A stretch of 64,000 nucleotides of DNA from Robiginitomaculum sp. Its GTDB lineage: Bacteria; Pseudomonadota; Alphaproteobacteria; Caulobacterales; Maricaulaceae. Location: NCBI GenBank assembly GCA_030949705.1, contig JAUZSF010000003.1:124001-188000 (forward strand), written 5' to 3'. Below are positions 1-64,000 of this stretch, piece after piece. The notes beneath the pieces were generated by a model. The model searched no databases. It saw nothing but the letters and a program-made list of their open reading frames with translations, and had not been told where the DNA came from. The first letter of the stretch is position 1. Every line of letters begins with the position of its first letter. The translations under genes were made by a program, and so were the position numbers.

Positions 1-121
1 GGGTTAAAGCAAAGACGAAAATTCCATGGTTTGCACATTTGCACCAAATTGTGATGTTGGCATTGGTGTCCTTAGCCGTTAGCGTGCGCCTCCGAGTATT
101 CATTATGAATGGATGGTATGA

Positions 122-565
122 ATGAGTCCCGACCCAAAACATGGCTATTACCTTGAAGACCTTGCGGTGGGCATGTTCCACGAAGTCTCTCACACGGTCA
201 CAGAAAAAGACGTGGACGATTTTGCCAGAATTTGTGGTGACTATAATCCCATCCATATGGATGAGGACTACGCATCCAAAACGCCCTTTGGCGGGCGCAT
301 TGCCCATGGTGCCCTGACGGCGTCCTATATCTCGGCTATACTGGGCAATGATCTGCCGGGGCCGGGTGCCATATTTATGACGCTGGAATTAAAGTTCCGT
401 GCCCCCGTGCGTATAGGTGATACCGTGATTGCCCGTGCCGAGGTGGGCGATATCAATGAGCGGCGTGGCAAGGTGGCAATGAAAGTGCAATGTTCGGTCG
501 CAGGCAAAGTGGTTGTCAAAGGTGTGGCAGGCGTGATGGTGGAAAAAAGACCAGTGGCTGAATAA
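122..565 (+). CDS. MaoC-like (R)-specific enoyl-CoA hydratase
   Basis: This is a single hot-dog-fold protein of 147 residues, the normal size for the family, which hydrates trans-2-enoyl-CoA to (R)-3-hydroxyacyl-CoA in the cytoplasm. The hydratase motif is clear: 'DYNPIHMDEDYA' carries the catalytic Asp40 and His45, followed by 'GGRIAHGALTAS'. In PHA-accumulating bacteria such enzymes (PhaJ type) divert beta-oxidation intermediates to polyester, and phaB/phaR lie in this window, but the substrate cannot be read from sequence. The stop overlaps the ribF start by one base (TAATG), which suggests translational coupling. A related MaoC dehydratase with another substrate remains possible. Confidence 0.85.
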   Translation: MSPDPKHGYYLEDLAVGMFHEVSHTVTEKDVDDFARICGDYNPIHMDEDYASKTPFGGRIAHGALTASYISAILGNDLPGPGAIFMTLELKFRAPVRIGDTVIARAEVGDINERRGKVAMKVQCSVAGKVVVKGVAGVMVEKRPVAE

Positions 566-1530
566 TGCAGATTTTTGACCAGTATACAGATATTCCAGAG
601 GCCGCCCGCCATGCCGCCATTGCCATGGGAAATTTTGATGGTGTGCACCGGGGACACCAGCTGGTGATCAAAAGCGCAGCCGAGGCAGCTCAAAAACTGG
701 ATGTCCCCCTGGGGGTGGCGGTATTCAAACCCCATCCGAAACAGTTTTTTCAACCGGGCAGCGCACCAGAACATGTGCAAAGTGATGCGGCCAGGGCCAG
801 AACGCTGGAGGCTCTGGGCGTAGACTATTTATACGTGCTGCCCTTTGATCGCACCATGAGCCTGATGGACGATGAAACCTTTGTACGCGATGTGTTGGTG
901 AGGGGGCTGGGCATTTCTCATGTCAGCGTTGGTGCCGATTTTCACTATGGCCGTGACCGGGTGGGCGATACTGCGTCTTTGCAACGCTATGGCAAGGTCT
1001 ATGGTTTTGGGGTGGATATTGTTGGGCTGGACGGCGAGGCCGAGGAAAAGTTTTCTTCCAGTGCCATTCGGGCGGCGCTGAAGGCCGGCGAGCCGGAAAA
1101 GGCCGCCAAAATTCTGGGGCGTCCCTGGACTCTGGAAGGGCTGGTGGAACGTGGGCAACAGCGTGGCCGCACCATTGGGGTGCCAACGGCGAACCTGTCT
1201 ATGAATGATTATGTACGTCCGCGCTTTGGCGTTTATGCCGGGCGAGCCCGCATAGACGGGCGCGGCGCGGCACTGCCCGGGGTGATCAATGTGGGGGTGC
1301 GCCCCACAGTGGACGGGGCCGAAGAACGGCTGGAGATTTATCTTTTTGACTTTGCCGGCGATCTTTATGGACGCATGTTGGAGGTCTCGCTGGAACACTT
1401 CATCCGTGATGAGAAAAAATTCTCTGGTCTGGAGGCCCTAAAGGCTCAGATTGCCGAAGATATAGACACGGCACGCGCCTTTCTGGAACAGGATCGTGAA
1501 GTGAATCGGGAGGTGGACCGGGCTGGCTAG
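565..1530 (+). CDS. ribF: Bifunctional riboflavin kinase / FAD synthetase
   Basis: The protein makes FMN and then FAD from riboflavin. The N-terminal nucleotidyltransferase half begins 'AMGNFDGVHRGHQ' (about residues 20-32) with the HxGH-type ATP site. The C-terminal flavokinase half, from about residue 185, has 'GVPTANLS' and a conserved 'GVYAGRARIDG' strand. Its 321 residues match full-length bacterial RibF. It is coupled to the upstream maoC-like gene by a TAATG overlap. The order ribF, ileS, lspA is a common bacterial arrangement. About 150 bases separate it from ileS, in which I see no riboswitch, T-box or terminator. Confidence 0.95.
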   Translation: MQIFDQYTDIPEAARHAAIAMGNFDGVHRGHQLVIKSAAEAAQKLDVPLGVAVFKPHPKQFFQPGSAPEHVQSDAARARTLEALGVDYLYVLPFDRTMSLMDDETFVRDVLVRGLGISHVSVGADFHYGRDRVGDTASLQRYGKVYGFGVDIVGLDGEAEEKFSSSAIRAALKAGEPEKAAKILGRPWTLEGLVERGQQRGRTIGVPTANLSMNDYVRPRFGVYAGRARIDGRGAALPGVINVGVRPTVDGAEERLEIYLFDFAGDLYGRMLEVSLEHFIRDEKKFSGLEALKAQIAEDIDTARAFLEQDREVNREVDRAG

Positions 1531-1680
1531 CTTTGGTAAGTCAGTTTCATGGTTGATGATAATTTCATAGCGCAGAAATTAACGCGAATTATTTAGCCGG
1601 ACCATCGCCTGATTAGGTGGTGGCACCGGCTTGTAAAACCCACTATGCCTTCAAATATATTCAGATAAAAAGGTCCGCCA

Positions 1681-4600
1681 TGACGGATGATGTCCAAAGC
1701 CGCGATTATCGCGAAACGCTGTTTTTGCCTAAAACCGATTTTCCCATGCGCGCTGGTCTGCCCAAGGCCGAGCCAAAATGGCTGGAACGTTGGGAATCCT
1801 TAAATATTTATGGGCAATTGCGTGCCGCCTCCCAAAGGGCGCACACAATATGTGCTGCACGATGGCCCGCCCTATGCCAACGGCCATTTGCACATCGGTA
1901 CCGCCATGAACAAAATCCTCAAGGATTTTGTGGTGCGCTCCCACCAGATGATGGGGTATGATGCAAATTATATCCCGGGCTGGGATTGTCATGGCCTGCC
2001 CATTGAATGGAAGGTCGAAGAGCAATACCGCGAAAAGGGTCGTAACAAGGACGATATTCCTCGTAATGAATTTCGCCAGGAATGCCGCGATTACGCCTCA
2101 AACTGGCTGAATGTACAGCGCGAAGAGTTCAAGCGTCTGGGCGTGCAAGGCGAATGGGAAAATCCCTATACCACCATGAATTATGCCTCAGAAGCGGCCA
2201 TTGCTGGTGAGTTTTTGAAATTCGCCATGAGCGACCAACTTTATCGTGGCTCAAAGCCGGTGATGTGGTCGCCGGTGGAGCAAACCGCGCTGGCCGAAGC
2301 CGAAGTGGAATATGCCGATCATGTCAGCACGACGATCTGGGTGCGCTTTGCCGTGGTGGGATATAGACAGCGGACAGGCGGGTTTCGTGCAGAAGGAGAA
2401 AAATTTCCCTTCGGACCTCTTTCACAAGCCGATTCAATAAAAGACAGCTGGCCAAGTTATCACGATACTTCAGTTCTCATCTGGACGACGACCCCCTGGA
2501 CGATTCCCGGCAACCGAGCGATCTCATATCAGTCCAAAGATTTCCTACGGGCTTTATGAAGTCACGGCGATTGACGACAGCGAATTTACGCCGTGGTCCA
2601 GGGTTGGCGAAAAGCTGATTGTTGCGGACAGCCTCTGGGAAGAGGTGGCTAAAACCGCTAAAATTTCCGCCTATGAACGTCTGGGCGATGCGGACCCCTC
2701 TGCCTTGACCTGTGCCCATCCTTTTGCCGGTCTTGGCTATGATTTTGATATTCCGCTGCTGGCCGGTGATCATGTCACCGAGGAAGCCGGCACCGGCTTT
2801 GTGCACACGGCGCCCGGACCACGGGGCAGAGGATTATGATGTCTGGCTGGCAAATGGCCATACAAGGATATCCCCGAAACCGGTGGGGCCGGATGGGGCC
2901 TATTACGACCATGTGCCGCTTTTTGCGGGCCTGCAGGTGATCCGCACCACCGGCAAGAAAACTGGCAAGGATGGCCCGGCCAATGGTGCCGTGGTGGACA
3001 AGCTGGTCGAAGTTGGTGCGTTGCTGGCCCGTGGCCGGATCGAACACTCTTATCCCCATTCCTGGCGCTCCAAGGCGCCGGTGATTTTTCGCAATACCCC
3101 GCAATGGTTTATCCCCATGGGCGAGGCGGGTGGCTTGCGCGAAAAGGCGGTTGCGGCCATTGAAAATACGCGCTTTTACCCGCCGCGCGGTAAAAACCGC
3201 CTGCTCTCCATGGTCGAGGGACGGCCAGACTGGCTGATCTCACGTCAGCGCGCCTGGGGCGTGCCGCTGACCTTGTTTGTGAAAAAAGGCACCGGCGAGT
3301 ATTTGAAAAACGAGGCGGTGAACGCCCGCATTCTGGAAGCTTTTGCCGCTGAGGGGGCCGACGCCTGGTTTGCTGACAATGCGCAGGAACGTTTCCTCAA
3401 AGGCCTTGTTGATGATTGGCAGGCTTACGAGAAGGTCGAGGACATTCTGGACGTCTGGTTTGATTCGGGCTGTACCCATGTGTTCACGCTGGAAAATCGC
3501 GAGGGTCTGAAATGGCCGGCCGATCTTTATCTGGAAGGTACAGACCAGCATCGTGGCTGGTTCCAGTCGAGCCTCTTGGAAAGCTGTGGTACACGGGGCC
3601 GCGCCCCCTATGACGGGGTGTTTACCCATGGCTTTGTCATGGCCGAAGACGGACGCAAAATGTCCAAATCCTTAGGGAACGTGATTGATCCGGCCGATAT
3701 CGCCCGCACCAATGGGGTGGAAATCTGCGCCTGTGGGTGGCCTCATCGGACGTGCAGGAAGATATGCGCATGGGGCCGGAAATCCTCAAAACCGCGGCCG
3801 ATAGTTATCGCAAGGTGCGCAACACCCTGCGCTATCTGCTGGGGGCGTTACAGGGCTTTGATGAAGCCGAGCGGGTAGAAGCCTGAAAATATGCCGTCGC
3901 TGGAACGCCTGATGCTGCATCGCCTTTACGTGATGGATGCCGAGGTGCGTACCGCCTATGAAGAACTGGATTACAAAGCGCGCCTTCTCATTGCTCTTTA
4001 CCTTTTGCAATGAGGAATTGTCGGCGTTTTATTTTGATATCCGCAAGGATGCGCTTTATTGCGATCCGCTGGGCGCGCCGCGCCGTCTGGCGGCCCGCAC
4101 AGTGATGGACCTGATCTTCAACCGTCTGGTGATCTGGTTTGCACCGCTGCTTCCCTTTACCATGGAAGAAGTTTGGCTGAGCCGTTTTCCCTCTGATGAT
4201 GGCTCGGTGCATTTGCAAACCTTCCCTGATACACCAGAGAGCTGGCGTAATGATGCGCTGGCAGAGGATTGGGAGTGGATAAAAATGTTACGTAGAGCTT
4301 CAACGTTTGATCTAGAAAGGGCTAGAACTCTTAGCAAAGATCCAGACTATGACAGTATGGAGACGATTGGATCGAGCCTTGAAGCTGTCCAAACATTCTA
4401 TGTACATAAAAGCGAATTCAAAGATGCTGTTGAACGTTTAGCTGACACAGAACCAGACGAATTTCTAGCAGATGTTTTTATTGTCAACAAAGTTATCTTA
4501 AAAGTTATTCCTAAGGCTGAATTTTTCGATGAGTTAGGCGATCCGAAATTCCCATTATTAAAACAGACATCCCCAAAGGGTGAAAAAATTGATATTGGTT

Positions 4601-4746
4601 TTGAAACTGAAAAAGTCGATTCAAAACTCATAAAATGCGCCCGTTCGTGGAAATATTTTGACCCGGCAAGTGCCGATCCGGCCTATCCGGACATAACGCC
4701 CCGTGATGCGGCCGCGGTGCGGGCATGGGATGCGGCGCATGGCTGA
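1681..4746 (+). pseudogene. ileS: Isoleucyl-tRNA synthetase, broken by at least six frameshifts
   Basis: Class I isoleucyl-tRNA synthetase charges tRNA-Ile. The pieces in successive frames show '[14 protein letters not shown]' (HIGH site), '[13 protein letters not shown]', '[14 protein letters not shown]' from the editing domain, and '[12 protein letters not shown]' (KMSKS). The frame breaks near 1832, 2544, 2820, 3726, 3881 and 3978. Five are an extra base and the one at 3726 is a missing C; several are outside long homopolymers. A compensated pair may also lie near 2860-2890. The C-terminal segment 4281-4640 is AT-rich (about 36% GC by my count against 56-64% in its flanks). The terminal zinc site is altered ('KCARSW' and 'TPRDA'). 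The gene is normally essential, so sequence error or a second ileS elsewhere must be considered. It overlaps lspA by 8 bases. Confidence 0.85.
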
Positions 4747-5302
4747 ACCCACTGCTGCCCGACCCCTTTGGTCCTTTGGGCTGACCATATCAGCCCTGAT
4801 CATCATTTTGGACCAGCTTTCCAAATACTGGGTGCTGGACATCCTTAAACTGCGTGATCGACCTCTGGGCCATATCGAACTGTCCAATGTTTTTGATCTG
4901 ACCTTTGTCTGGAATACCGGGGTTAGCTTTGGGCTTTTCAGCGCTGACAACCTTTTGGGCCGACTGTTTCTTTCTGCCTTTGCATTACTGGTCATGGTGG
5001 TCATGGTGGTGTGGCTCTGGCGGGTGGAACGTCGCCTGATGGCCATCTCGCTGGGGCTGATTATCGGTGGTGCGGCGGGCAATCTGATCGATCGGCTGCG
5101 CTTTGGTAAGGTCGTGGATTTTCTCGATTTTTCAGACATTCATTTCATCTGGGTGTTCAATGTGGCGGATACTGCGATCACCATTGGGGTGTTGTTGATG
5201 CTGGCTGATGCTTTTTGGGTTGATCAGAGCACAAAAAGGTGTATGATGCCCTTGGCTGGCGGGGGTTGTGCAGGTAAAACCTGCACGATCCAGGAGATAT
5301 AA
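4739..5302 (+). CDS. lspA: Lipoprotein signal peptidase (signal peptidase II)
   Basis: LspA is an inner-membrane aspartic peptidase that removes signal peptides from prolipoproteins after lipidation. Four hydrophobic segments are visible. The catalytic aspartates lie in 'GGAAGNLIDRLRFGKVVDF' and in 'FNVADTAITIG', both diagnostic. I start it at 'MAEPTAAR' because the ORF-track start lies inside ileS and adds a stretch the family lacks; the chosen ATG overlaps the ileS stop by 8 bases. The next gene, a lipoprotein, starts at its stop codon and is a plausible substrate. Confidence 0.93.
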   Translation: MAEPTAARPLWSFGLTISALIIILDQLSKYWVLDILKLRDRPLGHIELSNVFDLTFVWNTGVSFGLFSADNLLGRLFLSAFALLVMVVMVVWLWRVERRLMAISLGLIIGGAAGNLIDRLRFGKVVDFLDFSDIHFIWVFNVADTAITIGVLLMLADAFWVDQSTKRCMMPLAGGGCAGKTCTIQEI

Positions 5303-5841
5303 TGATGAACCGAACGCGTACAGCCCTTCTTATTCCAGCCGCTTTTGCCCTGCTACTTGGTGGTTGCGGATCTTTGGGTAACGGCAAAAATCAGCCAGAC
5401 GAGTTCAAGGTTCTGACCATGGCCCCATTGGTGGTGCCGCCGGAATATAATCTCTTGCCACCGCGGCCGGGCGAGCTGGGCATTGAAGACCTGCGCGCCT
5501 CCGAGGCCGCCCGCAAAGCCATGCTGGGGCGGGCACGCCCCGAGGCCATCGTCAGCCCGGGCGAACGGGCGCTGCTTGCCAACAGTACACGGGGCAAGCT
5601 GGACCCATCCATTCGTACCAAGCTGGATGCGGAAACACAGCAATTGACGGTAAAATCCAAAAGCTTTGCGGACCGGATTTTATTCTGGCGCAAGGGCGAT
5701 ACCTATATTGCCGATGAAACCATACTGGATGCCGATGCCGAGGCCGAACGCCTGCGTCGTGAAAAGCTTATCAAGGGGGCCACGGGCGGCGGCAAGGTAT
5801 CGATCAAAAAGGGCGGCCGTATTCGCTTGCCGGGCCTTTGA
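5302..5841 (+). CDS. DUF3035 family lipoprotein
   Basis: This is a predicted lipoprotein of 179 residues. The signal peptide ends in the lipobox 'LLLGGCGS', placing lipidated Cys at about residue 22. The mature part has the family pattern 'FKVLTMAPLVVPPEYNLLPP' near the N terminus, then a charged region rich in Ala, Arg and Glu. Members of this alphaproteobacterial family lie next to lspA, as here, and their function is unknown to me; an envelope role is only inferred. The start codon touches the lspA stop. The C terminus is basic ('KGGRIRLPGL'). Confidence 0.8.
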   Translation: MMNRTRTALLIPAAFALLLGGCGSLGNGKNQPDEFKVLTMAPLVVPPEYNLLPPRPGELGIEDLRASEAARKAMLGRARPEAIVSPGERALLANSTRGKLDPSIRTKLDAETQQLTVKSKSFADRILFWRKGDTYIADETILDADAEAERLRREKLIKGATGGGKVSIKKGGRIRLPGL

Positions 5842-6356
5842 GAACCGGGCGAGCCATCAAAACCACGATTTTGGCATTCTTTCTGGTAACGGGTGCCATG
5901 TCGGTGGTGGCTCAGACTAGCCCTGAAACCAAGATCTATAATGGCCTGTCCATGGATGATCTGGCCGATACCCTGTTGCTGGAGGGCTTGCGCTTTGTGC
6001 AAGTGCCTATTGATGGCAAGGGTATGGTCGCCAACCAGCGCTTTGATGTTTCCGATGGGGTACAATGGTCAGTCTTTGGCTATGATTGTGAAAAGGAAAC
6101 CGGCTGTTCCGAGATACAGTTGCGGTCAGTTTTTCTTGATAATGCGGCGCCGGATGTTTTGCTTTCCAAGATGAACGACTGGAACGCCTCCAACCGCTTT
6201 ACCCGTGCCTATCTGGCCAATCGCAGCAATGTCATATTGGAAATGGATATTTATCTGCGCGGGGGGCAAAGCCTGAAAAATATCCGCGAACAGATTACCA
6301 TCTGGCGCCAATCGGTTCGTCGTTTCTCCACCACCATGACCAATGATAAATCCTAA
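5838..6356 (+). CDS. YbjN domain-containing exported protein
   Basis: The 172-residue product starts with a basic stretch and a hydrophobic segment ending 'SVVAQT', a likely Sec signal peptide, so it should be periplasmic. The remainder resembles YbjN-type sensory-transduction regulator domains: a helix ('MDDLADTLLLEGLRF'), a beta sheet, then 'LSKMNDWNASNRFTRAYL', the most recognisable family motif. The biochemical role of these proteins is unsettled. Cysteines in 'YDCEKETGCSE' could form a disulfide. It overlaps the upstream lipoprotein by 4 bases (ATGA-type) and is followed 2 bases later by the phosphatase gene, so it is part of the same transcript. Confidence 0.7.
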   Translation: MRTGRAIKTTILAFFLVTGAMSVVAQTSPETKIYNGLSMDDLADTLLLEGLRFVQVPIDGKGMVANQRFDVSDGVQWSVFGYDCEKETGCSEIQLRSVFLDNAAPDVLLSKMNDWNASNRFTRAYLANRSNVILEMDIYLRGGQSLKNIREQITIWRQSVRRFSTTMTNDKS

Positions 6357-6358
6357 CC

Positions 6359-6814
6359 ATGAAACACCGGGTTCTGTTTGTTTGTCTGGGTAATATTTGT
6401 CGTTCCCCCAGTGCCGAGGCAGTGCTCAGGCATCAAGCCCGCCAACAGGGACTGTCTGTGGACGTGGACTCAGCTGGTACCGGCAACTGGCATGTGGGCC
6501 AGCCCCCCGATGCCCGTGCCATTGCGGCCGCCGCGGCCCGGGGGATCGACATGCACAGCCTGCGTGCACGGCAGGTTTGCGTGGCTGATTTCACCCGTTT
6601 CACCCATATGTTTGCCATGGACCAGAGCAATCTGGCTGACCTGATGGCCATGTGTCCAGAGGGCGGCATTATGCCAACTCTTTTTCTTGGTCCGGCCACC
6701 CATACCCCGCCCGGCGAGGTGCCGGACCCCTATTATGGTGGCGCGCAAGGGTTCGAGCATATGCTGGACCTGATTGAAGCGGCGGCCAGTGGGTTTTTGC
6801 AAACGCTGAACTAG
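6359..6814 (+). CDS. Low-molecular-weight protein-tyrosine phosphatase
   Basis: The protein hydrolyses phosphotyrosine through a cysteinyl-phosphate intermediate in the cytoplasm. The P-loop 'CLGNICRS' provides Cys9 and Arg15, and the general acid Asp lies in 'VPDPYYGG' near the C terminus. At 151 residues it is standard length. It follows the YbjN gene after 2 bases and ends the rightward operon that starts at lspA or earlier. The oppositely oriented amidase gene overlaps its last 4 bases. There is no adjacent tyrosine kinase or exopolysaccharide gene that would name its target. Confidence 0.92.
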   Translation: MKHRVLFVCLGNICRSPSAEAVLRHQARQQGLSVDVDSAGTGNWHVGQPPDARAIAAAAARGIDMHSLRARQVCVADFTRFTHMFAMDQSNLADLMAMCPEGGIMPTLFLGPATHTPPGEVPDPYYGGAQGFEHMLDLIEAAASGFLQTLN

Positions 6815-8574
6815 AACCCCGGCGGGCGTTCGTGATTGGCGTTCAGGGTCGCTTCCAGCCGCCGGCCCAGGGCACAGATTTTACCCTCTTCAAACAGACG
6901 GCCAATCAGTGAGATATTTTGCGGCACCCGGTGCAATGTTTTGTCGGCATCATCCTTGGCGCCCCGGGTCGGGATTTTATGAAAACCGGCCCGCAAGGTA
7001 ACGCATGGATGACCTGTATAATTGGTGATGGTCAATAAATTGGCGGCAAAGTTAGGCGTAATCAATACATCTACCTGATCCATCAACCCATCCATGGCCA
7101 ACATGACCTTGCGCCGCAAACGGTCCAGCTGGACATAATCCACCGAGGACAGAAAACGGATCTGGCGAAAGGAATTGGGCCAGGCATTATCGTCCTGCCA
7201 GACCAGCAAATCGTCGCGGCCAGAAAGGGTCAGCTCTTCAAAGGCGGCCGCCGCCTCGGCAACCAGCGATAAAAACAACACCCCATAGGGCAGCGCTGGC
7301 AGGCTGATTGTTTTGGTTTTTACCCCCAGTTTTTTCAAAGCCTTTAGGGCATTGCGGTCCAGATCATTGGCCCCTTCGCCCTCAAACCAGGTCGGGTCAT
7401 AACCCACCACCAGGTCTTTTTGGCCAAAATTGCGACCATAGGTCAGGCCCATGTCGATGGAGCTGGCATCCTCAAAATCGCCGCCATTAATCCCGCCCAG
7501 CACCGTGATGGTGTCTTCGACGGACCGGCAAATGGCCCCAACCTTGTCCAGTGACCAGCACAGAGCCATGGCGCCGCTGCGCGATACCCGCCCAAAGGTA
7601 GGGCGCAGACCCGTGGCCCCACACCGGTTGGAAGGTGATACGATCGAGCCCAGGGTTTCGGTACCAATGGAAAACCCGACCAGCCCGGCGGCGGTGGCTG
7701 ATGCCGATCCGGCGCTGGAACCCGATGAGCCTTCATCCAGATTCCACGGATTGCGGGTTTTGCCATCAAACCAGATGTCCCCGTAGGCCAGCGCGCCACA
7801 CGTGGTCTTGCCCAGCAAGATCGCCCCGGCATCGTGCAGTTTGGTGACGATATGGGCATCGCGTTTTGCCACCCGGTCTTTATAGGGCATGGCCCCCCAG
7901 GTGGTGAGAATATCCTTGGTATCAAACAGGTCTTTTACGCCATAGGGAATGCCGTGCAGCGGCCCCTTGTCCCGCCCTGCGGCCAGATCCAGATCGGCCT
8001 GGGCGGCCTGTTTCAATGCCAGCGCCGGGGTCACGGTGACAAAACATTCCAGCTTCTTGCCGTATTTCTCAATGCGATCGAGGTAAATCTGGGTCAGTTG
8101 CACGCTGGTCAGGCTGGTTTTTCTGAGCCAGTTGCCCAGCTGGGCCAGCGAGGCAAAGGCAATGTCTTCGCTGTTGGTGGGCAGGGCGCTTTTATATGGC
8201 GCGGGAATGCGGATCTGGTTTTTCTGTTTGGCAAAGGTTTTGCCGGGCAGGCGCGGATCAAAGGTCTGCGCCGGGGCCAGATCATTTTCAAAATTTTGGG
8301 CACGCAGGCTGGCAATGGATTGCAGTTGATTTTCAAAGCCGTTCAGCAATTGGGCGCGCTCGGTATCACTGTATTCAATGGGGATCAGCTTTTCGGCACA
8401 GGCAACTATTTTCGGGTTCAATGCATCGGCCTCTGCTTTGAGTGTATCTGCCGGGTCATCGCCTTGGGTTTTGTTTTCCTGGGCGATGACTTTGCCGCCC
8501 ATTAAGGTGGCCCCCATGGCCCCGGCGGCCAACAGGCCACGCCGCGATACTTGGGTATTTTTTGGTTTGCTCAT
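6811..8574 (-). CDS. Tat-exported amidase-signature hydrolase
   Basis: This is an amidase-signature enzyme of 587 residues that would hydrolyse a carboxamide, substrate unknown. The Ser-cisSer-Lys triad is present: Lys in 'YGVKDLFDT', the Gly/Ser-rich loop 'GSSGSSAGSA', and the nucleophile in 'GTETLGSIVSPS'. The N terminus 'SRRGLLAAGAMG' is a twin-arginine signal, so it is exported folded. The region between the signal and about residue 115 is an extra helical segment before the core. It stands alone and is convergent with the phosphatase gene (4-base overlap). Aryl-amidase or glutamyl-amidotransferase A-like relatives are alternatives, but the signal peptide argues against GatA. Confidence 0.85.
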   Translation of the reverse strand: MSKPKNTQVSRRGLLAAGAMGATLMGGKVIAQENKTQGDDPADTLKAEADALNPKIVACAEKLIPIEYSDTERAQLLNGFENQLQSIASLRAQNFENDLAPAQTFDPRLPGKTFAKQKNQIRIPAPYKSALPTNSEDIAFASLAQLGNWLRKTSLTSVQLTQIYLDRIEKYGKKLECFVTVTPALALKQAAQADLDLAAGRDKGPLHGIPYGVKDLFDTKDILTTWGAMPYKDRVAKRDAHIVTKLHDAGAILLGKTTCGALAYGDIWFDGKTRNPWNLDEGSSGSSAGSASATAAGLVGFSIGTETLGSIVSPSNRCGATGLRPTFGRVSRSGAMALCWSLDKVGAICRSVEDTITVLGGINGGDFEDASSIDMGLTYGRNFGQKDLVVGYDPTWFEGEGANDLDRNALKALKKLGVKTKTISLPALPYGVLFLSLVAEAAAAFEELTLSGRDDLLVWQDDNAWPNSFRQIRFLSSVDYVQLDRLRRKVMLAMDGLMDQVDVLITPNFAANLLTITNYTGHPCVTLRAGFHKIPTRGAKDDADKTLHRVPQNISLIGRLFEEGKICALGRRLEATLNANHERPPGF

Positions 8575-8649
8575 GACGGTCTCCCACTGATTTTTTTAAC
8601 AGCTTAACCGCATAACGAAGGCGGCGGGAGTCTTATTTAAAGTGGGGGG

Positions 8650-9030
8650 TCAGGCGGTCTTGGGCAAAGGCAAAAGCAGCACACAAAACAGCATGCCCCA
8701 GCCGGCCAGCAAGGTCAGGCCGCCGATGGGGGCCAGAAACCCAAGAGCGGTAAAACCGGCAAAGCCATGCAGATATAATGGCAAGGCAAAGGCGGCGGCT
8801 CCTAATGTAAAGAGCAATGCCGGCAGGCGCGCCCCAACACACAGCGCCGCAAAAACGGCCAGGGCGTGAAACAGCTCGATCTGGCCGCCCCGCTGTAATA
8901 ATTCCGCCCCGCCGGGATTGGTTGCCAGATGAGAGGAAGATGCCAGCGCCATCACCGCCAACAGGCCATGCAAGGCCCCGGAGGCGCCGATAAGGCGTTC
9001 AAATACGCTAAGCGCAGATCTATTCGTCAC
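8650..9030 (-). CDS. DUF423 family small membrane protein
   Basis: The product has four hydrophobic segments and the DUF423 pattern: 'ELFHALAVFAAL' (family: YHALALL), 'FALPLYLHGFAG' and 'LAPIGGLTLLAGWGMLF' near the C terminus. Function is unknown for the family. I choose the GTG at 9030 ('MTNRSALSVF') rather than the longer track start, because the longer version runs through the coding end of the TPR gene; the chosen start overlaps that gene by about 11 bases, consistent with one leftward transcript. Confidence 0.78.
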   Translation of the reverse strand: MTNRSALSVFERLIGASGALHGLLAVMALASSSHLATNPGGAELLQRGGQIELFHALAVFAALCVGARLPALLFTLGAAAFALPLYLHGFAGFTALGFLAPIGGLTLLAGWGMLFCVLLLPLPKTA

Positions 9031-9817
9031 GTAACATCTCCCATCGTTTGGGGCGAACAATCATGGCGCGGACCATGTCTATATTCTTGCTGGCCTGCTC
9101 CATGGGCAGATCTTCGCTGGCCATGGCATTGGCCGCTTCAAATCGTCCTTGCAGCGCCAGTACCAGGGCCAGATTCTGGCGTGCCTGTACCGGGGCATTT
9201 GGTTGGGCGATGGCTTGTCTTAAATACCGCTCGGCCATGGTCAGATCGCCATCGCTGGCATAATTCAGACCCAGATTGGACAGGATGCCGGGGTTGTTCG
9301 GTTGCAAGGCCAGCGCCCGGTTAAAAGCGGCGCGAGCCTGTACCGGTTTGCTTAATTGGTCATAAGCCACGCCCATGGCCAGATGGGCGTGCCAGTTGGC
9401 GGGTTCGATCAATATGGCGGATCGCAAAAAATCGAGTGCATTGGCCGCCTGTGCATTTTCAACAAAGGCCTGGCCGGCGACCAGCAATAAATCCGGATCC
9501 TTGGGATACAACGTCAGGGCCTGGCTGGCCACTTCGGCGGCCCGTTCCGGATTGCCCAGCGTGCGCACAATCCGGGCCAGCGCCAACGCGGCCTCTTTAT
9601 CGGCGGGGTTCTTGTCATATTCCTTGGCCCAGAAGGCGGCCTGGGTCAGCACATCCTGACGGGCAATGGTTTCGCGGGCTTCGCGGGTTTGGGGGGCAAT
9701 GTCCCGCACCAGCGTGGATTTTAGCGCCTCTTCCTGTGGGGAAGGCGCTGTGGTGCACCCACTTAGCCCCAGCCCAAAGCCCAACACAGCATAACGAAAA
9801 AGAGGGGCTATACGCAT
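9020..9817 (-). CDS. Tetratricopeptide-repeat lipoprotein (TadD-like)
   Basis: The signal peptide ends in the lipobox 'GLGLSGCTT', so this is a lipoprotein. From about residue 65 to 230 it holds around five TPR units, for example 'DFLRSAILIEPANWHAHLAMGVAYDQL' and the next unit 'RAAFNRALALQPNNPGILSNLGLNYASDGD'. Such proteins are scaffolds for envelope complexes; TadD of Tad pili has this architecture, but no tad genes are here, so the name is only structural. The gene is divergent from the aminopeptidase gene and translationally overlaps DUF423 downstream. Confidence 0.82.
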   Translation of the reverse strand: MRIAPLFRYAVLGFGLGLSGCTTAPSPQEEALKSTLVRDIAPQTREARETIARQDVLTQAAFWAKEYDKNPADKEAALALARIVRTLGNPERAAEVASQALTLYPKDPDLLLVAGQAFVENAQAANALDFLRSAILIEPANWHAHLAMGVAYDQLSKPVQARAAFNRALALQPNNPGILSNLGLNYASDGDLTMAERYLRQAIAQPNAPVQARQNLALVLALQGRFEAANAMASEDLPMEQASKNIDMVRAMIVRPKRWEMLRDE

Positions 9818-9917
9818 GGGGAAGGCTCGCCTAAATTATGGTTAACAAGACGCAAATGTGCGCGCAGATCGTCAACAACCGGTTAATTCCGGATCATTTG
9901 AAAATGGATTTTTTTTG

Positions 9918-11290
9918 ATGCCAGAAGCCTTGCTCGACCATGCCGATAAAGCCCAGCGCCCGCTTTATATGATCGCCGCCGATGATTTGGAAGCATGGCA
10001 GGAAAAGGCACCGGCTGGCGCGGCAGCGCTGATCAAGGCGGCGTCTTTCAAGGCCAAACGCGGTGAGGTTCTGTTGGTGCCGCAAGACGGTAAACCGCCA
10101 CTGGCCTTGCTGGGTACAGGCAAAAAGGCCAATGCCTTTGCCCTGGGGGATGCGGCCATGGTTTTGCCCGAAGGTGATTACCAATTGGCCGAAGCGCCAG
10201 CCCGGGTTAATCCACAGGATCTGGCGCTGGCCTGGCTGATGGGGGCCTATGCCTTTACGCGCTATACCCCGCCCAAATGCAAGGCGGCCAGAATTTATAT
10301 TGCTGACATTGATACCAATGCAGCCTGCGAAACGGCCAAGGCGGTGTATCTGGCGCGCGATCTGGTCAACACGCCGGCGGGTGATCTGAATACCGATGCG
10401 CTGGAAGCGGCGGTGCGGGCGCTGGGCAAAGAGTTTGGCGCCCAGGTCAGTGCCGTGGTGGGTGATGATCTGTTGGCTGAAAATTATCCCATGGTGCATG
10501 CGGTGGGGCGGGCCTCGGCTCATGCACCGCGTCTGGTGGAACTTATATGGGGCCAGCCTGATCACCCGCGCATCGGCCTGGTGGGCAAGGGGGTGGTGTT
10601 TGATACCGGCGGGCTGGATATCAAGGCGGCGCAATATATGCGCCTGATGAAAAAGGATATGGGCGGCGCGGCGAATGCCATGGCGCTGGCCCATATGATT
10701 ATGGCGGCCAAATTGCCAGTGCGGCTGCATATGGTGCTGCCCATTGTGGATAATGCCATATCGGGGGATGCCTATCGACCCAGCGATATTCTGCAAAGCC
10801 GTAAAGGCCTTAGCGTAGAGATCGACAATACCGATGCCGAAGGGCGTCTGGTGCTGGCCGATGCGTTAACGCGGGCGAGCGAGGAAAAGCCGGAATTGCT
10901 GATCGATTTTGCCACCCTGACCGGCGCGGCGCGGGTGGCGCTGGGGCCGGAAGTGGCTCCCTATTATACCGACGATGAAAGTCTGTCTTCTGATCTGGAA
11001 GTGGCCGCAAAACGCACCGGCGATCCGGTTTGGCGTATGCCGCTCTGGGATGGGTATGACAGCCAGCTCGATAGTCCCATTGCCGATATTTGCCATACGG
11101 CGTCCAGCCCCATGGGTGGCTCGATCACCGCAGCGCTGTTTTTCGCCGATTTGTGGGCGATGTGCCCTGGATGCATTTTGATATTTTTGCCTGGGTACCC
11201 AAGGCCCGGCCATCGCACCCGGCGGGCGGCGATGCGCAGGGGCCGCGCGCTGTATTTGCCATGTTGCAGGCTCGTTATGACAAAGCCTGA
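9918..11290 (+). CDS. Leucyl aminopeptidase, M17 family (one frameshift)
   Basis: This cytoplasmic two-metal aminopeptidase removes N-terminal residues from peptides. Metal and catalytic motifs are intact: 'VFDTGGLDIKAAQYM', 'KKDMGGAA' and the signature 'NTDAEGRLVLADAL'. The reading frame breaks at 11150-11152, where three T residues stand where four are needed ('GAT TTT GTG'). Downstream the true C terminus 'WMHFDIFAWVPKARPSHP...' continues in another frame to a stop at 11290. The ORF track therefore fuses it wrongly to the NlpC/P60 gene. I start at 'MPEALLDHADKA'. A homopolymer error is the simplest explanation of the break. It overlaps the next gene by 14 bases. Confidence 0.87.
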
Positions 11291-12135
11291 GTTTGATCCA
11301 CGCCTGACCCCGGTTCGGGAGGATCTGGCCGCCGCGCATCTTCGGGGCGTTATTGAGGCCCCGTGTTATGTAAGGGCACAAACCAAAGCAATTGGTATTC
11401 CTGTGGCTCAGCTCTATGGAGTGCCGGGAAATGGGGCCATGCTGCAAACCGAATTATTACTGGGCGAACGGTTCGAGGTTTATGAGGAAAAAGACGGATG
11501 GGCCTGGGGGCAGGCCAGCCGCGATGGCTATGTGGGCTTTGTCGAATCACTGGCGCTCTGTGATGTTGAGGCGGATCCTGATCACCAGATTTTTGTGCCC
11601 CGCACCCCGATTTTTGTGCGCCCGGACCTCAAAGCACCGGTATGGGGTTTTGCCCATGGTAATACGGTCTTTGCCTGTACGGGCAAAGAGGACCGTTATC
11701 GGCAACTGGGTCCGGATATGGGCTGGGTATTTGAAGGGCATTGCGCGCCGCTGAATCATGTTGTGGAGGACTGGGTGCTGGCCGCCGAGGCCTACGAGCA
11801 TACTCCCTATGTGTGGGGCGGGCGGTCCAGCTTCGGGCTGGATTGTTCGGCCCTGGTGCAAAATGCCCTGCAGGCTGGCGGCGTGGCGGCCTTGCGTGAT
11901 ACGGATATGCAGGTTGATAGCCTGGGGTCTCCGGTGACGGTAAAGGAAAATTTATCGGGTCTGCGCCGGGGGGGATCTGGTGTTCTGGAAAGGTCATGTG
12001 GGCATTATGCTGGATGCTCAAACCCTGTTGCATGCCAATGCCTGGCATATGGCGGTGGCGCGCGAACCGCTGGTCGTGGCCGCCGCGCGCATAAAAAAAA
12101 CCGCCGGAGGCATCACTGCGATCCGGCGGTTCTAG
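11277..12135 (+). CDS. NlpC/P60 cysteine peptidase with SH3-like region (one frameshift)
   Basis: The predicted gamma-D-glutamyl-diamino acid endopeptidase cleaves murein peptides. The N-terminal half resembles tandem bacterial SH3 domains ('LLLGERFEVYEEKDGWAWGQ', then 'GYVGFVE'). The NlpC/P60 domain starts near 'YEHTPYVWGGRSSFGLDCSALVQ', with the catalytic Cys in 'DCSALV'. After 'LRRG' the frame is lost in a run of seven G at 11968-11974; with six G the protein continues 'DLVFWKGHVGIMLD', containing the catalytic His, and ends 'AGGITAIRRF', the typical family C terminus. No signal peptide is visible. Its last codons lie inside the terminator of the opposing cytochrome gene. Confidence 0.85.
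12093..12131 (-). terminator. Rho-independent terminator of the cytochrome c gene
   Basis: Read leftward, a perfect 9-bp stem (aaccgccgg / ccggcggtt, arms 12123-12131 and 12099-12107) with a 15-base loop is followed by eight U at 12093-12100. It lies just past the cytochrome c stop. It also sits within the final codons of the convergent NlpC/P60 gene, so the DNA has a double function. Confidence 0.85.
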
Positions 12136-12153
12136 ATTATCACATAGCTATGA

Positions 12154-12772
12154 TTATTCGTGTGCGGTCTCCGTTGTCGCTGCATCGGCGGCCTCGGTAA
12201 CGGTGGCGGCTGCATCTGCGGTGCTGGCCGGTAATGCCGGCAGTGGCATCGGCGCATCACTCAGGGTGCGCAAATAGGCCAGCAAATTGGCAGCATCTTT
12301 TGGTTTTTTTCAGGCCAGCAAAGCCCATGGCCGTGCCCGGAACTTCGGTTTTGGGACTGGAAACAAATGCATCCAGGGTTTCATAATCCCAAACCTTGCC
12401 AAACGCCTTCATGGCATCGGAATAATTAAAGCCTTCATGGGTGCCGGCGGTGCGGCCAAGCACGTTCCACAAATTAGGCCCGGTCTTGTTGGGGCCACCT
12501 TTGGTAAAGTCGTGACAGGCAGCACATTTTTTGGCCACCCGTTCGCCAGACGAGGCGCTGGCTTCGCTCAGCATCTCTGCCAGGCTTTTGACCGGAGCGG
12601 CCTCTTTTGCTTTTTCTTTGGCACCGCCCTCTTCGGCGACGGCAATCTTATAACCCGGCTCTGCCGGCTCGTGGGGATGGATCAGGGCGTGGCCCAGTTC
12701 CTTGATCCCAAAGACAACCAATGCCGTAGCCAGCACGGCTCCAAATACCTTGTTCCAGAATAGCTCGCCCAT
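12154..12772 (-). CDS. Membrane-anchored monohaem cytochrome c (one frameshift)
   Basis: An uncleaved N-terminal membrane anchor ('VFGAVLATALVVFGI') and an acidic/Ala-rich linker precede a class I cytochrome c domain. The haem site is 'KKCAACHDF' and the Met ligand lies in 'GTAMGFAGL'. The architecture is that of the CycM / cytochrome c552 type that carries electrons from the bc1 complex to oxidase. A run of seven T at 12304-12310 (needs six) breaks the frame. With one removed it continues 'KPKDAANLLAYLRTLSD', an Ala/Thr/Pro-rich tail, and stops at 12154. I start at 'MGELFWNKV'; the 346-residue ORF of the track is an artefact of upstream readthrough. It is divergent from kdsB. Confidence 0.88.
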
Positions 12773-12917
12773 CCGGCGCCCCCTCAGACTGGCGCGTGCC
12801 TTTTTTGGCACGCTGTGTTGCGATTCTTGCCTTTTTTGCACGCAAATCGTCTCTTCGCAACCACTTGTGACGCCCAATGCTTGCCTTTGTTTCATATGGA
12901 CCTGATAAAGTGCGGTT

Positions 12918-13661
12918 ATGAGTGTCCTGATCATCATTCCGGCGCGACTGGCGTCCACCCGTTTGCCCGGCAAGCCTCTGGCTAAAATTGCCGGGATTCC
13001 CATGGTGGTGTGTGTTGCCCGTGCCGCCCAGCAGGCCGGGGTGGGAATGCCGGTGATCGCGGCGGCGGATGTGGAAATTGTGCAGGCCGCCAATGAATAT
13101 GACATTACCGCCGTGCTGACCGAGCCGGACCTGCCCTCGGGCAGTGACCGGGTGCGCGCCGCTGCCAATATCCTCGACCCGGATGGCCGGGCCGACATCA
13201 TCCTGAATGTACAGGGCGATATGCCAGAATTATTACCAGAGCATGTGCGGGCGGTCATTGAGGCCCTGAGAAACGATCCACAGGCCGACATGGCCACCTG
13301 TGCCTTTCAAAGCCATAGTGATGCCGAGCGGCAGGACAAAAACGTTGTCAAAGTGGTGCTGGGCGATGCGGAACCGGGTCAGCCGGTACCGGCGTTGGAC
13401 TTCACCCGCACCCTGGCCGAGACGGCGCCCATGCCCTTTTGGCATCATATCGGCATTTACGCCTATCGCCGCGCGGCGCTGGAACGGTTTTGCACTTTGC
13501 CGCCATCGGTCAATGAAAAACGGGCAAAACTGGAACAGTTACGGGCGCTGGATGATGGCATGAAGATTGTATGTGCTCTGGTGGAAAATGATTGTCCGGG
13601 AATTGACAGCCCGGAAGATTTAGCGCGTATCCGGGCCTTGAAAGAAGGAATGTCCGCATGA
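12918..13661 (+). CDS. kdsB: 3-deoxy-manno-octulosonate cytidylyltransferase
   Basis: KdsB activates Kdo as CMP-Kdo for lipid A core synthesis. The CTP-binding N terminus 'IIIPARLASTRLPGKPL' and 'LPSGSDRVRAAA' are signatures, and 'ILNVQGDMPEL' holds the metal-binding Asp; the QGD-M replaces the more usual QGD-E/P. Its length of 247 residues is normal. The start overlaps nothing upstream and the stop overlaps the pheA start (ATGA). The cytochrome c / kdsB / pheA neighbourhood is familiar in alphaproteobacteria. Confidence 0.95.
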   Translation: MSVLIIIPARLASTRLPGKPLAKIAGIPMVVCVARAAQQAGVGMPVIAAADVEIVQAANEYDITAVLTEPDLPSGSDRVRAAANILDPDGRADIILNVQGDMPELLPEHVRAVIEALRNDPQADMATCAFQSHSDAERQDKNVVKVVLGDAEPGQPVPALDFTRTLAETAPMPFWHHIGIYAYRRAALERFCTLPPSVNEKRAKLEQLRALDDGMKIVCALVENDCPGIDSPEDLARIRALKEGMSA

Positions 13662-14518
13662 AACAGAAAATCGCCTATCAGGGAGAACCCGGCGCCTATT
13701 CCCATCAGGCCTGTGTACAGAACTATCCCGATATGGAGCCTTTTCCCTGTCATTCCTTTGAAGAGGCATTCAGTGCCGTGGCCGAAGGCTATGCGGACAA
13801 GGCCATGATCCCGGTGGAAAATACACTGGCCGGTCGGGTGGCGGATATTCACTATCTGTTGCCCGAATCGCATTTGCGCATTGAGGCGGAAAAATTTCTG
13901 CCCATCCATCATTTTTTGATGGGCACGCCGGACAGCACGCTGGACACGGTAAAGCGCGCCCACAGCCATGTGATGGCGCTGGGCCAGTGCCGCCTGACCC
14001 TGCATCGGCTGGGCATCAAGGCCGCCCATGCTCAGGATACAGCCGGTGCCGCCAAAATGATTGCGCAAAAAGGGCATGTGGAAGATGCCGCCGTGGCCTC
14101 AAAACTGGCTGCCGAGATTTATAACCTCAAGGTGCTGGCCGAAAATATCGAGGACGCCACCCATAATGCCACGCGCTTTTTAGTGATGTCCCGCGATGCC
14201 GTTGTGCCGTCCTATGAAGAAGGCACCGCCTATGTCACCAGCTTTGTCTTTCGGGTGCGCAATATCCCCGCCGCGCTTTATAAGGCCATGGGCGGTTTTG
14301 CCACCAACAGCGTCAACATGACCAAGCTGGAAAGCTATCAATTGGGTGGCTCCTTCACTGCCACGCGGTTTTATGCCGATGTGGCGGCCCATCCAGACGA
14401 GCATGCCTTGCATCTGGCGCTGGAGGAATTGGCGTTTTTCTCGACCGAGATCAAAATGCTGGGCACCTATGTGGCTGATCCGTTTCGCCTCAAAGCGGTG
14501 GTGAACACGCCATCGTGA
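13658..14518 (+). CDS. pheA: Prephenate dehydratase
   Basis: This enzyme converts prephenate to phenylpyruvate for phenylalanine synthesis. The catalytic dehydratase domain occupies roughly residues 1-185: 'IAYQGEPGAYSHQA', 'MIPVENTLAGRV', and 'EDATHNATRFLVM', which contains the conserved TRF motif. A C-terminal ACT regulatory domain follows, with 'TKLESYQLGGSFTATRFYAD', the usual phenylalanine-binding ESRP-type region in variant form. It has no chorismate mutase domain. It is translationally coupled to kdsB by a 4-base overlap. Confidence 0.95.
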   Translation: MKQKIAYQGEPGAYSHQACVQNYPDMEPFPCHSFEEAFSAVAEGYADKAMIPVENTLAGRVADIHYLLPESHLRIEAEKFLPIHHFLMGTPDSTLDTVKRAHSHVMALGQCRLTLHRLGIKAAHAQDTAGAAKMIAQKGHVEDAAVASKLAAEIYNLKVLAENIEDATHNATRFLVMSRDAVVPSYEEGTAYVTSFVFRVRNIPAALYKAMGGFATNSVNMTKLESYQLGGSFTATRFYADVAAHPDEHALHLALEELAFFSTEIKMLGTYVADPFRLKAVVNTPS

Positions 14519-14596
14519 TCATGACGCTCTGGCAGAGCATACCCGCCCTGACCATTTTTCGGCCAGACCCACCCTTCCATAGTATTGGAGAACCTC

Positions 14597-15160
14597 ATGA
14601 CGACGTTTAATATTTATGATGAAACCAATGCGCCGGAGAAGTCCCGGCCCTTTTTGGCCAAGTCCAAGGCCGCTTATGGCTCGGTGCCCAATGTGTTGGG
14701 CGAACTGGCCGAAAGTCCCGCTGCGCTGGAAGGCTATATGACGCTGTCGGAGATCTTCATCAAATCCTCGCTGGATCCAGCCGAAAAACACTTGGTGCTA
14801 CTGACCGCCTCGGTGGAAAATGAGTGCAAATATTGCGTGGCGGCTCATACCGGTCTGGCCAAAGGTGCGGGCCTTCCCGGCCATGCCATTATGGCGGTGC
14901 GCGATGATGAAGAGATCGAAGACGATGATCGCCTGGAAGCCTTGCGCGATTTTACCCGCAAGATTGTGATCGAGCGCGGCGCGGTTGGCAAAAAGGATGT
15001 CGAAGCGTTTCTTGAGGCCGGCTATACCAAAGCCAATGTGCTGGAAGTAATCTTGGGCGTGGCTCTTAAAACCATGTCCAATTACACCAACCATATTGCC
15101 GAAACGCCGGTGGATGCCTCCTTCGCCATCAATAAATGGACCCCGCCGGGGAAGGGCTGA
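14597..15160 (+). CDS. AhpD-like / carboxymuconolactone decarboxylase-family protein
   Basis: The helical 187-residue protein has the peroxidase-type CxxC motif: 'ENECKYCVAAHT' with Cys77, Cys80 and His84. It therefore resembles AhpD-like alkylhydroperoxidases more than true decarboxylases, and a redox role is expected. The repeated helical core follows ('RDFTRKIVIERGAVGKKDV', 'VLEVILGVALKTMSNYTNHI'). I choose the ATG at 14597 because 'ttggagaacctc' provides a ribosome binding site; the track start adds four residues. It sits alone between pheA and the opposite-strand nudC. Confidence 0.82.
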   Translation: MTTFNIYDETNAPEKSRPFLAKSKAAYGSVPNVLGELAESPAALEGYMTLSEIFIKSSLDPAEKHLVLLTASVENECKYCVAAHTGLAKGAGLPGHAIMAVRDDEEIEDDDRLEALRDFTRKIVIERGAVGKKDVEAFLEAGYTKANVLEVILGVALKTMSNYTNHIAETPVDASFAINKWTPPGKG

Positions 15161-15184
15161 CCAAAACGGAAGGGGCCGATATGT

Positions 15185-16114
15185 TCAGGCCTCTTCGCTC
15201 GCCCATTCGCTGAGCAAATGCCAGGCGGCGGAGAAGTTCATCGGGGCGTGATAGCGCTCATGGGTGCCTGCCAGCATGGCGCGCACATCGGGGCGGGAAA
15301 ACCAGCGGGCATCTTCCAGTTCGTCATCCAGGGTGATCTCTTCGCTTAGCGCGTCGGCGATCAGGCCGATCATCAAGGATGAGGGGAACGGCCAGGGCTG
15401 GCTCAGCACATAACGCACCGCGCCAATGGTGATGCCGGCCTCTTCGCCCACTTCACGGGTGCAGGCTTCCTCCAGGCTTTCGCCCTGCTCCACAAAGCCG
15501 GCGAGCGCCGAATAGGTATTATCCGGCCAGCCGGCCTGGCGCCCCATAAGGCATTGATCGCCCCGCACGGCCAGCATGATCACCACCGGATCGGTACGGG
15601 GGAAATGCTCAGTCCCACAATCTGGGCATTCGCGTTTAATACCGCCTTCGGCTGCCGCCGTTAAGGTGCCGCAATTGGCGCAAAACCGGTGCCGGTTATG
15701 CCAGCCGAGCAGCGCCGAAGCGCGGCCCACTATGGCCAGATCTGCGGTGCTAAGCAGCGGGGCGGCGGTGCGCAAATCCATCCATTCGCCAAGGCCGCCA
15801 AGGGGGAAATCCGCATCCGCATCTACCGTCTCATCGAGCGCGATGGCAAACCAGGGTTGTTTGGTTTTTCCCTGGGTGCCAAGCAGTATAGGTCCCGGAT
15901 CGGCAATGCTGAGCGTGTCCAGTGCCATGCCTTGCAGCAAAGCCGGTGTGCCATCGCTCAACATAAAGACCTGGCCGCGCCACAAGGGCAAAAACAATGC
16001 CCGGTCGCTGTCTTGCAATGCAGTTATGGCCGCCGCATCACGGCGCAGGTTTTCACACCGGTCCAGCGGCGATCCGGCAAAGGGTAAAACCTTGTGTGGG
16101 GGTGTGGTGCTCAT
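15185..16114 (-). CDS. nudC: NAD(+) diphosphatase / NADH pyrophosphatase
   Basis: NudC hydrolyses NAD(H) to NMN(H) and AMP and can remove NAD caps from RNA. The zinc ribbon is visible as 'FCANCG' and 'CPDCG' (about residues 144-167). The Nudix box is complete: 'GFVEQGESLEEACTREVGEE', followed by the NudC-specific 'SQPWPFPSSLM'. Length is 309 residues, normal for Gram-negative NudC. The gene is convergent with the AhpD-like gene and has no partner on its own strand. Confidence 0.95.
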   Translation of the reverse strand: MSTTPPHKVLPFAGSPLDRCENLRRDAAAITALQDSDRALFLPLWRGQVFMLSDGTPALLQGMALDTLSIADPGPILLGTQGKTKQPWFAIALDETVDADADFPLGGLGEWMDLRTAAPLLSTADLAIVGRASALLGWHNRHRFCANCGTLTAAAEGGIKRECPDCGTEHFPRTDPVVIMLAVRGDQCLMGRQAGWPDNTYSALAGFVEQGESLEEACTREVGEEAGITIGAVRYVLSQPWPFPSSLMIGLIADALSEEITLDDELEDARWFSRPDVRAMLAGTHERYHAPMNFSAAWHLLSEWASEEA

Positions 16115-16237
16115 GTTTTTATTTTACGCCGCTTCTTCAATGGCCGCCAGTCGGCAGGCTGTAATGTGGTCTATCATTGATGTGGCTTCACCCTTTGTGC
16201 TTCAAGGGTCAGTGAAAAATGGGAAACTTCCCCTTAA

Positions 16238-16260
16238 TTCTGAGCTTGTCGAAGGGCGAG
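16238..16260. repeat. Possible dispersed 'gagcttgtcgaag' repeat fragment
   Basis: The intergenic string 'ctgagcttgtcgaagggcg' resembles the short interspersed element ('cttcgacaagctcag') often seen between genes of many Proteobacteria. Only one copy is visible in this window, so the call rests on recall of the motif. It lies in the gap between nudC and the M14 gene. Confidence 0.4.
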
Positions 16261-16270
16261 GGAAGGTCCC

Positions 16271-17401
16271 CTAAATATCATCAATCCGCGCCCACAAGGC
16301 ATCCAGGCAGGCCCGGCCCAAGGCGGCGGCGCGCTCGGGTGACCAGCCATATTCATCATCGGGGGTATCCACCGTGTCTTTGAATGGCATTTCCAGGGTC
16401 ATGGAAAGACAGGTAAATTCCTGGGCAATCCAGTTGGTGGCCATGGTCATATTGGCAGTGCCGGGGGCGCTGGGCGGATAGCCATGTTCGGTCTGAAAAT
16501 CCGGGCTGGCCAGTTTTAAAGCCTCCAGATAATCGGCTAATTGTCTGGCCCGTGCATTGGACCAATTGGGCGTGCCCTCGGCCCCGGCAATAAAGTTATA
16601 GGGCAGGGCCTCATCGCCATGCATGTCCATGGCAAAGTCCACGCCGGTCTCGCGCATTTTCTCGCGCACCAGATAGACCTCGGGCGAGCGCTCCATGGTG
16701 GGGTTTTCCCATTCCCGGTTAAGGTTCGCGCCGCACGCATTGGTGCGCAAATGCCCGCGTCTGGATCCATCGGGGTTCATATTGGGTACGATATAAAATT
16801 CGGTGCGTTTCAACAGCTCGCGCGACACCGGGTCGGCCTCGTCCAGCAAACGCCAGATTAGGCCTTCGGCGCACCATTCGGCCATGCTTTCGCCGGGATG
16901 CTGTCGCGCCGTGATCCAGCATTTTTTCTTGGGGCCATCGCTGCCATCGCTAATGCGCAACAGGTCGATATCCTGTCCGTCCAGGGTTTTACCCAAAACG
17001 CTTAGGCTTGCCCGGTCCGATAATTGCGCCTGTGCAATCAGATCGCCATGGCGTTCCATGGAATAGGGGGCAAAATAGGCAATCCAGATGGCATCGGCCT
17101 CGGGCACCAGATGGATATCCAGCACGCCATCCTGATAATCCGTATCCAGTCGGAACCAGCTTTCCCGGTCCGTGGAGGCAACCGCTCTATAGCCCGGCCA
17201 GCCTTTGGTATAGGCAGCACCACCAGCATTCATCAGGCGCAAACGGCATGATACACCCTTGGCCCCGGTCAGGCGAAAATAGAACCATTGATAAAAATCA
17301 GAGCCATTATCGGTTCGGATATCAAGGCGAATATCCTGTGGATCACTGGCGTCCAGTACGTCGATATTCCCGGCATCGAAAGAGGATGAAATCTGGATCA
17401 T
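16271..17401 (-). CDS. M14-family zinc carboxypeptidase
   Basis: This is a cytosolic carboxypeptidase-like protein of about 376 residues without a signal peptide. An N-terminal beta domain (to about residue 125, 'YQWFYFRLTGAKG') precedes the peptidase. The zinc ligands are in 'ARQHPGESMAEW' (His and Glu) and 'AMDMHGDEALPY' (His); 'MNPDGSRRGHLRTNACGANLNR' is the substrate-carboxylate region; the catalytic Glu is in 'LEMPFKD'. I take the ATG preceded by 'ttggag' and 4 residues inside the TTG start of the track. The family includes enzymes removing C-terminal Glu or Lys, and the substrate is unknown. It is divergent from the M28 gene. Confidence 0.87.
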   Translation of the reverse strand: MIQISSSFDAGNIDVLDASDPQDIRLDIRTDNGSDFYQWFYFRLTGAKGVSCRLRLMNAGGAAYTKGWPGYRAVASTDRESWFRLDTDYQDGVLDIHLVPEADAIWIAYFAPYSMERHGDLIAQAQLSDRASLSVLGKTLDGQDIDLLRISDGSDGPKKKCWITARQHPGESMAEWCAEGLIWRLLDEADPVSRELLKRTEFYIVPNMNPDGSRRGHLRTNACGANLNREWENPTMERSPEVYLVREKMRETGVDFAMDMHGDEALPYNFIAGAEGTPNWSNARARQLADYLEALKLASPDFQTEHGYPPSAPGTANMTMATNWIAQEFTCLSMTLEMPFKDTVDTPDDEYGWSPERAAALGRACLDALWARIDDI

Positions 17402-17547
17402 TTTTGGCTCCAATGGTGATGGCTGTTTTTTGTTTGCTTATAGGGGGTGCCCAATCCCATGGCTATGACTTGGTGTAGTAAGATTAATTTGCTGTGGGTC
17501 CCTCGCCCCTCTAAGCTGTAGCAAAACAAAAAACCGGGAGCTTCATC

Positions 17548-18930
17548 ATGCATTTTAATTTTCTGCGCCTTGGCGCCTTCATGGCGTGTGCTATAGCCGT
17601 TTCACCGGCGCTGGCCACAGACACCGCGCCGCCGGGCGAAGTTATGTTGATGCATGATCTGGCCGGTGATGTTTCGGCGGATCGCCTGCAAAGGGACGTG
17701 CAGAAACTGGTGGGTTTTGGCACCCGCCACACCCTTTCCGATACCAAATCCAATACCCGTGGCATTGGCGCGGCCCGGCGTTGGATCAAGTCAGAGTTCG
17801 AGCGCATCAGCGCCGAATGCGGCGGCTGTCTGGAGGTCATCACCATTGCCGATACGGTAAAGGGAGAGCGGCGCATTCCCGATCCGGTAGAGGTGGTCAG
17901 CGTGATCGCTATCCAGCGCGGCACACTGGATGCGGATCGTTATGTGATGATGAGCGGCGATATCGATAGCCGCGTTACCGACCCGATGGATTTTACCTCG
18001 GATGCGCCCGGTGCCAATGACAATGCGTCTGGCATGGCCGGGGTGCTGGAAGCAGCCCGGGTGTTATCCAAGCATAAATTTGCCGGCTCGATTGTTTATG
18101 CCGGGTTGGCGGGCGAGGAGCAGGGGCTGTTTGGTGGCAAGATTGTTGCCAAATATGCGCTCGACCATGGCTGGCGGATCAAGGCGGTGCTGAATAATGA
18201 CATGATCGGCAATATCTCGGGCATTGATGGGATTACCGACAACACCACGGCACGGGTCTTCTCCGAAGGTACGCGGGATGTGGAAACACCCAAAGAAGCC
18301 CGCATGCGCCGCTTTACCGGCGGCGAAGTGGATTCGCCCTCGCGCAATCTGGCCCGTTATATTGATGTGCGTGCGGACCGCTATATCCCTGCCCTGGATG
18401 TGATGATGGTTTACCGGCTGGACCGGTTTGGCCGGGGCGGGCACCACCGGCCCTTTAATGCGGTGGGCATTCCCGGGGTGCGCATTATGGAAACCCACGA
18501 AAACTACAACCGCCAGCATCAGGATATACGCACCGAAAACGGCATTGCCTATGGCGATGTCATCGCCGGTGTAAACTTTGACTATGCGCGCAAGCTGACG
18601 GCGTTAAACGTGGTCTCTTTGGCCGAAATGGCTGGTGCACCGCCTTTTCCCGCTGCGGTGAAAATCAAGGGCGCGGTGCAACCCTCAACCCAGCTCAGCT
18701 GGAAAATGGCCACCGGAAAGGCGGCTGACAATCTGGCAGGATACAAGGTCTACTGGCGCCTGACCGACCAGCCACAATGGCAATGGTCGTGCTTTGTTGG
18801 CAAGGATGATCACTACACCTTGCAAAACATTGTCATCGACAATTATTATTTCGGCGTGGCTTCGGTCGCCAAGGACGGATCGGAAAGCCCTGTGGTATTT
18901 CCGGGACCGGCCGGGTCATTTGGGGACTGA
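17548..18930 (+). CDS. Exported M28-family metallopeptidase with C-terminal Fn3-like domain
   Basis: A Sec signal peptide ending 'SPALAT' directs export. The M28 core has its two-zinc motifs: 'GANDNASGMAGVLEAAR' (bridging Asp) and 'AGLAGEEQGLFGG' (catalytic Glu and metal ligand), then a 'NNDMIGN' Asp and a late His in 'METHENYNRQHQD'. The last 90 or so residues ('TQLSWKMATGKAADNLAGYKVYWR') look like a fibronectin type III-like module. At 460 residues it is typical of secreted aminopeptidase-like M28 proteins. Strong ribosome site 'cgggag' precedes the ATG. Confidence 0.88.
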   Translation: MHFNFLRLGAFMACAIAVSPALATDTAPPGEVMLMHDLAGDVSADRLQRDVQKLVGFGTRHTLSDTKSNTRGIGAARRWIKSEFERISAECGGCLEVITIADTVKGERRIPDPVEVVSVIAIQRGTLDADRYVMMSGDIDSRVTDPMDFTSDAPGANDNASGMAGVLEAARVLSKHKFAGSIVYAGLAGEEQGLFGGKIVAKYALDHGWRIKAVLNNDMIGNISGIDGITDNTTARVFSEGTRDVETPKEARMRRFTGGEVDSPSRNLARYIDVRADRYIPALDVMMVYRLDRFGRGGHHRPFNAVGIPGVRIMETHENYNRQHQDIRTENGIAYGDVIAGVNFDYARKLTALNVVSLAEMAGAPPFPAAVKIKGAVQPSTQLSWKMATGKAADNLAGYKVYWRLTDQPQWQWSCFVGKDDHYTLQNIVIDNYYFGVASVAKDGSESPVVFPGPAGSFGD

Positions 18931-18945
18931 TCATAGGGGGGAAAC

Positions 18946-19620
18946 ATGTTCGTAGGTCATTACAGTGCCGCCTTTGCGGCGCGTGCGTTTAAGCCGGCGG
19001 TGCCGCTCTGGCTGTTGTTTGTGGCGGTGCAATTGGTGGATTTCATCTGGGCCGGGCTGGTCCTGGCGGGGGTGGAAAAGGTGCGCATCGTGCCCGGCTT
19101 TATGGAAGCCTCGCCGCTGGACCTTTATTATATGCCTTATACCCATTCTCTGGTGGGGGCGGCCATCTGGGCCGTGGCGGCGGCCTTGCTGTACGGTCTC
19201 TATCGCAAAGGCGGTCATAAATGGGCCGCCGGGTTGATCCTTGGCGGGGCGGTTCTGTCTCACTGGTTTGCTGATTTGCTGGTCCACGCGCCGGACCTGC
19301 CGCTGGTGGTTGGGGATCCCAAATACGGATTTGGGCTTTGGCACTCGTTATTATGGTCACAAGTGGCGGAAATGGGCCTGCTGGTGGGCGGTTTTTGGCT
19401 TTATGTGCGCAACACCACGCCAAAAGGCTTTATCGGCCGCCTTTCCCCCTGGCTGTTTTTGGCATTTTTAATGGCTGCACAGGCCTATAGCCATATGGGC
19501 GAGGTTGAGGCCGGGGCATCGGCGCAACCCTTTGCCATAACGGCTTTGATTGCCTACACCGTGATTGCGCTGGGGGCCTGGCTGGTTGATCTTTCGCGAC
19601 AGGCCAATGATCATTCATGA
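18946..19620 (+). CDS. Polytopic membrane protein, metal-dependent-hydrolase-like (YdjM type)
   Basis: The protein is 224 residues with about six hydrophobic segments. 'FVGHYSAAFAARA' at the start and histidines in 'YTHSLVGAA' and 'SHWFADLLVHAPDLPL' resemble the YdjM/LexA-regulated membrane-hydrolase family, where such His/Asp residues are thought to bind metal. No activity can be assigned. It lies 15 bases after the M28 gene and overlaps the methyltransferase gene by 4 bases, so the three may be cotranscribed. Confidence 0.62.
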   Translation: MFVGHYSAAFAARAFKPAVPLWLLFVAVQLVDFIWAGLVLAGVEKVRIVPGFMEASPLDLYYMPYTHSLVGAAIWAVAAALLYGLYRKGGHKWAAGLILGGAVLSHWFADLLVHAPDLPLVVGDPKYGFGLWHSLLWSQVAEMGLLVGGFWLYVRNTTPKGFIGRLSPWLFLAFLMAAQAYSHMGEVEAGASAQPFAITALIAYTVIALGAWLVDLSRQANDHS

Positions 19621-20342
19621 TCAGAAAATCGGTTAACGCCTTTCGGTATTGGCTGCGCCATCCGCGCCAGTTTCGGGCTGGCAAAGTCGCGCGGCATTGC
19701 CCGATCTGTGATTACCGGGGCCTGTTTTACGCGGTTGGCTTTCCGCTGCGCTATGATGCACGGTGCCCCCATTGCCGCTCGCGGGAGCGGCATCGGCTGA
19801 TTCATCTTTATTTTGCAAGAGAAGGCGTGGATCCGCGTCAGGCAGGGGCATTTTTGCATATAGCACCAGAGAAGCATTTTTCACGCATGATGGCGGGATG
19901 TGAAGATTACCACAGCGTAGATCTGGCCCCGGGGCGGGCACGCCATCAGGCGGATATTCAGGACCTTCCCTTTCCTGGTGATCATTTTGACTGGGCCATG
20001 GCCAATCATGTCCTGGAGCACGTGCCCAACGATAAAAAGGCACTTTTGGAAATATTCCGGGTGCTAAAACCGGGGGGGCGAGCTTTGCTGACTGTGCCGC
20101 AAAACTGGTCACGAGAGAGCACCTATGAAAGCGATGAGGTCACCAGCGCCGCCTTGGCCTTTGCCCATTATGCAGACCCTTTGCATGTGCGCTTTTACGG
20201 GCGGGATTTTGCCGACCGTATCCGCGCCGCAGGATTTGAAGTGCAGGCATGGCGCTTACCCCCCGAAGAAGAGGTCACCTATGGCCTTTATCGCGAAGAT
20301 GTTTTGTACATTTGCACCAAAGCGTGTCAGAGCCGTGAATGA
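19617..20342 (+). CDS. SAM-dependent methyltransferase with N-terminal zinc ribbon
   Basis: Two CxxC pairs ('HCPICDYRG' and 'RCPHCRSRERHR') within the first 65 residues form a probable zinc ribbon. A class I methyltransferase fold follows: 'FLHIAPEKHFS', an acidic strand end 'YHSVDLAPG', then 'LPFPGDHFDWAMANHVLEHV', and 'RVLKPGGRALLTVP'. The glycine-rich motif I is degenerate, as in several methyltransferase-11 proteins. Similar ribbon-plus-methyltransferase proteins occur near glycan genes, but no glycosyltransferase is present here, so the substrate is unknown. The ATG overlaps the upstream stop (ATGA). Confidence 0.75.
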   Translation: MIRKSVNAFRYWLRHPRQFRAGKVARHCPICDYRGLFYAVGFPLRYDARCPHCRSRERHRLIHLYFAREGVDPRQAGAFLHIAPEKHFSRMMAGCEDYHSVDLAPGRARHQADIQDLPFPGDHFDWAMANHVLEHVPNDKKALLEIFRVLKPGGRALLTVPQNWSRESTYESDEVTSAALAFAHYADPLHVRFYGRDFADRIRAAGFEVQAWRLPPEEEVTYGLYREDVLYICTKACQSRE

Positions 20343-20472
20343 ATCTCACGCTTATTTTATGATCGGTTATGGGGTTGTTATGATGACAATACACCAAGAC
20401 GCGCTATGTCTTTTGCAGGCGCCGTGCTGAATGCGGTGTGTCGAGGAACGTAAATAAAAGAAAGATCTTCCC

Positions 20473-20787
20473 ATGAACGCTTATACGAAAATCAGTGTTG
20501 CCGCCCTTTCTGTGGCTTCCATTGCCCTTACTGCCGGTGTGGCCAATGCCGCCAAGGTCAAAGGTCCCAAGGAAAAATGCTATGGCATTACACTGGCTGG
20601 TGAAAATGATTGCGGCAACCTTGCCGGCACGCATTCTTGCCAGGGCCAATCCACCGTCAGCTATGACGCTGGCGAGTGGCAATTTGTTGCCAAAGGCACG
20701 TGCCATGAAACGGTTGTAAAAGCCGAAGACGGCACCGAGCACAAAGGCATGCTCAAAGATGAAGCCAAGGCGGCGATCAAGGCCTGA
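20473..20787 (+). CDS. bufA: BufA-type bufferin precursor (DUF2282)
   Basis: This 104-residue precursor has a Sec signal peptide ending 'VANAA' (cleavage near residue 26). The mature part has four cysteines: Cys36 and Cys47 in 'KCYGITLAGENDC', Cys56 in 'THSCQG', and Cys77 in 'GTCHE'. This is the DUF2282 pattern of bufferins, ribosomal peptides whose cysteines are oxidised by an MNIO enzyme to thiooxazole-type groups and which then bind copper in the periplasm. The MNIO, its partner and a DoxX protein follow in order, which makes the assignment strong. A hairpin separates it from bufB. Which Cys are modified is inferred, not visible. Confidence 0.88.
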   Translation: MNAYTKISVAALSVASIALTAGVANAAKVKGPKEKCYGITLAGENDCGNLAGTHSCQGQSTVSYDAGEWQFVAKGTCHETVVKAEDGTEHKGMLKDEAKAAIKA

Positions 20788-20810
20788 GCCTTCATCGGAA
20801 ACGCACAATG

Positions 20811-20848
20811 AAAAGCGGCGGTTGTGCAATGGGCGCGGCCGCCGTTTT
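20811..20848 (+). terminator. Hairpin between bufA and bufB, probable attenuator
   Basis: An inverted repeat 'aaaagcggcgg ... ccgccgtttt' (arms about 20811-20821 and 20839-20848, one bulged G) is followed by a short T run. It sits in the 75-base gap after the precursor gene. Partial termination here would give more precursor mRNA than enzyme mRNA, a common design in RiPP operons. That role is inferred. Confidence 0.6.
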
Positions 20849-20862
20849 GATTTGGAAATCAT

Positions 20863-21717
20863 ATGACAAAGCACCACACATTGCCGGATCGTGCCGGCCT
20901 GGGCCTGAAACCAGAGCATTATCGCGAAGCCCTGGCGACATCCACCAATGGTCTGTGGTTTGAAGTGCATCCGGAAAATTACATGGTTGAAGGTGGGCCT
21001 CGGCTTGCCTGGCTGGATGCCATTGCCGACCGCTTTGCCCTTTCCTTGCACGGGGTAGGCTTGTCTTTGGGCGGGCCGGACCGGCCAGATCGGAATCATC
21101 TGGCACGTTTAAAAGCACTGGTGGATCGGTATAATCCGGCCAGTGTGTCCGAACATGTGGCCTGGTCCCGTTTGGGCAATACCTATTTTGCCGACCTGTT
21201 ACCGCCGCCGCCAACCCGCCAGACCCTGAACGCTCTGGCGGCGCATATTGCGGAGACTCAGGATATGCTGGGGCGGCAAATTCTTATTGAAAACCCGGCG
21301 CTGTATATATCCTTACAGGGCGACATCTCCATGATGGAATTATATGTCGAGGCCGCCAAAATCGCCGGGGCAGGTTTATTGTTTGATCTGAATAATATTT
21401 ATGTCTGTGCCCAAAACCTGGGGGGCAGCCCCCGGGACTGGCTGGACGTTGTGCCCCCGGAGGAAGTGGGTGAAGTGCATCTGGCAGGCTTTACCGTTCA
21501 AGAGCGTAATGGAGATCAGGTGCTGATTGACAGCCATGGTGCCCCGATCAGCGGGGCTGTCTGGGCGCTTTATGAAGACTTTATCCGCGCCGCGGGGCCC
21601 AGGCCCACATTGATCGAACGCGATGAAAACATTCCGGCCTTTGCCGCGCTGATGGCCGAAGCGCATCAGGCCAATCTGGTGCTGGATGAGGCGGGTCTGG
21701 AGGCTGGGCATGGCTGA
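20863..21717 (+). CDS. bufB: BufB, MNIO-family (DUF692) multinuclear iron oxidase
   Basis: The 284-residue TIM-barrel protein matches DUF692/MNIO enzymes, which use two or three non-haem irons to oxidise peptide cysteines. Metal-site motifs stand out: 'SLHGVGLSLGG', 'SEHVAWSR', 'ILIENPALY', 'LLFDLNNIYV', 'EVHLAGFT' and 'DSHGAPIS', closing with 'TLIERDENIP'. Its substrate should be the BufA peptide encoded just upstream. A ribosome site 'ttggaaatcat' precedes the ATG. The stop overlaps the bufC start by 8 bases. Confidence 0.92.
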   Translation: MTKHHTLPDRAGLGLKPEHYREALATSTNGLWFEVHPENYMVEGGPRLAWLDAIADRFALSLHGVGLSLGGPDRPDRNHLARLKALVDRYNPASVSEHVAWSRLGNTYFADLLPPPPTRQTLNALAAHIAETQDMLGRQILIENPALYISLQGDISMMELYVEAAKIAGAGLLFDLNNIYVCAQNLGGSPRDWLDVVPPEEVGEVHLAGFTVQERNGDQVLIDSHGAPISGAVWALYEDFIRAAGPRPTLIERDENIPAFAALMAEAHQANLVLDEAGLEAGHG

Positions 21718-22480
21718 AGATCGGGAGTTTTATGATCGGTTTGCCAATGTGCTTGGCGGTGGCGATGCCGATGCCATGACGCCCTGGCTGAAACAGCATG
21801 ATCATGTGGAACGTCTTGGTATCCATAAAAGTAATTTTCGTATCACCACGACCAAAGCCATGCAGGGCATTTACAAGGCGGTCAACCGGCTGGTGGGGGA
21901 AGAATATTTTGCTGCCCTGATGACGGCCTTTTTAAAAGAAAATCCGCCCACGTTTGCCAGCCTCACGCATTATGGGGCCGGGTTTGCAGATTTTTTGCGT
22001 AACTTTGCGCCGGTGCAAAAAGACTTGTCTTGGCTGGCTCCGGTGGCTCGTCTCGACTGGGCCTGGTTTATCGCCTATGGCGCGGCAAATGCGTCGGCAC
22101 TGGTGGCTGATGAATTACAGGGTATGGCCCCCGAAGTACTGCCGGCGCTGGCACCGGGTCTGCATGTCTCGGCAAGGCTGTTGCGATTTTCCGTACCGGC
22201 CTATTCAATCTGGCGCACCAATATCGAAGATGAAAATGTGCGTAAAATCGATCTGAAAGCCGGGCGTGAATGGGCGCTTATCTGGCGTCAGGATATGCAT
22301 ATCCGCCATGCCAGCCTGACCCGGGCGCAATATGTTTTTCTGGATGCCATAGGCGGCGGGCATTCATTGGCACAAGGCTGGACCGATGCCATGGGTTATG
22401 ATCCGGCCTTTGATCTGACCAGGGAGTTTGCACACTGGCTAAGCGCTGGTGTCTTTAACGGAGAGAACGATGACCAATGA
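21710..22480 (+). CDS. bufC: BufC, DUF2063 partner of the MNIO enzyme
   Basis: The N-terminal third fits the DUF2063 putative DNA-binding-like domain ('GIHKSNFRITTTKAMQGIYKAV', 'FLKENPPTFASLTHYGAGFADFL') found in proteins that accompany DUF692 enzymes. In bufferin systems the equivalent is thought to present the precursor to the MNIO. I place the start at 'MAEDREFYDR', overlapping the bufB stop, preceded by 'ggagg'; the track adds eight upstream residues. It overlaps the DoxX gene by 11 bases, so bufB, bufC and doxX are tightly coupled. Confidence 0.87.
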   Translation: MAEDREFYDRFANVLGGGDADAMTPWLKQHDHVERLGIHKSNFRITTTKAMQGIYKAVNRLVGEEYFAALMTAFLKENPPTFASLTHYGAGFADFLRNFAPVQKDLSWLAPVARLDWAWFIAYGAANASALVADELQGMAPEVLPALAPGLHVSARLLRFSVPAYSIWRTNIEDENVRKIDLKAGREWALIWRQDMHIRHASLTRAQYVFLDAIGGGHSLAQGWTDAMGYDPAFDLTREFAHWLSAGVFNGENDDQ

Positions 22481-22952
22481 TAACAAGGCCAGCATGCTGG
22501 TCAGGGCCAAGCGTCTTTATGGTCGCTTCGAAGGTCTGACCATGCATTTTCAGGGGTTGGCGGCGCTGGCGGCGCGACTGGTGATGGCGCGCATGTTTCT
22601 CAAATCCGGCATTCTGAAAGTACAGGATTTTGGCACCGCGGTTGATCTCTTTGAATATGAATATTTCGAGGGTATCCCCCACGGACTGGCCATCGGGGCT
22701 GCTGCGCTTTCCACTTTTGGGGAAACCGTGCTGCCCTTGATGTTGATCGTGGGCTTTATGACCCGCTTTGCCAGCGCCGGTCTGTTGGTGATGACCCTGG
22801 TTATCTCCACCCTGGTTTATCCTTTCTGGACCGGACAAGGGCTCAGCCTGTGGTGGAATGACCATGTGTGGTGGACGGTCATTCTGTTTGCCCTGATGGC
22901 CTATGGCCCCGGTAATCTGTCGCTGGATGCCATGCTTGGTAAAAAGCGCTGA
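22470..22952 (+). CDS. DoxX-family membrane protein of the bufferin operon
   Basis: This is a 160-residue inner-membrane protein with four hydrophobic segments and a DoxX start ('ALAARLVMARMFLKSGILKV', then 'FGETVLPLMLIVGFMTRFASAGLLVMTLV'). DoxX proteins are frequent fourth members of BufABC operons, where a redox or membrane-linked role is suspected but not established. The ATG at 22470 is preceded by 'ggagagaac' and overlaps bufC; the track version starts seven codons earlier within bufC. It is convergent with the STAS-like gene, 13 bases apart. Confidence 0.85.
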   Translation: MTNDNKASMLVRAKRLYGRFEGLTMHFQGLAALAARLVMARMFLKSGILKVQDFGTAVDLFEYEYFEGIPHGLAIGAAALSTFGETVLPLMLIVGFMTRFASAGLLVMTLVISTLVYPFWTGQGLSLWWNDHVWWTVILFALMAYGPGNLSLDAMLGKKR

Positions 22953-22965
22953 TTGGGTTCACGGC

Positions 22966-23328
22966 CTAGGCCTCTGCCCAGGCCATGGCTGCGTCATACT
23001 GGTCTTCGTCAAATACTTTGACTTCCCCTTTGGACAGGCTGTCAAAGAATTTGAAGAAAATGTCGAGCCATTTTGGCGCACCCACCAGCGCGACCTTTTC
23101 AAAATCGTTCCAGTGGGCAAAGCCCAGGCGCATATCGTCCAGCATGGCCTTGGCTTCCCAGCCTTTGAAACTTTCATCCCATTCGATGAGGATACGGGCT
23201 TTGCCCTGTTCCTTGATCTGGGCTTCGATGGCGGGCATCAGCACGTCTTCATAATCTTTCGCGCTGAGTTTTCCGGATACGCGAAAGCCAAGGACTTTGT
23301 TATCCCGTGTAGTGGTAAAGGAAATCAT
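22966..23328 (-). CDS. SpoIIAA-like STAS domain protein
   Basis: The 120-residue cytoplasmic protein begins 'MISFTTTRDNKVLGFRVSGKLSAKDYEDVLMP' and includes 'ARILIEWDESFKGWEAKAMLDDMRLG', which is the SpoIIAA-like/SEC14-type STAS fold (DUF3478). The fold binds lipids or protein partners, and no function is assigned. The start is set at the ATG behind 'aggagcccct', 19 residues inside the track ORF. It is a single gene, convergent with doxX and divergent from mnmA. Confidence 0.78.
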   Translation of the reverse strand: MISFTTTRDNKVLGFRVSGKLSAKDYEDVLMPAIEAQIKEQGKARILIEWDESFKGWEAKAMLDDMRLGFAHWNDFEKVALVGAPKWLDIFFKFFDSLSKGEVKVFDEDQYDAAMAWAEA

Positions 23329-23487
23329 GAGGGGCTCCTTTATTGCGTATGCGGCTGATATGGATATTGGCCACCAAGTCCTCAAGACCGTGCGGCACTG
23401 TGTCTCGCCCTTTTCTGACCGGCGTAGAGTCTTTATAGGCGTCTTTTACAGTTTGCTGCGGGCCTTTGATCCCGTTGGAGGCGAGAG

Positions 23488-24668
23488 ATGACCGATATAC
23501 TGAGCCGTGCCCGGGCGCGGGCGCTTGATCCTGCTGTGCTGGACCTGCCAGCGGGCGATCCATCCAAAATTCGCATTGTGGTGGCCATGTCCGGCGGTGT
23601 GGATAGCACCGTCACCGCGGCACTTCTTAAAGAGGCCGGCTATGATGTGGTGGGCATTACCTTGCAACTCTATGATCATGGGGCCGCCGTTGCGCGCAAG
23701 GGTGCCTGTTGCGCCGGCGATGATATTCAGGACGCGCGCCTGGCCGCCGATCGTTTGGGCTTTCCCCATTATGTACTGGATTATGAGGGGCGTTTTTCCG
23801 AAGCGGTAATGGAGGATTTTGCCGACACCTATCTGGCCGGACAAACCCCCCATTCCCTGTGTGCGCTGTAACCAGACGGTGAAATTTGCAGACCTTTTGC
23901 GCACCGCCAAGGACCTAGGCGCGGTGGCGCTGGCCACCGGGCATTATGTGCAACGGGTGAAAACCCCGTCGGGTGTGCAAATGCACCGCGCCGTGGATGC
24001 TGCCAAGGATCAGTCCTATTTTCTCTTTGCCACCACGCCAGAGCAATTGAACTTTTTTGCGCTTTCCGCTGGGCGGTCTGCAAAAGGACGAGGTGCGGGC
24101 GCTGGCCGCCGATCTGGGACTGGCTGCCGCCGACAAGCCGGACAGCCAGGACATCTGTTTCGTTCCCGATGGCAATTACGCCGCCGTGGTGGAGCGCCTG
24201 CGTCCCGGCGCGGTGCGTCCTGGCGATATTGTTCATATTGATGGCCGCATACTGGGTCGGCACAAGGGCGTGATCCATTTCACCGTAGGACAGCGCCGGG
24301 GACTGGGGGTGGCCTTGGGCGAGCCGCTATACGTGGTGCGGCTGGATGCCAAAGCCGCACAGGTGTTTGTCGGCCCGCGCGAGGCGCTGTTGACCGCGGG
24401 GCTGGACCTTCGTGAGGTGAACTGGCTGGGCGATACCTCTTTGGCGGATTTGGATGGTCAGCCCGTGGCGGTGAAGGTGCGCTCGACCCGCCCGCCTTTG
24501 CCGGCACATTTTGTTCAAGACGGTGATGGCGCCTTGCGTGTCTACCTTGAGGGTGGCGATGAGGGGGTAGCCCCCGGCCAGGCTTGCGTTTTTTATAGTC
24601 CCGATGACAACAATGCGCGGGTTCTGGGGGGGGGCTGGATCAGCAAAACACAACCCATGATCGTATAA
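23488..24668 (+). CDS. mnmA: tRNA-specific 2-thiouridylase (two frameshifts)
   Basis: MnmA thiolates U34 of tRNA-Glu, -Gln and -Lys. The PP-loop '[15 protein letters not shown]' is in the first frame and the first catalytic Cys region '[11 protein letters not shown]' in the second. The second Cys region, '[13 protein letters not shown]', is in the third frame, with '[11 protein letters not shown]' after it. Frame breaks are in homopolymers: six C at 23846-23851 (five needed) and six T at 24053-24058 (five needed). With both corrected the protein is collinear with full-length MnmA to the stop at 24668. Sequence error is likely, since the gene is otherwise perfectly conserved. Confidence 0.9.
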
Positions 24669-24760
24669 AGGTTTCATAAAGGCATAGAACTGACTTGCCA
24701 GTTTCGCCTCAAAGGCGTTTATTGAAGTATACAGCTAAACCTTGGGGGGAGAGAGTATAC

Positions 24761-26030
24761 ATGGCACATATTGTGATTATGGGCGCAGGCCTTGGCGGCG
24801 TTCCTATGGCCTTTGAAATGCGCAACAAGGCGCGCCGTGAAGATACCATTACGGTGGTTTGTGACCAGCCGACCTTTAACTTCACTCCTTCCAACCCCTG
24901 GGTGGCGGTTGACTGGCGACAGGCTGATCAGATCAAGGTCGAGCTGGCACCGGTGTTCAAGCGCAAGAAAATTGAGTTTGTTCACGCTCGCGTTGAGGGG
25001 TTGGACCCGAAAAATAATACCCTGACCCTCAGCGATGGGCAGACCATTAGTTATGATTATCTGGTGATTGCCACCGGGCCGGAACTGGCCTTTGACGAGG
25101 TTGAAGGCCTGGGCCCCGATGGCTATACGGTTTCGATCTGCACCACTGATCATGCGGATAATGCGCGTAAGAAATGGTTGGATTTTGTTGAAGACCCGGG
25201 CCCGATCATTGTTGGCGCGGCGCAAGGGGCCTCGTGCTATGGCCCCGCCTATGAATTTGCCATGATCATGGATACTGATCTGCGCAAGCGCAAAATCCGC
25301 GATAAAGTGCCGATGACCTATGTTACGGCCGAACCCTATATCGGCCATTTGGGCCTGAATGGTGTCGGCGATACCAAAGGCATGCTGGAAAGCGAAATGC
25401 GTAACCGGCATATCAACTGGATCACCAATGCCCGGATCAAAAAAAGTCAAAGATGGCATGATGGTGATCGAAGAGGTGAACGAGGATGGCTCGGTGGCGG
25501 CCACCCACGAACTGCCCTTCAAACATTCGATGATGTTGCCGGCCTTTCGCGGCATCAAACCCCTGATGGGGCTGGAAGGTCTGGTCAATCCGCGCGGCTT
25601 TGTCATGGTGGATGAACACCAGCAAAACAAAGCCTATCCCAATATTTTTTCGATCGGGGTGTGCATCGCCATTCCGCCGGTGGGACCAACGCCGGTACCG
25701 GTGGGCGTGCCCAAAACCGGCTTCATGATCGAAAGCATGGTGCGCGCCACCGCCCATAATATCCGGGCTTTGCTGGATGGGCGCGCGCCCACCCACGAAG
25801 GCACCTGGAATGCAGTGTGTCTGGCCGACTTTGGCGATGGTGGTTTTGCCTTTGTGGCCATGCCGCAAATCCCGCCGCGCAATGTGAACTGGGCATCTGG
25901 TGGCAAATGGGTGCATTGGGGCAAAATCGCCTTCGAGAAATTTTTCCTGGGCAAGGTGCGTCGTGGTGTTGCCGAACCGTTTTATGAGAAAATGGCTCTC
26001 GACATTATGGGAATTACCAAATCCAAGTAA
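24761..26030 (+). CDS. Sulfide:quinone oxidoreductase-like flavoprotein (one frameshift)
   Basis: The FAD-binding Rossmann start 'IVIMGAGLGGVPMAFEM' and 'YDYLVIATGPEL' mark a pyridine-nucleotide-disulfide-type flavoprotein. 'GAAQGASCYGPAYEFA', 'FSIGVCIAIPPVGPTPVPVG' and 'PKTGFMIESM' match sulfide:quinone oxidoreductases, which pass electrons from sulfide to quinone at the membrane. The Cys in the first two stretches are candidates for the redox pair. A run of seven A at 25439-25445 (six needed) breaks the frame. No other sulfur-oxidation gene is nearby. Start set at 'MAHIVIMG'. Confidence 0.8.
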
Positions 26031-26135
26031 AAATGGATGCCAAAGACAGTCTTGATTTTGATTTGAGTTTTTCTGGCATGCTTAGCAGTTTTCTGCTTTA
26101 ATGCGCCTCTATGGGGAAAGCAGGGGGTTTCTATC

Positions 26136-26336
26136 ATGACCATTTTAAAGTCATCACAAATACTGTCTGATTCTACAGAATCATTTGAAGATGCTGTCGC
26201 CAACGGGGTAGAGCGTTTTGCCAAGACGGTGCAACACGTTCGGTCGGCCAGCGTCAATCATATGTCCGTTACCGTTGAAGACGGTAAAATTGATAAGTTT
26301 CGTGTCAATATGCAGGTCACCTTTGAGGTGAAATAA
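26136..26336 (+). CDS. Dodecin-like small protein
   Basis: At 66 residues it has the length and strand-helix-strand-strand layout of dodecins, flavin-storage proteins that form hollow dodecamers: 'STESFEDAVANGVERFAKTVQHV' is the helix, 'MSVTVEDGKIDKFRVNMQVTFEV' the last strands. The Trp that stacks on flavin in bacterial dodecins is missing; the segment reads 'RSASVNHMSV'. It may bind another ligand or none. It is a single gene between sqr and the thiolase gene. Confidence 0.75.
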   Translation: MTILKSSQILSDSTESFEDAVANGVERFAKTVQHVRSASVNHMSVTVEDGKIDKFRVNMQVTFEVK

Positions 26337-26440
26337 CGGCCTTTCCAATAGGGCTTTTATACAGAAAATCCGGTGTATCTCTATCTTGACGGACGGTGTG
26401 CGTATGCTCATGTTGCGGCGCATCAAAAACGGAGTTCGTC

Positions 26441-27628
26441 ATGTCTCAAGACCCTGATCCCATTGTTGTTGTTGGATACGCCCGCACGCCCATTGGTGGT
26501 CTGCTTGGCGAAATGACACCGCTCAGCGCCAATGAAATGGGCGCGGTGGCGATCAAGGCGGCGCTGGAGGATGCCGGCCTTGAAGGCGAGGCGGTCGAAC
26601 AGGCCTTTATGGGCTGTGTGTTGCCCGCCGGTCAGGGCCAGGCCCCGGCGCGTCAGGCGGCGTTAAAGGCCGGTCTGCCGCTTTCTGTTGAGGCCACGAC
26701 GTTGAACAAAATGTGTGGCTCGGGCATGCAGGCGGCCATCATGGCCCATGATGCGCTCAAAGCCGGTCAGGCCGATGTGATCATTGCTGGTGGCATGGAA
26801 AGCATGACTAATGCGCCGCACATGATGCCCAGCCACCGGGCTGGCTATAAATACGGCCATGACCGTATTTTGGACCATATGGCGCTGGATGGGCTGGAAG
26901 ATGCCTATGCCCACGAACCCATGGGCAAGTTCGCCGATACGGCTGCCGAGAAATATCAGTTTACCCGCGAGGCACAGGATGCCTATGCGCTGGAAACCCT
27001 GCGCCGCGCCCAGGAGGCGGCCAAAACCGGTGCCTTTGATCGCGAAACCACGCCGGTGACCATCAAAACCCGCAAGGGCGATATGGTGGTGGATACGGAC
27101 GAATTGCCCCGCAAGGCGCGTCCGGAAAAAATTCCAAATCTGCGCCCGGCCTTTAACAAGGACGGTACGGTGACCGCGGCCAATGCTTCGGCCATTTCAG
27201 ATGGCGCAGTGGCCATGGTGCTGATGCGGGCTTCCGAGGCCGAGAAGCGTGGCCTGAAGCCCATTGCCAAAATTGTCGCCACCGCTGCCCATGCCCACGA
27301 GCCGGAATGGTTCACCACCGCCCCGGTACCGGCCATGAAAAAGGCTTTGGAAAAAGCCGGCTGGACCGTCGATGATGTGGACCTGTGGGAGATCAACGAA
27401 GCCTTTGCCGTGGTGCCAATGATCGCCATGAAAGAGATGGGCCTGTCCCATGATGTGATCAATGTGCATGGCGGGGCCTGTGCCCTTGGTCATCCTATTG
27501 GGGCGTCGGGTGCGCGGATCATGGCAACATTGATGGCGGCACTGGAACAACGCGGCCTTAAAAAAGGCGTGGCGTCTTTGTGTATTGGTGGTGGCGAAGC
27601 CACCGCTGTGGCCCTGGAGATGCTTTAG
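26441..27628 (+). CDS. Acetyl-CoA acetyltransferase (thiolase)
   Basis: A 395-residue thiolase with every catalytic element: the nucleophilic Cys in 'NKMCGSGMQAA', His in 'NEAFAVVPM' context, and the second Cys / His in 'HGGACALGHPIGASGARI', with 'CIGGGEATAVAL' at the end. It makes or cleaves acetoacetyl-CoA. Biosynthetic (PhaA-like) and degradative roles cannot be separated by sequence alone; phaB and phaR lie 34 kb away, so a link to polyhydroxybutyrate is plausible but inferred. The start 'MSQDPDP' replaces the 15-residue longer track start. Confidence 0.92.
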   Translation: MSQDPDPIVVVGYARTPIGGLLGEMTPLSANEMGAVAIKAALEDAGLEGEAVEQAFMGCVLPAGQGQAPARQAALKAGLPLSVEATTLNKMCGSGMQAAIMAHDALKAGQADVIIAGGMESMTNAPHMMPSHRAGYKYGHDRILDHMALDGLEDAYAHEPMGKFADTAAEKYQFTREAQDAYALETLRRAQEAAKTGAFDRETTPVTIKTRKGDMVVDTDELPRKARPEKIPNLRPAFNKDGTVTAANASAISDGAVAMVLMRASEAEKRGLKPIAKIVATAAHAHEPEWFTTAPVPAMKKALEKAGWTVDDVDLWEINEAFAVVPMIAMKEMGLSHDVINVHGGACALGHPIGASGARIMATLMAALEQRGLKKGVASLCIGGGEATAVALEML

Positions 27629-27648
27629 ATATTCCTGCTCCCCTATTT

Positions 27649-27727
27649 GTCATTGCCGGACGTGTTCCGGCAATCCAGAGCGGCCTTGCAACAAAACTGG
27701 ATTACCCGGATAAACCGGGTAATGACA
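27649..27727. repeat. REP-like pair of inverted repeats
   Basis: Two adjacent hairpins are visible: 'attgccgg-acgtgtt-ccggcaat' (27652-27674) and 'attacccgg-ataaa-ccgggtaat' (27701-27723). The outer ends also mirror each other ('tgtcatt' / 'aatgaca'). This resembles the interspersed 'cattcccgga ... tccgggaatg' palindromes common in alphaproteobacterial intergenic DNA. It is positioned between two convergent genes. Confidence 0.7.
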
Positions 27728-27758
27728 AGAATGAGGCTGGAGTAAGATCTTTTTCATC

Positions 27759-28151
27759 TTAAGGCCGGGCATTGCCGATGGCCTGATGGATTTGCAGCGC
27801 GCCCATCAGATTGCCAAAGGTATAGCCGCCCAAAAGCGTACGAAAATCTTCGGCGTCGGTGCGCGCCTGTTCATAACGGGCTTTGGTGGTTTCGTCCCTG
27901 GGGTCCAGATCTTGTTCCTCGGCCCAATCGTCCAGATCATCACTGTCCAGAATCCCCTGGGTGACCAGGGCAAAATGATACAGAAGATTGCCGGCACCCG
28001 GGGCATAATCAATACCTGGCTTTACGGTTATATCGCGGACCATCTGATTATAATCGCTGGTCAGGGTACAGCGATATACCCCCTCGCCGGTTTTTTCGGC
28101 CGCCAGCGTGACATTGGCCTCCATCACCGCTTCGTCAATAAAATCCGCCAT
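27759..28151 (-). CDS. Hypothetical protein, acidic, about 130 residues
   Basis: I do not recognise the family. The product is soluble-looking, acidic and without signal peptide. It starts 'MADFIDEAVMEANVTLAAEK', has a beta-rich middle ('GVYRCTLTSDYNQMVRDITV') and a helical acidic tract ('DSDDLDDWAEEQDLDPRDETT'), with a helical C terminus. The ATG at 28151 follows 'cacagggggct'; the longer track start overlaps sfsA. It lies 28 bases downstream of sfsA in the same direction and is probably cotranscribed with it. Confidence 0.65.
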   Translation of the reverse strand: MADFIDEAVMEANVTLAAEKTGEGVYRCTLTSDYNQMVRDITVKPGIDYAPGAGNLLYHFALVTQGILDSDDLDDWAEEQDLDPRDETTKARYEQARTDAEDFRTLLGGYTFGNLMGALQIHQAIGNARP

Positions 28152-28179
28152 ACCAGCCCCCTGTGAGGTTGTTATGGCC

Positions 28180-28878
28180 TTATTCAAACGCGATCGGGCG
28201 GGTAATGCAAATCTCTGTTGGGTTCACCCGACAGCCATAGACCAGCATTTCCACCCCGGCCTTGCGGGCGCTGATCAGGGCCGCGGTATAGGCGGGATCT
28301 ATATCCATGGCCGGGGCAAAGCGCTCGCCATCTTCGCGCTGTACCACAAACAGAACGACGGCCCGCGCGCCATTACGTACTTCGCGGGTCAGATCATCCA
28401 TATGCTTGGCGGCGCGTTTGCTGACACTGTCTGGAAATTCAGCCAGTCCCGGGTTTCGTGACAGGGTGACGCTTTTGACCTCGACGAAACAAGGGGCGCG
28501 GTTTTCATCTTCCAGAAGAAAATCCACCCGGCTGGCTTCGCCATATTTGACTTCGCGGCGCAGCATCCCATAGCCAGAGAGTGGCGCGATAACCCCGCCC
28601 AGGATTGCCTCTTCAGCCAGTCCATTGGCCCGGCCCGTATGCACCCCCACCAAGGCCCCATCGGCCTCGACCAGTTCCAGCGAATGACGCAATTTTCGTT
28701 TGGGATTGTGGCTGTCCGAAATATATACCCGCGCGCCCGGGATGTTCAGCCCCAGCATGGAGCCAGGATTGGCGCAATGCACTGTCATCTCTTCGCCATT
28801 GCCAAGGCGTATATCGGCCAAAAACCGTTTATAGCGCTGGATCAGCGTGGCTTCGATCAGAGGTTCGGAAAATTGCAT
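28180..28878 (-). CDS. sfsA: SfsA family protein (sugar fermentation stimulation homologue)
   Basis: The 232-residue protein matches SfsA throughout: 'YKRFLADIRLGNGEEMTVHCANPGSM' near the start, 'EADGALVGVHTGRANGLAEEA', and 'RVDFLLEDENRAPCFVEVKSVTL', which is a nuclease-like strand with Asp, Glu and Lys. E. coli SfsA is DNA-binding and its enzymatic role is unresolved. The start 'MQFSEPL' lies 8 bases past the stop of the LysE-family gene, so they probably share a transcript. The track adds 18 upstream residues that belong to the neighbouring gene in another frame. Confidence 0.92.
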   Translation of the reverse strand: MQFSEPLIEATLIQRYKRFLADIRLGNGEEMTVHCANPGSMLGLNIPGARVYISDSHNPKRKLRHSLELVEADGALVGVHTGRANGLAEEAILGGVIAPLSGYGMLRREVKYGEASRVDFLLEDENRAPCFVEVKSVTLSRNPGLAEFPDSVSKRAAKHMDDLTREVRNGARAVVLFVVQREDGERFAPAMDIDPAYTAALISARKAGVEMLVYGCRVNPTEICITRPIAFE

Positions 28879-28885
28879 ATTGGCC

Positions 28886-29514
28886 TCATTTCTGTCTGGC
28901 ATCAGAAAAGGCCAGTGCGGTCCCAAAGGCAATCAGAAACGTACTGCTGATTGTATTAAACACACCAAGCGTGCGCGGGTTTTTAAAAATTTACGGGCGG
29001 CACTGGCCAGAAAAACCCACACCGTGATGTTCAGGGCGGCCAGTGTAAGGAAAGTTACCTCCAGCAATGCAAACTGGAGCAAAGCAGGCCGCGCCGAATT
29101 GATGAATAACGGCACAAAGGCAATGAAAAACACAAACCCGCCCGGGTGCAAAGCGGTGGTGGCAAAGGCGTTACTAAACATCCGGGCCGTATCTGGCGGC
29201 GCGATTTTTTTCTGCAAAGTGGCAGCGCGTGATGACGTAAAAATCAACTGCGCACCCATCCAGATCAGATAAGCCGCGCCAAACCATTTCAACAGGGAAA
29301 ACAAAAGCGCAGAGGCGTTTAAGATCGCCCCGGCCCCCAGCAAAGACCCGGTCATAGCAACAAAATCGCCCAGCGTTGCCCCCAGCACAATTGACCATGC
29401 GGCCAGTCTTCCCTTTTTAAGGGCGTGGGACACGGCGACCAGAACGGTTGGTCCCGGCGTGGCCAGCAAAAGGGTGCTGGCTAAAACAAAGGTCAGCCAT
29501 ATGTGCATGTTCAT
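28886..29514 (-). CDS. LysE-family amino acid / metabolite exporter (one frameshift)
   Basis: The inner-membrane protein of about 209 residues has five to six hydrophobic segments and the LysE hallmark 'LLATPGPTVLVAVSHALKKG'. It exports amino acids or related compounds, the substrate being unpredictable. Near residue 178 a base is missing in the T run 28980-28984. Restoring it gives 'KNPRTLGVFNTISSTFLIAFG', which ends with a normal last transmembrane helix and a stop at 28886, so the shorter track ORF with an odd 'RARLVCLIQ' tail is not the real C terminus. Confidence 0.85.
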
Positions 29515-29691
29515 GGGAAAAGCCTGTTTTCATCCTGAAGGCTGAATTACCAAATTGGCGTTTATGGCATCGAAATATATAAAGTAATAACTTTATTAAA
29601 AGCAAATGACATAAGCGTGTGAAATTGAACCGCAAGAGGGGCTTTCTTTTACGGCGCCTTTTGCCATAGTGCGCGCATCAGTTACGGCTTT

Positions 29692-29778
29692 GCGGGCGTG
29701 GCGGAATTGGTAGACGCACAGGACTTAAAATCCTGGGATCATTTGATCGTGGGGGTTCGATTCCCCCCGCCCGCACCA
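29692..29778 (+). tRNA. tRNA-Leu (anticodon UAA)
   Basis: An 87-base cloverleaf: acceptor stem GCGGGCG / CGCCCGC, D loop 'aattggtaga', anticodon stem CAGGA / TCCTG around loop 'cttaaaa' (anticodon TAA, reads UUA codons), a long variable arm as expected for Leu, T loop 'ggttcgatt' and a genomically encoded CCA after the discriminator A. No other tRNA is adjacent. Confidence 0.97.
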
Positions 29779-29845
29779 CTTCTTTATTTCGCGGCGCGAA
29801 AAGTGCCGCCGACGGAACGGCAAACTGTGCTGTTTCGAAACCAGC

Positions 29846-30772
29846 TTAGCGCAGGAAGTTCAGAAGCGATAAATTACTCAGGATGGAAAATGTGCGCGCC
29901 GAGGCTTCCACGGCGGTTTGGGCCTGGGAAAGCCGGGTCGAGGCCTCGGCCAGATCAACATCCTCAATATCACCAACCACCTGTTTCAGGATAAGTTTTT
30001 GATCCTCTGCCCGGTTTTGGGCATTTTCAACCCGGTTTTGTATTAAGCCATTTTTCCCGACAACAGTGTTCAGGCCGTCAGCGGCGCTGGTAATGCTGGC
30101 CAGTGTGCTTTCCAGAAACGTTTTCTGCGCCAGAGTCAGGTTGGCCGTAAAGGGGCCGGCGGCGCTGTCATTATAATCCTTGATGGTTTTAATCACGGTC
30201 ATAAGATCGGTGCCCACATCATCGGCCAGAAAACCGATTTCCACCGGGTTGCCTTCGTCTACACGCGCCGTGGCTTTGACCTTGGTGTTATCGAAGATAC
30301 TGGCAATGGTGGGGGCGGCCCCCAGATCATTCAGCGTGTTTATATTAACTGGTGGGGCATCCACACGGCTGCCACCAAAGAGGGCGCGTCCCGCATACGT
30401 CTGGTTCAGCCCGTTTACGGCGCGACCAAAGGCCGATTCCAGTTGTTGCATCAGGGTGATGCCGGAATTTAGCGCTATGGCGTCAATCACCGCTTGGCGC
30501 AAGTCATCGGCCGACCCGGCCACTTCATTCAGGGCCAGATCCTGCGTCGCCAGACGGCCGCTGACTTCCTTGCTGGCCTGAATATAGCCTTCGGTACGGG
30601 TGGCCAAGGCGTGGGTGGCACTTAATGTTCCCAATTGCGGGGCCAGGCCTTTCAGGTCGCTGGATTCCTTGCCGCTGGAAACCTGCTTTTGCGCTTTCAG
30701 CAAATCAGTTTGATTGCGCAATAACTCAAACAGGGCAACCTGGTTGGAAATATTGGTGGCAATACGGGGCAT
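29846..30772 (-). CDS. flgL: Flagellar hook-filament junction protein FlgL (HAP3)
   Basis: FlgL joins hook to filament. The flagellin-type N terminus 'LFELLRNQTDLLKAQKQVSSGKES' and C terminus 'ASTRLSQAQTAVEASARTFSILSNLSLLNFLR' form the coiled coils, around a variable middle. Length is 308 residues. It follows flgK by 24 bases on the same strand. It is too short and lacks the D2-D3 features of filament flagellin, so fliC must be elsewhere. Confidence 0.92.
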   Translation of the reverse strand: MPRIATNISNQVALFELLRNQTDLLKAQKQVSSGKESSDLKGLAPQLGTLSATHALATRTEGYIQASKEVSGRLATQDLALNEVAGSADDLRQAVIDAIALNSGITLMQQLESAFGRAVNGLNQTYAGRALFGGSRVDAPPVNINTLNDLGAAPTIASIFDNTKVKATARVDEGNPVEIGFLADDVGTDLMTVIKTIKDYNDSAAGPFTANLTLAQKTFLESTLASITSAADGLNTVVGKNGLIQNRVENAQNRAEDQKLILKQVVGDIEDVDLAEASTRLSQAQTAVEASARTFSILSNLSLLNFLR

Positions 30773-30796
30773 GGGGTGTGTCCTTGCGTCAAAACG

Positions 30797-32926
30797 CTAA
30801 ATAATGGAAAGCAGGGTGTCGGTCAGTTCTTTGGCGGCCTGGATCAGACGCGCCGAGGCATTATAGGATTGCTGGTATTGGGTCATCAGTGCCAGTTCCT
30901 CGTCAATATTGACGCCTTGTTTGTTGGCCAGTCTTTGTTCGGCTTCGCTGCGCAAGGATATGGCAGCATCAGACTGGCGGGCCGCTCGCGAGGCCCGGCT
31001 GCCCACATCAGTGGCAAAGCGGCCGGAAAAATCGCTCAACGTGCTGGAAACACCAGAAAGGGATCCGGCGTTTTGGAAAAGGCGGCTTTTTGAAAGTGCG
31101 CTGGCAATGGCTTCGCCGCCACGCCCATCACCAGAACCCAACACAACGTCGCCTATGGCCGTGGTGGTTGTCAGTTCCAGTTTGGCCATGGCCAGCTTAT
31201 CGGGATTATTGGCAATATCGCTGCGCACCGCGAAGGCCGCACCCCGTGTCCCCAGAACCCCTTCGCCAAGGCCAAAGAGCTGGGTAAATGACAGGCCGGT
31301 GGTGCCCCGTGCGGTCGAATCGGCGCTGGGTTCTACTTGATAATTTTCAGCTCCAACGGTTGGGGTTTGTACCAATCGACCCGATGCATCCAAAGAGAAG
31401 GTAACAAAGCGGCCAACCCCCGTGGTGGTATTGTTCAGGGCCGCTAGATAGTCATTAATACTCACTCCGGTGACGGGCACATTAATGGTGGCTGCGGTGC
31501 GGCCGTCTGGCCCGGTGACGTTGAAGGTAATCGAGCCACCACCGGCAAGGCCATGGGCGTCGGTGCCGCTTAGGCCGGTTTCAAACTGGGTCGGCAGGGC
31601 GCTGGTAACCAAGGCGTTCAGCCCAAAGAAATGGGCGAAGCCTCGCCCGGCTCTATCCGATGGGGTGGTGGCGTCTTGTACCAGTGACACCCCATTCGTT
31701 CCGGTGGCGCTAAGACTGAGTTTGCCATTGGTAAAACTGGCACTGCCCAAGGCACCAAGGGCGGTGTTCAGGGCGGTCGTGATTCCACCAACGGTGGCCC
31801 CAAAGGCAGTGGGGGCGCCGCCATCCACACTTAGGGTGCCGGCGTCAAAATCAATATCTACCCGGCGAACCAGCGCTCCGGCCGTATCGGTCAGGGCCAG
31901 GCTGGTTTTACCAGTAAAATTCAGGGCATCGGCGCTGAGCAGTCCGGTATTGCGGCCCTGTAAAGTGGTTGGGGCCGGCACCGCGCTGGCATTGGCATGG
32001 GCTGCATTCAGGGCGTCCGCTGCTCCGGCGGCAAATTCCGCCAGCTCCAGTGTCAGGGCTGGCAGTTCGCGATCGCGCAAATCCAGATATCCACGTATGG
32101 TGCCACTTTTGAAGTGGGATTGCAGTTCGATCACGTTGCCAGAAGGCGTGCGCCCCTGAATGGGGGCAAAGGTCTGGCCCAAATTGCCGGGACCGGCCCC
32201 TGGCCCCTCAATGGTGAGGGGAAACTGGCCCAGCAATAATATACCATCTGAGGTACGCAAAACGGCCCCACCATCGGCGGTACGGTCTACCTTGATATCT
32301 ATTAAAGACGATAATTCGGTGATCAAGGCATCCTGGCGGTTTTCCGCGCCGGTGGCATCGCCCTGAATACGACCCCGGGTAATGTCGCCGTTCAAAGAAC
32401 TGATTTCAGAGATCAGCGCATTGGCGCGCTCGATGCTGAAGCCGATCTGGCGCTGGGCCTCGCTGCGTGCCGTCAGCAACTCTCCCTGCAGGCGGGTAAA
32501 TTCATCAAACAAAAACTGTACATCAGAAACCGCAGTCAGGCGACGCACTCCCGACGCCGGGTCCAGCGCCGCCGAGCCGATTTCGGCAAAGGCGGTATTG
32601 AGACGCGCAAACAGCGATCCAGGATCGTCCAGCGTGCCAAATTGTGCCTGTACCCGATCCAAAAGACCTGCTTTGGCTTCGCCGGCGGCGGCATCGCCAT
32701 TGGCGCTGAGCGAGGTGGCAAACAAAAACCGGTCGGTAATGCGGGTCAGACTGGCCGCATCAACCCCCAGACCGGCCCCGACCACATTGCGCGAGGTAAT
32801 ATTAGCCTGGGATCGTGCATAGGCCGGTGTGTTGACATTACTGATATTGGTCGAGGTGGAGCGCAAAGCCAGCTGTGAAGCATTCAGGCCAGAAAGTGCG
32901 TTTCCAAGAATTGAATTAATAGACAT
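30797..32926 (-). CDS. flgK: Flagellar hook-associated protein FlgK (HAP1)
   Basis: The 709-residue HAP1 starts 'INSILGNALSGLNASQLALRSTSTNISNVNTPAYARSQ', the rod/hook family N-terminal motif, and ends with the usual 'DEELALMTQYQQSYNASARLIQAAKELTDTLLSII'. The middle is low in Cys and rich in Ala, Gly, Thr and Ser. It is the first gene of flgK-flgL. A sigma-54-like element 180 bases upstream on the same strand is a candidate promoter. Confidence 0.95.
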   Translation of the reverse strand: MSINSILGNALSGLNASQLALRSTSTNISNVNTPAYARSQANITSRNVVGAGLGVDAASLTRITDRFLFATSLSANGDAAAGEAKAGLLDRVQAQFGTLDDPGSLFARLNTAFAEIGSAALDPASGVRRLTAVSDVQFLFDEFTRLQGELLTARSEAQRQIGFSIERANALISEISSLNGDITRGRIQGDATGAENRQDALITELSSLIDIKVDRTADGGAVLRTSDGILLLGQFPLTIEGPGAGPGNLGQTFAPIQGRTPSGNVIELQSHFKSGTIRGYLDLRDRELPALTLELAEFAAGAADALNAAHANASAVPAPTTLQGRNTGLLSADALNFTGKTSLALTDTAGALVRRVDIDFDAGTLSVDGGAPTAFGATVGGITTALNTALGALGSASFTNGKLSLSATGTNGVSLVQDATTPSDRAGRGFAHFFGLNALVTSALPTQFETGLSGTDAHGLAGGGSITFNVTGPDGRTAATINVPVTGVSINDYLAALNNTTTGVGRFVTFSLDASGRLVQTPTVGAENYQVEPSADSTARGTTGLSFTQLFGLGEGVLGTRGAAFAVRSDIANNPDKLAMAKLELTTTTAIGDVVLGSGDGRGGEAIASALSKSRLFQNAGSLSGVSSTLSDFSGRFATDVGSRASRAARQSDAAISLRSEAEQRLANKQGVNIDEELALMTQYQQSYNASARLIQAAKELTDTLLSII

Positions 32927-33104
32927 TATCTATACCGTACCGGCAGGACTTGCCGCCCTTAGGGCCATTTTTTCCGACATTACTGGTCATTTTTGCGTAG
33001 CTGCAGTTTTGATGAAAATCTGGTAAGCCATTGCTTTAACGACTTTATTTTGCTTTTCATGTGTGCCACCCAAAATGTGTGCGGATTAACCATGTTTCAG
33101 TGAA

Positions 33105-33121
33105 CGCAAGGGATGGGCCAA
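33105..33121 (-). promoter_or_regulatory. Candidate sigma-54 promoter for flgK-flgL
   Basis: Read leftward the site is 'TTGGCCCATCCCTTGCG': the invariant GG and GC are 10 bases apart as required, and TGGC and TTGC are intact against consensus TGGCACG-N4-TTGC. Predicted start near 33093 leaves about 170 bases of leader. FlbD, the expected activator, is encoded in this region. Confidence 0.5.
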
Positions 33122-33277
33122 GTGTCTCTTTAGCCGCTGTACCCTATCTTCCACTGGTGCCAATGACCCCGGCAAATATGCGCAACTCGGCAGAAAACGC
33201 CCGGCAATACTGGGCCCTTCCTTGTGGTCTGTATTTGTAACGCATTGAAATAATTTACATAATAAAAGCATCTCAAG

Positions 33278-33294
33278 TTGGCCCGGCTTTTGCT
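33278..33294 (+). promoter_or_regulatory. Candidate sigma-54 promoter for fliK-flgD-flgE
   Basis: 'TTGGCCCGGCTTTTGCT' matches the consensus YTGGCACGRNNNTTGCW at all fixed positions except one (C for A), with correct GG-GC spacing of 10. It lies about 50 bases upstream of the fliK ATG, placing a start near 33305. The 416-base flgK-fliK gap therefore holds divergent sites about 160 bases apart. Confidence 0.65.
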
Positions 33295-33342
33295 GAGTAG
33301 GTGGGAAAAGCGCGTGCAGATTATGCAACACAGGCAAATTGA

Positions 33343-35316
33343 ATGAGTTTGGATTTTAACATTCTGGCGACGGCAAGCGGCAACGGGGTAAAAACCGGGG
33401 CGGCTTCTTCAGTTGCAGGCCAGAAAGTTTCCGCCAAAGTCTCGCCGCAGAAAAATGGCGCCCACTCTGCCTTTGCCGACCTGCTAAATGCCAGTGTACA
33501 AGCCAATGCACAGGGCGGCTCCGCCGGGGAACTGGCCGGAAAGGTCACAGGTAAAACGAGCGGTAAAACAACAGTCAATGCCCAGTGGTTGCAAAGTACA
33601 GGAAAAAAACCGGCCTTAAAGGGGCACGGATTACAAAGTGACCTGGCCAGCGTACTGAAGCCTGCAAAGGTTGGTGATGAAGGTGAAGAAGCCCTGGTTG
33701 GCGCGACCACCATCCCGGCCAATGCGGCGACATTGGTGGCAAATACCAAAGATCAGTCTGGCAAGAACAAACCTTCGGCAGTGTCAGGTCTGGTCCAGAA
33801 TACTGGCGATGCAGCACACAAGACTGCTAAACAAGGTGTCCAGCCCAATCCCGGTCAGATTCGCCGGTTGATTGGTGTCGGCGGCCTTAATCCATCTGAT
33901 CCGCGGGCCAAGATCCCGGCGATAACAGTTGATCCGATTATTGCCGAATTGGATCCCAAAGGGGGCGTTGCGCCTGCGCCTTCACCCTCGCCAGCGATTC
34001 AGAGCGGCTCGATCGAAGCGGCGCTGGATCCAAAACCCATTACCACACCCCAACCCTCTACCTCTCCCGCTATAAAGGTCGGTTCCGTGGTTAGCGGGCT
34101 TGAGCCTTCTTTAAAAACCACGCCACAGCCTTCGCGAACCCCAGCCATTAAGAATGGTCCGGTTGTTGCCGGGCTGGATGCCAAGACGGTAACCACGCCG
34201 CCGCCATCCAAGAGCCCGGTTATCCAGAGCGGTCCGGTGATTGCCGGGCTGGACACAAAATCCTTTGCCGCCCCTCAGCCGGCGGGTATGCCGGCAATTG
34301 GTGCGGGGCCGGTGATCGCGGAACAGAACCAAAAAGGCGGCGGGTCACAGCCCCCCTCAGGTACACCGGCCATCAAAACCGGGCCCGTGGTTGCAGGTTT
34401 GACTCCTGGCAAAACCATGACGCCCTCTTTGTCCGGCTTGATGCAAGGTCTGAGCACACCCGAAGAAGTACAACAAAAGGCCACCCGTCGGGTAGGCCAT
34501 GGGACTTCTAAAACAAATGCAGCCAAAGGCAGTTTGGCCAAGGCCGGTGGCCAATCTGGTACGAGCAATACGACGGTGTCGGCGGCAAATGCGGGCAATG
34601 TTGCCGCCAATGCAGCATCATTCACCAATGCAAATACGGTTTTGGCCCAGGCCGCCTCGAGCCAGCCATATAATAGCCAGAGCCATGATAACCCAGGTTC
34701 TACGTTACAAAATGGTGCGCCAGCAGGTTTTGCGGGTTTGCCCGATGCGGGACTGGACGGCCGGGTCATCCTTGCCAGCACATCAGTCGACCATGGGCTG
34801 AAGTCTGCGCAAACCCATGACATCGCCCAAAAAGCGACCAATGCAACGTCACATACTCCCCCCCGTCTTGACCAGGCCAGCCTGGCCGGTTTTGCCGCCA
34901 ATATGGCGCAACGGATGCAGGGGGGCGGGACGCGTTTTGAAATTCGTCTGGATCCGGCAGAGCTGGGCAAGGTACAGGTCAAGCTGGAGGTGAGCGCTGA
35001 TAATCGTGTCGAAGCAGTGCTCAGCTCTCATCGTCCTGAAGTCTTGGCGGACCTGCAACGAGGGGCTGATGCCTTGCGCCGGGCCTTGAGCGATATGGGA
35101 TTTGATCTGGGCGCTGACGGATTGAGCTTCTCTTTGGAACAGGGCACCGGCGGTTTTGGTGCTGATCAGGACGCCAGTGGCGCCTCTGGTCTGGCGGGTC
35201 TGGAAGGCACTGAAGCAGAAGAGAATTTGGAGGTTCAGGCCCCCATTCTTGCACAAAGTGATCGTGGATATGGCATGACACGCGTTTTCGCCGGCCGTGT
35301 CGACGTGAGATTATAG
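33343..35316 (+). CDS. fliK: Flagellar hook-length control protein FliK
   Basis: FliK measures hook length and switches export specificity. The C-terminal Flg_hook domain is diagnostic: 'GTRFEIRLDPAELGKVQVKLEV' then 'VLADLQRGADALRRALSDMGFDL' (about residues 525-590). The N-terminal 200 residues are Lys/Ala/Gly-rich. The central region contains six perfect-length 25-residue repeats. At 657 residues it is long for the family. It begins an operon with flgD and flgE, under a sigma-54-like promoter. Confidence 0.92.
   Translation: MSLDFNILATASGNGVKTGAASSVAGQKVSAKVSPQKNGAHSAFADLLNASVQANAQGGSAGELAGKVTGKTSGKTTVNAQWLQSTGKKPALKGHGLQSDLASVLKPAKVGDEGEEALVGATTIPANAATLVANTKDQSGKNKPSAVSGLVQNTGDAAHKTAKQGVQPNPGQIRRLIGVGGLNPSDPRAKIPAITVDPIIAELDPKGGVAPAPSPSPAIQSGSIEAALDPKPITTPQPSTSPAIKVGSVVSGLEPSLKTTPQPSRTPAIKNGPVVAGLDAKTVTTPPPSKSPVIQSGPVIAGLDTKSFAAPQPAGMPAIGAGPVIAEQNQKGGGSQPPSGTPAIKTGPVVAGLTPGKTMTPSLSGLMQGLSTPEEVQQKATRRVGHGTSKTNAAKGSLAKAGGQSGTSNTTVSAANAGNVAANAASFTNANTVLAQAASSQPYNSQSHDNPGSTLQNGAPAGFAGLPDAGLDGRVILASTSVDHGLKSAQTHDIAQKATNATSHTPPRLDQASLAGFAANMAQRMQGGGTRFEIRLDPAELGKVQVKLEVSADNRVEAVLSSHRPEVLADLQRGADALRRALSDMGFDLGADGLSFSLEQGTGGFGADQDASGASGLAGLEGTEAEENLEVQAPILAQSDRGYGMTRVFAGRVDVRL
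33934..34425 (+). repeat. 25-residue (75-bp) tandem repeats within fliK
   Basis: Six complete in-frame copies (33934-34383) and one partial copy follow the pattern 'PVVAGLDxKxxTTPxPSxxPAIKxG'. Every full copy is exactly 25 residues, though bases have diverged, so the array is old or under selection for length and Pro content. Pro-rich, probably extended, it fits the ruler part of FliK. Confidence 0.9.
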
Positions 35317-35325
35317 GGTGAATTT

Positions 35326-36000
35326 ATGGCAGTACTAAATGGGCTAGGGTTGAATTCAACGATATCAACTACACAAACGGCGACCGCCGGTCTTGCGAAT
35401 AATTTTGATACGTTTCTTACCCTGCTGACCGAACAACTCAAAAATCAGGATCCGCTCAGCCCGCTTGATTCCACCCAGTTTGTTGACCAACTGGTACAAT
35501 TTTCCGGGGTCGAGCAGCAAATCAATCAAAACAAGAACCTGGAATCCCTGATTAATCTGAATGCCGCCAACTCGGCCACGGCGGCGGTTGGTTTTATTGG
35601 CAAGGAAGTGGATGTGCTGAACACCACGGCCCCGCTCGCCAATGGCAATGCCCAATGGAGCTATGCCACCCAGTCTGATGCCGCCTCGGTGAGTATTCTG
35701 GTCAAGGATGCCAATGGAAAAGTGGTTTTCAAGGCCGATGGGAATACGGCCACCGGTACCCACACCTTTAACTGGGACGGCCGGGACAATGTCGGCACGT
35801 TGTTGGCCGATGGTAATTATGATCTGGAAGTGAGTGCCCTGGATAATGATGGCAATCTGGTTTCCACATCGGTCACCACCACGCGGGTGATTACGGGGGC
35901 TGATTTCTCCGGTACAGAACCGGCCTTGCTGGTGGGCAATGAACGCATTGCCTTTGCCAACATTTTGGCAGTCCGGGAGCGCACAGCACCCGCCATATAA
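35326..36000 (+). CDS. flgD: Flagellar hook-capping protein FlgD
   Basis: FlgD caps the growing hook. The N-terminal motif 'NFDTFLTLLTEQLKNQDPLSPLDSTQFVDQLVQFSGVEQQ' is textbook, followed by a FlgD Ig-like region ('NAQWSYATQSDAASVSILV') and the Tudor-like 'TFNWDGRDNVGTLLADGNYDLEV'. Length 224 residues is standard. It is 9 bases from fliK and is followed by flgE after 87 bases. Confidence 0.95.
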   Translation: MAVLNGLGLNSTISTTQTATAGLANNFDTFLTLLTEQLKNQDPLSPLDSTQFVDQLVQFSGVEQQINQNKNLESLINLNAANSATAAVGFIGKEVDVLNTTAPLANGNAQWSYATQSDAASVSILVKDANGKVVFKADGNTATGTHTFNWDGRDNVGTLLADGNYDLEVSALDNDGNLVSTSVTTTRVITGADFSGTEPALLVGNERIAFANILAVRERTAPAI

Positions 36001-36087
36001 TGAAACGGGGGTCCAGAATGGTGACCCTTTCTTTGAAGCAGAAGCTCCTCAAGAAAAAAATGAGTGAAAAATCAACAGGAGTTTATA

Positions 36088-37473
36088 ATGTCACTTAATT
36101 CAGCACTGACTATCGGGGTTGCCGGGTTGCGGGCCAATTCGTCCGCCCTTAGCGGTATTTCCAATAATATCGCCAACATCAATACGGTCGGGTACAAGCG
36201 TACACGCTCTGATTTTTCTTCTCTGGTCACGTCTTCATCCAATATTAGCGCACTGGATGCCGGGGCGGGGGTTTCGGCTGGCTCGCAACGTCTGATCGCC
36301 GAACAGGGGCAATTACAATCCTCCAGCGCCTCTACCGATTTGGGTATTGCCGGTGCCGGTTTCTTCGTCGTGGGTACGGCCACGCAAAATGGGGCTACCG
36401 ATGATGCCTTGCGCTTTACGCGCGCCGGTGGCTTTGCCCCCGACGAAAAAGGCTTCTTGCGTAATGCAGCCGGGTATTATTTGCGCGGCTGGCCGGCGCA
36501 ACCCGATGGCAGTTTTGCCACTAATGCTTCGGATATTACGTCGCTCTCTACGGTAAATATTGCCTCGATCAGCGGGGCGGCCAAAGCCACCAGCACCGTT
36601 CAGGTCAATGGCAATCTCAAAGCCAGCCAGGCCATTTCCGCCGCAGAGGCAACTTATGCGGCCGGGACATCGGCCAATAATATGGCGTCGGGCGCGGTAA
36701 CGCCTGACTTTGTGCGCACAGTACAGGTTTTTGACAGCCAGGGCGGGGTTCATAATATCAATCTGGCGTTTCTGAAAAGCAGCGCGGCGGCCAACACCTG
36801 GCACGTAGAGGTTTATGCCAGCCCGGCCAGTGACGTGACCATTGGAGCCCCTCTGGTTGATGGCCAGCTCGCCGTGGGTGATGTGGTCTTTGACGCCAAT
36901 GGCCAGTTTGATGCCGCGGCCTCTATGTCGCTAAACTTGGCCTTTGGGGCTTCATCGGCGGGGGCACCAGCGGCCAGTGCCTTTAACTGGGCCAGCAGCC
37001 TGGGGATCGCCGCACAGACGATTAATGTCAATCTGGGTAGTGCCGGGGCCTCCGGGGGCATGACCCAGTTTGATTCCAATTCAGTGCTGGACTCTTCAAT
37101 TGTGGACGGGGCCATTTTTGGCAGTCTGACCGGGGTTGATGTGGATGATCAGGGTTTTGTTACGGCCAGTTTCTCCAATGGTGTCATTCAGAAGATCTAT
37201 CAGATCCCACTGGCTACTTTCGTCAATCCGAACGGGTTGAATGCCGAAGATGGCGATGCCTTTAGTCTGGCTATTAATTCAGGTTCCTTGAACCTGAAGG
37301 CGGCCGGGAACGGAGTTGGCAAAATTGCTTCTAAAACGCTTGAAGGGTCCAATGTGGATCTGGCCAAAGAGTTCACCAACCTGATTACGGTGCAGCGGGC
37401 CTATTCCGCATCGTCCAAAATCATCACTACCGCGGACCAGATGCTCGACGAACTGATCAGGATCAAACGATAG
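36088..37473 (+). CDS. flgE: Flagellar hook protein FlgE
   Basis: FlgE builds the hook. The protein has the rod/hook N terminus 'SLNSALTIGVAGLRANSSALSGISNNIANINTVGYKRTRSDF', the Flg_bbr-C terminus 'LAKEFTNLITVQRAYSASSKIITTADQMLDELI', and a 350-residue variable middle. The ATG at 36088 follows 'aacaggag'; the track start adds 8 codons. A strong hairpin ends the operon. Confidence 0.95.
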   Translation: MSLNSALTIGVAGLRANSSALSGISNNIANINTVGYKRTRSDFSSLVTSSSNISALDAGAGVSAGSQRLIAEQGQLQSSSASTDLGIAGAGFFVVGTATQNGATDDALRFTRAGGFAPDEKGFLRNAAGYYLRGWPAQPDGSFATNASDITSLSTVNIASISGAAKATSTVQVNGNLKASQAISAAEATYAAGTSANNMASGAVTPDFVRTVQVFDSQGGVHNINLAFLKSSAAANTWHVEVYASPASDVTIGAPLVDGQLAVGDVVFDANGQFDAAASMSLNLAFGASSAGAPAASAFNWASSLGIAAQTINVNLGSAGASGGMTQFDSNSVLDSSIVDGAIFGSLTGVDVDDQGFVTASFSNGVIQKIYQIPLATFVNPNGLNAEDGDAFSLAINSGSLNLKAAGNGVGKIASKTLEGSNVDLAKEFTNLITVQRAYSASSKIITTADQMLDELIRIKR

Positions 37474-37480
37474 CGCGTTC

Positions 37481-37511
37481 AATCCCCTCCGGTCCTGAAC
37501 CGGAGGGGATT
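37481..37511 (+). terminator. Terminator-like hairpin after flgE
   Basis: Perfect 12-bp stem 'aatcccctccgg' / 'ccggaggggatt' with a 7-base loop starts 8 bases after the flgE stop. The following sequence 'taattaaaatt' is AT-rich but has no clean U run, so termination may be partial. Confidence 0.7.
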
Positions 37512-37640
37512 TAATTAAAATTGGACAGGGTTTTTTTTGGAGGAATTCACCAGCTTCATTTGCCGGATATTTAACTTCTTCTCTTAAGGTCACACCCAGA
37601 GACAGCAAATGTCCGATAAACAAGTATGGGAACGGGTGAT

Positions 37641-37913
37641 ATGGGTTACGCACGCAAAACACGAGAAACATTGGTCATTGGTCCAGATGGCAGTCCGCTG
37701 ACATTGGCCGATCTTCCACAGCCGGAAACCCGGCGCTGGGTTATCAGGCGCAAGGCCGAAGTGGTGGCCGCTGTCCGGGGGGGACTGTTAACCCTGGAAG
37801 ACGCCTGCAAGCGCTACCGTCTGACAGTTGAAGAATTTCTGGGCTGGCAGCAAATGATCGACCGTCATGGGCTGGCCGGACTGCGCACGACCAAGGTGCA
37901 GCAATACCGATAA
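37641..37913 (+). CDS. sciP: CtrA inhibitor SciP (DUF1153)
   Basis: The small helix-turn-helix protein matches SciP, which binds CtrA and blocks transcription from CtrA-dependent promoters in Caulobacter. Core residues are 'RRWVIRRKAEVVAAVRGGLLTLEDACKRYRLTVEEFLGWQQMID', followed by 'GLAGLRTTKVQQYR'. I put the start at 'MGYARKTRE'; the ATG 15 bases earlier is also possible. It sits alone between two terminators, between flgE and fliF, while ctrA lies 10 kb downstream. This is a regulator of flagellar timing in its natural setting. Confidence 0.92.
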   Translation: MGYARKTRETLVIGPDGSPLTLADLPQPETRRWVIRRKAEVVAAVRGGLLTLEDACKRYRLTVEEFLGWQQMIDRHGLAGLRTTKVQQYR

Positions 37914-37960
37914 TATTGGTAAATTGCCAAAATTGAGAGGCTTGGTCTCTCGCAAAATCC

Positions 37961-37999
37961 AAAAAAGAGCCCGAAGTTTATCTTCTGGCTCTTTTTTTA
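37961..37999 (+). terminator. Rho-independent terminator after sciP
   Basis: Stem 'gagcc-gaag' / 'cttc-ggctc' with one internal mismatch and loop 'tttat', then seven T ('ggctcttttttt'). It lies 50-86 bases past the sciP stop and separates it from fliF. Confidence 0.9.
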
Positions 38000-38060
38000 T
38001 GCATTTTCATCCCTCTGTGACCGTTTCATTAAGTATACGTTTACGACGTAGTGGGAAATT

Positions 38061-38098
38061 CCTGCCTAGTGGAGTGCGCAATCGCGCGTTTAGGTAGG
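38061..38098 (+). promoter_or_regulatory. Leader hairpin masking the fliF ribosome binding site
   Basis: Outer arms 'cctgccta' (38061-38068) and 'taggtagg' (38091-38098) pair over 8 bp with one G-U; an inner stem (38073-38079 with 38084-38090, loop 'aatc') continues the helix. The right arm is the likely Shine-Dalgarno of fliF, whose GTG starts at 38107. Sequestration is inferred from the fold. Confidence 0.6.
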
Positions 38099-38106
38099 AA
38101 AAATAC

Positions 38107-39780
38107 GTGAACGGTTTACTCAATACCCTCAATCAGTTCGGACCGGTGCGGTTGATCATCATCATGGGGGTAACCATTGGTGTCACATTAGCGCTAATGA
38201 TGATGAGCTTTCAAATTGGCTCTGCGGATAAGACCTTGCTCTATTCCGGTTTGGATTTGAAGGAAGCCTCACAAATCAGCGCTCGTCTGGACCAGATGGG
38301 GATACCTTATTCCATTGGTGCTGGGGGCTCTACCATTATGGTGCCGCGTAAAAAGGTGGAAACGGTGCGGATGGCGCTGGCCGGGGAAAATCTGCCCAGC
38401 TCGGGCTCCATGGGATATGAAATTTTCGACAAGACCGGCGCTATGGGGCAAACCAGCTTTGCCCAGAACATGGCGCAATTGCGTGCCCTTCAGGGCGAAC
38501 TGGAACGCACCATAACCTCTTTGGACGGGGTCAGCGCCGCGCGGGTGCTACTGGTATTGCCCAAACGCCGTCTGTTCGAACGTGATGCACAACAGGCCAA
38601 GGCGTCGGTGGTGATTCGCCTGCAGTCCAATATTATTGGTGTTACCCAGACCCAGGCGATCCGCCAATTGGTGGCCAGTGCGGTGCCGGGGCTAAAGGCA
38701 GGCAATGTAACCGTAGCCGACGAAGCCGGGCGGGTGTTGGCAAGACAGGATGAAGAGGGCCATGAGGGGCAGGCGGCAGCCGCGGGCCAACGTACCCTGG
38801 TCGAAATGGCGTTATCCAGAAAAATTACCCAGATGTTGGCTCCGATTGCCGGCCCGGACGGAGTGCAGGTGCAAATCAGTGCCGATCTTGATCTGGACAG
38901 GATCACTGAACGTTCCACGATTTATGACCCGGACAATCGGGTGGTGATTTCTAGCGATACCAGCGAGGAGAGCTCGGACCAATCCGAAGCCAAAACCAGC
39001 GCCGCGGTCAGTGTCGGGGCCAATGTGCCCAATAAGGATGATTCGGCAGGCGGCGATGGGGGCAAATCCAATGCTATCAGCTCCCGTACCAGTGAAATCC
39101 TCAACTATGGGAATTCAAAAACTGAACGCACCATTGTGCGCTCTTCGGGGGCAATCAAACGGTTATCTGTAGCCGTGGTGGTGGATGGTATCTTGACCAA
39201 GGACGATGCCGGTGTGGAAACTTATACGCCGCGCACCCCAGAACAAATGAGTGAGATTGAGGCCCTGGTTAAAACCGCCATTGGTTTTGATGAGGCCCGC
39301 GGGGATACGGTTACGGTTTCCAATGTGCGCTTTTCGCGGCCAGAACCGCTGGGCGATGTGGCCCCGCCAGGTATGTTCTCGTTTAGCAAGGACGATATTA
39401 TGCGCACGATCGAGCTGCTTATCCTGGCGGTGGTCTCGATTGCCATGATGATCTTTATCGTGCGGCCTTTATTGTCCGGCATTGTTGGCGGTGGGACTGG
39501 GGGTGGCATGCCCATGCTGGCCAGTGCAGGCGCTGCACCGGCACTGGCAAGGCCGGAGGGCCCAACCGCGGCCCCGCCGATTCCCTCAGGGGGAGGGGGC
39601 TCTGGCGCCCAGGGCGCTTTGCCGCCGCCACAGCAAAATTCGGAACTGGAAGAGACCATCGATGTGGCCAAAATTCAGGGACAGGTCAAAGCGTCGTCGG
39701 TCAATAAGGTTGCCGAAATTGTAGATTCACATCCGGAGGAATCCATTTCGATCCTTCGTACCTGGTTGCACGAGGCATAA
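38107..39780 (+). CDS. fliF: Flagellar MS-ring protein FliF
   Basis: FliF forms the inner-membrane MS ring. A first transmembrane helix near residue 20 ('IIIMGVTIGVTLALMMM'), the YscJ-like ring domains ('TLLYSGLDLKEASQISARL', 'SVVIRLQ'), a second transmembrane segment near residue 440 ('TIELLILAVVSIAMMIFIV'), and a cytoplasmic FliG-binding tail 'VNKVAEIVDSHPEESISILRTWLHEA' are all present. The start codon is GTG with 'taggtaggaa' upstream. It begins a compact operon with gaps of 1-4 bases to fliG, fliH and fliN. Confidence 0.96.
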   Translation: MNGLLNTLNQFGPVRLIIIMGVTIGVTLALMMMSFQIGSADKTLLYSGLDLKEASQISARLDQMGIPYSIGAGGSTIMVPRKKVETVRMALAGENLPSSGSMGYEIFDKTGAMGQTSFAQNMAQLRALQGELERTITSLDGVSAARVLLVLPKRRLFERDAQQAKASVVIRLQSNIIGVTQTQAIRQLVASAVPGLKAGNVTVADEAGRVLARQDEEGHEGQAAAAGQRTLVEMALSRKITQMLAPIAGPDGVQVQISADLDLDRITERSTIYDPDNRVVISSDTSEESSDQSEAKTSAAVSVGANVPNKDDSAGGDGGKSNAISSRTSEILNYGNSKTERTIVRSSGAIKRLSVAVVVDGILTKDDAGVETYTPRTPEQMSEIEALVKTAIGFDEARGDTVTVSNVRFSRPEPLGDVAPPGMFSFSKDDIMRTIELLILAVVSIAMMIFIVRPLLSGIVGGGTGGGMPMLASAGAAPALARPEGPTAAPPIPSGGGGSGAQGALPPPQQNSELEETIDVAKIQGQVKASSVNKVAEIVDSHPEESISILRTWLHEA

Positions 39781-39783
39781 ATT

Positions 39784-40818
39784 ATGGTCAGAGCCGCCGC
39801 CAGTCGCCCCGTCGTTGATGATGTAACGCGCCTTTCAGGTGCGGACAAGGCCGCCATTATCTTGCTGGCCCTGGGCGAAGAGCATCACAAATTGTGGGAG
39901 TTGATGGATGATGAGGAGATCAAGGAGATCTCCCAAGCCATGTCCAATCTGGGCAATGTAACGGCTTCGGCTGTGGAAAAGCTGATTGTTGAATTTGTCA
40001 GTCAGATGTCTTCCACCGGGTCGATTATGGGCTCCTACGAGGCTACCCAGCGCCTGTTGGCCAGCTTTATGCCCGAAGACAAGGTCGAAAGCGTCATGGA
40101 GGAAATCCGTGGCCCGGCCGGGCGTACCATGTGGGATAAGCTGGGCAATGTGAACGAAGGCGTGCTGGCCAATTATCTGAAAAACGAATATCCGCAGACC
40201 GTGGCTGTGGTGCTGTCAAAGGTCAAGGCGGACCATGCCGCCCGGGTGTTGAGCGCCTTACCGGAAGATTTTTCCATGGAAGTGGTGATGCGCATGTTGC
40301 GCATGGAACCGGTACAAAAAGAGATCATGGACGAGATTGAGGCCACTTTACGCCGCGAGTTTATGTCCAATCTGGCCCGTACCAACAAGCGTGACAGCCA
40401 TGAAATGATGGCGGATATTTTCAACAATTTTGACCGCCAGACCGAAAACCGTTTCCTGGCAGCACTGGAAGAGCGCAACCGCGATGCCTCCGAACAGATC
40501 CGGTCGTTGATGTTCGTCTTTGAAGATCTGCAAAAACTGGATCCGGGCGGTGCGCAAACGCTGCTGAGAGCCGTGGAAAAAGACCAGCTGGCGCTGGCGA
40601 TGAAAGGGGCCTCCGAGGCCCTGCGCGACCTATTCTTCTCGAATATGTCTGAACGGGCCGCCAAGATTTTACGAGAAGATATGGAGGCCATGGGGCCGGT
40701 GCGGCTGAAAGATGTCGAGGGGGCCCAGCAAATGATGGTCAATCTGGCCAAGGATCTGGCGGCCAAGGGCGAGATTCTGTTGGCCGATGGCGGCGCTGAT
40801 GACGAGTTGATTTACTAA
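39784..40818 (+). CDS. fliG: Flagellar motor switch protein FliG
   Basis: FliG converts ion flow into rotation and switches direction. All three domains are seen: N-terminal ('[27 protein letters not shown]'), middle with the EHPQ-type motif as '[16 protein letters not shown]', and C-terminal torque helix ('[40 protein letters not shown]') carrying the charged residues that face the stator. Length 344 residues. It is 3 bases after fliF. Confidence 0.96.
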
Positions 40819-40819
40819 T

Positions 40820-41491
40820 ATGGACACGCAAAACACAACCAAGTTTTCTTTTGAAACGGAGTTTGCACCCGACGGTACGATCCTGCGCGATGATACCGGC
40901 TGGCGGATGACCTTCACGCAGGAGGAAATGCAGGTCGAGCGCGACAAGGCCTATGCCGAAGGACAGCGCGATGCCCTGGTTCAGGCGGAACAAGCCTCAG
41001 CGGCGCTGTTGAGTGAGTTGAATGAACATAGCACGCAAATCCTTTCCACCCTGAAAGAACAGGCAAATCAGTGTCGTTGCCAGGCTATCGAGCTGGTGCT
41101 GGTGGCGGCCCGCAAAATTGCGGGCCGGGCGCTGGAATGTTTTCCGGATGAACAGGTGAAAGACACGGTACAGGAAATTCTGAAGGATTTGCGCGGGGCC
41201 CCGCGCTTGGTGGTGACGTGTCCGTCCGGTGTTTCCGACAAACTATCAAAGGATTTGCAGGAGATGGCTGCCCATAGCGCCTTTGACGGCGAGTTGATCA
41301 TTCGTCAGTCCGAGGCAGCCGCCCCCGGGGATGTGCGCCTGGAATGGGCTCAGGGCGAAGTGGATATCAATACCGAAGATGTTGCCAGGCGCGTGGAAAA
41401 CACGGTGCGTCAATGGTTGGCGGCCACGGAAGAACAAGAAGAACAACCTGATTTATTTGCCAGTGATACTGGCACCAAGGAGGAAGCATAA
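40820..41491 (+). CDS. fliH: Flagellar assembly protein FliH
   Basis: FliH regulates the export ATPase FliI and docks it at the C ring. The 223-residue protein is acidic and helical, with an N-terminal coiled-coil region ('KAYAEGQRDALVQAEQASAALLSELNE') and a C-terminal FliH/YscL domain ('LVLVAARKIAGRALE', 'LRGAPRLVVTCPSGVSDKLS', 'DVRLEWAQGEVDINTEDVARRVENTV'). Position between fliG and fliN supports the call. Confidence 0.85.
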   Translation: MDTQNTTKFSFETEFAPDGTILRDDTGWRMTFTQEEMQVERDKAYAEGQRDALVQAEQASAALLSELNEHSTQILSTLKEQANQCRCQAIELVLVAARKIAGRALECFPDEQVKDTVQEILKDLRGAPRLVVTCPSGVSDKLSKDLQEMAAHSAFDGELIIRQSEAAAPGDVRLEWAQGEVDINTEDVARRVENTVRQWLAATEEQEEQPDLFASDTGTKEEA

Positions 41492-41494
41492 TCC

Positions 41495-41881
41495 ATGTCC
41501 GATAATGAATCCGATATCGAGTTGCAGGATTTTGATCAGCCGGGGGACGTTCCGGAAGATCAGGCGCCTGTAGAAGAAACGCCGGCCCCACCACCGGCAG
41601 CCATTGCCGAGGATGAAGAGCCTAAAACCGCCGCCGACCTAGCCCCGGTTTATGATGTGCCGGTGCGCATATCGGCTGTTCTTGGCAAAACCAAAATCAA
41701 TGTGAACGAACTATTGGCGCTCAGCCGGGGTTCGATTCTGGAGTTGGACAGAAAAGTGGGCGAGGCCATCGATATTTATGTCAACAACCGGATCGTGGCG
41801 CGTGGTGAAGTGGTGATTGTGGATGAACAGCTTGGGGTCACCATGACAGAAATCATTAAAGATTCAGCGGTTGGCACCTGA
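41495..41881 (+). CDS. fliN: Flagellar motor switch protein FliN
   Basis: FliN builds the base of the C ring. An acidic Pro-rich N-terminal tail of about 45 residues precedes the SPOA domain: 'YDVPVRISAVLGKTKINVNELLALSRGSILELDRKVGEAIDIYVNNRIVARGEVVIVDEQLGVTMTEII'. At 128 residues it has the FliN rather than FliM size. It is 3 bases from fliH. Confidence 0.95.
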   Translation: MSDNESDIELQDFDQPGDVPEDQAPVEETPAPPPAAIAEDEEPKTAADLAPVYDVPVRISAVLGKTKINVNELLALSRGSILELDRKVGEAIDIYVNNRIVARGEVVIVDEQLGVTMTEIIKDSAVGT

Positions 41882-41909
41882 ACAGGTGTATGACCTATAG
41901 GAGAAGAAA

Positions 41910-43289
41910 ATGCGGGTTTTGATTATTGGTAATTTGGGCGGACAGCTCGGCGAAGCCACAAAAATTGCCATGAACAATGGGGCCAAAGTAGCCCATGTCG
42001 AGAGTGTGGACGCGGCCATGAGTGCCTTGCGCGCCGGGCAGGGGGCAGACCTGTTAATGGCGGATATTGGCAATGATATTGGCGCCTTGGCCGATGCCTT
42101 GAAAAAAGAGCGCATCCATGTGCCAATCGTGGCGTGCGGGGTTTCAGCAACCCCCACAGAGGCGGCGGCGGCCATTCGTGCCGGCGCCAAGGAGTTTATT
42201 CCCCTGCCACCGGATACGGATCTGATTGCGGCGGTACTGGCCGCGGTGGCTGATGATGAACGGCCGATGATTGCCCGCGATCCGGTGATTCGCCGTGTGG
42301 TGGCGCTGGCCGATCAGATCGCCCCTTCCAATGCCTCGATCCTGATCACCGGTGAATCCGGCTCCGGTAAAGAGGTTATGGCCCGTTACGTCCATGAAAA
42401 ATCTAAACGGGCGGGCAAGGCCTTTATCTCGATCAATTGTGCCGCCATTCCCGATAATTTGCTGGAATCCGAGCTGTTCGGCCATGAAAAAGGAGCTTTT
42501 ACCGGGGCTGTTGCCCGCCGCATCGGCAAGTTTGAAGAGGCCGATGGCGGCACGCTTCTGTTGGACGAAATTTCGGAAATGGATGCCCGCCTTCAGGCCA
42601 AGTTATTGCGCGCTATTCAGGAACGCGAAATTGACCGGGTGGGTGGCTCTAAGCCGGTAAAGGTGGATATTCGTATCCTGGCCACCTCCAATCGGGATCT
42701 GACCGAGGCCGTGCGTGATGGCAGTTTCCGCGAGGATTTGCTGTTCCGCCTGAATGTGGTCAATCTGAAATTGCCACCTCTGCGGGATCGTCCAGGCGAT
42801 ATTGCGGCGCTGGCTGATTACTTTGCCACCCGATATGCCGCTGCCAATGGGGTGCCGGCCCGCCCCATTTCCGAGGCTGCGCGGCACGTTTTGTTGAACC
42901 GGCAATGGCCGGGTAATGTTCGTGAGCTGGAAAATGCCATGCATCGGGCGGTCTTGCTGGCCGAAGGTGATGAAATCGGCCCCGATGCCCTTCGCGCGCC
43001 AGACGGCACGAAGCTGGCCGATGCGGCCCCGCGTGGCGTTGTGGCGACCGCGGCTGAGGCGGCTCAGATTTCCACCCAGCGGGCCGTTGGCCTGACGGTG
43101 GCACAGGTGGAGCAGGACCTTATTCTGGATACCCTGTCCCATTGCCTGGGTAATCGTACCCATGCGGCTAATATTCTGGGAATTTCCATCCGCACCCTAC
43201 GGAACAAGCTCAAAATTTATGCCGAACACGGGGTGGCGGTGCCGATGCCGGGCGGGAATGGGAATGCGGATATAGGTGCCATTGCCTGA
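41910..43289 (+). CDS. flbD: FlbD-type sigma-54-dependent flagellar transcription activator
   Basis: The 459-residue NtrC-family activator has an N-terminal receiver-like domain (about 1-115, 'VLIIGNLGGQLGEATKIAM'), whose acidic phospho-acceptor pocket is not obvious. The AAA+ core has Walker A 'GESGSGKEVMAR', the sigma-54 contact 'GAFTGA', Walker B 'GGTLLLDEIS' and 'RQWPGNVRELENAM'. The Fis-type helix-turn-helix at the C terminus is 'GNRTHAANILGISIRTLRNKL'. Caulobacter FlbD turns on late flagellar genes; sigma-54-like sites before fliK and flgK are candidate targets. It lies in the fliF operon, before flhA. Confidence 0.92.
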   Translation: MRVLIIGNLGGQLGEATKIAMNNGAKVAHVESVDAAMSALRAGQGADLLMADIGNDIGALADALKKERIHVPIVACGVSATPTEAAAAIRAGAKEFIPLPPDTDLIAAVLAAVADDERPMIARDPVIRRVVALADQIAPSNASILITGESGSGKEVMARYVHEKSKRAGKAFISINCAAIPDNLLESELFGHEKGAFTGAVARRIGKFEEADGGTLLLDEISEMDARLQAKLLRAIQEREIDRVGGSKPVKVDIRILATSNRDLTEAVRDGSFREDLLFRLNVVNLKLPPLRDRPGDIAALADYFATRYAAANGVPARPISEAARHVLLNRQWPGNVRELENAMHRAVLLAEGDEIGPDALRAPDGTKLADAAPRGVVATAAEAAQISTQRAVGLTVAQVEQDLILDTLSHCLGNRTHAANILGISIRTLRNKLKIYAEHGVAVPMPGGNGNADIGAIA

Positions 43290-43320
43290 GTATGGATCAG
43301 TATAGGGTCAGGAAATCATA

Positions 43321-45429
43321 ATGGCTGAATCTTCAGGCATAAGCTCGGCAACAACCGGATTTGATTCGAAGAAATTTTCCAGTGCCATCCTGCGTGGCGA
43401 TGTGGCGTTGGCCGTTGGTATTGTCGCTATTTTGATGATGCTGATCCTGCCCATGCCGTCCTGGCTTTTGGACATCGCGCTGGCCGTCTCCATATCCTTT
43501 TCCATTATGGTGCTGATGACGGCGCTGTTCATTCAAAAACCCTTGGAATTTAGTGCATTTCCGGCGGTTTTGCTGATCGCGACCATGTTGCGGCTGGGAT
43601 TGAACCTGGCTTCCACGCGCCTGATTTTGTCGGATGGTTCCCAGGGACCCGATGCGGCGGGGCAGATCATTCGCGGCTTTGGGGCGCTGATTACCCAGGG
43701 TAATTATGTCATCGGCATTATCGTCTTTATCATTCTGGTGATCGTCAATTTTGTGGTCATTACCAAGGGCTCTGGCCGTATTGCCGAAGTGGCGGCGCGC
43801 TTCTCTTTGGATGCCATGCCCGGCAAGCAAATGGCCATTGATGCGGATCTCAGCTCGGGTCTTTTGAAAGAAGATGAGGCCCGGCAAAAGCGCAAGGATC
43901 TGGAAGCCGAGTCCAATTTTTATGGCTCCATGGACGGTGCCTCGAAATTTGTCCGCGGTGATGCAGTGGCCGGTCTGCTGATTACCGCCATCAATATTAT
44001 TGGCGGGATGATTATTGGCGTAGGCCAGGAGGGCATGCCCTTTGCCCAGGCGGCGTCGAACTATACCATGTTGACCATTGGTGACGGGCTGGTCAGCCAG
44101 ATCCCGGCGCTGGTAATTTCCATTGCGGCGGGCCTGCTGGTGTCCAAAGCCGGGGTGGAAGGGGCCGCCGACAAGGCCATTTTTGCGCAATTCACCGGCT
44201 ATCCGCAGGGCCTGATCATTGTGGCGGGGATCAGCCTGATTGCGGCCCTGATGCCGGGCATGCCCTTTGTACCCTTTGCCCTGATGTCGGTTTTGCTGGG
44301 CGGCGGGGCCTGGCTGCTGCACCAGCGCAAAGCCATGGAAAAAACAAAAGCCGACGTGGCCACGGCTGAAGAGGCGAAGGAAAGCAAAAATGAAGAACAG
44401 CCAATCACCGAAAGCCTGCATATTGATGGCCTGAAGATCGAGCTGGGTTATAACCTCCTGAGTCTGATCAATGATATGGAAGGGCGCCGCCTGACCGACC
44501 AGATCAAGGCTCTGCGCCGCCAGATGGCGCAGGAAATGGGCTTTGTCATGCCGCCGGTGCGCATATTGGATAATATGCAGCTGAACGCCGATGACTATAT
44601 GGTGCGGGTCAAGGAGATCGAAGCCGGGACCGGCATGTTAAAACTCGGCCATTTGCTGGTCATGGACCCGGCAGGCGCGCAAGTTGATTTGCCTGGTGAT
44701 CACGTCAAAGAGCCAACCTTTGGTTTGCCTGCCACTTGGGTGACCGAATCGCTGCGGGAAGAGGCCATGTTCAAGGGATTGACCGTGGTTGATCCAGCGA
44801 CCGTGCTGGCCACTCACCTGACCGAAATTTTACGCGATAACATGCCGGACCTTTTGTCCTTTGCAGAAACCGAAAAACTGCTCGATGGTCTGGGCAAGGA
44901 AGATAAAAAACTGCTCGAAGAGATCAGTCCCTCGCAAATCAGCCGTTCTGGCATTCAACAGGTCTTGCAGGGCCTTCTTAAAGAGCGTGTCTCCATTCGT
45001 GATCTGCCGGCCATATTGGAGGCCATTGCCGAGGCCAGTGCCACCACCCAGAATCTGGGGGCCATTATCGAACATGTGCGCACCCGCCTGGCACGGCAAT
45101 TGTGCCATGCGGCGGCGGCCCCTGATGGTACCTTGCCCATGTTGGGCCTGTCACCGGAATGGGAGCAGGCCTTTGCCGAAAATCTGATCGGGGAGGGAGA
45201 CAACCGACAGCTGGCCTTGCCGCCTTCCAAACTGCATGAATTTATCAATCGGGTGCGCGACAGCTTTGATGCGGCGGCCGAGGCCGGTGATGCGCCGGTT
45301 TTGCTGACCTCACCGGCGATCCGCCCCTATGTGCGCTCTATCATTGAGCGTTTTCGCGGGCAGACCATTGTGATGTCGCAAAATGAAATTCATCCAAAAG
45401 CACGTTTAAAAGTAGTGGGGCAGGTATGA
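43321..45429 (+). CDS. flhA: Flagellar export gate protein FlhA
   Basis: FlhA is the large inner-membrane subunit of the export gate. The first 330 residues contain about eight transmembrane segments and the FHIPEP signature region ('RGDVALAVGIVAILMMLILPMP', 'ATMLRLGLNLASTRLIL', 'RFSLDAMPGKQMAIDADLSSG'). The cytoplasmic domain follows from about residue 360 and ends 'GQTIVMSQNEIHPKARLKVVGQV'. 702 residues is full length. Its last 4 bases overlap the next small gene. Confidence 0.96.
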   Translation: MAESSGISSATTGFDSKKFSSAILRGDVALAVGIVAILMMLILPMPSWLLDIALAVSISFSIMVLMTALFIQKPLEFSAFPAVLLIATMLRLGLNLASTRLILSDGSQGPDAAGQIIRGFGALITQGNYVIGIIVFIILVIVNFVVITKGSGRIAEVAARFSLDAMPGKQMAIDADLSSGLLKEDEARQKRKDLEAESNFYGSMDGASKFVRGDAVAGLLITAINIIGGMIIGVGQEGMPFAQAASNYTMLTIGDGLVSQIPALVISIAAGLLVSKAGVEGAADKAIFAQFTGYPQGLIIVAGISLIAALMPGMPFVPFALMSVLLGGGAWLLHQRKAMEKTKADVATAEEAKESKNEEQPITESLHIDGLKIELGYNLLSLINDMEGRRLTDQIKALRRQMAQEMGFVMPPVRILDNMQLNADDYMVRVKEIEAGTGMLKLGHLLVMDPAGAQVDLPGDHVKEPTFGLPATWVTESLREEAMFKGLTVVDPATVLATHLTEILRDNMPDLLSFAETEKLLDGLGKEDKKLLEEISPSQISRSGIQQVLQGLLKERVSIRDLPAILEAIAEASATTQNLGAIIEHVRTRLARQLCHAAAAPDGTLPMLGLSPEWEQAFAENLIGEGDNRQLALPPSKLHEFINRVRDSFDAAAEAGDAPVLLTSPAIRPYVRSIIERFRGQTIVMSQNEIHPKARLKVVGQV

Positions 45430-45752
45430 TGAACCCGAGTGTCCTTTCCATCATGGAACAGAGTTTTACGCCGGCTGATCTGGTATTGATCAGTGCGATT
45501 TCGCTGGTGTGTGCCGGGGCGATGCGTAATTACGGCCATATTATCGTTACGGTGTTTATTGCCACGGCAGTGGATTACATGCTGCCGGGAGTGTTCGCCT
45601 TGCTGACCGGCGCGCCGGTGGGTGATGCCATGGCGGCCAGCTGGACCCGGCTGGCGGGATATTCCAGTGTTGCTCTGCTGGTACGTATGCTGGTTTATTT
45701 CTCGGCGATCAGTCTGCTCTTTGGTACCAAGGCGGCATATGGCCGTCGGTAA
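45426..45752 (+). CDS. Small membrane protein downstream of flhA, paralogue A
   Basis: I do not recognise the family. The 108-residue protein has three likely transmembrane segments ('DLVLISAISLVCAGAM', 'HIIVTVFIATAVDYML', 'VALLVRMLVYFSAISLLF'). It overlaps flhA by 4 bases (ATGA), so it is translated with the export gate protein. The next gene encodes a similar protein that aligns to it without gaps over the central and C-terminal parts. A role in flagellar export or motor function is inferred from position only. Confidence 0.72.
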   Translation: MMNPSVLSIMEQSFTPADLVLISAISLVCAGAMRNYGHIIVTVFIATAVDYMLPGVFALLTGAPVGDAMAASWTRLAGYSSVALLVRMLVYFSAISLLFGTKAAYGRR

Positions 45753-45826
45753 AGCCTGTGGCTTTTTGGCCTGAAGTTTGCGTGCCCCCCTTCTGATTGT
45801 TCGCAATTGAGACCATGGGGGTAGCG

Positions 45827-46150
45827 ATGGAAACCTTGAAACTGATCAGCGATATTGCCTTTGCGCCGGGGGAATTGGTGGTGTGTGCCGGTATTGCCAC
45901 CATTGTCGGGCTGGCTACGGGACAGTTTTCACGCATCTGGCTGGCGGTGCTGTTGGCGCTGGGGGCCGATATGGCGTGGCCATGGTTGCTGGAAACCAGC
46001 CAGGGCTATGAGGCGAGCCTGGCACGCGAAGCCGCCACCACGCATTTAATGCGCGATGGCGGGGCGGCCATTGCCTTGCGAATGGTGCTCTATTTTGCGG
46101 CGATATCCGTGATTTTAATGTTCAAGCGCTTGCTGGGATCCGAGAGTTAA
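45827..46150 (+). CDS. Small membrane protein downstream of flhA, paralogue B
   Basis: The 107-residue protein resembles the preceding one: 'AFAPGELVV' matches 'SFTPADLVL', and 68 residues later 'RMVLYFAAISVIL' matches 'RMLVYFSAISLLF', with no gap between. Three hydrophobic segments. I choose the ATG at 45827, behind 'catgggggtagcg', since it gives the same length as its paralogue; the track starts at a TTG further upstream. Its end overlaps the convergent fliJ by 4 bases. Confidence 0.68.
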   Translation: METLKLISDIAFAPGELVVCAGIATIVGLATGQFSRIWLAVLLALGADMAWPWLLETSQGYEASLAREAATTHLMRDGGAAIALRMVLYFAAISVILMFKRLLGSES

Positions 46151-46557
46151 CGCGCGGCACGCTTGCCGGCGATTTCGTCCAGTTCGTCCTGTTCAGCCTT
46201 GGCGCGAGCCTCGGCGATGCGGGCCAGACGGCGTTCTTCCATCAACTCAAACTTTTTCAGCTCCAAAAAGGCTTCTTCCAGTTGCACGCGTAAAGCGGCG
46301 GTCTGGGCATCCAGTTCCACCATCGAGGCGCGCAAATTGTTTTTGCGTTCGATCACGGCCTGGGCATAGGAGCCATAGGCCATAAAGCCTTCGCGGCTTT
46401 CATCGGCGGCCACCTGTTCTTCAGGCACGCTGCGTTCCAGGTCCGCGGCGCGGCTTTCCAGATGAGCGCGTGCCTCATCCAGCGCGCCCATTTGTTTTTG
46501 CAGTTCTTCGACCTTGAACCGCGCCAGTTTTACCAGGGATGCAAAATTACGCATCAT
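46147..46557 (-). CDS. fliJ: Flagellar export chaperone FliJ
   Basis: FliJ is a coiled-coil protein that sits inside the FliI hexamer and links it to FlhA. The 136-residue product is almost wholly helical and charged: 'LVKLARFKVEELQKQMGALDEARAHLESRAADLERSV' and a C-terminal 'ELMEERRLARIAEARAKAEQDELDEIAGKRA'. Identification relies on length, coiled coil and its place 9 bases after fliI on the same strand, because FliJ sequence is weakly conserved. Confidence 0.87.
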   Translation of the reverse strand: MMRNFASLVKLARFKVEELQKQMGALDEARAHLESRAADLERSVPEEQVAADESREGFMAYGSYAQAVIERKNNLRASMVELDAQTAALRVQLEEAFLELKKFELMEERRLARIAEARAKAEQDELDEIAGKRAAR

Positions 46558-46566
46558 ACCCCTCCA

Positions 46567-47952
46567 TTATGCCTCGTTATTAAGGCTATTATTGTCACCC
46601 AAAATCTCGGCCAGACGTTGGAACCCATCGTCTAAAGACGTGGCTTCTTCTTTATTCTGACCCAGAAATGCTTCCAGCGGGTCGTGTAATTCTATGGCAC
46701 GATCCACACCGGCATTCGATCCGCGGGCATAAGCACCCAGACGGATTAATTCTTCCATATCGGCATAATCACTCAGCGCGCGACGCGCATTGCGGATCAG
46801 CTCGATTTCATTGTCATCGCAGCAACCAGGCATGGTGCGCGATATGCTTTTCAAAATATTGATAGCAGGAAAACGTCCCCGTTCGGCAATGGCCCGTTCC
46901 ATCACAATATGGCCATCCAATATGCCGCGCGTCGCATCGGCGATTGGCTCGTTATGATCATCGCCATCAACCAGCACCGTGAAAATACCGGTAATGGCCC
47001 CCTCGGGGCGGCCATCGGTGCGACGGCCGGGGCCGGCGCGTTCCAAAAGGCGGGGCAGTTCGTTAAATACGGACGGGGTATAGCCGCGTGTGGTCGGTGG
47101 CTCACCGGCGGCCAGTCCAATTTCGCGCTGAGCCATGGCAAAGCGCGTTACCGAATCCATCAGGCACAGTACATGTTGTCCTTGATCACGGAAATATTCG
47201 GCCACGGTCAGGGTCAATTGCGCCGCCTGGCGGCGACTGAGCGCCGGTTCGTCCGAAGTGGCAACCACCACCACGGTGCGTTTCATGCCCTCGGGACCCA
47301 ACACATCGTCGATAAATTCCTTGACCTCGCGGCCCCGCTCCCCGATCAGCCCGATCACCGCCACATCGCAATCCGCATTTTGTGCCAGCATGGACATGAG
47401 CACGGATTTGCCAACCCCCGAGCCGGCAAACACGCCCATGCGCTGGCCCTTGCAGATTTGTGTAAAGGTATTGATGGCGCGAACGCCGGTATCCATACGC
47501 CCCCCGACCCGGGCCCGGGCATGAGGTGCCGGCGGGCGACCACGCAGGGGATAGGGGTACAAGCCCGGCAATAGCGGCCCGCCATTGTCCACCGGCTTGC
47601 CAAAGGCATCAATGACCCGGCCCAGCCAGGCGCTGGACGGACGCACATAGGGACCTTCGGGGTCGATTTCCATACGGGCCCCGGCGCGCACACCGTCCAG
47701 CGGTCCAAAGGGCATCATCAGGGCATGATCACCGCGAAAGCCCACGACTTCGCAGGCAATATCACCATGACGGGTTTGCGCGGTGGCCCGCGCTCCAAGC
47801 TCCAGCGCATCGGCTGGACCCATGGCTTCAATCATCAGACCGTTTACAGCGGTAACGCGACCGCGAAATCGCCGTGGTTCCAGGGCTTCGATGCTGGCTC
47901 GAAGAGCGTGCATATACGTGAACTCCATCTCAAACGTGTCAGGTTTCATCAC
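46567..47952 (-). CDS. fliI: Flagellar export ATPase FliI
   Basis: FliI is the F1-beta-like hexameric ATPase of flagellar export. Walker A '[14 protein letters not shown]', Walker B region '[23 protein letters not shown]', and '[24 protein letters not shown]' are hallmarks. The N-terminal beta domain contains '[16 protein letters not shown]'. The product is 461 residues if the first ATG is used; the ATG at 'MHALRAS' 13 codons later is an alternative. It is the first gene of fliI-fliJ, oriented against the fliF operon and divergent from ctrA. Confidence 0.95.
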
Positions 47953-48061
47953 AAACCTACACGTGACGCCTTGAGATCACGTAAACGTGGCAACAATAAT
48001 TGTATGAATTACAGTTTTTGTGCCTGACCCCGAATGATTAACAAAATCAGTTTGATTTGTT

Positions 48062-48137
48062 TAAGTTTGGTTAAGGGGATTCCCCTAGCGTAGGGATAGA
48101 GTTAACCATTACGCCAATGAAGCCTGCAAACTGATTC
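48062..48137 (+). promoter_or_regulatory. Candidate ctrA control region (TTAA boxes and GANTC sites)
   Basis: The ctrA leader contains 'TTAAGTTTGGTTAAG' at its left end (two TTAA 6 apart; the CtrA consensus has 7), 'GTTAACCATT' at 48101 resembling a CtrA half-site, and two GANTC sites (48078-48082, 48133-48137). CcrM methylates GANTC in alphaproteobacteria and one such site tunes a ctrA promoter in Caulobacter. Function here is inferred. Confidence 0.4.
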
Positions 48138-48158
48138 GCAGGCCAATGGGAGGGGCCG

Positions 48159-48854
48159 ATGCGAGTTCTCTTGGTTGAGGATGATAGTGCGATAGCACAA
48201 TCGATTGAGCTGATGCTAAAGTCTGAGGGCTTTAATGTTTATACGACGGATCTTGGTGAAGAAGGTGTCGATCTGGGCAAGCTGTATGATTATGACATCA
48301 TCTTGCTGGACCTTGGTTTGCCGGACATGCCCGGCTTTGACGTATTAAAGCAATTACGGGTTTCCAAGGTGGAAACACCAGTACTGATCCTGTCGGGAAC
48401 TGCCGATACAGAGGTCAAGGTCCAGGGTCTTGGCTATGGCGCCGATGATTATCTGACCAAACCGTTCCACAAGGATGAGCTGGTCGCCCGCATTCATGCG
48501 GTGGTGCGCCGGTCCAAAGGGCATTCGCAATCCATTATCACCACCGGCATGGTGGCGGTTAATCTGGATGCCAAAACCGTTGATGTGAATAAACAGCGCG
48601 TGCATCTGACCGGCAAGGAATACCAGATGCTGGAGCTTCTTTCCTTGCGCAAGGGCACGACACTCACCAAGGAAATGTTCCTCAACCAGCTTTATGGCGG
48701 TCTTGACGAGCCGGAATTGAAAATTATTGACGTGTTTATCTGTAAATTGCGCAAAAAACTCGCCAATGCCACCGGCGGTGAACACTATATCGAAACGGTC
48801 TGGGGCCGTGGCTATGTGTTGCGCGATCCGGCCGAGGAAGAAGAAGCCGCATAA
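48159..48854 (+). CDS. ctrA: Cell-cycle response regulator CtrA
   Basis: CtrA is the OmpR-family master regulator of alphaproteobacterial cell cycle and motility. The receiver has the acidic pocket 'VEDD' and Asp51 in '[12 protein letters not shown]', the same acceptor number as in Caulobacter, with Thr/Lys in 'LSGTAD' and 'YLTKPF'. The winged helix covers about 125-225 ('[32 protein letters not shown]'). The protein ends in Ala-Ala ('EEEEAA'), the position of the ClpXP degradation signal. 231 residues. It is monocistronic, with its own terminator. Confidence 0.96.
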
Positions 48855-48878
48855 GGTTTGTTTTGAACAGTTTGATGG

Positions 48879-48907
48879 AAAAGGCGGCTTGATCAGCCGC
48901 CTTTTTT
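48879..48907. terminator. Bidirectional terminator between ctrA and emrB
   Basis: The stem 'aaggcggct' / 'agccgcctt' (48881-48889, 48895-48903; loop 'tgatc') has T runs on both exits. It ends ctrA rightward and the efflux operon leftward. The stop codon of emrB (TGA at 48893-48895) lies in the loop, so the gene ends inside its own terminator. Confidence 0.88.
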
Positions 48908-50401
48908 GTGGGGCGAGCGCAGTAATAAAATAAATGGGGCCGCCAATAGGGAAATCCCCATCATAAAACGAAAATCATTCAGATAGCCGATCAGGGCGGC
49001 TTGCTGATTGATCTGGGCATTTACGATAGCCAGTCGCCCAAGCCCTTCCGGTCCGGTAATGCCCAATGCCGTGACCAGCGGGTTGAAGGGCGTGATGTGC
49101 GCTGCCAGTTCAGCATGATTGATCTGGATATTACGGGCCAACAGGGCAAAGGAAATCGACACCCCGATAGATGAGCCGATATTCCGCACCAGCGAGAACA
49201 GCGCCGTGGCTTCGGTGCGGTATTTCTCATCCAGGGTGGCAAAGGTAATCACCCCCATGGGCACAAAAACGCTCCCAAGACCCAACCCTTGGGCAAAGCC
49301 CGTCCAGATGATGTCTTTTTGACTGACTTCCAAGGTGAACTGACTCATCGAATAAAGGGAAATAACAATCATCATCATGCCACCAGCGATCAGAAAACGT
49401 GGATCAAAACGTTCGGCCAGTCGGCCCATGATCATCATGCCCAGCATCATGCCCAGCCCCCGCGGGGCCAGGACTAGCCCGGTCAGGATCACTGGCCAGC
49501 CCTTAAGGGTCTGCAGGAACGGCGGCAGAATGGCCATGGTGGACAGAAAAATGATCCCCACCAGAAACATAAAGCCCAACCCCATGCTGAGGTTACGGTC
49601 CTTGAACATGGCCGGGTTTAAAAATGGCCGCCGGGTGGTCATGATATGCACCACAAACAGGTATAGGCACAGCACTGCCAGCACCGCTTCGATGACAATT
49701 TCGGGCGCGGAAAACCAGTCCTGAGACTGGCCCCGGTCCAGCATCATTTGCAAGGCCCCGATAGAAAGGCTGAGCAAGGCAAAGCCCGGCCAGTCAAAGG
49801 GCAGCTTGTTTTGCCGATAGGTGCGTTTGACAAACAAGGACAGGCCGGTGATGGCCATCAGACCCACCGGCAGATTGATATAAAACACCCAGCGCCACGA
49901 AAGGGTCTCGGTCAGCCATCCCCCCAGGGTTGGTCCCAATACCGGGCCGATCATCACCCCCACGCCCCAGATGGCAATGGCACGGCCATGTTGATGGCGC
50001 GGGTAAATGTCCAGCAAGACCGCCTGGGACAAGGGTACCAGGGACGCCCCAAAGGCACCTTGCATCAGACGGAAAAATACCAATTGGCCCAGATTGGCCG
50101 CTGCGCCAGCCAACATGGAGGCCACCACAAACCCAGCCACCGCCCCGATAAAGAGGCGTTTGCGCCCAAAGCGTGCCGCCAGGAACCCGGTGGGTGGGGT
50201 CATAATGGCGGCAGAAACAATATAAGAGGTCAATACCCAGGAAATCTGATCCTGGGTGGCCGCCATTGCCCCCTGCATGTGTGGCAGGGCCACATTGGCG
50301 ATGGTGGTGTCAATGGCCTGCATGGTGGTGGCCAGCATCACCGACAGGGTGATCATGGCCCGGTTAGACCCGGCCGTTACCGAAGGTGAATCAGCCGACA
50401 T
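48893..50401 (-). CDS. emrB: EmrB/QacA-type (DHA2) multidrug efflux transporter
   Basis: The 502-residue major facilitator protein has fourteen predicted transmembrane segments. DHA2 markers are near the N terminus ('MLATTMQAIDTTIANVALPHMQG'), 'GFLAARFGRKRLFIGAVAGF' and motif C 'WGVGVMIGPVLGPTLGGWLTE'. With the HlyD-type EmrA upstream and an outer membrane channel elsewhere it would export hydrophobic drugs by proton antiport. The start overlaps emrA by 11 bases. The last gene of marR-emrA-emrB. Confidence 0.93.
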   Translation of the reverse strand: MSADSPSVTAGSNRAMITLSVMLATTMQAIDTTIANVALPHMQGAMAATQDQISWVLTSYIVSAAIMTPPTGFLAARFGRKRLFIGAVAGFVVASMLAGAAANLGQLVFFRLMQGAFGASLVPLSQAVLLDIYPRHQHGRAIAIWGVGVMIGPVLGPTLGGWLTETLSWRWVFYINLPVGLMAITGLSLFVKRTYRQNKLPFDWPGFALLSLSIGALQMMLDRGQSQDWFSAPEIVIEAVLAVLCLYLFVVHIMTTRRPFLNPAMFKDRNLSMGLGFMFLVGIIFLSTMAILPPFLQTLKGWPVILTGLVLAPRGLGMMLGMMIMGRLAERFDPRFLIAGGMMMIVISLYSMSQFTLEVSQKDIIWTGFAQGLGLGSVFVPMGVITFATLDEKYRTEATALFSLVRNIGSSIGVSISFALLARNIQINHAELAAHITPFNPLVTALGITGPEGLGRLAIVNAQINQQAALIGYLNDFRFMMGISLLAAPFILLLRSPHKKGG

Positions 50402-51548
50402 CGGCGCCTAGCCAGCGTAAAGGCATTTGCAAAATGGCCGGCAATGGGCGGTGATAGCCAGTATCAATGCGTACCTTCACGCTCATGCCAGCGCGTAAAA
50501 CCGGTTTGCCTTTATAGCCATCCAAAGCAATGCGTACCGGCACGCGCTGGACCACCTTAACCCAGTTTCCGCTGGCGTTTTGGGGGGGCAGCAAAGAAAA
50601 TTCGGATCCCGTGGCCGGATCAATACTCTCCACATGGCCGCTTAAAGGGGTGTCCGGATAGGCATCCACCCGCAGCTTTGCAGGTTGTCCAACGTGCATA
50701 TGGGTCAGGGCGGTTTCCTTGAAATTAGCCTCAATCCATAATCCTTGATCGGCAACAATCACCATGGCCGGCACACCGGCATGGACGTAATCCCCCAACA
50801 CGGGCACCATGCTTATGGTGCCGGCAATGGGGGCGCGTACAACGGCATTGGCCAGATCCTCCTGAGCCAGTTCAACCTTGGCCCAGGCACCGCGAACACG
50901 TGGATGTTCATGGGGGCTGGCCTTAGGATCTCCCAGCATGGCCCGCAGAACGGCAATTTCCTGGGCTTTGGTTTGCAGTCGGGTGGCCGCCACATCGCGG
51001 TCATGGACATATTCATCCAGCATGGCTTCGGAAACCACTTTGCGATTGGCCAGCTCTTTTCGTCGTTTTAATTCGCGCCGGGAAAAGGACAGGTTTTCAA
51101 GCACCGTTTCGCGCTCGCTTAGGCGTTGCTGGTAATTGGCCTTGGCCGCCATGATTTGCCCCAGGGCTTCATCATGGGCAGCCCGCGCTGCGTCCAGCGC
51201 GGCCTTCAGGCGCTTGGTATCAAGCACAAAGAGAACATCACCGGCCTTCACATGCTGGTTGCTGTGCACGCTGAGTGCGGTGATGGTGCCGGAAATTTCG
51301 GCGCTGACCTGGGCCTTGTCGGCTTTGACATAGGCGTTTTCGGTCTGCATCCAGCGCCCACCCGTCGCGTAAATCCAAAGGGCGATAAAGGCGATGATCA
51401 GAACAGGCGTGCCCATCAACACCACGCGCAAGGTTCTTGGTGAACGCAACCGTTGACGAATTGCTCCCAGCGACATGGCGCTGGATTGCCCCACGGCAAT
51501 GTCTGCCTTGTCCACATCCAGGTCATCATTGGTTTGAGGGGCACTCAT
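50391..51548 (-). CDS. emrA: EmrA-type membrane fusion protein (HlyD family)
   Basis: The periplasmic adaptor of the tripartite efflux pump has one N-terminal transmembrane anchor ('VLIIAFIALWIYATGG', near residue 55), a biotinyl-lipoyl-like domain ('ISGTITALSVHSNQHVKAGDVLFVLD'), a coiled-coil hairpin (about 105-190) and beta-barrel region ('ADQGLWIEANFKETALTHMHVGQPAKLRVD'). 385 residues. Its start overlaps marR by 4 bases and its end overlaps emrB. Confidence 0.93.
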   Translation of the reverse strand: MSAPQTNDDLDVDKADIAVGQSSAMSLGAIRQRLRSPRTLRVVLMGTPVLIIAFIALWIYATGGRWMQTENAYVKADKAQVSAEISGTITALSVHSNQHVKAGDVLFVLDTKRLKAALDAARAAHDEALGQIMAAKANYQQRLSERETVLENLSFSRRELKRRKELANRKVVSEAMLDEYVHDRDVAATRLQTKAQEIAVLRAMLGDPKASPHEHPRVRGAWAKVELAQEDLANAVVRAPIAGTISMVPVLGDYVHAGVPAMVIVADQGLWIEANFKETALTHMHVGQPAKLRVDAYPDTPLSGHVESIDPATGSEFSLLPPQNASGNWVKVVQRVPVRIALDGYKGKPVLRAGMSVKVRIDTGYHRPLPAILQMPLRWLGADVG

Positions 51549-51988
51549 GAAACATCATCCTGCATAAGGTTATCTTTGATATGCATCAGCATGGTGGTGA
51601 GTTGTTTTTTATTTTCTGCGGATAATCCCTGGGTGCCCTTTTTCATCATGGCGGCCCCGATGGCACGAATTTCGCGCAAGACCGGTTCGGCATTATTGGT
51701 CAGATACAGTTGGAACGAGCGCCGGTCATCCGGGTTGATCCGCCGTTCAATCATCTGGTTGGCGGCCAGCAGGTCCAGCTGGCGCGTGAGGGTGATGGGC
51801 CGGATTTCCAACAGGCGGGCCAGCTCGCTCTGGGTGATACCCTGTTGGCGGTCCAGATAAATCAGTGTGCGGTATTGCGCCTGGGTCAGGCGCAAATGGC
51901 GGGCCCGCTCATTAAAGGACTTGCGCAGGATTTGCGCGGTGTCACTGATGGCAAAGGCCAGGGCGCGATCTTCGTTGGCTAAGGGCAT
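51545..51988 (-). CDS. MarR-family transcriptional regulator of the efflux operon
   Basis: The 147-residue winged-helix protein has the MarR recognition region 'LRLTQAQYRTLIYLDRQQGITQSELARLLEIRPITLTRQLDLLAANQMIERR' then the wing 'NPDDRRSFQLYLT'. It lies at the head of the efflux operon, overlapping emrA by 4 bases, and a palindrome stands 20 bases before its start codon, so autorepression relieved by a pump substrate is the expected logic. Confidence 0.92.
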   Translation of the reverse strand: MPLANEDRALAFAISDTAQILRKSFNERARHLRLTQAQYRTLIYLDRQQGITQSELARLLEIRPITLTRQLDLLAANQMIERRINPDDRRSFQLYLTNNAEPVLREIRAIGAAMMKKGTQGLSAENKKQLTTMLMHIKDNLMQDDVS

Positions 51989-52007
51989 AACGCGTTATAT
52001 ACCCCTG

Positions 52008-52034
52008 CTTATAGTAAGCAATACTTATTATAAG
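52008..52034 (-). promoter_or_regulatory. Probable MarR operator palindrome
   Basis: 'cttatagtaag-caata-cttattataag' gives two 11-base arms with one mismatch, spacing and AT content typical for MarR-family sites. It covers the likely promoter of marR-emrA-emrB, about 20 bases upstream of the marR ATG. Confidence 0.7.
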
Positions 52035-52055
52035 GAGTGGTTAAAATAAAGTCAC

Positions 52056-52082
52056 AAAAAAAGCGGCCCCAGGGCCGCCTTT
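52056..52082 (-). terminator. Rho-independent terminator after cheR
   Basis: Read leftward, a GC-rich stem 'gcggcc' / 'ggccgc' with loop 'ctgg' is followed by seven U (52056-52062). It is 22 bases past the cheR stop and closes the chemotaxis operon. Confidence 0.88.
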
Positions 52083-52104
52083 GATGTTGAAAATACAGGG
52101 GGTG

Positions 52105-52938
52105 CTAAGCCACTTTGGCAACAGCCTTTTCTTTGCGGACATAAAGACCGCGTTTGCCAGGTACCGGCACAAAGGCGTCGGAAAGGCCCATGACGGTTTC
52201 CGCCGCGCCCAGAAACAAAAAGCCATCCGGGGCCATACATTGGGCCAGCCGGTTCAAAATGTCGCTTTTGGTTTCCTGATCGAAATAAATAAGCACATTG
52301 CGGCAAAAGACGACGTCGAACTGTCCCAAAGCCCGAAAGCTGTCCAGCAGATTGTATTTTCTGAAGGTGATATGTTGTTGCAGGCTGGGATCAATACGCC
52401 ACAGATCGTCCACTTTTTCAAAGTATTTGACCATCAGCTGTACTGGCAGGCCGCGTTGCACTTCGAATTGGGAGTACAGGCCGGTTTTGGCTTTTTGCAA
52501 TACCTTGTCCGAAATGTCGGTGGCCAGAATGCTGCTGGCCATGCCTTTCATGCGGGCGGCTTCTTCGCGCAGGATCATGGCCAGCGAATAGGGCTCCTGG
52601 CCCGTGGAAGCGGCGGCGCACCAGATCTTGATTTTGGATCCGGGGCGGCGATTGGCAGTCAGGTGTGGAATGACTTCACTTTTGAACAGATCAAAGGGGG
52701 TGCGATCGCGAAAGAAGAACGTTTCATTGGTGGTCATGGCCTCGGTGACCATGGCATTCAGGCGTTCATCATTGCGTGTGCGCATGGCTGCCACCAATGC
52801 CTCAACCGAGGCAAAGTTTTCCTTGCGAGCGATGGGGCCCAGGCGGCTATCCAGCAAATACCCCTTGTCGGCGCTCAGCACATGACCAGAGCGTTTTTTC
52901 AGCATAGAGACCAAAAAGTCGAAGTCCTGGCTATTCAT
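52105..52938 (-). CDS. cheR: Chemotaxis protein methyltransferase CheR
   Basis: CheR methylates glutamates of chemoreceptors using SAM. The N-terminal helical domain ('QDFDFLVSMLKKRSGHVL', 'AMVTEAMTTNETFFFRD') and the SAM-binding core ('KIKIWCAAASTGQEPYSLAMIL', 'ILATDISDKVLQKAKTGLY', 'FDVVFCRNVLIYFDQ') are complete. I start it at 'MNSQDFDF', whose ATG overlaps the cheB stop by one base; the track adds 13 codons inside cheB. It is the last gene of the operon. Confidence 0.95.
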   Translation of the reverse strand: MNSQDFDFLVSMLKKRSGHVLSADKGYLLDSRLGPIARKENFASVEALVAAMRTRNDERLNAMVTEAMTTNETFFFRDRTPFDLFKSEVIPHLTANRRPGSKIKIWCAAASTGQEPYSLAMILREEAARMKGMASSILATDISDKVLQKAKTGLYSQFEVQRGLPVQLMVKYFEKVDDLWRIDPSLQQHITFRKYNLLDSFRALGQFDVVFCRNVLIYFDQETKSDILNRLAQCMAPDGFLFLGAAETVMGLSDAFVPVPGKRGLYVRKEKAVAKVA

Positions 52939-54059
52939 TACAGTTTTCCCCCGCTGACAATCTTCATGATCGTACATCCTATTTGATTTATAGGTTTGAT
53001 TTGTTCGGCAAGACCGGCCTGTACCACCGATCCGGGCATGCCCCAGACCACAGAACTGGCTTCGTCCTGGGCAATGACCTGTGCTCCTGCTTTGACTATC
53101 TGTTCGGCACCGGCACAGCCGTCATGGCCCATGCCGGTAAGAATGACGCCTAAGGCCGCATTGCCGTAGACTTCGGCGGCGCTGCGAAACATAGGGTCCA
53201 CCGCCGGACGGCAATAGTTTTCCTGTGGGCGCTGGTCCAAGCCAATCACAATGCCGCTGCCGACGCGCCGCACCGTCATGTGAAAATCACCCGGTGCCAG
53301 ATAAATACCACTTGATTTCACCGGCATGCCGTCACGCCCCTCAACTACGGGTTTGCGGGCGTTTTTGCTCAAGTGCTCGGCCAGAACGGCGGTAAAGGCC
53401 TTGGGCATATGCTGGGTGATGAAAACCGGGATATTAATCTTGGGGCCAATGGCGGTGATGACATCGCGCAATGCCTGTGGTCCGCCAGTAGAGGAACCGA
53501 TAAAGACCGCTTTGGGCACAGGCCTTGCCGATGCCGTCTGCGGGCGGATGCGCGCGGCGGTACGGGCTGGCGGGGCCATGGGGCGCTTGTGAGCCACTTT
53601 CGCCCGCCGTCCGGCTTCGCCCAACGCTCTGACTTTGGTAATCAGATCCTGGCGGAAATCTTTGGCACCGGCCAGCGAGCTGGATTCGGGTTTTGGCAGA
53701 TAATCCGCAGCGCCATTGGATAAGGCGCGCAAGGTAATATCGGCATTGCGGTGGGTCAGGGTCGAGGCCATCACCACTTTGGTTTTGGGTGCCGCCTTCA
53801 GAATTTGCGGTAATGCCTTCAAGCCATCCAGGCGCGGCATTTCCACATCCAGAATCACTACATCGGGCTGGTGCTCGGCAGCCAGCTTGATGGCTTGCAG
53901 GCCATCGGTGGCCTTGGCAACAATTTCAATGCCGTCTTCTTCGACCAGCCAGCGGGTAATCATGCCGCGAACCACCGCCGAATCATCGGTAATCATGACC
54001 CGGATCGGGTCATTCATACCGTGGGACGGTTTTGGCATTCTGGGCGCGTTCAGGCTCAT
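52938..54059 (-). CDS. cheB: Chemotaxis protein-glutamate methylesterase CheB
   Basis: CheB demethylates or deamidates receptors after phosphorylation by CheA. The receiver (about 18-135) has 'VMITDDSAVVRGMI' and Asp in 'VVILDVEMPRLDG'. The esterase domain (about 185-370) has the Ser nucleophile in 'FIGSSTGGPQAL', His in 'ITQHMPKAF' and Asp in 'LTGMGHDGCAG'. The linker is Arg/Ala/Pro-rich. Start coupled to cheY by ATGA overlap. Confidence 0.96.
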   Translation of the reverse strand: MSLNAPRMPKPSHGMNDPIRVMITDDSAVVRGMITRWLVEEDGIEIVAKATDGLQAIKLAAEHQPDVVILDVEMPRLDGLKALPQILKAAPKTKVVMASTLTHRNADITLRALSNGAADYLPKPESSSLAGAKDFRQDLITKVRALGEAGRRAKVAHKRPMAPPARTAARIRPQTASARPVPKAVFIGSSTGGPQALRDVITAIGPKINIPVFITQHMPKAFTAVLAEHLSKNARKPVVEGRDGMPVKSSGIYLAPGDFHMTVRRVGSGIVIGLDQRPQENYCRPAVDPMFRSAAEVYGNAALGVILTGMGHDGCAGAEQIVKAGAQVIAQDEASSVVWGMPGSVVQAGLAEQIKPINQIGCTIMKIVSGGKL

Positions 54060-54439
54060 GTTTCTGCAGTCACCAACCCGACTTCGGCAAATTTGGAACC
54101 CAGGATTTCACCATCAAAAGGCTTCATAATGTATTCATTGGCGCCGGCGTGCAGGGCCTCGGTGATGTGGCCCATGTCATTTTCCGTGGTGCAGAACACC
54201 ACAATGGGGACATCGCCACCATCTTCCTTGCGAAGCGCTCGCAGAAAATCAATGCCGCTCATGACTGGCATGTTCCAGTCCAGCAAAATGGCATCCGGCA
54301 TGGCCTTGCGGCATTGCTCCAGCGCCTGGGCACCGTCAGCAGCTTCATCGCAGGCAAATTCCATATCTTCCAGAATTCGCCGTGCAACTTTGCGAATCAC
54401 ACGACTGTCATCAACGACTAGACAATTTTTCATAACCAT
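54056..54439 (-). CDS. cheY: Chemotaxis response regulator CheY
   Basis: A stand-alone receiver of 128 residues that would bind the motor switch. 'CLVVDDSRVIRKVARRI', the acceptor Asp in 'AILLDWNMPVMSG', 'VFCTTEND' and the Lys in 'YIMKPFDG' are all present. I start at 'MVMKNCL' behind 'aaagaggac'; the track start adds 18 residues. CheA here also has its own receiver, so this CheY may compete with it for phosphate. Confidence 0.94.
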   Translation of the reverse strand: MVMKNCLVVDDSRVIRKVARRILEDMEFACDEAADGAQALEQCRKAMPDAILLDWNMPVMSGIDFLRALRKEDGGDVPIVVFCTTENDMGHITEALHAGANEYIMKPFDGEILGSKFAEVGLVTAET

Positions 54440-54467
54440 TTGTCCTCTTTTGTCCCCGATCTGCCGC

Positions 54468-54953
54468 TCAGGCTGCCCGAGCTTCCGTTTCACCGATGTT
54501 CAACATTTTTTCTATGTCCAGAATGATCAACAATCGGCCATCCAGACGATAAATGCCGCGGGAAACCCCTTGCCAGACCGGATCGATATTGCTGGGCAGG
54601 GGTTCGCGATCCCGCTCGGCCAGGCGTAAAACCTCGCCAACCCGGTCAATGATCAGGCCATAGGATTCGTTACCCATTTCCACCCCGATGGCCATGTCCT
54701 GATGTCCTTCGGTGTCCGGTTTTGGCAGGCCCAGACGATCACGGGCATCAATGGCGGTAACAATCCGGCCACGCAGGTTCAGCACCCCCTTCACTTCAGG
54801 CGGGGCCATGGGCACCGTGGTCAGGGAATGGGGTTGAAACACATCATGAATGCTGGTGACCTCTATGCCAAACAACTGGTCGGCAATTTCCACGGTGACA
54901 TACTCGCAGGTGTTTTCGTCAATGTGGATGTGTTGGTCCTCTTGCGTACTCAT
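54468..54953 (-). CDS. cheW: Chemotaxis coupling protein CheW
   Basis: CheW links receptors to CheA. The single CheW domain spans about residues 15-150: 'EYVTVEIADQLFGIEVTSIHDVF', 'APPEVKGVLNLRGRIVTAIDARDRLGL', 'NESYGLIIDRVGEVLRL'. 161 residues. Its ATG overlaps the cheA stop by 4 bases. The N terminus has a short acidic tail. Confidence 0.95.
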   Translation of the reverse strand: MSTQEDQHIHIDENTCEYVTVEIADQLFGIEVTSIHDVFQPHSLTTVPMAPPEVKGVLNLRGRIVTAIDARDRLGLPKPDTEGHQDMAIGVEMGNESYGLIIDRVGEVLRLAERDREPLPSNIDPVWQGVSRGIYRLDGRLLIILDIEKMLNIGETEARAA

Positions 54954-57691
54954 GCCGCTTCTCCATGGGTTTGAAGAACATAATCAATGGTGGAAATCAG
55001 TGATTCCCGATCTGCTTTGCGTACGATGTCAGTAAAGGCATCGGTGGCGCCCATGCGGTCCAGATCATTTTGTCCCATGGCTGAAAGCGCCAGGCGAGGA
55101 ATAGAGGACCAGTGCTCGTCGGTTGCCAGTTTGGTGGCAAAGGCAACGCCGGTTTCATCGGGCATTTCAATATCGGAAACAATGACATCAAACTCTGCAC
55201 CGGTTTCGTTCAGGTGCCAGGCCTCGGCCGCACTGCCAACGGCGGTAACTTCATAGCCTGCTGCGGCCAGCAATGGCGCAACCATGTTGCGGAAGAAGGC
55301 ATTATCGTCCACCAGCAAAATACGCTTTTTCTGGGGGATTTCAGCTTCCTTGTCCTGATGGGCGTTTTCGAACCAGTCATGATAGGCGGCCGTCAGATAA
55401 TGGCCCACATCAATCACTTCGGTGGCATTGCCCTTGAGTACCGCGGCCCCGATAATGCCGGGGGTGTTGGCGCTCTTCTCGATGTTCAGGACTTCTTCGA
55501 CAATGTCGACAATCTCATCAACCACCAGACCAACAGAGCGACCGTGATCAGTAAAGACCAGCACCGGCTGACGTTCATTGTCTTCCAGAGGCGCAAAGCC
55601 CCCGATTTGAACCAGAGGCATCAGGCCGCCGCGATATTGTACCAATTGCTCGCCATCAACATTTTCAATACTGGCGGTATTAATTTCTTCCAGGCGGGTT
55701 ACCAGGCTCAGCGGGACGGCTTTTGGCTCGTCCCCGCCGGCTTTGAACAGCAACATGGCAGTTTGATCTTCAATCAGACCCGTCGCAATTTCCGTGTTTT
55801 CGGCGGCGCGTTCATTGTCTTTGCCCAGATTTACCGATTTGGCGATGCCATTGGGATCGACAATCATAATCACGGTGCCATCACCCAAAATGGTGTTACC
55901 GGAGAAAGCGGAAATGCCGCTTAGGACTTTTGCCAGCGGCTTGACCACGATCTCTTCGGTGTCAAAAACATTATCAACCACCACGCCAAAGCGTTGTTCG
56001 CCAACAATCATCACCACCACAAAAGCGTTTTCCGATGATTTTTCGCTGTGTGGGATATTCAGAATATCCGCCAGGTCGATCAATGGTAACAAGGTGTCGC
56101 GAAGGCGCAGCACCCGGGTGTTGTGAATTTCTTCAACCCGGTGTTCACCGTCTTTGGTGGTGCGTACCAGTTCCAGAACCGAGAGTTGCGGAATGGCAAA
56201 GCGGCTGTCGGCGGCTTCGACGATCAAGGCCGATACAATGGCCAGGGTCAGCGGAATTTTGATGGTAAAGGTGGTGCCTTCACCGCCAATGGATTCCAGA
56301 TCAATGGTGCCGCCAATCTGTTCAATATTGTTGCGCACCACGTCCATGCCGACACCGCGACCAGACAGTGAGGTCACTTCCTTGGCGGTGGACAGCCCGG
56401 CGGCAAAGATCAGACGGTGAATCTCGTTCTCCGTCATACTTTCGGCCTGGGCCTCGGTAATGATGCCGTTTTCTATGGCCTTGCGTTTAATTTTCGAGGT
56501 TGGCAGACCGGCCCCATCATCGGCAATTTCAATGACAATATGGCCGCCCTCATGAAAGGCACGCAGATGAATTTGCCCGGCTTCGGGCTTGTTGGCCGCC
56601 AAACGTATGTCGGTTGGCTCCAGACCATGGTCACACGAATTGCGCACCATGTGCGTCAATGGGTCGCGGATCAGTTCCAGCACCTGACGGTCCAATTCGG
56701 TGCTTTCGCCCTCCATGTGCAGTTCAATTTTCTTGCCAACGGCCTTGGCGCTGTCGCGCACAATGCGGGGCAGTTTCTTCCAGGCGCTGCCAATGGGCTG
56801 CATCCGGGTTTTCATAACCCCGTCCTGCAATTCAGCGGTCACACTGGAAAGCCGTTGCAGCGGAACTTTGATTTCAGTGTCGCCCATATGGCGCACCATC
56901 TGCAATAGCTGATTGCGGGTCAGTACCAGTTCGGAAACCATGGTCATCAGGTCTTCGAGCACATCGACATTGACCCGAATGGACTGTGATACCAGTGAAA
57001 CCTCGACAGTGGGGGCGTTCGAGGATTTTTCGGCATCCTCTTTTTTCTTTTTCTCTTCGGCCAGTCTGGTTTGTTCGGCTTCGGCCGCCAGTTTTTCCAG
57101 ATCCGGGCCATCAGCCTCCATAAAGGCGCGCTCCAGATCAGCCAAGGATACTTCACCGGGGCGCAAAGGCCGATCCAGATCCGCATCATAATTTTCTGTA
57201 CTTTCACCACTCTCTTCGCTGGTGGTGACTTCAGGGGTTGCCTCTTCCTGGGGAGCAGGCTCTTCAACGGGCTCTGCCTCGGCCTCTACGGGCGCTTTGG
57301 CGGCAACTTCCATCTTGCCTTCCGAGGCAGCTACCAATTGGGCGATCATATCCGCATCATCACCCTCTGGCTCGCTCTGGGAAGATCCCAAATGGGCCAG
57401 AATAACCTTCAGCTGGTCAATGGCATTGAGGATCAGGGACACCGTATCGGAATTGGGTACCAGCGCTTTGTCACGATATTTACCCAATAAGGTTTCGCCA
57501 GCATGGGCCAATGCCTCCAAACGGGGCAGACCCAAAAATCCGCAAGTGCCTTTTATGGTATGGACCAGTCGGAAAATGTTGTTGAGCGTTTCCTCGTCAT
57601 TGGGGTTCTGTTCGAACTTGACCAGTTCCGCATCTACAGTTTCCAGGCTTTCCGCCGTTTCAGTAAGAAACTCTTCTAGTAGATCATCCAT
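54950..57691 (-). CDS. cheA: Hybrid chemotaxis histidine kinase CheA with two CheW-like domains and a receiver
   Basis: The 913-residue kinase contains an HPt domain with His44 in 'RLVHTIKGTCGFLG', a long acidic linker (about 110-215), dimerisation helices ('VDVLEDLMTMVSELVLTRNQLLQM'), an HATPase domain ('RDPLTHMVRNSCDHGLE', 'DDGAGL', 'LSGRGVGMDVV'), a first CheW-like domain ('ALIVEAADSRFAIPQLSVLELV'), a second one ('TAMLLFKAGGDEPKAVPLSLVTRLEEI'), and a C-terminal receiver ('RILLVDDNAFFRNMVAPLL', Asp in 'VIVSDIEMPDETG'). No P2 CheY-binding domain is obvious. Start at 'MDDLLEEF' after 'gggggag'. Confidence 0.95.
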   Translation of the reverse strand: MDDLLEEFLTETAESLETVDAELVKFEQNPNDEETLNNIFRLVHTIKGTCGFLGLPRLEALAHAGETLLGKYRDKALVPNSDTVSLILNAIDQLKVILAHLGSSQSEPEGDDADMIAQLVAASEGKMEVAAKAPVEAEAEPVEEPAPQEEATPEVTTSEESGESTENYDADLDRPLRPGEVSLADLERAFMEADGPDLEKLAAEAEQTRLAEEKKKKEDAEKSSNAPTVEVSLVSQSIRVNVDVLEDLMTMVSELVLTRNQLLQMVRHMGDTEIKVPLQRLSSVTAELQDGVMKTRMQPIGSAWKKLPRIVRDSAKAVGKKIELHMEGESTELDRQVLELIRDPLTHMVRNSCDHGLEPTDIRLAANKPEAGQIHLRAFHEGGHIVIEIADDGAGLPTSKIKRKAIENGIITEAQAESMTENEIHRLIFAAGLSTAKEVTSLSGRGVGMDVVRNNIEQIGGTIDLESIGGEGTTFTIKIPLTLAIVSALIVEAADSRFAIPQLSVLELVRTTKDGEHRVEEIHNTRVLRLRDTLLPLIDLADILNIPHSEKSSENAFVVVMIVGEQRFGVVVDNVFDTEEIVVKPLAKVLSGISAFSGNTILGDGTVIMIVDPNGIAKSVNLGKDNERAAENTEIATGLIEDQTAMLLFKAGGDEPKAVPLSLVTRLEEINTASIENVDGEQLVQYRGGLMPLVQIGGFAPLEDNERQPVLVFTDHGRSVGLVVDEIVDIVEEVLNIEKSANTPGIIGAAVLKGNATEVIDVGHYLTAAYHDWFENAHQDKEAEIPQKKRILLVDDNAFFRNMVAPLLAAAGYEVTAVGSAAEAWHLNETGAEFDVIVSDIEMPDETGVAFATKLATDEHWSSIPRLALSAMGQNDLDRMGATDAFTDIVRKADRESLISTIDYVLQTHGEAA

Positions 57692-57789
57692 CGTTTTACT
57701 CCCCCACGGGCTACGATTCTGCCCTGGTGCGTCTATCATTAACTGGACTGGTTAAGGGGGTGCTAAGGAGAAACTTAAAAATCAGATAA

Positions 57790-58476
57790 TTATACAGCCT
57801 CTGCGCGAGTCCCAATCATTTCACACGCATCTTCTTCGGTAAGGGCGACAAATTCCACGCCATCTTCCAGAACGCGGGCTTCGGTGCGGCCACCCAGCGA
57901 GCGGGCAATCAGGCCGGTATAAAAAGGCTGGATAGAGCGGCCATCATAACCGTTTTCCATGGCTTTGCCTTCCAGGGCGGTACTGACCGTGGGCAGAAGT
58001 TTGCTCATGCCACCGCGTACGCACACGCGCATGCGCGCGGCCGAGGCGGCCTCAATATACACTTCACCACCGCGCAGGGCCGCTTCGATGCCTAGGATGA
58101 CCATGTTGAGCAATAACCGGGAGGCGGTTTTTGAAAGGTGTGAAGCGGTCACTCGCCAGACGATTTCAGAGCGCGCAGAGGTAAAGGCCCCGACCACCAG
58201 CCGTTCCAGTTCGCGGGTTTCCACCATGCCGGGTGCCGAAGTGCCCGCGCCAAAGGCAATGCGCGCAAATTCCAGCTTGGCAGAGGCTTGCCCCGCAGAC
58301 TGATGCAATAATTTCAGCGCTTCATCACGCATATCGGCGGCGCTGTCATCTTCCATAACCTCCAGGGCGGTGTTGATGGCACTGACTGGAGCCACCAGAT
58401 CATGACATAATCGAGCGCATAAAAGCGCAGCAAGATCTTCGGCAGGCATATCAAAGGGCGCTGGTGTATGGGTCAT
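57790..58476 (-). CDS. chpT: ChpT-like histidine phosphotransferase
   Basis: ChpT passes phosphate from the hybrid kinase CckA to CtrA and CpdR in Caulobacter. This 228-residue protein has the pattern: a helical hairpin with the phospho-accepting His25 in 'ALLCARLCHDLVAPVSAINTALEVMEDD', and a C-terminal pseudo-HATPase ('RLLLNMVILGIEAALRGGEVYIEA', 'GLIARSLGG'). It is 98 bases upstream of cheA on the same strand, in likely one transcript with the chemotaxis genes. Whether it is the canonical CtrA relay or a chemotaxis-specific one cannot be decided by sequence alone. Confidence 0.87.
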   Translation of the reverse strand: MTHTPAPFDMPAEDLAALLCARLCHDLVAPVSAINTALEVMEDDSAADMRDEALKLLHQSAGQASAKLEFARIAFGAGTSAPGMVETRELERLVVGAFTSARSEIVWRVTASHLSKTASRLLLNMVILGIEAALRGGEVYIEAASAARMRVCVRGGMSKLLPTVSTALEGKAMENGYDGRSIQPFYTGLIARSLGGRTEARVLEDGVEFVALTEEDACEMIGTRAEAV

Positions 58477-58737
58477 ATTGGCACTCGTGCTGATTCGAAA
58501 TCATACCCCTTTTGGGGCGATCGCCATAGAGTGCGGCCATAGCCTTACTATCTGGTGAACAGATATAATGATCACTCTCATAGGAAGTGCATTACCGTGA
58601 TCTCTGCACTTGGCTGGCGAGGAGGCTTGGATTTATCGGTTTGATCCGCCACAATAAAAACATGACCGAGGGTCAGACTTCTTTAACCTCGCTCGCATTC
58701 ACTGCGGCCTGGTATATGAGCGATCGCGGGGAATGGT

Positions 58738-60174
58738 ATGAATGCGCACGCTATAGTGCAGGCGGGCATCAATGCGGTGATGCATGCAAATCTAAAAAGA
58801 GAGCACAAGGTGTTGGGCCTGGTTGCCTTTGTGGTGCCGGTCTTGTTGATGAGCGCAGCCTTTTATAATGCTTATGCGCGCCCAGCCCCTGCCGCGATCA
58901 ATACCGCCCATGTGCCGGTTGAGGTCATTAAAGAAGAACCGCCATTGCCCCCCTTGCCGGATATGGCGGTTCTGGAACAAACTGTATTTGGCGAGTTGAT
59001 CGAAACCCGCCTTAGTCGCGTACACAATCAGATGATCAAGGTGCGCCCCGGGGCCACCTTGTCCAATTTACTGGAAAATGCCGGTGTGGATCGGGGTGAG
59101 GCGGCGCGGGCCATTACCGCCCTGTCGCGCACCTATAACCCCCGCCAGCTGCGTGCCGGGCAAATGTTGACCCTGTCGCTGGAAAGCCTGGATACCAGCG
59201 TGGCCAAAAAGGGTGTGCGGTATCATCTTGCTGGCCTGACCACCAAACCTGATGTTACCCGCACGGTCTTGCTGGAGCGCGAACACAATGGCGATTTTTC
59301 CGCCCGCGAACTGGTGATGGATCTTGAAAAGGGCGAAACGCGGGCCCGCGGCAGCATTGATTCTTCTTTATATGTGGATGGCCTGGCGGCTGGTGCCAAT
59401 GATGCGGTGATTGCCGCCTTTGCCCAGCTTTATGCCTATTCGGTTGATTTTCAGCGGGGCATTCGCCCCGGCGATCGCTTTGACATGGTGTTTGAGGATT
59501 ATCGCGATGACCGTGGAAATTCCATCAAGTCTGGTAATCTGATTTATGCCATGCTGGCCCCGCGGGGCAAGGAAAAGGCCTTTTATCGTTTTGAAACGCC
59601 GGATGGTGAAGTGGGCTATTACAATGCCGAGGGGCAAAGCGCCAAACGATTTTTGATGAAGACGCCTATTAAAGGCGCGCGTATTTCCTCTGGCTTTGGG
59701 CGGCGCATGCACCCGGTACTGGGCTATACGCGCAAGCACAAGGGCACTGATTTTGCCGCCGTAACCGGTACGCCGATCATGGCGGCAGGCAATGGCGTGA
59801 TCGAGCGCGCCTCGCGCTACGGTTCCTATGGCAATTATGTGCGTATCCGCCATTCCAATGGCTATAAAACCGCCTATGCACATATGTCCAAATATGGCCG
59901 GGGTATTCGCAAGGGGCGCCGGGTCACACAGGGGCAGATCATTGGCTATGTGGGGGCCACTGGCCGGGTAACTGGCGCCCATCTGCATTATGAAGTGCTG
60001 AAAAATGGCCGTCAGGTGAACCCGATGACTGTCAAAGTGCCCACCGGGCGCAAGCTCAAAGCCAATGAACTAAAACTGTTTGCCAAGGAAAAGGCCCGCA
60101 TTGATGAGTTGATCAAAAATGCTCGTCCGGCCAAAATCGTCAACAGCCAGCTGGCCTCGGCGGGGCAGCGTTAG
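58738..60174 (+). CDS. M23-family murein endopeptidase (membrane-anchored)
   Basis: The protein is a LytM-type zinc endopeptidase that should cleave peptidoglycan cross-bridges. A single N-terminal transmembrane segment ('VLGLVAFVVPVLLMSAAFY') is followed by an OapA/LysM-like domain ('VRPGATLSNLLENAGVDRGEAARAI', about residues 100-150), and the catalytic domain (about 315-430): 'GRRMHPVLGYTRKHKGTDF' with the zinc His and Asp, and 'GAHLHYEVLKNGRQVNP'. 478 residues, similar to MepM. Its 3-prime end overlaps the opposing gene by 4 bases. Confidence 0.92.
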   Translation: MNAHAIVQAGINAVMHANLKREHKVLGLVAFVVPVLLMSAAFYNAYARPAPAAINTAHVPVEVIKEEPPLPPLPDMAVLEQTVFGELIETRLSRVHNQMIKVRPGATLSNLLENAGVDRGEAARAITALSRTYNPRQLRAGQMLTLSLESLDTSVAKKGVRYHLAGLTTKPDVTRTVLLEREHNGDFSARELVMDLEKGETRARGSIDSSLYVDGLAAGANDAVIAAFAQLYAYSVDFQRGIRPGDRFDMVFEDYRDDRGNSIKSGNLIYAMLAPRGKEKAFYRFETPDGEVGYYNAEGQSAKRFLMKTPIKGARISSGFGRRMHPVLGYTRKHKGTDFAAVTGTPIMAAGNGVIERASRYGSYGNYVRIRHSNGYKTAYAHMSKYGRGIRKGRRVTQGQIIGYVGATGRVTGAHLHYEVLKNGRQVNPMTVKVPTGRKLKANELKLFAKEKARIDELIKNARPAKIVNSQLASAGQR

Positions 60175-60941
60175 TTTTTGCTGGCAAATGTGCGCTTGCC
60201 CGACAGGAACCCGGCCAGGCGCAGGGAGGATGGTCGGCCGGCAAATCCTTCACTGGGAACCATGTGGATTTCCAGTACCGCATCTTCCAGCCGTAATTCC
60301 TGATGGTCTGAAGAGACCAGGCGGATCTCGTTAAGCATGGGCAGCGTGCGGCCCTTGCGGTCTGGATTGCGTTTGATCCGGTTAATGGCACTGCGGGCAT
60401 TTAAGGCCGTATCCAGATAGAGCCAGGCCGTGTTTTCATTGGCCCCACGTGCCGAGATGGTCACATCGTGATCCAGAATGGCAACCAGATCATCGGCAAT
60501 ATTGGACAGGGCCGGGCGCAGATCTTCCAGATGAACATTGCGCGGCCCCAACGGTGTGGCCGGTCCGGCCCGCCAGGCCGGAATGCCGTGGGAGGTCCGT
60601 TCAGGAAACAGGATGGGGCCGCCAACACGGCTCATGCGCACCATAACCGCGCCGAGATCGTTTTTTAACATCACATCGCCGCGTGGCCCAGGCACCTGGC
60701 GCAACACAAAAATTTCCCGGGACCGCACATAGCGAAATAGCAATTGACCCTGATGGCGTTGGTCTAAAATGAAGGCTTCGTTTTTCTTGCCTACATCAAA
60801 GCGGGTGACCGGCTGTGAGTTGGCGGGCACCTGATAGGCTTCGCGCAGCACCTTGGTTACCGGTTCGGCGGCCCAGACGGGCACGATGCCCACAAGGGCA
60901 CTGCCTGCAACTGTAATTATAACGCCTGCGCGTTTCATCAT
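60171..60941 (-). CDS. Exported protein of unknown function, about 256 residues
   Basis: I cannot assign a family with confidence. A signal peptide ('AGVIITVAGSALVGIVPVWAAEP') suggests a periplasmic protein. The rest is a mainly beta domain with many Arg and Leu: 'GQLLFRYVRSREIFVLRQVPGPRGDVML', then 'ALSNIADDLVAILDHDVTISARG', which looks like a repeated alpha-beta fold. It is convergent with the M23 gene. I start at the ATG preceding the signal peptide; the track adds seven residues. Confidence 0.6.
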   Translation of the reverse strand: MMKRAGVIITVAGSALVGIVPVWAAEPVTKVLREAYQVPANSQPVTRFDVGKKNEAFILDQRHQGQLLFRYVRSREIFVLRQVPGPRGDVMLKNDLGAVMVRMSRVGGPILFPERTSHGIPAWRAGPATPLGPRNVHLEDLRPALSNIADDLVAILDHDVTISARGANENTAWLYLDTALNARSAINRIKRNPDRKGRTLPMLNEIRLVSSDHQELRLEDAVLEIHMVPSEGFAGRPSSLRLAGFLSGKRTFASKN

Positions 60942-61011
60942 ATTCAATTGGCCTTCCCTCATGACCGATCATCATGCACCCAACTGCGGCGCTTTTGCGG
61001 CCAAATTGGAC

Positions 61012-61734
61012 CTAATACATATGCTGACCGCCATTAATAGAGAGGGTTGAGCCGGTAATAAAGCCGGCATTGTCGGAAACCAGAAAATGCACCCCGCGGG
61101 CGATTTCACTGGCCTGGCCAAGGCGGCCAACGGGAATGCCGGCAATGATCTTGTCCAACACATTTGCCGGTACGGCGGCCACCATATCGGTATCAATATA
61201 GCCCGGTGCAATGGCATTGACGGTGATGCCATGGGCCGCGCCTTCCTGGGCCAGCGCCTTGGTAAAGCCGTGAATACCGGATTTCGCAGCGGCGTAATTG
61301 ACCTGGCCGTATTGCCCGGCCTGACCATTGATAGAGCCGATATTGACGATACGGCCAAATTTGCGTTCCAGCATGCCCTTCCACACCGCGCTGGCCATAT
61401 TGTAACAGCCGCCCAGATTTACATCGATAACCTTTTTCCAGGCTTCGGGGGACATGCGCTTCATGGTGCCATCCCGAGTAATGCCGGCATTATTGACCAC
61501 AATGTCCACTGGGCCGTGCGCGGCCTCAATATTGGCAATGCCGGCTGTGCAGGCCTCATAGTCGGCAACATCCCATTGATAACAAAAAATGGATCCCTCG
61601 CGGGCGCATTCATCCGCCGCGGCGCGATTGCCCGCATAGATGGCGGCCACCCGATAGCCGGCATCGGCCAGACGCTCGCTGATGGCGCGGCCAATGCCTC
61701 TGGTGCCGCCGGTAACCACTGCCAATCTGCTCAT
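61012..61734 (-). CDS. phaB: Acetoacetyl-CoA reductase
   Basis: PhaB reduces acetoacetyl-CoA to (R)-3-hydroxybutyryl-CoA with NADPH for polyhydroxybutyrate. SDR motifs: 'VVTGGTRGIGRAISERL', 'NNAGITRDGTMKRM' and the catalytic 'YAAAKSGIHGF' (YxxxK), ending 'LSINGGQHMY'. The downstream 'TRDGTMKRM' stretch is typical for PhaB over FabG. About 240 residues. Start at the second of two ATGs, spaced better from 'aggag'. It is divergent from phaR, so the gene pair is likely coregulated. Confidence 0.9.
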   Translation of the reverse strand: MSRLAVVTGGTRGIGRAISERLADAGYRVAAIYAGNRAAADECAREGSIFCYQWDVADYEACTAGIANIEAAHGPVDIVVNNAGITRDGTMKRMSPEAWKKVIDVNLGGCYNMASAVWKGMLERKFGRIVNIGSINGQAGQYGQVNYAAAKSGIHGFTKALAQEGAAHGITVNAIAPGYIDTDMVAAVPANVLDKIIAGIPVGRLGQASEIARGVHFLVSDNAGFITGSTLSINGGQHMY

Positions 61735-61861
61735 CATACTCTCCTGTAAGGGGAAATGCAGTTTGCCAAAACACGAGGCAAAAGAAAACACCCTAATTGA
61801 CTTGCCGCGGCGTGCTGCACTTGCGAAACTGTTCTCTCATTTTTGACTGCGGGGCCGCATC

Positions 61862-62437
61862 ATGGCGAAATCCAAAACCAATGCGAATGATCCGGTGGTG
61901 ATCAAGAAATACGCCAATCGGCGGCTGTATGATACGACACGCAGCGCCTATATCACGCTGGATGATCTAAAGGCGCTGGTGCATGAGGGCACGGATTTTG
62001 TGGTGCAGGACGCCAAAAGTGGCGAAGATCTGACCCATAGCGTGCTGACCCAGATTATTTTTGAACAGGAGGCCCAGGGACAGCATTTGTTGCCGGTGGA
62101 TTTTTTGCGCCAACTGATCCGGTTCTATGGCGACAGCATGCAAAATATCGTGCCCGGTTTTTTGGACATGAGCATGAATTCCCTGGCGCAAAGCAAGGAA
62201 CGCTTTGCCAAGCAAATGGGCAGTACGGCAACCAATCCCCTGTTTGGTCTTTTCGAGGAACAGGTACGCCAGAATATGGCCCTGTTTGAAAGTACATTAA
62301 AATCAATGTCGTCCTTTGGGACCAGCCAGCCCGAACCAAAGTCCGAACCGGCAGCCCCGGCCAAGCGCGATGATGATCTGGACGAATTGCGCGCGCAAAT
62401 GGCCGCCATGCAGGAAAAGCTCGACAAGCTGGGCTGA
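61862..62437 (+). CDS. phaR: Polyhydroxyalkanoate synthesis repressor PhaR
   Basis: PhaR represses phasin and PHA genes and senses the polymer. The N-terminal domain 'VIKKYANRRLYDTTRSAYITLDDLKALV' is the defining PHB/PHA accumulation-regulator DNA-binding motif, followed by 'HSVLTQIIFEQEAQG' and a helical C-terminal region with a coiled-coil end ('DLDELRAQMAAMQEKLDKLG'). 191 residues. It is divergent from phaB, with 127 bases between starts, the natural place for its operator. Confidence 0.95.
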   Translation: MAKSKTNANDPVVIKKYANRRLYDTTRSAYITLDDLKALVHEGTDFVVQDAKSGEDLTHSVLTQIIFEQEAQGQHLLPVDFLRQLIRFYGDSMQNIVPGFLDMSMNSLAQSKERFAKQMGSTATNPLFGLFEEQVRQNMALFESTLKSMSSFGTSQPEPKSEPAAPAKRDDDLDELRAQMAAMQEKLDKLG

Positions 62438-62567
62438 TCCAAACTGGCACAGGTTTGGGGGCATGCACGCATCAATGGCGCCTTATTTATGGTTAATGGC
62501 GTGTTAATCGCCTAGGATTGCCAAAGCGGGCCAGATTTTCCGGCGCGTCTTTTGCAATTGGTAGGGC

Positions 62568-62864
62568 ATGAGCCGTATATCCTCCATATCGACCGCCAGC
62601 CGTCCCAAAGACCGCACCACCCCTGTGCGCCCGGCGCCTCGGGCCGAAAGTACGGTTCTGGTGCCTCTGCCACGCCCCAAACGCCGGGCAGCGCACCGGG
62701 TGCAAACGGCCCAAAGTGCGGCTTATTCGGCGCACGTGCTGGCCGGTATGCCGCGCCGGGGTCTAAAGGGCGATCCGGCCGAACAGAAACGGGTTTTTGC
62801 TACGTATGCCCGGGTACAGCATGGTGTATCCCCCCTGGGCCGCCGCCTTAAAATCGTGGCCTAA
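62568..62864 (+). CDS. Small basic protein of unknown function
   Basis: 98 residues, rich in Arg, Pro, Ser and Ala ('RPKDRTTPVRPAPRAESTVLVPLPRPKRRAAHR'). The C-terminal half is more ordered: 'VQTAQSAAYSAHVLAGMPRRGLKGDPAEQKRVFATYARV'. I recognise no domain. It ends overlapping the opposing membrane-protein gene by 4 bases. The ATG is preceded by 'gtaggg'. It may be a genuine small gene since the frame is open and codon use looks like its neighbours, but support is modest. Confidence 0.5.
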   Translation: MSRISSISTASRPKDRTTPVRPAPRAESTVLVPLPRPKRRAAHRVQTAQSAAYSAHVLAGMPRRGLKGDPAEQKRVFATYARVQHGVSPLGRRLKIVA

Positions 62865-63295
62865 TCCTCATAGTCTTCTTCATCGTCAATCAGTATCTCA
62901 GCCGGTTCGCCGGTCATCATATAGCCGGCCAGAACCTTCATCAGGGTCATCATGGTAATGGCGAAAAACAGTGTTGAGGCAAAGGCCGGGACCAGCAAAA
63001 ACTCAACCAGACAAATAATAAACAGGCCAAGTGACAAAATGTGTGACAGCGCATTTTCGTGGCTGGTTTTGGCCACTTTCAGTAATTCCAGAAATACCAT
63101 CAACAGGGCGACCATCAAGATGACATCGCCCGAAGAGACCACCCACACCGTGCCCGAGGCCATGGGGACGGTGGTCAGCGTGCGCGCCAGCCCTGCCACC
63201 ACATCTTCGGCGGCGCGGGAAAATACGCCGCCGCCCAAGGCCACCACATTGTACAGGATGACCGGGACCGACAATAACGGAAAAAGTCTCAGCAT
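62861..63295 (-). CDS. Small inner-membrane protein, four predicted TM segments
   Basis: 144 residues with segments 'LFPLLSVPVILYNVVALGG', 'VVSSGDVILMVALLMVFLELL', 'LGLFIICLVEFLLVPAF' and 'TLFFAITMMTLMKVLAGYMM', ending in an acidic tail ('ILIDDEEDYED'). No catalytic motif is visible and I do not recognise a named family. It is convergent with the small basic gene (4-base overlap). Confidence 0.72.
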   Translation of the reverse strand: MLRLFPLLSVPVILYNVVALGGGVFSRAAEDVVAGLARTLTTVPMASGTVWVVSSGDVILMVALLMVFLELLKVAKTSHENALSHILSLGLFIICLVEFLLVPAFASTLFFAITMMTLMKVLAGYMMTGEPAEILIDDEEDYED

Positions 63296-63362
63296 GTTTC
63301 CCCCATATCTGTACCCAGCTTAACCGGCAAAGATATTCTTGTCAGGGGGGCGGGGCCGATCT

Positions 63363-64000
63363 TTATGGGGCCGAGGTGCCAACGGCATAAAGGCCCAGAT
63401 GGCCAGCTTTGATCAATACCTCACAATCCGACAATACCTGCAGGGTTTGGCTTTGCCCGGCGGCCAGACGCATCCAGCTGCCCACGCCATGATGGCCGTA
63501 TTCATCCTTGAACGCCCCTTTGAGCACATAAATTTCCAGGCCATGCTCAAAGCGCACTGGCATGCATTGCAAACCGGCCTCCCATTGCACCAGTGAAACC
63601 TGTTCGGCCTCGCTGCGATACAGTGGCAACATACGGGTGCCGGGCCGGTTACATTGCCAGGGGGCCTTGGGGTCATGGGTGTCCACGCGTACCGTGCGGC
63701 GGTCTTTGTCGGGAAATTGCCCCAGCTTTACAAAAATCGTACAGCCCTTTTTGCTATAAGGGGCGTGGGCAGAATGGGGCGGATTGCGCCCATAGGTGCC
63801 GCGGCCATAATCCCCCGCATCATCGGAATATACCCCATCGAGCACAAAAAATTCCTCGCCACCATCATGGATATGGGCGGCAATGCGGGCTCCCGGCGCA
63901 TAATGGACCAGTGAAGTGGCGCGGCAACCCTTTTCGCCGCCAATACGTTCCAGGGTTTTGCGATGCACGCCGGGGGCCGGCGACAGGGCCCAGGCCATGG
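63363..64000 (-). CDS. ChrR-like cupin protein (5-prime end beyond the window)
   Basis: The visible 211 residues have two cupin-like halves: 'APGARIAAHIHDGGEEFFVLDGVYSD' with His and Glu metal ligands in the first, and 'PVRFEHGLEIYVLKGAFKDEYGHHGVGSWMRL' in the second. This is the ChrR-type cupin found in anti-sigma factors and acetylacetone-cleaving relatives. The N-terminal zinc anti-sigma domain is absent. The first Met lies 3 bases from the window end and appears to be internal, so I report a partial gene. Confidence 0.75.
   Translation of the reverse strand, partial: MAWALSPAPGVHRKTLERIGGEKGCRATSLVHYAPGARIAAHIHDGGEEFFVLDGVYSDDAGDYGRGTYGRNPPHSAHAPYSKKGCTIFVKLGQFPDKDRRTVRVDTHDPKAPWQCNRPGTRMLPLYRSEAEQVSLVQWEAGLQCMPVRFEHGLEIYVLKGAFKDEYGHHGVGSWMRLAAGQSQTLQVLSDCEVLIKAGHLGLYAVGTSAP

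Follow-up and report, generated by a model that had tools for sequence, protein, structure and literature searches.

Across much of the Alphaproteobacteria, the gene for the histidine phosphotransferase ChpT stands upstream of a chemotaxis operon that begins with a hybrid CheA, and the gap between the two genes carries a putative CtrA-activated promoter. The arrangement is described here from a 64,000-nucleotide stretch of a Robiginitomaculum sp. genome (the window), in which chpT directly precedes cheA, cheW, cheY, cheB and cheR, all on the minus strand and ending at position 52105. The reading that we favour, with a probability of about 0.72, is that phosphorylated CtrA (CtrA~P), charged via ChpT, activates cheAWYBR, and that the receiver domain of CheA does not feed ChpT. 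If so, the cell-cycle relay would set the timing of chemotaxis protein production.

A chpT gene at the head of a chemotaxis operon

The original prediction described a chpT-like gene heading a chemotaxis operon whose CheA carries a pair of CheW-like domains and ends in a receiver. Its gene calls and coordinates hold (Table 1), the arrangement recurs across the class, and Pfam matched Hpt, H-kinase_dim, HATPase_c, two CheW domains and Response_reg in the CheA. For the start of cheA, the ATG at 57691 is more likely than 57739, since 16 homologues share MDDLL (nearly) without variation and GGGGGAG lies just upstream.

Table 1 Features of the chpT–che–ctrA region of the window
Feature	Position	Strand	Remarks
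chpT	57790..58476	-	Histidine phosphotransferase of the CckA–ChpT–CtrA relay (predicted); phosphoacceptor motif CHDLVAPVSAIN
Candidate CtrA box, chpT–cheA gap	57751..57766	-	TTAGCACCCCCTTAAC; TTAA-N7-TTAAC, one mismatch
-10-like hexamer	57735..57740	-	AATGAT; conserved distance from the candidate CtrA box
cheA, F5-type hybrid	54950..57739 (open reading frame)	-	Hpt, dimerisation, ATPase, two CheW, C-terminal receiver
CheA C-terminal receiver	54986..55321	-	Pfam Response_reg, residues 807-918; helix 1, DDNAFFRNMVAPLL
cheW	54468..54953	-	Pfam CheW, 109.7 bits
cheY	54056..54493	-	Pfam Response_reg, 100 bits; single domain
cheB	52938..54059	-	NCBIfam CheB, above cut-off
cheR	52105..52977	-	Pfam CheR, 206 bits
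marR-type regulator, hlyD-type and MFS efflux genes	48893..51988	-	Between cheR and ctrA; named by eye from open reading frames
ctrA	48159..48854	+	Convergent with the che operon
Candidate CtrA box upstream of ctrA	48059..48074	-	TTAACCAAACTTAAAC; motif scan of the window
fliI (flagellar export ATPase)	46567..47952	-	Past ctrA; identified by eye

The predicted ChpT passes the curated cut-off of Pfam PF10090, the C-terminal domain, with 82.4 bits against 22.9, and matches three solved ChpT sequences (PDB 4fmt, 4fpp and 4qpj) with E values of about 1e-35 in phmmer. The NCBIfam Caulobacter ChpT equivalog is its best family at 213.6 bits, under a 225-bit cut-off that defines the Caulobacter-group equivalog and not the whole ChpT family. 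Its helix 1, HDLVAPVSAINT, has the phosphoacceptor histidine (H), a proline at H+5 and an alanine at H+8. It carries threonine at H+11, where 90% of the ChpTs linked to cheA have asparagine, and alanine at H+4, where serine or glycine is usual.

A second chpT elsewhere, named in advance as an observation that would speak against a role for this one in a relay from CheA to CtrA, was not found: the gene is the sole PF10090 match in the assembly (2.83 Mb, 92% complete). The same Robiginitomaculum-like assembly has a single clear CckA and a single clear CtrA, together with one CheA that bears its CheW domains, one CheW and eight chemoreceptor domains. Because it is the sole match and CckA and CtrA are both present, we take the gene to be the ChpT of the CtrA relay, which would pass phosphate to CtrA. 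The CtrA of the window is 79% identical over 224 amino acids to the Caulobacter CtrA sequence used as query.

Gene order across the Alphaproteobacteria

We followed the gene order in 385 genomes drawn evenly from the class, with ChpT matches in 240 and CheA matches in 169; gene pairs were counted from the best 150 matches for each protein and are therefore lower bounds. Among the matches listed, chpT lies upstream and on the same strand of a long CheA (860 amino acids or more) in 58 of the 67 genomes with both, including one (G028) in which 5 kb separates the two matches. Short CheAs among the matches listed are linked to chpT in 2 of 51 cases, both in frames of only 432 and 457 amino acids. 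Reading the DNA around the remaining long CheAs placed chpT upstream in 14 more, and a further genome (G283) holds another, linked CheA. In total, at least 73 of the 95 genomes with a listed long CheA have chpT ahead of a hybrid cheA of the F5 type, and they represent about 46 families, counted by hand. These genomes are related by descent, so neither the gene-order counts nor the motif counts below represent independent events; some of the assemblies are fragmentary. Because it recurs across the class, the chpT–cheA arrangement is far beyond chance and not peculiar to the window. In one genome (G338), an 801-amino-acid frame bearing ChpT was considered as a fusion to a kinase; Pfam gives PF10090 only, and no kinase was found in it.

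The order chpT-cheA-(cheW)-cheY-cheB-cheR is also present in genera that include Bradyrhizobium, Nitrobacter, Rhodoplanes, Pseudovibrio, Stappia, Roseibium, Sneathiella and Telmatospirillum. Proteins with a CheA receiver and no chpT nearby exist too, such as second copies in Bradyrhizobium. On the far side of the operon, most of the 89 pairs that share a contig have ctrA no more than about 10 kb downstream of chpT and in the opposite orientation; in about 18 genomes chpT and ctrA are direct neighbours (74 to 1600 bp), with no space for a che operon. Relatives of the fliI product, searched for with the window's protein, occur in 60 of the 72 loci where ctrA is within reach. The 3.25 kb between ctrA and cheR in the window is occupied by the marR/hlyD/MFS-like efflux cluster. 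Among the loci searched, MFS and HlyD relatives were found only in the nearest relative, a Robiginitomaculum metagenome-assembled genome (L170) whose CheA is 87% identical to that of the window; in three further Robiginitomaculum loci (L172-L174), ctrA is 84-98 bp from cheR.

A putative CtrA promoter between chpT and cheA

The CtrA consensus is TTAA-N7-TTAA. As a control that preserves base composition and the relatedness of the loci, we counted the same half-sites at other spacings. With at most one mismatch, a box with the N7 spacing is present in the chpT–cheA gap of 92 of 136 loci, compared with 11-46 for the other spacings from 2 to 13, of which N6 is the highest. The excess appears separately in the broad class sample (46 of 69, against 2-20 at other spacings) and in the set of nearest relatives (45 of 66, against 5-26). 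On the coding strand, 56 loci carry the stricter TTAA-N7-TTAAC, compared with a mean of 4.2 and a maximum of 10 over 100 shuffles. The other 44 of the 136 loci have no recognisable box at one mismatch or less.

When the sites are aligned on the box, an A....T pair resembling the second and last bases of a -10 hexamer stands at offset 27/31 in 34 of 56, compared with 0-6 at other offsets. In the class sample, with two mismatches allowed, the figures are 41 of 54 and 0-7. This offset was picked from the aligned columns before all offsets were tested and so was not predicted beforehand; it is seen in both the class sample and the nearest-relative set. The window holds both elements, and the mismatch of its box is in the first half-site, which reads TTAG. 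Together, the box and the -10-like element at a fixed distance from it support the chpT–cheA gap as a putative CtrA-activated promoter.

At one mismatch, TTAA-N7-TTAAC has only seven matches in the 64-kb window, counting both strands and the gap box, and one of these stands about 85 bp ahead of ctrA. In front of chpT, the class sample shows a modest excess of N7 boxes (20 of 69 versus 4-12), and the nearest-relative set shows none over other spacings. In Caulobacter, the major chemotaxis operon has been described as depending on CtrA (Jones et al. 2001, as cited in PMC2877005).

The CheA receiver as a partner of ChpT

The original prediction also held that the receiver of CheA could pass phosphate to ChpT and hence to CtrA. 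The known partners of ChpT, namely the CckA receiver, CtrA and CpdR, have been compared, and one contact is common to the modelled CckA complex and the ChpT/CtrA crystal, an Ala-Ala pair involving A581 of CckA and A11 of CtrA, with serine in CpdR; in addition, a FATGUY motif common to CckA and CpdR has been tied to partnering with ChpT (PMC9981736). In our alignments the contact position is Ala in 68%, Pro in 13% and Gly in 6% of CckA sequences, and Ala in 68% and Ser in 11% of CtrA sequences. All aligned rows among 137 ChpT-linked CheA receivers have Phe there (93%); the remainder (7%) are gaps or wrongly picked CheW segments (for example, in L196 and L230). The 36 unlinked CheA receivers have Phe in 81%, gaps in 17% and Val in 3%, and the CheY of the operon has Val in about 95%. 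The window's own receiver carries Phe where docking to ChpT would call for a small residue. CheA receivers also have Pro at the position that corresponds to the CtrA L18 contact. FATGUY is absent at beta4 of the CheA receiver, which has LALSAM there; the CckA of the same genome has FISGF.

These features do not follow the presence of chpT. Helix 1 of the CheA receiver is nearly invariant, and its FFRN...P pattern is the same in six genomes from another class of the phylum (L272, L274-L277 and L279); a profile search of those six and four more found no PF10090 match. On the other side of the supposed interface, helix 1 of ChpT shows no clear shift between the 136 linked and the 21 unlinked proteins compared. 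The mismatched contact residue and missing motif, together with a receiver pattern that is the same without chpT nearby and in a class in which no ChpT was found, argue against the predicted relay from the CheA receiver to ChpT and CtrA. Such transfer is made less likely by these comparisons, although it could use another docking mode.

A hybrid kinase with paired CheW domains is standard for CheA proteins of the F5 class, and the receiver of such proteins is believed to act on behalf of CheA, usually as a phosphate sink (PMC10542144). The Azorhizobium caulinodans receiver is required for dephosphorylation of the Hpt domain, according to the same review (PMC10542144).

Discussion

We propose that the window holds the ancestral alphaproteobacterial motility locus, with the layout fliI, ctrA, cheR-cheB-cheY-cheW-cheA-chpT. 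Phosphate would pass from CckA to ChpT and on to CtrA (and CpdR); CtrA~P, we infer, binds the box in the chpT–cheA gap, over the -35 region, and turns on cheAWYBR. The genes are presumably co-transcribed, and read-through from chpT may contribute. The receiver of CheA would work within chemotaxis, as a phosphate sink or in the control of Hpt dephosphorylation, with no feed to ChpT. The candidate box may also repress. The link between chemosensing and the cell cycle that had been predicted for this DNA probably stands, although its direction and chemistry appear to differ: the evidence points to transcriptional control of the che genes by CtrA.

Three alternatives make other sense of the same neighbourhood. 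The conserved position of chpT beside a hybrid cheA, whose receiver retains the acidic pair, the phospho-Asp, the Ser and the Lys, would suit a route in which CheA passes phosphate through ChpT to CtrA and chemoreceptors gate the cell cycle. We consider this improbable, given the Phe and Pro at the two contacts, the lack of FATGUY, a receiver pattern unaltered where chpT is not nearby or ChpT was not found, and a ChpT helix 1 with no clear difference between linked and unlinked genomes; moreover, the cell-length effect of Che1 mutants, described below, has been attributed to a membrane-bound CheA1 isoform with a TMX domain. The same adjacency would also suit flow in reverse, in which CckA charges ChpT, the phosphate goes on to the CheA receiver or to the CheY of the operon, and cell-cycle state tunes swimming directly. 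ChpT does serve more than one receiver, CtrA and CpdR (PMC9981736), but the helix-1 mismatch in the CheA receiver and the Val at the contact in CheY make this reading very unlikely. A broader form of both, in which ChpT and the CheA receiver swap phosphoryl groups one way or the other by docking unlike that of CckA and CtrA, so that chemoreceptor arrays and the CtrA relay share a phosphate pool class-wide, is improbable in our view.

It is also conceivable that a motility island merely keeps these genes together, with no specific regulatory or phosphotransfer link. The operon is flanked by fliI and ctrA, and descent alone can preserve gene order. Against this, the CtrA-spaced box and fixed -10 are conserved across families in a non-coding gap, where inertia alone would be insufficient to keep them, and we regard mere neighbourhood as an unlikely account. 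Activation of cheAWYBR by CtrA~P is the reading that we prefer over each of these.

In Azospirillum brasilense, mutants of Che1, a system of the orthologous kind, have a changed cell length (PMC8561660), which a one-way model from CtrA to the che genes leaves unexplained and which lends the originally predicted relay some support. If che1 of A. brasilense has the same neighbours, the chpT–che locus is a place to seek the cause of the CheA1 effect.

The component parts are all known already; their conserved grouping joins chemotaxis to the cell-cycle relay in much of the class. Motility has been proposed as the first role of CtrA, and the neighbourhood gives physical support to that proposal (PMC8116508). 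The same source, a survey of relay gene positions, found chpT in only 27-36% of Rhodospirillales genomes and described its orthologues as hard to identify (PMC8116508); candidates could be found by position, upstream of an F5 cheA or adjoining ctrA. We found no description of the chpT–cheA linkage in the open-licence papers searched.

With its two CheW domains and C-terminal receiver, the CheA of the window, placed in the F5 class solely from architecture and gene order, resembles those of F5-class operons such as che1 of A. brasilense, che1 of Rhodospirillum centenum and che of A. caulinodans. The order cheA-W-Y-B-R is also that of A. brasilense che1. Unlike these operons as described in the papers searched, the window has chpT upstream, ctrA downstream and a candidate CtrA box; a TMX domain is absent here. 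The relay itself resembles the CckA–ChpT–CtrA/CpdR phosphorelay of Caulobacter and Brucella, with a single ChpT that has the main helix-1 contacts and with CckA and CtrA present, but here chpT is clustered with the che genes and ctrA. A precedent for a Che system that feeds a developmental regulator by phosphate flow is Che3 of R. centenum (CheA3/CheS3, cyst formation), which is described with another set of partners, no ChpT or CtrA being named (PMC3868531). A parallel to the control proposed here comes from Caulobacter crescentus, in which the major chemotaxis operon depends on CtrA (Jones et al. 2001, as cited in PMC2877005); what differs from the operon in that account is the putative promoter between chpT and cheA, in an arrangement that is class-wide.

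Candidate CtrA boxes and neighbouring genes

A candidate CtrA box (TTAA-N7-TTAA) about 85 bp upstream of ctrA suggests, from sequence, that this gene is self-regulated. A mismatch-free match lies elsewhere in the window, in an intergenic region.

Features of the window
Feature	Position	Remarks
Candidate CtrA box, TTAACCAAACTTAAAC	48059–48074	upstream of ctrA
Efflux-type cluster	48893–51988	MarR-, HlyD- and MFS-like genes; names assigned by eye
M23 peptidase gene	58738–60174	divergent from chpT
Candidate CtrA box, TTAACACGCCATTAAC	62492–62507	the mismatch-free match; minus strand; shortly past ORF 61862–62437

The efflux-type cluster is inserted between cheR and ctrA, an arrangement restricted, among the loci searched, to the window and its nearest relative, a Robiginitomaculum MAG (L170). 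Relatives of the M23 peptidase were limited to five other loci (L170, L172, L174, L202 and L209).

ChpT domains in long reading frames

At compared locus L139, an 801-aa frame (2272–4674), adjoined by a CtrA-like gene, carries a ChpT domain at its end; a Pfam search found no named domain in its first 670 residues. Genome G283 (L013 and L266) has a 621-aa open frame matching PF10090, the Pfam family of the ChpT C-terminal domain, with a 948-aa CheA downstream.
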